21,579 nucleotides of DNA from a virus: the IMG/VR virus record IMGVR_UViG_3300025151_000353, positions 1-21,579 of that record, one strand, 5' to 3'. Shown here piece after piece: positions 1-21,579 of the stretch. Positions within the stretch are counted from its first letter, which is position 1; the number at the start of each line of letters is the position of its first letter. The notes under the pieces were generated by a model, which was not told the origin of the DNA, ran no database searches, and saw nothing but the letters and a program-made list of their open reading frames with translations. The position numbers and the translations under genes are program-made.

Positions 1-1352
1 TGCTCGTGCATGATGAGAGTGGTAAATGGATTAGGCCAAATAACATACTTAACAACTGGCGTGTAACAAAAACATGTCTTAGGTTGGGTAGTAAAATTAT
101 TGGTAAGTGTTTAATGGGTTCTACATCGAATGCTTTAGATAAGGGTGGTGAAAACTTCAAGAGATTGTACTATGACTCTGATCCGAGCAACAGAAACGCC
201 AACGGTCAAACCAAAAGCGGTATGTATTCACTTTTCATCCCTATGGAATGGAACATGGAAGGTTTTATAGATAGATATGGTATGCCAGTGCTTGAGACGC
301 CTTCTAAGGCTGTTTTAGGCGTTGATGGTGAGATGATATCAAAAGGAGCTATAAACTACTGGGAGGACGAGGTTAAGTCGCTTAAAAACGATCCTGATGC
401 ATTGAACGAATACTACAGACAGTTTTCAAGGACTGAGTCTCATGCATTTAGAGATGAAAGTAAGAGTTCTATATTTAATCTAACAAAGATATACCAGCAG
501 ATAGATTATAACGATAATCTAATACGTGATAGAGTATTAACTCGTGGATCTTTTCACTGGAAGGATGGTAAGATTGATACTGAGGTTATTTGGACACCTA
601 ACGATAGAGGTAGGTTCTTAGTATCGTGGATACCAAATAGTAAGTTGCAGAATAATATGCAAATAGCTAATGGTAATAAGATACCAGGGAATGCTCACAT
701 AGGTTCATTTGGATGCGACTCGTATGATATATCTGGAACAGTTGGTGGTGGCGGATCTAATGGTGCTCTACACGGACTAACAAAGTTTCATATGGATGAT
801 GCTCCTGTTAATGAATTTTTCTTGGAGTATGTGGCTAGACCACAGACTGCTGAACTATTCTTTGAGGATGTTTTAATGGCCTGTGTGTTTTATGGTATGC
901 CGATACTGGCAGAGAATAACAAGCCTAGATTATTGTATCATTTTAAGAACAGAGGGTATAGAAAATACTCATTAAATAGACCAGATAAACCTACAAGGGG
1001 GCTTTCTAAGACAGAGAAAGAGCTAGGTGGTATACCAAACTCATCAGAGGCTGTAAAACAGGCACACGCATCAGCTATAGAGACGTACATAGAGAAGTAC
1101 GTAGGACTTGATACGGACGGTACGTATAGGTCTACAGATGAGATGGGTTCTATGTATTTTAGTAGGACCTTACAAGACTGGGCACGGTTTGATATAAACA
1201 ATAGAACGAAGTTTGATGCATCGATAAGCTCTGGACTAGCTATAATGGCTAACCAGCAGCATCTCTACCAAAAGGTTAAAAAAGAGTCGAAAATAAGCAT
1301 TAACTTTGCAAGATATAACAATAAGGGAAGTATTAGTCAAATAATTAGATGA
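1..1352 (+). CDS. terL: Terminase large subunit, 5'-truncated
   Basis: This is the ATPase/nuclease motor that packages phage DNA into the prohead through the portal. The gene is cut by the left edge: the frame is open from base 3, and the GTG at base 6 is an internal valine codon, not a start. The first visible residues read LVHDESGKW, a Walker B-type hydrophobic-DE motif, so the Walker A half lies outside the window. A coupling-motif-like MGSTSN follows about 35 residues later. The C-terminal half looks like the RNase H-fold nuclease, with candidate metal-binding acidic residues in GSFGCDSYD, PILAENNKP and YRSTDEMGS; I assigned these by pattern only. The stop overlaps the portal start by 4 bases (ATGA), which suggests translational coupling. 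Family call is firm; the exact catalytic residues are inferred. Confidence 0.9.
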   Translation, partial: LVHDESGKWIRPNNILNNWRVTKTCLRLGSKIIGKCLMGSTSNALDKGGENFKRLYYDSDPSNRNANGQTKSGMYSLFIPMEWNMEGFIDRYGMPVLETPSKAVLGVDGEMISKGAINYWEDEVKSLKNDPDALNEYYRQFSRTESHAFRDESKSSIFNLTKIYQQIDYNDNLIRDRVLTRGSFHWKDGKIDTEVIWTPNDRGRFLVSWIPNSKLQNNMQIANGNKIPGNAHIGSFGCDSYDISGTVGGGGSNGALHGLTKFHMDDAPVNEFFLEYVARPQTAELFFEDVLMACVFYGMPILAENNKPRLLYHFKNRGYRKYSLNRPDKPTRGLSKTEKELGGIPNSSEAVKQAHASAIETYIEKYVGLDTDGTYRSTDEMGSMYFSRTLQDWARFDINNRTKFDASISSGLAIMANQQHLYQKVKKESKISINFARYNNKGSISQIIR

Positions 1353-3769
1353 AAGAGATAAACATTTCTATAGATCCATCATCTTTTCCAAGTCAATACG
1401 TACCTGACGCAAAAAAGAGCACAAAAGAGTTTGGGCTTCAGATTGGTCAGGCTATACAGTATGAATGGTTTAAAAAAGATAACGGTGGTTCTAAGTTTTA
1501 CAATCAGTGGGACGCCTTCCATAAACTAAGACTGTACGCTAGAGCGGAGCAGTCTGTAGGAAAGTACAAGAACGAACTAGCCGTTGATGGCGATCTGTCG
1601 TACATGAACCTTGACTGGACACCAGTTCCAATCATACCTAAATTCATAGATATAGTTGTTAATGGTATGGCCGATAGACTTTTTGAGGTTAAGGCATACG
1701 CACAGGATGCGATGTCTGCTGAAAAGAGAAACCAGTATCAGGACACTATAGAGGAGGACATGGTATCAAAGGATTTGCTTACTCAGGTAAAGAATGACTT
1801 TGGTATAGATGCATTCAACACTGATCCTGAAAACTTGCCAGCCAATGATGATGAATTACAGTTGCATATGCAGCTTAATTACAAGTCATCTATAGAGCTT
1901 GCAGAAGAGGCTGTTATAAATACTGTTCTATCTGAGAACAAGTATGATGACACAAGAAAAAGAATTATATACGATATTACAACATTAGGTATAGGTTGTG
2001 CTAAGCATGAGTATTTACCTGGAACGGGTATTGTAACAAAATACGTAGACCCTGCCAACATTGTATACAGCTACACTGAAGATCCAAACTTCAACGACTG
2101 TTTCTATTGGGGAGAGGTTAAGACTACACATATAAGTGAGTTATTAAAGATTGATCCTACACTAACAAGTGATGATCTAGAAAAAGTTGCTAAGTCAAGT
2201 TCTGACTGGCATAACTATTTTCACTCTACACAGTTCTATGAGAATTCACTATTTAATAACGACACAGTAACATTACTACATTTCAATTACAAGACTACTA
2301 AAAAGTTTGTGTATAAGAAAAAGGGTGAGAAGGTTATAGAAAAAGAAGACACATTCAATCCACCAGTAGAGATGATGGAGGAGAGAGAATTTGAAAAGAT
2401 AGAGAAGACCATTGACGTTTGGTATGAGGGCGTTATGGTTATGGGTACTAACATTATACTAAAGTGGCAATTGTCTGAGAATATGGTTAGACCAAAGTCT
2501 GCGTCTCAGAATGCTATCTCTAACTATGTTGCATGTGCACCTAGAATGTATAAAGGTAATATTGAATCATTACTTAGAAGAATGGTTCCCTTTGCAGACC
2601 TCATTCAAATGACACACTTGAAGTTACAGCAGGTAATACAGAAAGTTGTTCCAGATGGTGTGTTCATAGATGCTGATGGTCTAAACGAAGTAGACCTTGG
2701 TAATGGAGCTACATACAACCCAGAGGACGCTTTAAGATTATACTTCCAGACAGGTTCTGTTGTAGGACGTAGCTATACTCAAGATGGTGAGTTCAATAAC
2801 GCAAGAGTTCCTATTCAGGAGCTTGCTAAGAATAGCGGTCAAGGAAAGATAAGTTCTTTAGTTGGTAGTTATAATCACTACCTACAAATGCTTAGAGATG
2901 TAACTGGATTAAATGAGGCAAGAGATGGTTCTATGCCTGATCCAGACTCATTAGTTGGTCTACAAAAATTAGCAGCACTTAACAGTAACACTGCTACAAG
3001 ACACATTCTTGACGCTAGTTTAGATATTACAAGGGATCTTGCTACAGCTTTGACGTGTAGAATATCTGATGCATTAGAGTATCATCCACACAAGGAAGAG
3101 TTTGTTATGCAGATAGGTAAGTATAATGTAAACTTACTTAAGGAAATAAGTGACCTACACATCTATGACTTTGGTATATTTATAGAGATGGCTCCAGATG
3201 ACGAGCAAAAACAAATGCTTGAGCAGAATATTCAGATGGCGCTATCAAAAGGATCTATCGATCTTGATGACGCTATAGATATCAGAGAGGTCAAGAATGT
3301 GAAGCTTGCAAACCAACTTCTTAAGGTTAAGAGAAAACGCAAGGAGAAGGAGAGGCAACAATTTGAGATGCAGAAGATTCAACAGCAGCAGCAAGCACAG
3401 ATGCAGTCACAGCAGATGGCGGCACAGGTTGCAGCTCAGAAACTTCAAATGGAGACTCAGTCTGAAATGCAGATCGCACAAGCGAAAGCTGGATTCGATA
3501 TTGAAAGAATGCGTGGTGAGGCGGCTATTAAGTCTGAGCTAATGCAGTTAGAGTTCCAGTTGAATATGCAGTTAAAAGGTGTAGAGGCTGAGGCGTTAAA
3601 GTCTAGAGAAGACTTGAAAGAAAAAGCAAAGGGTGATAGAATCAGCAAACAAAATACACAACAATCTAAGTTGATAGAGCAGCGTAAGAAGGATCTTCCT
3701 CCTATTAACTTTGAGTCTAACGAAGACACGTTGGATGGCTTTGATCTTGCTGAGTTTGAGCCTAGATAA
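1349..3769 (+). CDS. Portal protein, crAss-like type (806 aa)
   Basis: The portal forms the ring at one capsid vertex through which DNA enters and leaves, and it docks both terminase and tail. The N-terminus (FPSQYVPDAKKSTKEFGLQ and, around residues 82-113, GDLSYMNLDWTPVPIIPKF) matches my memory of crAss-like phage portals, as does the length near 800 residues. The middle is mixed alpha/beta. From about residue 650 the protein becomes a Lys/Gln/Met/Glu-rich coiled coil with a run of glutamines (QQQQQ), the usual place for the helical barrel extending into the head. Nearly all arginines use AGA/AGG, unlike the capsid gene downstream. The start overlaps the terminase stop. Role and family are inferred from recognised sequence; no search was run. 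Confidence 0.9.
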   Translation: MKEINISIDPSSFPSQYVPDAKKSTKEFGLQIGQAIQYEWFKKDNGGSKFYNQWDAFHKLRLYARAEQSVGKYKNELAVDGDLSYMNLDWTPVPIIPKFIDIVVNGMADRLFEVKAYAQDAMSAEKRNQYQDTIEEDMVSKDLLTQVKNDFGIDAFNTDPENLPANDDELQLHMQLNYKSSIELAEEAVINTVLSENKYDDTRKRIIYDITTLGIGCAKHEYLPGTGIVTKYVDPANIVYSYTEDPNFNDCFYWGEVKTTHISELLKIDPTLTSDDLEKVAKSSSDWHNYFHSTQFYENSLFNNDTVTLLHFNYKTTKKFVYKKKGEKVIEKEDTFNPPVEMMEEREFEKIEKTIDVWYEGVMVMGTNIILKWQLSENMVRPKSASQNAISNYVACAPRMYKGNIESLLRRMVPFADLIQMTHLKLQQVIQKVVPDGVFIDADGLNEVDLGNGATYNPEDALRLYFQTGSVVGRSYTQDGEFNNARVPIQELAKNSGQGKISSLVGSYNHYLQMLRDVTGLNEARDGSMPDPDSLVGLQKLAALNSNTATRHILDASLDITRDLATALTCRISDALEYHPHKEEFVMQIGKYNVNLLKEISDLHIYDFGIFIEMAPDDEQKQMLEQNIQMALSKGSIDLDDAIDIREVKNVKLANQLLKVKRKRKEKERQQFEMQKIQQQQQAQMQSQQMAAQVAAQKLQMETQSEMQIAQAKAGFDIERMRGEAAIKSELMQLEFQLNMQLKGVEAEALKSREDLKEKAKGDRISKQNTQQSKLIEQRKKDLPPINFESNEDTLDGFDLAEFEPR

Positions 3770-3783
3770 TTATATGATAATAA

Positions 3784-3799
3784 TGCGTAATTTTGCGCA
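3784..3799. repeat. Short inverted repeat around a promoter box
   Basis: TGCG at 3784-3787 is mirrored by CGCA at 3796-3799. The 8 bases between them are exactly the TAATTTTG promoter-like element. The four-base arms could occur by chance, but centring on a -7 box makes an operator or a phage-specific promoter feature possible. It is not a terminator, because no T-run follows. Confidence 0.35.
3788..3795 (+). promoter_or_regulatory. Bacteroidota -7-like promoter element before scaffold/capsid
   Basis: TAATTTTG, followed by C, matches the TAnnTTTG(C) -7 element of Bacteroidota housekeeping promoters. It lies in the 46-base gap between portal and scaffold genes, 20 bases before the ATG at 3816. 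I find no TTG -33 element at the usual 17-23 base spacing. It would give the scaffold and capsid genes their own transcript. Confidence 0.55.
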
Positions 3800-3815
3800 G
3801 TAAATTTAATTTAAT

Positions 3816-4931
3816 ATGGAAATAAAAGTAAAAGCGGTCCCAGGACCAGGAGAGAAGTCTGTACAAGAGGTTGAAAACGAACTACTTGAGCAGCACGAAG
3901 AGAAACAAGTTGCTGAAGAGCAGCCTGTAGAAACCAATACTGAAACTGTTGAAGAGCAGGCAGTATTACAAGAATTAACCGAGGAAGAGGTTGAGAAGCC
4001 TACATTCGGTGAAGATGACGTTCTTTCATTTATTAAAGAGAGATATAACAAAGAGATAAACTCTGTCGATGATTTATTTGCTCAACGTGAAGCTAATGAT
4101 GAATTACCAGAGGATGTATCTGCCTTCTTGAAGTATAAGAAGGAAACAGGTCGAGGCATCGATGATTTTATGAAGCTACAAGCTGATTATGACAAGATGA
4201 ACGCAGACCAAGTATTGCGAGAATACTACGCCTCTACAGAGGGAGATTTGGACTCAGAAGATATTCAGTATCTAATGGATCAAAAGTTTTCTTATGATGA
4301 GGAGTTAGATGATGACTCTGATGTTAAGGCAAAAAAAATCGCAAAGAAAAGAGAACTTGCAAAAGCAAAGAAGTACTTCAATGAGTTAAAGGAGACGTAT
4401 AAGGTACCTGTCGAGTCGGCTAGTGCACCTGTCAACGAAGATGAAATGGAGTCTTACAATGCTTACAAGGAATATATATCACAAGCACAATCTGTACAAG
4501 AGGAGAATGCTAAGAAGTCTGAGTACTTCCAGAAGAAGACTGATGAAATTTTCAGTGACGAATTCAAAGGTTTTGGGTTCAAGGTCGGTGATCAAGAGAT
4601 TCTGTTTAGCCCTGGTGAGGCGAAGGAAATCAAGGCACTTCAATCTGACATTAACAACTTTATATCTAAGTATTTAGATGAGAATGGTATGGTTAAGGAT
4701 GCAGGAGGGTATCATAAGGCATTAGCTGCTGCAATGAACCCTGAAAAGTTGGCCGCTTTCTTTTATGAGAAAGGTAAGGCTGATGCAGTTGTGAGTGGCT
4801 CAAGACAGTCTAAAAATGTAAACATGGATTTAAAGAGTACACCACAAAACCTTACTAACGATTCAGGTTTTAAAATCAGAGCAATAAATACAGATAGTGG
4901 GCGTGGATTAAAGATTAGATCAAAAAAATAA
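3816..4931 (+). CDS. Probable capsid scaffolding protein (371 aa)
   Basis: This is inferred to guide assembly of the capsid shell. It sits between portal and major capsid genes, the standard place for a scaffold. The N-terminal 65 residues are almost purely acidic and polar (repeated EE, EEQ, VE). The middle holds charged helices (AKKIAKKRELAKAKKYF), and the tail is basic (RGLKIRSKK at the C-terminus), a common way for scaffolds to touch the negatively charged inner capsid face. There are no predicted membrane segments and no cysteine-rich or catalytic motif. I see no protease triad, so maturation by a fused protease is not supported. The start ATG follows an A/T-rich leader (TTTAATTTAAT). 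Function rests on composition and gene order, not on a recognised domain. Confidence 0.7.
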   Translation: MEIKVKAVPGPGEKSVQEVENELLEQHEEKQVAEEQPVETNTETVEEQAVLQELTEEEVEKPTFGEDDVLSFIKERYNKEINSVDDLFAQREANDELPEDVSAFLKYKKETGRGIDDFMKLQADYDKMNADQVLREYYASTEGDLDSEDIQYLMDQKFSYDEELDDDSDVKAKKIAKKRELAKAKKYFNELKETYKVPVESASAPVNEDEMESYNAYKEYISQAQSVQEENAKKSEYFQKKTDEIFSDEFKGFGFKVGDQEILFSPGEAKEIKALQSDINNFISKYLDENGMVKDAGGYHKALAAAMNPEKLAAFFYEKGKADAVVSGSRQSKNVNMDLKSTPQNLTNDSGFKIRAINTDSGRGLKIRSKK

Positions 4932-4954
4932 AAAACTTTTAAAAACAAAAAATC

Positions 4955-6346
4955 ATGGCATTAGCTGTAAACGCAACTCCTGGATTTAGCCTTACTCCGA
5001 GCCCGTCTCAAGTAGCTCTACCAGGATCTTACATTTCAGATTTTGACTTCTTAAGTCAATATCTACCTGACACGCACGAAGCTGAATTCGAGCGTTATGG
5101 AAACCGATCTATCTCTTCTTTCTTACGTTTAGTAGGAGCTGAGATGCCTTCTAACTCTGACCTTATCAAATGGACTGAGCAAGGAAGATTACACATTAAA
5201 TATACAAACGTAACATCTGCTGGATCTTCCACTGATGACACTGCTGTATTCACTGTAGCTGACACTGGAGTATCTGCTGTCGCTATTAGAAAAGGTCAGA
5301 CAGTTATGATCTCTGACAACACCGCTAATTCTACATTGAACAACAAAGGTATCGTTACTGCTGTAAGCGGTCTTGACTTTACTGTTGCTTTTTATGAAGG
5401 TGGTGGACAAGCTAACTACGCTGGTAGCGTAACTGTATTCGTATATGGTTCTGAATTCAAAAAAGGATCTAACGGTATGGAAGGTGCTATCGAAGCTGAA
5501 AGCGAAATCTTTGAAAACACTCCAATCATCCTAAAAGACAAGTATTCTGTATCTGGATCAGATATGGCACAAATCGGATGGGTTGAAGTAACAACTGAGA
5601 ACGGTGCAACTGGATACCTATGGTACTTGAAGTCTGAGCACGAAACTAGATTACGTTTTGAGGATTACCTTGAAACTTCTATGGTTGAAGCTGTACCAGC
5701 TGAAGCTAACTCTGGTGCTCTCTCTGCTACTGGCGACCTAGGAAACAAAGGATCTGAAGGTCTTTTATATGTACTAGAAAACCGTGGTAACGTTGCTCAA
5801 GGTCAATTAACTTCTCTTACTGAGTGGGATGAGGTTGTTGCTCGTTTAGATAAGCAAGGTGCTATCGAGGAGAACGTAATCTTCGTTGATCGAGGAATGT
5901 CTTTCGATATCGATAACATGTTAGCTGGACAGAACAACTTTGGTTCTTCAGGATCTTCATTCGGATTGTTTGATAACGATCAGGATATGGCTTTGAACCT
6001 TGGTTTCACAGGATTCCGTAGAGGATATGACTTCTACAAGTCTGACTGGAAATACTTAAACGACGCTACTATGCGTGGTGGTATTACTGGTGGAGCTATC
6101 AATGGTGTATTAGTACCAGCTGGATCTACTTCTGTATACGATCAAGTATTAGGTAAGAACGCTAAGCGTCCTTTCTTACACGTTCGTTATAGAGCTGACC
6201 AAGCTGAGGATCGCAAAATGAAGTCTTGGATCGTTGGTTCTGCTGGCGGTGCTTCAAACAGCGACCTAGACGCTATGGAAGTTCACTTCTTGTCTGAGAG
6301 AGCTCTTTGTACTTTAGGTGCAAACAACTTCTTCTTATTCAAGTAA
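4955..6346 (+). CDS. Major capsid protein, HK97-fold (463 aa)
   Basis: This is the main shell protein. The segment from about residue 24 (YISDFDFLSQYLPD, then YGNRSISSFLRLVGAE and KWTEQGRLH) matches the N-terminal region of crAss-like major capsid proteins as I remember them. Residues about 85-170 look like a beta-rich insertion (KGQTVMISDN, GIVTAVSGLDFTVAFYEGGG, VTVFVYGSEF), which in HK97-fold capsids often faces outward. Codon use differs from the neighbours: by hand count 12 of 18 arginines are CGN, against roughly 4 in 30 in the portal, as expected for a very highly expressed gene. It follows the scaffold gene by 23 A-rich bases with no promoter motif, so it is co-transcribed with it. A strong terminator follows at 6361-6394. 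Confidence 0.9.
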   Translation: MALAVNATPGFSLTPSPSQVALPGSYISDFDFLSQYLPDTHEAEFERYGNRSISSFLRLVGAEMPSNSDLIKWTEQGRLHIKYTNVTSAGSSTDDTAVFTVADTGVSAVAIRKGQTVMISDNTANSTLNNKGIVTAVSGLDFTVAFYEGGGQANYAGSVTVFVYGSEFKKGSNGMEGAIEAESEIFENTPIILKDKYSVSGSDMAQIGWVEVTTENGATGYLWYLKSEHETRLRFEDYLETSMVEAVPAEANSGALSATGDLGNKGSEGLLYVLENRGNVAQGQLTSLTEWDEVVARLDKQGAIEENVIFVDRGMSFDIDNMLAGQNNFGSSGSSFGLFDNDQDMALNLGFTGFRRGYDFYKSDWKYLNDATMRGGITGGAINGVLVPAGSTSVYDQVLGKNAKRPFLHVRYRADQAEDRKMKSWIVGSAGGASNSDLDAMEVHFLSERALCTLGANNFFLFK

Positions 6347-6360
6347 GATTAAACTATAAG

Positions 6361-6394
6361 AGGTAAGGGGGGCTTCGGCCCCCAATACCTTTTT
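6361..6394 (+). terminator. Rho-independent terminator after the capsid gene
   Basis: Outer arms AGGTA (6361-6365) and TACCT (6386-6390) enclose a GGGGG/CCCCC stem closed by a CTTCGG (UUCG-type) tetraloop at 6373-6378, followed by TTTTT. G6367/A6384 and the flanking A residues form a small internal bulge. It is among the most stable hairpins visible in the window and lies 14 bases after the capsid stop. Confidence 0.92.
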
Positions 6395-6419
6395 ACTATA
6401 AACTTTAAATTTAATTAAA

Positions 6420-7163
6420 ATGAAAAAACAAAAAGTCCTTAAGGACAGAACCTATCGATTAGTAGGGGCGACCGCTCCTTTGAGTTACTCAATCAGAACA
6501 AGAAACTCATCAAGAAAACCATTACTACATTTTGACGGAGAGTCAAACAGAGCATTAAGGTATGCATCAAACCAAAAAAGCCCATTTGAGGATGAGCAGG
6601 ATGGTAACGCTATTTTACAGCCCGTTGTTTTTGAAAACGGAATGCTTTATGTTGACAAGACAAATGTAATACTACAAGAATTTTTATCACTACACCCTGA
6701 CAATGGAAGTATTTTTGCTGAGGTAGATACAGAGAAGGATGCTTCGGTTGAAGTTGAAAACCTAGACTACCAATTAGAGGCTCAGCTACAAGCTAGAGAT
6801 CTACCTTTAGAGATGCTAGAAACCATTGGAAGAGTTGTATTAGGTATGAATATAGACAAGATGTCTACAGCTGAACTTAAGAGGGATGTTAGGTTGTACG
6901 CTAAGAACGAACCAGAGGACTTCTTAGACACTCTAAACGATCCAATGCTTAAGCTACAGAACTTGGCATCAAAATTATTAGATGAGGGCTTATTAAGGCT
7001 TAAAAACAATAATAAAGATGTATACTTCAACTTAGGAGGTAACAAAAAGAAAATGCTGACACTTCCGTTTGGGGAGTCTCCAGTATATACGATTGCTTCA
7101 TACTTTCAAACTGATGAAGGTATAGAGGTTATGACTATGCTAGAGAATAAGTTACAGGAGTAA
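6420..7163 (+). CDS. Conserved phage protein of unknown function (247 aa)
   Basis: I recognise this as a type that recurs next to capsid genes in Bacteroidota and some marine phages, but I know of no established function. The N-terminal 80 residues carry the conserved stretch: YRLVGATAPLSYSIRTRNS, KPLLHFD, NRALRYA and KSPFEDEQDGNAI. Then comes a beta-like segment and a Glu/Leu-rich helical middle (LEMLETIGRVVLGMN, TAELKRDVRLYAK). The C-terminus (KNNNKDVYFNLGGNKKKML, then PFGESPVYTIASYF) could be a small winged-helix-like unit, but this is a guess. It has no signal peptide or membrane segment. It stands alone between two terminators with no promoter box of its own, so it depends on read-through from the capsid transcript. 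A minor capsid or head-completion role is an inference from position. Confidence 0.75.
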   Translation: MKKQKVLKDRTYRLVGATAPLSYSIRTRNSSRKPLLHFDGESNRALRYASNQKSPFEDEQDGNAILQPVVFENGMLYVDKTNVILQEFLSLHPDNGSIFAEVDTEKDASVEVENLDYQLEAQLQARDLPLEMLETIGRVVLGMNIDKMSTAELKRDVRLYAKNEPEDFLDTLNDPMLKLQNLASKLLDEGLLRLKNNNKDVYFNLGGNKKKMLTLPFGESPVYTIASYFQTDEGIEVMTMLENKLQE

Positions 7164-7187
7164 TATTAAATTACACATATAGAGTAG

Positions 7188-7221
7188 ACCCCTTCAGAAA
7201 CGGAGGGGTTTATTTATTTTT
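7188..7221 (+). terminator. Rho-independent terminator before the tail block
   Basis: ACCCCTTC (7188-7195) pairs with GGAGGGGT (7202-7209), with one G-T wobble, around a 6-base loop AGAAAC. TTTATTTATTTTT follows. It closes the head-gene transcript 24 bases after the stop at 7163. The next promoter box begins only a few bases after its T-rich tail. Confidence 0.88.
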
Positions 7222-7223
7222 AC

Positions 7224-7231
7224 TATCTTTG
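7224..7231 (+). promoter_or_regulatory. Bacteroidota -7-like promoter element before connector/tail genes
   Basis: TATCTTTG, followed by CA, fits TAnnTTTG(C). It starts 17 bases before the ATG at 7249 and directly follows a terminator, a clean transcription-unit boundary. No TTG -33 element appears at normal spacing, because the terminator hairpin occupies that region. It probably drives 7249 to 15467. Confidence 0.65.
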
Positions 7232-7248
7232 CATAAATTGTTATAGAG

Positions 7249-7947
7249 ATGATAAACAGCGTAAGAAATACCGTACTAGCGGTAGCTAACAAACAAAACT
7301 TCGGATACATCACTCCCTTCGATTTTAACTTATATGCAAAGCAAGCACAGCTTGATATCTTTGAGGACTATTTCTATAGATACAGCCAGTGGATTACTAA
7401 GCAGAACGTTAGACAATCTGGAAGTGGTTACTCTGATCATGTAAAAAATATTGAGCAGGCTATAGATATATTCTCAACCATAAACACACCTGACGACACA
7501 AACGGACCAGTCTTTCCATTACCGAACGACTACTACCTATTAAATGTTGTTAGATATGGTAACACAGAGGTTGAGCGTGTTTCTAATAGTAAGCTACTAC
7601 ACCTTACATCTTCAAACTTGACAGCCCCGACAACAACATTCCCTGCATACGCAATGAATGGTACAGATATAACTGTGTATCCTAGTACAATAACTACTGG
7701 TGTAACGATACAGTATATTAGAAAACCATTAGACCCTAAGTGGACGTATGTTGCACTTGGTGCTGGTGATAGCGAACCTGTTTTTGATCAGTCAGCTACT
7801 GACTATCAAGACTTTGAACTTCCTCCAGAGGATGAACCATTATTGGTCGCTAAGATTTTACAGTACGCTGGTATCTCTATAAGAGAAAAAGACCTGTATG
7901 TTGGAGGTCAAAATGAAGAAGGTAAAGAAACTCAAAAACAAGGATAA
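7249..7947 (+). CDS. Putative head-tail connector / ring protein (232 aa)
   Basis: This is inferred to be one of the ring proteins joining portal to tail. It opens with a short helical segment (VRNTVLAVANKQNFGYITPF, then FNLYAKQAQLDIFEDYFYRY). The middle is beta-rich, including FPLPNDYYLLNVVRYGNTEV and a DITVYPSTITTGVTIQYIRK strand pair. This PxDYxxLxxVRYG-plus-YxRKP pattern recurs in tail-connector proteins of podovirus-like Bacteroidota phages. It ends in a short polar tail (EEGKETQKQG). It is the first gene after the promoter motif at 7224, and its stop overlaps the next ATG by one base (TAATG). Placement before the muzzle gene supports a connector role. I cannot tell which specific ring it forms. 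Confidence 0.65.
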   Translation: MINSVRNTVLAVANKQNFGYITPFDFNLYAKQAQLDIFEDYFYRYSQWITKQNVRQSGSGYSDHVKNIEQAIDIFSTINTPDDTNGPVFPLPNDYYLLNVVRYGNTEVERVSNSKLLHLTSSNLTAPTTTFPAYAMNGTDITVYPSTITTGVTIQYIRKPLDPKWTYVALGAGDSEPVFDQSATDYQDFELPPEDEPLLVAKILQYAGISIREKDLYVGGQNEEGKETQKQG

Positions 7948-8864
7948 TGGCATACTTAACAGGATACGAATACTACGAAAATAATGGCAACCTACCAGAG
8001 GATGTAAACTGGGGGTCTTATCAATATGTGCCACTTACAGATATAGTTAACAACTTCATGTTGATGTATGTTGGAAACGACAAGCTTGTAAACAACGCTG
8101 AAAGATACAATGTATTGTTTCACGCAAAGAGAGGTATACAAGAACTTAACTACGATGCAATGAAGGAGACTAAGATAGTAGAACTTACTGTCTGTGACAA
8201 CTTGAGAGTTGTTTTGCCTCCTGATTTTGTAAACTGGGTTAGAATATCACTATTTAAGGATGGAACATTGTTTCCACTGACCGAGAACGTACAAACAAAC
8301 TTTGCACAAAGTTATCTTCAAGACAACGATTGTAGAGTTCTTTTTGATCAGGATGGTGACGTACTTATTGGAACATCTTTATTAGATGGAGCAAGATTAG
8401 ATGGACTACAAAAAACACAATACCTAGGACAAGGAAAGTTCCACGGAAGCTTAGGATACAGCATTGATGGTCAATGGATATTTGACTTTTCTGTTGGTGG
8501 TAGATACGGAAGTAATTCTGAGACTGCAAACATAAACCCAACATTTAAGATTGACAAGGCTAGTGGTGTGATAAACTTTAGCTCACATATGACGGATGAG
8601 GTTGTAGTTATAGAGTACATATCAGATGGTATGGAAGGCGGAGACGATTCCAAGGTTAGTGTAAATAAACTATTTGAAGACTACATATATGCTTACATTA
8701 AGTATGCGATATTAAACTCTAAATTTGGTGTACAAGAATACATCGTGAACAGGGCTAGAAAGGACAAGAGTTCTTTGTTAAGAAATGCAAAGATCAGATT
8801 AAGTAACATTCACCCTGGGAGACTACTCATGAATATGAGAGGTCAAAATAAATGGATAAAGTAG
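7947..8864 (+). CDS. Putative tail accessory / ring protein, P22 gp4-like position (305 aa)
   Basis: This is likely a second connector ring between portal and muzzle, equivalent in position to P22 gp4 or T7 gp11. The N-terminal half is helical (DIVNNFMLMYVGNDKL, then VLFHAKRGIQELNYDAMK), a pattern seen in gp4-like adaptor proteins. It continues with a beta hairpin (NLRVVLPPDFVNWVRISLFK) typical of that family in Bacteroidota phages. The centre is beta-rich (residues about 120-225), and the C-terminus returns to basic helices (YIYAYIKYAILNSKFGVQE, then RKDKSSLLRNAKIRLSN), suited to contacting portal or DNA. It shares one base with the upstream stop, and the muzzle gene starts one base after its TAG. 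Translational coupling through all three genes is likely. Confidence 0.68.
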   Translation: MAYLTGYEYYENNGNLPEDVNWGSYQYVPLTDIVNNFMLMYVGNDKLVNNAERYNVLFHAKRGIQELNYDAMKETKIVELTVCDNLRVVLPPDFVNWVRISLFKDGTLFPLTENVQTNFAQSYLQDNDCRVLFDQDGDVLIGTSLLDGARLDGLQKTQYLGQGKFHGSLGYSIDGQWIFDFSVGGRYGSNSETANINPTFKIDKASGVINFSSHMTDEVVVIEYISDGMEGGDDSKVSVNKLFEDYIYAYIKYAILNSKFGVQEYIVNRARKDKSSLLRNAKIRLSNIHPGRLLMNMRGQNKWIK

Positions 8865-8865
8865 T

Positions 8866-11800
8866 ATGAAGGTAAATAAGAATTTTATTGGGTCCAGGAT
8901 GAATAAATCCTTGGATGAGAGACTTTTAAAACCTGGTGAGTACATTGATGCGATGAACATTCGTATATCATCACCAGAGGGTGCAGAGGCAGGATCAGCT
9001 GAAAATGCTAAGGGTACTGAAAAGCTAGTTACATTAACTCATAATGGATTACCTCTTTCAAACCCTGTATGTATAGGCGCATTTGAAGATGGTGAAAACG
9101 AAACTATATACTGGTTTGTTACTAGTGATAATGTTGATATGATAGTATCATATAACGAAAACACTTCATCTTTAATTAAACACGTTGTCAGTACTACCGT
9201 TTTAAATTTTTCTAATCAAAACTTAGTAAATGGTATAAATTTAGTAGACGACCTATTATTCTTTACTGACAACTTTAATCAGCCAAGAAAGATAAATGTT
9301 ACTAGAACATACCCTGTTCCAGTCTCTGGTGTTGATCAAATAACTGAAGACGATATATCAGTAATAGTAAAACCACCAGTTGAATCTCCTAGCTTAACTC
9401 TTTCTCTAAACAATACTAAGGAAAATTACTTAGAAGATAGGTTTATAAGGTTTGCTTATAGATATAAGTATATCGATGGAGAGTACTCGGCGTTGTCAGA
9501 ATTTTCTGACCTTGGATTTAATCCTGTAGGGTTTAGATTAGACTTTGGTACTTTCGATAATATTGGAATGTTAAATAGGTTCAACGAAGCCCTTGTAACT
9601 ATAAATACAGGAAGTAAAAACGTTGTTGGAGTTGACATATGTTTCAAGCAATCAAATTCTAACACAGTTAATGTTATAGAAAGATTTAATAAAGCTGATC
9701 AGGGATGGGCTGATAACATGTTGTATACTCTAACGTTTAACAACCAAAAAATATATACAGCTTTACAGGATTCTGAAATATTAAGATTGTTTGATAACGT
9801 TCCTAAACGTGCTAAAACTCAAACATCTATAGGTAACAGAATTATTTATGGTAACTATATTGACGGATACGACATTGATACTACAATAAGAATGACAGCT
9901 TTCGGTATTAGCGAAGAAGCTACCGATGACTTCATAGATACTGTAGACGATGATACTTCGTTTCAATTTTTACTTCAAGATACAGAACTAGTTGCAGGTA
10001 AGACAATATCAATAAATCTAAACCTTGTTAGTCAAGGTTTTACTGGTGCAACTTACCCTGGAAGTGAAAACGACTACAATGACAGTTGGGCATTTACGTT
10101 ATTAAGAGATTATGATGATGCAGCTGATTTAGCTACAAGTCAAGAGTTTATAGATGCAATAGTACTTGGAGACACATTTGCAAATGCTGATCAAGGATAT
10201 TCAATGACTGATAGGTTTTTTGCTAGTATAGTTGCTCAATCACCTTTTGACAAGATATCTACAGTAGACTCTAACAACGTAGACAATACAGGGTTTGCAA
10301 TATCTCACACAACACACACAATAACAATAACTATACCAGGTGTTAAATATGAAGACCCAGCTAACCCAGGTGCTTTTGCTTACGAAACTTTTCATATAAG
10401 TTCTCCACAAGCAACTATATTTTCAGATAATCAAAGAAGAAGTTTCCATAGTAACAGAGATTACGAGGTAGGTATTGAATACTTAGATGAATACGGAAGA
10501 GCCTCTACTGCTTTAGTTAGTGAAAATAATACAGTATTCTTTGACGCATCAAAAAGCACAAAACAAAATAAGATACGGGTACAGTTAGATCATTTAGCCC
10601 CTAGTTGGGCTAGTAGATATAGGTTTGTTGTAAAACCTAGTAAAACAGATTATGAGACTATATACTCAACTTTTTGGATTCCATTAAATCAAGATGCATC
10701 TTATTGGATAAGACTTGAAGGAGATAATCAAACAAAAGCAAAGGTAGGTGACCTTCTTATTGTAAAGAAATATGGAGAATCCGCTGCTAGTTCATTGGTT
10801 AAAACAAAAATACTAGACCTAAAGGTACAGCCTCAAGGATTTATTAGTGGTGATTCTCAAGACGAAACAGAGCCAACAGGGCTTTACATGAGAATAAAAC
10901 CCTCTGGATTTTCTATAGAAGAGCTTGATGATGATGATATTTTTGATAAATTTGACTCAAGAAAAACTAGTGGAGGACTTCACTTTTGTGTTTCAGAAGC
11001 AAACCCAGATCATGTCCCTGGATCAGGAACCCTTGAATTCAGACCTATAGCTATACCAGCTGGGACTAGAATAGAACTAATGTTTAGATCTTTTAGGTTT
11101 GGTAGTTATGACTATGACTATGCTTGGAAGGAGACTTATATTTCTAACTATGACTTCGATAGTCTTTATGACTTTATGAAGAATACCAATATTGATTTTT
11201 CAGATCCATATATTGATTCAGGGTATCTAGGAGGACCAGTCGGAGGAAACTCTCCAGGAGCAAACCATATAACATTTGTTGAATCACTAGGAAATGGAAA
11301 TGATGTAATTCTAGGTGGTTTTGGTACCTTATCAACTCTTTCAGGTACAACAGGTATATCTCATGGTAAGTATTCTAAAGTTATTGATCCTGCTGGAGAA
11401 AATGTAGAGAGAGAGATGAAGGTTAGGTTCTATGAAGATGCTGCAACAGGGAGGTTGTGGATAACATCTGACTCGATGAACAATGGAACTGGTAGAAGAC
11501 CAAACAGAAATGAGATGGGTGTTACTATAATTAAAGGAGGAGATCCTTTAGTTTTTGAAACAGAACCATTAGACAATGATAATGAGATATACTACCAAAG
11601 TCATAAGAGTTACCCTATAGTAAACAGAAACCACACTGGAAACGTAACAAACCAAAACGCATCATTAGGTATAGGTGCTGTTGTAGATTTAGAAATGTTT
11701 GATTGCTTTTCTTTTGGAAATGGGGTAGAGAGTTATAAAATTAGAGATGGAATCGCAAAGCCTGGTTTTAAATTAGGCGCAAGAGTTACATCTGTTTCAG

Positions 11801-14514
11801 AGCAGGATTACAAAGAAGCTCACAGACATGCAGACGTTACTTATAGTGGCGTATATAATGAGGAAACAAACATAAATAAGCTTAATGAGTTCAACTTAGG
11901 ACTTGCTAACTTCAAGACACTTGAGCAATCATTTGGACCTATAAATGTACTTCATGGAAGACAAACAGATATATTGGTGCTTCAAGAAGACAAAGTGTCT
12001 TATGTATTAGCTGGTAAGAATATATTATCTGATGCAGTTGGAGGAGGAACCCTTGTATCTGTGCCAGAGGTTTTAGGACAACAAGTTTCTAGAGTAGAAG
12101 AGTATGGATGTTCTGATATTGAAAGCTTTGCTTCTTACGGAGGAAACGTATTCTTTACTGATGAAAAGAGAGGAGCTGTAATAAACTTGAAAGGCGGTAA
12201 CAGAAGTGAACAGCTAAACGTAATATCAAGTCTCGGTATGAGATCTTGGTTTAGAGATAGGTTTATAGAGAATAAAAACAATATAAAGTTAGGTTGTTAC
12301 GATCCATATATGGGAGAGTACGTATTAACATTTACAGATTCAACATACACTCAAAGCCTTGACACTTTAGAATGTGGAACAGAAATAACTCAATATGGAA
12401 GCAATACAGCTACTACATTTAATGTTGACTTAGGTTCTGCAATAGGAACAAGCACAATCACTTACGATGTTTCAGAAGGTTCTGCTGTAATAAGTGTTGT
12501 ATATGCATCATCAACAGTTGTAAACCAAACCATAACTGGAAGTGGAACTATAGATTTTGTTAAGTCAGATATTGAGACAGAACTATGTACGGTGACTATA
12601 ACACCTACAAATGCAACGTTTAGTCTTTCAGTAGGATGTGTTACTGATGAATCTTTAACTATATTTAGGATTGTTAAGAATACAGGAGATATGGCAGGGC
12701 TTACTGCTACTCACGATTCAAGATGGGTATCACCTGGTCCATTCTCAACTATTACACCACCTATAACAATACCTGTTACATTTTTAGATGGACCAGTTTC
12801 TCAGTGGCATGAAAGTGTTGGATTAGCTGGATATGGTCAATTCCCAACAGACGGATCTACCATAAGAATGCGTCACATTGGCGGTGGAGGTACAGCAGAG
12901 TGGGAGTTTGATAGATTCAAATATTTAGTGTCTGATACCTTGTATACTCAAGATGAGATAGATACGTTAATGCCTCTATTAAATACGGCTGGTGAGATAG
13001 AAACATCTATAACAGCAATACCTGGAGACACATACGAGGCAGAGTTTACATATTCAAACCCTAATGGACATAGATATTTATACCTTGTATGGGATTACGT
13101 AGAACCAGAAATAGAGTGTAATGCTGTTTCAAGCACATACAACGTTGATGGTATAGGTAGGTACGAGACGATTGTTAATATGCCTAATGTTATAGGGGAT
13201 GTTACATTTACATTTGATGTGGGTGATAAGCCTGCTAGAATTTACTTGACATACCTAGGGGATATTGTAGCTGACTCGCTATTTATAGGTGATGACTTAC
13301 CAGATGCAACTCTTGAGTCTGAAATAACATCTATAACTGGTTCGATACAGTCTTACGATTATATTGGAAACGGTCAGTTCGGAGAAACTTATCTTGTATA
13401 CCCTACTTACACGTCTTCAGATATAGCAGTTTCTGATGGATCAGAGACAAGAGCTAATGGTTCTGGAACAGGACAAGTAGGTGTGGTTGCGGACTATCCA
13501 TCTTCAACAGCATTGGCATCTGACGGACAAATAAAATTAACATTCTTTAAGAATGCAACAACAGACTTAGACAATCCTTACGAGCCTGCTAATCAGGTTA
13601 AGGTGGTTATATATTCAGTTAACTCAGGTGCAAACACTTGGAACATGACAACAGGGTGTCCTGTAGAATTACCTGACTCATCACAACCTGGTGTGACAGA
13701 CTTTGTTTGTTCTAACACTACAGTAAATTCAGGTAATAATGGTAAGGCTTTATATAATATAGACGCAGAGGTAGGCACTGGAGAAGGTGCTGTCGTGGTT
13801 ACTGTTAGTCCTGATTCCTACAACAGAGAGCTTGCTATGAAGGCTGAGAAGGGATCACAAGTATATAACGATGTTGTTAGTAGTTTTGACGGATTCCATT
13901 CAGCTTCAAATTACAATGACTATACAGCTGTAGGAAATAATACTTTATCTAATATGACAGCTGGAGAACTTACTTGGGATGGATCAGCGTTTACCGCTAC
14001 TGGAAACACTGAATCTGTAACACTACAGTCTAGCTTGTCTAGTTTTCCTCCAGCGTGTGCTAGCTCTCCTACATATACAATGGTAATACCTAAGACAGAA
14101 ACAAACATAACATCCATAAACTTAAAAGTACTTGCTTTTGATGATATTAACATTACAGTTAAGTGTCCTGCGCATTTAACTGGAATTAGAGTTAAAGGAC
14201 CTTATGGATCTCCTTTAGATGCCGTTAACGGAAACTTAGATTCTTTCTTCGCATACAAAACAAATGTAGGAAGTAAGCTAGGATATACTTTCAATGGAAA
14301 CGCTAATAACATACTTCACAATGAGCAGTTGTTTACAGATCCTTTCGGGCAAAGTAAACTTGGTTCTGGGTGGTATTACACAGAATTTATATGGAAAGAT
14401 ACTTTATGGGGAGCAGGAAGCAACTTAAATAGTGTGTTCTATGTAGACAATGATGGCGTTACACAATATTACGACGATGATGGATCTCCTTGTGATGGAG
14501 TTATAGAACCTTAA
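8866..14514 (+). CDS. Muzzle / tail stabilisation protein with C-terminal modules (1882 aa)
   Basis: This is the largest complete gene here, inferred to form the tail nozzle. The N-terminus (NFIGSRMNKSLDERLLKPGE, then YIDAMNIRISS) matches the start of P22 gp10/crAss muzzle-type proteins. About residues 1-1160 read as the beta-propeller-like core, with repeated strand-turn-strand units and closing motifs VFFTDEKRGAVINLKGGN, MRSWFRDRF and CYDPYMGEYVLTF. After that the protein is built from Ser/Thr/Gly-rich beta-sandwich-like modules framed by cysteines: C1170 to C1258, C1418 to C1598, and a third from C1615. The last about 180 residues (Gly/Asn/Tyr/Trp-rich, ending SPCDGVIEP) may be a separate tip domain. 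The appended modules could bind host surface glycans; that is inference. No enzymatic motif was seen. Confidence 0.8.
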   Translation: MKVNKNFIGSRMNKSLDERLLKPGEYIDAMNIRISSPEGAEAGSAENAKGTEKLVTLTHNGLPLSNPVCIGAFEDGENETIYWFVTSDNVDMIVSYNENTSSLIKHVVSTTVLNFSNQNLVNGINLVDDLLFFTDNFNQPRKINVTRTYPVPVSGVDQITEDDISVIVKPPVESPSLTLSLNNTKENYLEDRFIRFAYRYKYIDGEYSALSEFSDLGFNPVGFRLDFGTFDNIGMLNRFNEALVTINTGSKNVVGVDICFKQSNSNTVNVIERFNKADQGWADNMLYTLTFNNQKIYTALQDSEILRLFDNVPKRAKTQTSIGNRIIYGNYIDGYDIDTTIRMTAFGISEEATDDFIDTVDDDTSFQFLLQDTELVAGKTISINLNLVSQGFTGATYPGSENDYNDSWAFTLLRDYDDAADLATSQEFIDAIVLGDTFANADQGYSMTDRFFASIVAQSPFDKISTVDSNNVDNTGFAISHTTHTITITIPGVKYEDPANPGAFAYETFHISSPQATIFSDNQRRSFHSNRDYEVGIEYLDEYGRASTALVSENNTVFFDASKSTKQNKIRVQLDHLAPSWASRYRFVVKPSKTDYETIYSTFWIPLNQDASYWIRLEGDNQTKAKVGDLLIVKKYGESAASSLVKTKILDLKVQPQGFISGDSQDETEPTGLYMRIKPSGFSIEELDDDDIFDKFDSRKTSGGLHFCVSEANPDHVPGSGTLEFRPIAIPAGTRIELMFRSFRFGSYDYDYAWKETYISNYDFDSLYDFMKNTNIDFSDPYIDSGYLGGPVGGNSPGANHITFVESLGNGNDVILGGFGTLSTLSGTTGISHGKYSKVIDPAGENVEREMKVRFYEDAATGRLWITSDSMNNGTGRRPNRNEMGVTIIKGGDPLVFETEPLDNDNEIYYQSHKSYPIVNRNHTGNVTNQNASLGIGAVVDLEMFDCFSFGNGVESYKIRDGIAKPGFKLGARVTSVSEQDYKEAHRHADVTYSGVYNEETNINKLNEFNLGLANFKTLEQSFGPINVLHGRQTDILVLQEDKVSYVLAGKNILSDAVGGGTLVSVPEVLGQQVSRVEEYGCSDIESFASYGGNVFFTDEKRGAVINLKGGNRSEQLNVISSLGMRSWFRDRFIENKNNIKLGCYDPYMGEYVLTFTDSTYTQSLDTLECGTEITQYGSNTATTFNVDLGSAIGTSTITYDVSEGSAVISVVYASSTVVNQTITGSGTIDFVKSDIETELCTVTITPTNATFSLSVGCVTDESLTIFRIVKNTGDMAGLTATHDSRWVSPGPFSTITPPITIPVTFLDGPVSQWHESVGLAGYGQFPTDGSTIRMRHIGGGGTAEWEFDRFKYLVSDTLYTQDEIDTLMPLLNTAGEIETSITAIPGDTYEAEFTYSNPNGHRYLYLVWDYVEPEIECNAVSSTYNVDGIGRYETIVNMPNVIGDVTFTFDVGDKPARIYLTYLGDIVADSLFIGDDLPDATLESEITSITGSIQSYDYIGNGQFGETYLVYPTYTSSDIAVSDGSETRANGSGTGQVGVVADYPSSTALASDGQIKLTFFKNATTDLDNPYEPANQVKVVIYSVNSGANTWNMTTGCPVELPDSSQPGVTDFVCSNTTVNSGNNGKALYNIDAEVGTGEGAVVVTVSPDSYNRELAMKAEKGSQVYNDVVSSFDGFHSASNYNDYTAVGNNTLSNMTAGELTWDGSAFTATGNTESVTLQSSLSSFPPACASSPTYTMVIPKTETNITSINLKVLAFDDINITVKCPAHLTGIRVKGPYGSPLDAVNGNLDSFFAYKTNVGSKLGYTFNGNANNILHNEQLFTDPFGQSKLGSGWYYTEFIWKDTLWGAGSNLNSVFYVDNDGVTQYYDDDGSPCDGVIEP

Positions 14515-14526
14515 AAAATATTTAAC

Positions 14527-14712
14527 ATGAAAGAAAAACTAATAGTATTTATTTTTATTTTTACATTAACCTTATCATGCGGATCCTCAAAAACCTCATA
14601 TAATTCTTATGAAACAAAAACAGAGGTTAAAAGCGGTGAAAACGACCCTGTTATGAAGTTATTGGCTTCAGCATTGGTTATACTTACTATTAATTTTTTA
14701 GCGACTAAATAA
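14527..14712 (+). CDS. Small lipoprotein with C-terminal hydrophobic segment (61 aa)
   Basis: The N-terminus is a clear lipoprotein signal: two lysines near the start (MKEKL), a hydrophobic core rich in Ile and Phe, and a lipobox-like TLSC with the lipidated cysteine at residue 18. The lipobox is relaxed, which is common in Bacteroidota. The mature part is short and polar (GSSKTSYNSYETKTEVKSG) and ends in a second hydrophobic stretch, LLASALVILTINFLA, followed by TK. It lies 12 bases after the muzzle stop and 5 bases before the next start, within the tail operon. Roles to consider are a lysis (spanin-like) protein or a membrane anchor or exclusion lipoprotein made late. The layout resembles a miniature unimolecular spanin, but the linker is short. 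No family recognised. Confidence 0.75.
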   Translation: MKEKLIVFIFIFTLTLSCGSSKTSYNSYETKTEVKSGENDPVMKLLASALVILTINFLATK

Positions 14713-14717
14713 AAAAA

Positions 14718-15467
14718 ATGGCACATACATTAACATATAGTGAATCAGTAAAGGGGTGGCCTTCGTTCTACTCCTTCTATCCAGAGATGATGGTAGGGAT
14801 GAATAACTACTTTTATTCCTTTAAAGGTGGAAACCTATACAGACACAATACAGGGTCTCAGAGAAATACGTACTACGATGCTTTAACACCTGATGCTTCA
14901 ACAATAACTGGTGTGATCAATGACTCTCCTTCTACGGTGAAGAAGTTTAAAACCATAAGCTTAGAAGGAACGGCCGCATGGGATTGTACGGTTACAAGTG
15001 ATCTAGAGAGTGGATACATAGATTCTACTTGGTTTTCACTAAAGGAAGGTGACTACTACGGATTTATAAGAAGAAACCAAGACGACAACGTATTTGAAGC
15101 TAGATCCGCACAGGGTATAGGTAGTGTTGATACTGTAGACTCATCCGTTACAACTGCGGTAGAGTTAAATTTTACATTCACTATAACCTCTATGATAAGT
15201 GTTGGAGATAAGGTATATAAGATAGTAGGTGGAAGCCCAACAGTTGTTGGTCTCATAACATCTATATCTGGATCTCAGATCGTTGTAGATGCAGATGCAT
15301 CAGGGATCATACCTGTTGCAGGTGACTATTTGTTCTGTGTAAAAGACAATAAAGCAGAGTCATACGGAACCACTGGATATTTCTTAAAATACACGCTATC
15401 TAATACATCATCTAATTTTGTAGAGTTATTCGGTATTGGATCCAGTTTATTCAAGAGTTTTCCATAA
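14718..15467 (+). CDS. Beta-rich probable tail structural protein (249 aa)
   Basis: The N-terminal 50 residues hold a pattern I recognise from tail-region proteins of Bacteroidota and marine podovirus-like phages: TYSESVKGWPSFYSFYPEMM, NNYFYSFKGGNLYRHN and YYDAL. A second conserved block follows (KKFKTISLEGTAAWDCTVTS, then FSLKEGDYYGFIRRN). Residues about 150-215 look like a small beta barrel (ISVGDKVYKIVGG, VVGLITSISGSQIVVD, VAGDYLFCVKD). There is no signal peptide or membrane segment. It comes between the lipoprotein and the internal-virion block and ends the transcription unit that starts at 7224. Tail hub or another structural role is inferred from position and composition; the exact part is unknown. 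Confidence 0.62.
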   Translation: MAHTLTYSESVKGWPSFYSFYPEMMVGMNNYFYSFKGGNLYRHNTGSQRNTYYDALTPDASTITGVINDSPSTVKKFKTISLEGTAAWDCTVTSDLESGYIDSTWFSLKEGDYYGFIRRNQDDNVFEARSAQGIGSVDTVDSSVTTAVELNFTFTITSMISVGDKVYKIVGGSPTVVGLITSISGSQIVVDADASGIIPVAGDYLFCVKDNKAESYGTTGYFLKYTLSNTSSNFVELFGIGSSLFKSFP

Positions 15468-15474
15468 ATTTTTG

Positions 15475-15482
15475 TATATTTG
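15475..15482 (+). promoter_or_regulatory. Bacteroidota -7-like promoter element before internal-virion genes
   Basis: TATATTTG, followed by CA, fits TAnnTTTG(C) and starts 7 bases after the stop at 15467. It lies 26 bases upstream of the ATG at 15509, separated by an A/T-rich leader. As at 3788 and 7224, no TTG -33 element is found at normal distance. It would start a separate transcript for the three cargo genes. Confidence 0.62.
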
Positions 15483-15508
15483 CACTTATAATCATTAATA
15501 AATAAACT

Positions 15509-16315
15509 ATGTCAGTAACAGGAGCAGCAGGAGCAGCAGGTGCAGCAGGTGGAGGGTTAGGAGCAGCATTAGGACCTATAGGCATTGGTCTTCAGGTTTT
15601 AGGTGCTGGATTCAGCATATTCCAAGGTATACAAGCTAAGAAAGAAGCTAAAAGAGCCGAGAGGAGAGCTAAAGAAAGAGTTTTAAAGGCTGAGAGAGCA
15701 ATTTCAAAGGTTGAGACAGAAGGTATACAAGTCCCCTTGGAAGCATACGAAATACAAACACAAAGTTTAATGGCAGCTCAAGAAGCGGCACTACAAGGCA
15801 TGAGAGAGTCAGGTCAAAGAGCACTTCAAGGAGGAGTCCAGAGACTTCAACAAGGAACTACAGCAGCTTTTGAAAAGCAAAGACAAGGGATGGCAAAGGA
15901 CATCTATGGAAGAGATGTGATGATTGCTAAAGAAAAAATTGATGATTCTAAGTCACTAGCAGGAATTAACTTAAAAGTAGCCGAAGGAGAAACAGCAAAA
16001 GCACAAGACCTTAATCAGATGGGTGCTATGCAAATAACATCTGGTGTAAAAGGAGTTTTAGGTGCTGGAGCAAAAATATTTGAAGGCAGTGATCTGTTTT
16101 CTAAAAGACAAGGAGAGTTAGCTGGAGGACAAAAAGCATTAGAACTACAAGCCGCAGGAGGCATGGATCTAGGACCAGGTGTCACAAATGCAAGACAAGC
16201 TCGTAGAGCAATGCAGGATATGGGATACACTGGTGAACAAATTGCTGGATTAGGTATGGGAATAGTACCATTTACTCCACAGCAAATGGCAGGTTTACAA
16301 TCAATAGGATTTTAA
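15509..16315 (+). CDS. Putative internal virion protein, Gly/Ala-rich (268 aa)
   Basis: This is inferred to be a head-packed protein that helps form the DNA ejection channel, comparable in position and style to T7 gp14 or P22 gp7-type proteins. The N-terminus is a Gly/Ala repeat (TGAAGAAGAAGGGLGAALG) running into a hydrophobic stretch (PIGIGLQVLGAGFSIFQGIQ), a probable membrane-inserting segment. A basic helix follows (KKEAKRAERRAKERVLKAER), then Gln/Ala-rich amphipathic helices. The last 90 residues are again Gly/Ala/Met-rich (GVKGVLGAGAKIFEG, AGLGMGIVPF). It has no cysteines, which is common in ejection proteins. It is first in a three-gene block (gaps of 6 and 5 bases) behind the promoter motif at 15475. 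Function inferred from composition and position. Confidence 0.68.
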   Translation: MSVTGAAGAAGAAGGGLGAALGPIGIGLQVLGAGFSIFQGIQAKKEAKRAERRAKERVLKAERAISKVETEGIQVPLEAYEIQTQSLMAAQEAALQGMRESGQRALQGGVQRLQQGTTAAFEKQRQGMAKDIYGRDVMIAKEKIDDSKSLAGINLKVAEGETAKAQDLNQMGAMQITSGVKGVLGAGAKIFEGSDLFSKRQGELAGGQKALELQAAGGMDLGPGVTNARQARRAMQDMGYTGEQIAGLGMGIVPFTPQQMAGLQSIGF

Positions 16316-16321
16316 TAAGAC

Positions 16322-17938
16322 ATGAGTTACGGATATAAAAGAAGTACCACAGAACAACTACAGAACTCTGTAATTGACTGGGCTGGGATAACTAAAAATG
16401 TTTCTGATAGGATAATCAAGGAGCAAGATAGAAGAGAGAACCTGAAGGCTGAGTTAGAAACAACTTACAACAATCAGTTAGATGCTCTTAATGACTATCA
16501 GCAAGGATTAGACGTAGAGGCTAATGCCTTTATGATGCAACAGGTTCAAAACCACAAAGCTTTCTTGAAACAAAACCATGACCTTATGAAGGCTGGTCTA
16601 AGATCCGTTAACGACAACAAACTTATACAAACTAACGTAAGCAATACCTGGAAGAGATTAAACTCTGCAATGAAGGGACACCAAGAGGCATTCAAGAAGT
16701 TTTCAGAGAGTGGTAAAACAGGAGACTTGGCATTGGCCGAGTTTTTGGCTGATAGTATAAACGTTAAGGACAAGCAAATATATTTATCTGAAACTGGTGA
16801 GGGATACCTCGCAGCAGTAGATGATAAGGGTGTTATAGACAAGAGTAGCCTACAGGCTATTAGATCTATAGAGCAGGTACAGGCATCAGAATGGGATTCT
16901 ATAGATGTTAATGCGGCTGTACTTAAAGACGCAGCTGGAGCTGCCGTATGGAAGGAAGCTTTTTCATCAACATTTGATGTAGAAAATGTTAGAAATAATC
17001 CTGCATTTAAGGAGTGGAAGGAAAACACCATAACAAAGTCTCTAAACAACGATCAAAGATTATTCTCTGTACTTACAGACTACATGGGATACGACTATAC
17101 ATACAATCCAGACGAGGTTGATGAGAATACTGTACTGTTGAAGAAAGACAAGAATAACGGATTCCCTACACCTGAACTTACTCCAGAGCAAAAGAAGAAA
17201 GCAAGAGATGCGTATGGTAACGCACTAGAGATGGCTCTAGGTAAGAAAGAAGATAAGCAATATGTTGCGCCTACTCAGACTGACTATAAGAGAAGTGATG
17301 CTAAGAAATCTAAGGAAGCTACATTTAATACTATTATAGCGGCTCTTCAAGGAGATCAGGACAAATTCAAGACTATATTCGATCCATATGAGCAGGCTAG
17401 AGCTACGGTAAGTGAAGACAAACTTAGTATACTAGGCAAGGATCCTATAGACATTAAAACTGGTACTACTATCAGTGGAGCTGGTGGAAGAATCGCTGCT
17501 CAATTAGGATTTAGTGCAGAAGAGTTTGAGAAGTATGTAGCCAATAGAAAATTATCAGGAGTAGAGATAGATCCTAAAGTAAGAAGTTTTGAATCGTTTG
17601 ACACAACAAAAGATCTTAATGTAAGGACAGAGACTAACGTTCAGAAATTAAATAAAGCCCTTGTGTTTGATATTGATAACAATGAAATAACTCTACCTCA
17701 AACAGATCCTGAAGGGTTGAAACAGATCTCTAGATCTTTTGCTAACAAATTAATGGGTATTTCTGTTGGAACAGGTATCCCTACATCTGTAGATGATACA
17801 GGTAATGTTACAATTGGAACTGTAGTTATACGTGATGGTATAAACGACATACAAGGGGTTCTTGAAGAACTTCAAAGACAGGTAAGCGCTGGAGGGATTA
17901 AAAGTACAGACGGAATGTACGGGAATAAAGGACAGTAA
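16322..17938 (+). CDS. Putative internal virion / cargo protein, helical (538 aa)
   Basis: No family is recognised with confidence. Residues about 1-260 are dominated by charged helices with coiled-coil character (DRIIKEQDRRENLKAELETT, NNQLDALNDYQQGLDVEANA, KRLNSAMKGHQEAFKKFSES). A lysine-rich linker follows (residues about 280-330: PEQKKKARDAYGN, KRSDAKKSKEATF). The C-terminal part is mixed alpha/beta (DPIDIKTGTTISGAGGRIAA, ALVFDIDNNEITLPQTDPEG, VDDTGNVTIGTVVIRDGIND). It contains no cysteine, signal peptide or membrane segment. It sits between a membrane-active-looking protein and a giant multidomain protein, the arrangement of the ejected protein sets of podoviruses, so a cargo role is reasonable. 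An antisense open frame inside it is a shadow. Confidence 0.65.
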   Translation: MSYGYKRSTTEQLQNSVIDWAGITKNVSDRIIKEQDRRENLKAELETTYNNQLDALNDYQQGLDVEANAFMMQQVQNHKAFLKQNHDLMKAGLRSVNDNKLIQTNVSNTWKRLNSAMKGHQEAFKKFSESGKTGDLALAEFLADSINVKDKQIYLSETGEGYLAAVDDKGVIDKSSLQAIRSIEQVQASEWDSIDVNAAVLKDAAGAAVWKEAFSSTFDVENVRNNPAFKEWKENTITKSLNNDQRLFSVLTDYMGYDYTYNPDEVDENTVLLKKDKNNGFPTPELTPEQKKKARDAYGNALEMALGKKEDKQYVAPTQTDYKRSDAKKSKEATFNTIIAALQGDQDKFKTIFDPYEQARATVSEDKLSILGKDPIDIKTGTTISGAGGRIAAQLGFSAEEFEKYVANRKLSGVEIDPKVRSFESFDTTKDLNVRTETNVQKLNKALVFDIDNNEITLPQTDPEGLKQISRSFANKLMGISVGTGIPTSVDDTGNVTIGTVVIRDGINDIQGVLEELQRQVSAGGIKSTDGMYGNKGQ

Positions 17939-17943
17939 AATTT

Positions 17944-20900
17944 ATGGATAAATTAGAACAACTACACCAACTTTTACAGTCTAAAGGTTTAGACAATAAA
18001 ACATTTGAAGAGTTTAAAGCAAACTTTGGAGACAACCCAGAAAAGCAAAAACAGCTTCATTCGTTTCTTGTGTCTAAGCAAATGGACAACAAGTCATTTG
18101 AAGAGTTTCAGTCAAACTTCTTTACTCCTTTAAAAAAAAAAGAAGATTCTACTTTGGAAACGGAAACTACGGATGGGTTACCGACTCCTACATCCTTGGA
18201 TTCTTCAGAAAAAACCGATGAGGAAGAAGCTTTTAAGACTTTCTTAAGAGTAAATTATCCAGAATTAAACACAGAATACACCTCACTTCAAGAAGAGTTA
18301 GGCACGCTTCCCATGATATCTAATAGATCTGGTCAAGTTCAAAAAAGAATTGACGAGATCAAATCTTACGTAAACCAAAGTGTAGAAGACGCCTCTCAAT
18401 TAGGCCCTAACATATATGCGCAAGATTATATAAACAATAGACTAAAAGTCAATGAGATTAAGTCAAACCTTTTTGAGATAGAAAAAAAGTACGATGAAGT
18501 TTCTAAAAGAACAGACCTTTCATTTGAAGAATTAATATCAAACGATGGTACTTATCAAGACCTTAAAAACCAACAAGGTTTATATGAATCTTTTAACGAA
18601 GACTACGATAAGGCATTAGAGGATATATCAAAAGATACAGGCGGTAAAACAGGGACAAAAGATTTCATGCATACAATAACAGGCCTATTTAATATAGACA
18701 CTGAAAATGCTACCGAGATAACCAAAATGGAGGAGGAGCTTAGACTAGAGATACTTAAAAATCTAGGTTCTGACAAAGAAATGCAAAAGGCTGCTGGAGG
18801 GTATATGACTCTAGAAGAAAAAGAAGAGATTATAGCTATGTCTAAGATGTCTTTGTTTTCAAGAAAATATCAAGATGCTCAGAAAGTTTTAGATAATCCA
18901 GACGCAACAACAGAGGAAAAAGTACAGGCAAGAAATGAATTGTCAAATTCTTTTTTAGATCTAGGTATAAGTATCACTGATGGAAAGATGAACGTCAGTC
19001 CTGCGTTTAAGAAGACAATAGAAAGCAAGAAGTTCAAGGAAATGGCTAGTGAAAATCCAATCCTAGACACTATTAGTACTTTTGTAGGCGCTGCAACAAA
19101 GCTTGCTCTTCAACGTTTTGTACAGTTTCCAGCTGAAATTATGGCCGCTGGTATGAATTATTTCTTTTATGAAGATGATGAGTATTCACCAGCCGATGCT
19201 TTTATAGATTCATTCTCAAGATTTACAAACTTTAACTATGTTCCATCAAGTGAAGAGAAAGGTTTACTTGTAAATGAAAACGGAGAGTTTGAATTTAGCG
19301 GATATGGAGCTGCTAAAGGTGTTGCAGAAGCTTTACCTTTTACTCTTGGATTATTAGCTGGAATGAAGAGTGGGAAGTTCAAGTTACCTAAAAACAACAT
19401 GATAACAAAAATGTTTAGTAGGTACAAGAATCCTCAAAAACAATACGAAAGATACAAGCTTGTGACAGAGTCTTATAAGCTAGCGTTATCAGGAAGCATG
19501 GAGGAAGCTAGAGACTTAGGATTAGATAAAGGAGATGCCGTATTATACGGTAACAGTGTGGCTTTGATGGAAGGTGTAACAGGACTTATAATGCCAGATA
19601 CTAAATACTTTAAAACTGTAGCTGGTAAGGGTGCATTAAAATCATTTAAAGATAACTTAAAAAAGGCAGCGAGCAAAAAAGCTAGATATAAAGCCATACA
19701 AGAATTCTTTACAAACATTGGAAAAGAAATAGGTGAAGAAGAGGCTATGCTTGCGTATCAAGATATTGCAAAAACAGTAGCATTAACTGATCATGAGCTT
19801 TTCTCTGATATTACAGATATAGCACAACAAAAACAATTACTAACTGTTACGGTTGGTCTTTCTGGATCTTTAGGAGCTGTTAAAATCCCTTCGAGTATAA
19901 AGCAGAACAGAAAAAAAATATACAACGACATTAAGGCAAATGCAGATGTTTTATCTGCAATGATATCTGATGAGATTGATATGTTTCCAGAGAAAAAAGA
20001 AGACCTAACAAAGGTTAATAACTATATAGCTAATGTAAAAAAGGCTGTAGAAACATCACCAGAAAATGTTACACCTGAACAAATAGAGCTTCTTACACAA
20101 AAGATAGAGTTACAAAAAGAAATGGAATCTGTAGACGATTCGTTTAAAGGTCCAATACAAGATAAAATAGATAACATAAATAAACAAATAGCAGATGCCG
20201 TTCAAGAGCAAGAAACAAGAGATATACCTGATGATAAACCAGCCGAAGGTGTACAAGAAGTGGAAGAAGAAGTACGGGTCGCTCCTGAAGAAGAAGCGGA
20301 AGTAGAGACTACGACCACTAAGGAGGGTGAGATAGAATTATTTCACTCTACCTCAGAGAATTTTACAGATTTTAATGTTATGGGGATGACAGATGGAAAA
20401 GTTGAGTCTCCACTTAATGAATTAGGTATTCATTTAGGAACTAAAGAACAAGCTCAAAATAGAGCTAAAACAAAAAATATACCTGAGAATAAACAGAGAT
20501 TAATAAAGGTTAAAATAAATCCTAAAAATGTTGTTAGAGTTGACGATGTAGGTAGATGGACTCTTTCAAAATATAGAAACATACTACAAAAATTAGGATT
20601 GGTATCTGAAGAAAGAGGTGTTGCTAAAAAAGAAATAAAATCTTTTGATGACGTATTAAGAGTTTTAAAAGAAAATAATATTGACGCATTTGTTTATAAA
20701 AATAAGTTTGAAGGCAAGGGGGATTCTTATATTGTTTTTGATAATGAGTCTTTAACACAAACAGAGGTAACTGAAGAAGAAGCGGAAGTAGAGACTACGC
20801 AAAAGGTAGAGCCACTTAAGACTACTAAGCCTAATAAAAAGTTAAAGGACGCTTTTGATAATAATACCATAAGTGAAGAAGACTTAGAGGCGATGACTCT

Positions 20901-21579
20901 TTATGCATTAAATAAGAAGCAAAATAAAAAGAGATTAACCCCATTTGAGAAAAGAATTCTAGAGGCAACTTCTGTAGAAAGAGCTGATCAAATAGCAGAT
21001 CTTCAAATAAAATTAGAAGACAATATAAAGGCACAGAGGAAAGAGTTTGATGATATCAGGGCTCAGAAGATAAAAGAAACAGAGGTTGAGGAAAAAGTTG
21101 ATCCAGTAGTTCAAGAGTATCTTGATGAGCTTAACAAATACAGAAGAGCCAAAACTAAAAATGCTTACGATCTAGATGAGAAAAAGATCACACAAGAGCA
21201 GTATGAGGCTGAAAATAAAAGGCTAAACCAAGAGTTAACTGCAACTCAAAAACGCCTTAAAATGAACAATAAAAAAGCAGGTATAGATACAAGAAATGAG
21301 GATTGGAACAAAAAGATTAAAGAAAATCTTCCAGAATCAAACATAAGCACATCTGAAGATCTCAATAAAAAACTAGAAGAAGGAACTTGGGGTATGCTAA
21401 CTGCTGAAAATCCTAACGCAGATATTGTAACGGATAAGCAAAATGAAAATGCTAATAAAAGAGCAGAAAAATGGCTCAAATCAAAAGGCTACTCATTTAC
21501 TAAAATTTTCGGTAAATACGGTAATTCAGAGCAATCTTACTTAGTGGATGGATTGACACGTGAAGATGCTATTGAGTTC
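17944..21579 (+). CDS. Giant polyvalent virion protein with ART-like and DUF3293-like parts, 3'-truncated
   Basis: The frame is open for 1212 codons to the right edge. It starts 5 bases after the previous stop, behind TAAAATTT. In order: two 22-residue N-terminal repeats (7-28 and 38-59); charged helices to about 370; a hydrophobic segment (about 375-480: FVGAATKLALQRFVQFPAEI, VAEALPFTLGLLAGM), possibly membrane-active; more helices, including IGEEEAMLAYQDIAKT; an acidic linker; an ART-like module (about 791-942); a second acidic linker; coiled coils (about 960-1140); and at 1149-1212 a DUF3293-like segment (GMLTAENPN, then GYSFTKIFGKYGNSEQSYLV). The ART-like signs are LFHST with H801, GIHLGTKEQA with H830, VDDVGRW, and the closing DSYIVFDNESL. 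I cannot assign the third catalytic residue. Inferred to be packaged and injected to disarm host or rival systems, as proposed for phage polyvalent proteins. Confidence 0.72.
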   Translation, partial: MDKLEQLHQLLQSKGLDNKTFEEFKANFGDNPEKQKQLHSFLVSKQMDNKSFEEFQSNFFTPLKKKEDSTLETETTDGLPTPTSLDSSEKTDEEEAFKTFLRVNYPELNTEYTSLQEELGTLPMISNRSGQVQKRIDEIKSYVNQSVEDASQLGPNIYAQDYINNRLKVNEIKSNLFEIEKKYDEVSKRTDLSFEELISNDGTYQDLKNQQGLYESFNEDYDKALEDISKDTGGKTGTKDFMHTITGLFNIDTENATEITKMEEELRLEILKNLGSDKEMQKAAGGYMTLEEKEEIIAMSKMSLFSRKYQDAQKVLDNPDATTEEKVQARNELSNSFLDLGISITDGKMNVSPAFKKTIESKKFKEMASENPILDTISTFVGAATKLALQRFVQFPAEIMAAGMNYFFYEDDEYSPADAFIDSFSRFTNFNYVPSSEEKGLLVNENGEFEFSGYGAAKGVAEALPFTLGLLAGMKSGKFKLPKNNMITKMFSRYKNPQKQYERYKLVTESYKLALSGSMEEARDLGLDKGDAVLYGNSVALMEGVTGLIMPDTKYFKTVAGKGALKSFKDNLKKAASKKARYKAIQEFFTNIGKEIGEEEAMLAYQDIAKTVALTDHELFSDITDIAQQKQLLTVTVGLSGSLGAVKIPSSIKQNRKKIYNDIKANADVLSAMISDEIDMFPEKKEDLTKVNNYIANVKKAVETSPENVTPEQIELLTQKIELQKEMESVDDSFKGPIQDKIDNINKQIADAVQEQETRDIPDDKPAEGVQEVEEEVRVAPEEEAEVETTTTKEGEIELFHSTSENFTDFNVMGMTDGKVESPLNELGIHLGTKEQAQNRAKTKNIPENKQRLIKVKINPKNVVRVDDVGRWTLSKYRNILQKLGLVSEERGVAKKEIKSFDDVLRVLKENNIDAFVYKNKFEGKGDSYIVFDNESLTQTEVTEEEAEVETTQKVEPLKTTKPNKKLKDAFDNNTISEEDLEAMTLYALNKKQNKKRLTPFEKRILEATSVERADQIADLQIKLEDNIKAQRKEFDDIRAQKIKETEVEEKVDPVVQEYLDELNKYRRAKTKNAYDLDEKKITQEQYEAENKRLNQELTATQKRLKMNNKKAGIDTRNEDWNKKIKENLPESNISTSEDLNKKLEEGTWGMLTAENPNADIVTDKQNENANKRAEKWLKSKGYSFTKIFGKYGNSEQSYLVDGLTREDAIEF
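17962..18120 (+). repeat. Two N-terminal protein repeats in the giant protein
   Basis: Residues 7-28 and 38-59 align without gaps at a 31-residue period: L-H near the start, then S-K-x-x-(D-N-K)-x-(F-E-E-F)-x-x-N-F. The DNA has diverged more than the protein, which suggests an old duplication kept by selection. Probably a small helical docking unit; the function is unknown. Confidence 0.85.
20285..20313 (+). repeat. 29-base perfect direct repeat, left copy
   Basis: This is identical over 29 bases to 20771-20799. It begins CTGAAGAAGAAGCGG and ends AGAGACTACG, and the bases just outside differ between copies. It encodes the acidic linker EEEAEVETT (residues 782-790) immediately before the ART-like module of the giant gene. 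Confidence 0.95.
20771..20799 (+). repeat. 29-base perfect direct repeat, right copy
   Basis: This is the second copy of the repeat at 20285-20313, offset by exactly 486 bases (162 codons) and in the same reading frame. It encodes the same EEEAEVETT linker (residues 944-952), immediately after the ART-like module. Recombination between the copies would remove the module without shifting the frame. Confidence 0.95.

What the first reader, a model, noticed from the sequence alone, without database searches (positions are those of the whole stretch)
20285..20799. Toxin-like module bracketed by a perfect 29-base in-frame direct repeat
The ART-like segment of the giant cargo gene lies exactly between two identical 29-base stretches, each encoding the linker EEEAEVETT with identical codons. 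The period is 486 bases, a multiple of three, so recombination would excise or exchange the module cleanly while keeping the rest of the protein. Identity at every synonymous position suggests a recent event or active recombination, unlike the diverged N-terminal protein repeats of the same gene. It may be a domain-cassette mechanism by which phages diversify injected effectors. That it is a swap site, and not just a duplicated linker, is inference.
Basis: partly seen in the sequence, partly recalled or inferred. Interest (0 to 1): 0.8.

Follow-up and report, generated by a model that had tools for sequence, protein, structure and literature searches.

The report
Repeat is a hidden gene's end
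The repeated "linker" around a toxin-like domain in this giant phage protein is really the tail of a tiny, conserved, unannotated second gene hidden out of frame inside the giant gene; related phages hide the same tiny gene inside a different virion gene, and effector domains seem to land at its ends without breaking it.

Summary
The 29-base perfect in-frame repeat (20285-20313, 20771-20799) is real and beyond chance. It is not merely a linker. The first copy is the 3' end (LKKKRK-stop plus 8 bases) of a 36-codon gene, ATG 20195 to TAG 20303-20305, nested in the +1 frame of the giant gene. The family occurs once per genome in most related phages tested. It is nested out of frame in two different virion genes: the giant gene in the window's clade, and the scaffold-like gene between portal and capsid in the sister clade. 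It stands free in unrelated phages (phrog_1375, function unknown). Inside it the usual codon pattern is inverted, and both frames are kept open. Three giants (window, elemoA, L215) carry an ART-type domain bracketed by a duplicated end of this nested gene, each keeping one intact copy. The close relatives inspected have other domains at that point. Active excision is not shown. The window module's ART identity is good but indirect. Translation of the small gene is inferred, not measured.

The parts
17944..21579 (+). giant polyvalent-type virion gene, 3' end cut by the contig (1212 codons held)
   Evidence: open frame; same place as the 3859-aa gene of MW202828 and the 3667-aa 'structural protein' of elemoA; DUF3293 region shared with elemoA
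20195..20305 (+). nested small gene in the +1 frame, 36 codons plus TAG stop, MPFKSKKQEIYLMINQPKVYKKWKKKYGSLLKKKRK
   Evidence: family of about 125 instances; profile built from scaffold-nested copies finds it at 1e-13; codon-position pattern
20285..20313 (+). repeat copy 1 = last 6 codons and stop of the small gene plus 8 bases
20314..20769 (+). ART-like module (152 codons)
   Evidence: 26% identical, pairwise E 2e-9, to a pT24 protein that is ART-PolyVal PF18760 at 3e-20; no direct Pfam ART hit
20771..20799 (+). repeat copy 2 = duplicated end of the small gene; the rest of the gene is absent here
21397..21576 (+). DUF3293 region, downstream of the module, shared with elemoA
   Evidence: PF11697 5.7e-7, above cut-off; 38% identity to elemoA
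3816..4931 (+). scaffold-like gene between portal and capsid: no small gene here, but its orthologues in the sister clade carry it
   Evidence: 41% identity to the L115 host gene; address tree

Best explanation
SHOWN BY SEQUENCE: the repeat is the duplicated 3' end of a conserved small gene that lies out of frame (+1) inside the giant gene, and the giant frame reads the same DNA as an acidic, Q/E-rich linker (AAG AAG AAG in the small gene is GAA GAA GAA in the giant frame). The small gene is found once in most of the genomes tested. It lies inside the giant gene in one clade and inside the scaffold-like gene in the sister clade. INFERRED: it makes a short basic helical protein from an internal start on the late mRNA. 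Because the small gene must stay intact, effector modules such as ART domains that land in it are kept only if one of its ends is duplicated so that a complete copy is regenerated; the 24-29-base exact repeats are the footprint of such insertions, probably by recombination using the small gene as the common stretch of DNA between otherwise unlike giant genes.
For: Same small ORF in about 125 loci, nearly all nested in the same phase. 27 of 34 full records have a match, one strong match each. Substitutions in codons 7-26 (not fixed by the search) fall on small-frame position 3 (.32 against .18 and .12 in giants), so the host frame's third position is the least variable, the reverse of a host-only region. 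Host frame open in 119 of 119 nested cases against 0.2% expected when small-gene codons are redrawn synonymously. Free-standing relatives found by tblastn in psg01 and S-CBS2; phrog_1375 matches 21 of 51 members. Portal tree separates the two addresses with support 100. Repeats of 29, 26 and about 24 exact bases (about 42 with two mismatches in L215) at an end of the small gene bracket ART-type domains in three giants; 3 of 4 widely spaced repeats touch the small gene, P about 5e-4. In L215 the far copy keeps the family's usual end (KKK-stop) and the near copy has a new one (GS-stop), as expected if the insertion broke the gene near its end.
Against: No expression data. The 119 nested cases were chosen for a long host ORF (about seven free-standing cases left out). 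The P for spaced repeats rests on three cases and a post hoc spacing filter; with tandem repeats included it is 0.04. ARTs are common in such proteins (PMC5512222), so their presence next to the small gene could be coincidence. The window's own small protein has no PHROG hit. L139 has an ART-like domain after the small gene and no repeat. The small gene was not found in 7 of the 34 records or in Panino, phi38:1, Gundel_1 and phi19:3.
Confidence: 0.8

Rival explanations
1. One reading: a domain-cassette swap site in which two homologous linkers recombine to excise or exchange the ART module in frame.
For: Exact in-frame repeats and different domains at the same point in relatives.
Against: The repeat matches the end of a conserved nested gene and not a general linker; all 68 elemo records keep the module; no excised form seen; loss by the same recombination would be as easy as gain.
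Confidence: 0.25
2. The small ORF is not a gene; the conserved DNA is a recombination or regulatory element and the +1 frame is open by chance.
For: Conservation at DNA level is strong and the motif lies at a domain junction.
Against: Free-standing protein homologues, conserved start and stop, and substitutions concentrated at the small frame's third positions.
Confidence: 0.07
3. Chance or low-complexity similarity between two acidic linkers.
For: E-rich linkers are repetitive and GAA-rich.
Against: Synonymous shuffles never reach 29 nt. The repeat carries the rare GCG and ACG codons and the nested gene's stop; two other giants show the same anatomy.
Confidence: 0.03

Closest known systems
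ShiLan domain: out-of-frame HNH endonuclease hidden in a phage methylase gene (Arsenault et al. 2025, PMC11855218)
   Same: A gene hidden in another frame of a phage gene, with the host frame reading through it without stops and no splicing signal.
   Different: The hidden protein here is a 34-57-aa basic helical protein with no HNH match; it is kept at one address per clade instead of being patchily present, and it sits in virion genes.
phrog_1375 small phage proteins (function unknown)
   Same: Profile match for 21 of 51 members and the same MPFKSKxQ...P..AKKW pattern.
   Different: In the giants and scaffold-like genes examined here it is nested out of frame and, in the elemo and MW202828 records, unannotated.
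Polyvalent proteins of phages with ART-PolyVal domains (Iyer et al. 2017, PMC5512222)
   Same: Giant multidomain phage proteins with ART and other effector domains.
   Different: My term search of that paper found no mention of linkers or overlapping genes; the bracketing by ends of a nested gene is the new part.
Integrative elements that regenerate a target gene such as tRNA genes (from general knowledge)
   Same: Insertion near one end of a gene with a duplicate that restores an intact copy.
   Different: No integrase was sought or seen; the target is a nested protein gene; the cargo is read in frame with the host gene.

Membership tests
phrog_1375 | Profile match of the protein | tested here: inconclusive
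   21 of 51 family members match, best 1.5e-5; the window's own copy has no hit at E up to 1, but a profile from scaffold-nested copies finds it at 1e-13
phrog_1375 | Existence as a separate gene in other phages | tested here: met
   psg01 CDS of 39 aa, S-CBS2 unannotated ORF, G023 directly after the giant gene
ShiLan-type hidden homing element | Out-of-frame ORF inside a host gene whose own frame stays open | tested here: met
ShiLan-type hidden homing element | Encodes an HNH or other homing endonuclease | tested here: not met
   no Pfam or NCBIfam nuclease match, 34-57 aa, two to three helices
ShiLan-type hidden homing element | Patchy presence in otherwise uninterrupted alleles | tested here: inconclusive
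   address follows the portal tree; scaffold gene without the small gene exists in the window's clade
ART-PolyVal (PF18760), window module | Direct profile match | tested here: not met
   no ART family at E up to 1
ART-PolyVal (PF18760), window module | Homology to a certain member | tested here: met
   pT24 BAV39282 PF18760 3e-20; pairwise 26% over 160 columns, E 2e-9
ART-PolyVal (PF18760), window module | ART fold | tested here: inconclusive
   single-sequence model pLDDT 54; no meaningful PDB match
Active recombination cassette | Genomes or reads lacking or exchanging the module between the repeats | tested here: inconclusive
   other domains at that point in relatives; no variation in 68 elemo records; no reads available

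The most novel reading that the evidence does not exclude
The nested gene works as a landing site: effector cassettes repeatedly integrate into it, regenerate its end and are read in frame with the giant virion protein, so a dual-frame gene that must be kept serves as an intragenic attachment site that lets phages change injected effectors.
Probability: 0.3. Interest if true: 0.85.

Novelty: new variant of a known kind. Interest (0 to 1): 0.72.

Why it matters
A gene family goes unannotated in dozens of environmental phage contigs and in the elemo phages (a match in all 68 elemo records; the one whose table I read annotates only the giant CDS there), because annotation pipelines keep one frame. 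It has changed address between two virion genes while staying out of frame, which is unusual for overlapping genes, usually thought to arise where they sit. It also gives a concrete, testable reason why modules in giant virion proteins break at one particular point.

Tried and rejected
Close relatives of the giant gene or module in viral contigs by peptide patterns: none. Direct Pfam or NCBIfam identification of the module: none credible (PASTA hit judged spurious). Structure of the module: single-sequence model too poor, PDB matches meaningless. PDB profile hits of the small protein to designed propellers: summed repeat artefacts, no stretch passes alone. Host-genome scan with the 18-mer: 119 stretches, only 4 members by profile, 3 of them nested, so the pattern alone is near chance there. 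A DNA-element reading of the conserved motif was my own first idea and was dropped when the +1 frame translated to the MPFKSK family. I first took the 18-mer loci without a host ORF for chance hits; they are free-standing members by profile. Literature: no paper with MPFKSK; overlap searches gave ShiLan as nearest.

Full report
OBSERVATION. The repeat is as described: 29 identical bases at 20285-20313 and 20771-20799, 486 apart, both read EEEAEVETT in the giant frame that starts at 17944. Identity ends abruptly on both sides. Synonymous shuffles of the gene gave longest repeats of 13.6 on average, 25 at most in 500. The window is a whole IMG/VR record of 21,579 bases, so the gene is cut at 1212 codons.

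CONTEXT. The window holds terminase, portal, scaffold-like, capsid and other virion genes of a podophage related to MW202828.1 (portal 66% identical), Maribacter phage Panino (48%) and the Flavobacterium elemo phages (46%). The giant gene has the same place as the 3859-aa gene of MW202828 and the 3667-aa gene of elemoA, and its DUF3293 region matches elemoA.

THE LINKER IS A GENE. Fetching 80 portal relatives and their giant genes showed a motif just before the repeat, DAVQEQETRDIP...EGVQEVEEEVR, with nearly identical codons in phages whose surrounding giant protein is only about 27% identical. Nearly all differences between copies were non-synonymous in the giant frame, which pointed to another frame. 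In +1 the same DNA reads MPFKSKKQEIYLMINQPKVYKKWKKKYGSLLKKKRK-stop (20195-20305). An 18-base core finds at least 120 stretches in IMG/VR, nearly all with the same arrangement.

TESTS OF THE NESTED GENE. (a) A profile from copies nested in the scaffold-like gene finds the window copy (1e-13), free-standing copies, and copies in portal-fetched records not chosen by the DNA pattern. (b) tblastn, not the DNA pattern, found free-standing homologues in phage 023Pt_psg01 (an annotated 39-aa CDS between the head-to-tail connecting and head protein genes) and in Synechococcus phage S-CBS2. (c) phrog_1375, function unknown, matches 21 of 51 members. (d) In codons 7-26 the small frame shows the usual third-position excess; in the giants the host frame's third position is the least variable, while a host-only region of the scaffold-like genes behaves normally. 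(e) Redrawing the small gene's codons synonymously leaves the host frame open in 0.2% of cases; it is open in 119 of 119 nested cases, so both frames are kept. These cases were selected for a long host ORF, with about seven free-standing ones left out. (f) 27 of 34 full records have a match, with one strong match each (G048 has a second, weak match). (g) A model of the protein is two to three helices with pLDDT 81; its C-terminus is lysine-rich. Lysine AAG runs read one base earlier are glutamate GAA runs, which explains why it fits acidic linkers.

TWO ADDRESSES. In 89 loci the small gene lies near the start of an ORF of about 400 aa; in the four of these loci laid out, that ORF lies between the portal gene and the gene in the capsid position, and it is the homologue of window 3816-4931. 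In the window's group the small gene lies in the giant gene. A portal tree of 81 phages separates the two sets with support 100. In one member of the giant group, G023/L102, it stands free, its ATG about ten bases after the giant gene's stop. It was not found in Panino, phi38:1, Gundel_1 or phi19:3.

THE REPEAT AS FOOTPRINT. Among 37 giants with the small gene, four have exact repeats of at least 22 bases spaced 300 or more apart; three touch the small gene (P about 5e-4 by random placement; 0.04 if tandem repeats are counted; the spacing filter was post hoc). All three bracket an ART-type domain: the window's (ART-PolyVal-like through pT24), L215's (PF03496 above cut-off) and elemoA's (YRGTS-type, by motif only; no Pfam ART hit). 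In elemoA the repeat is the gene's start and the complete copy is the second one; in the window and L215 it is the tail and the complete copy is the first one. In L215 the far copy still carries the family's usual KKK-stop end while the near copy has a new end, GS-stop. That is what insertion inside the small gene with regeneration of the lost end would leave. Mechanism and direction are inference. L139 has an ART-like domain (weak match, below cut-off) after the small gene and no such repeat.

The close relatives inspected have other domains after the small gene, so module turnover at this point is real. Excision or exchange through the 29-base repeat is not shown, and the elemo population is uniform.

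KNOWN. The nearest published case is the ShiLan hidden HNH gene (PMC11855218), the same in anatomy, but the nuclease criterion fails here. ARTs are the most common protein-modifying domain of polyvalent proteins (PMC5512222), which weakens the ART coincidence. I found no description of this nested gene in the papers held; absence from that library is not proof of novelty.

Noticed in passing
17979-18119; also L006, L101, L120, L144, L162, L200: The giant genes share N-terminal tandem repeats of about 27-33 codons, diverged in the window and with exact stretches of 20-32 bases in others; not explained.
   Followed up: no
L095 (G002), giant residues 2207 and 2554: A 26-base exact in-frame repeat (PTTRSRKQ, spacing 1041) away from the small gene brackets a domain with an HEVQHY-type motif.
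   Followed up: partly
L095, minus strand near 6584: The small gene here has ATT in place of ATG and lacks four codons relative to the window's, so it may be decaying or use another start.
   Followed up: no
L279, L301, L342: Nested copies also occur in contigs of the bacterial and archaeal genome collection (L279 is a contig of a Woesearchaeota MAG); binning of phage contigs with hosts is the likely reason.
   Followed up: no
L102 (G023): In one phage of the giant clade the small gene stands free directly after the giant gene, a possible intermediate between nested and free forms.
   Followed up: partly
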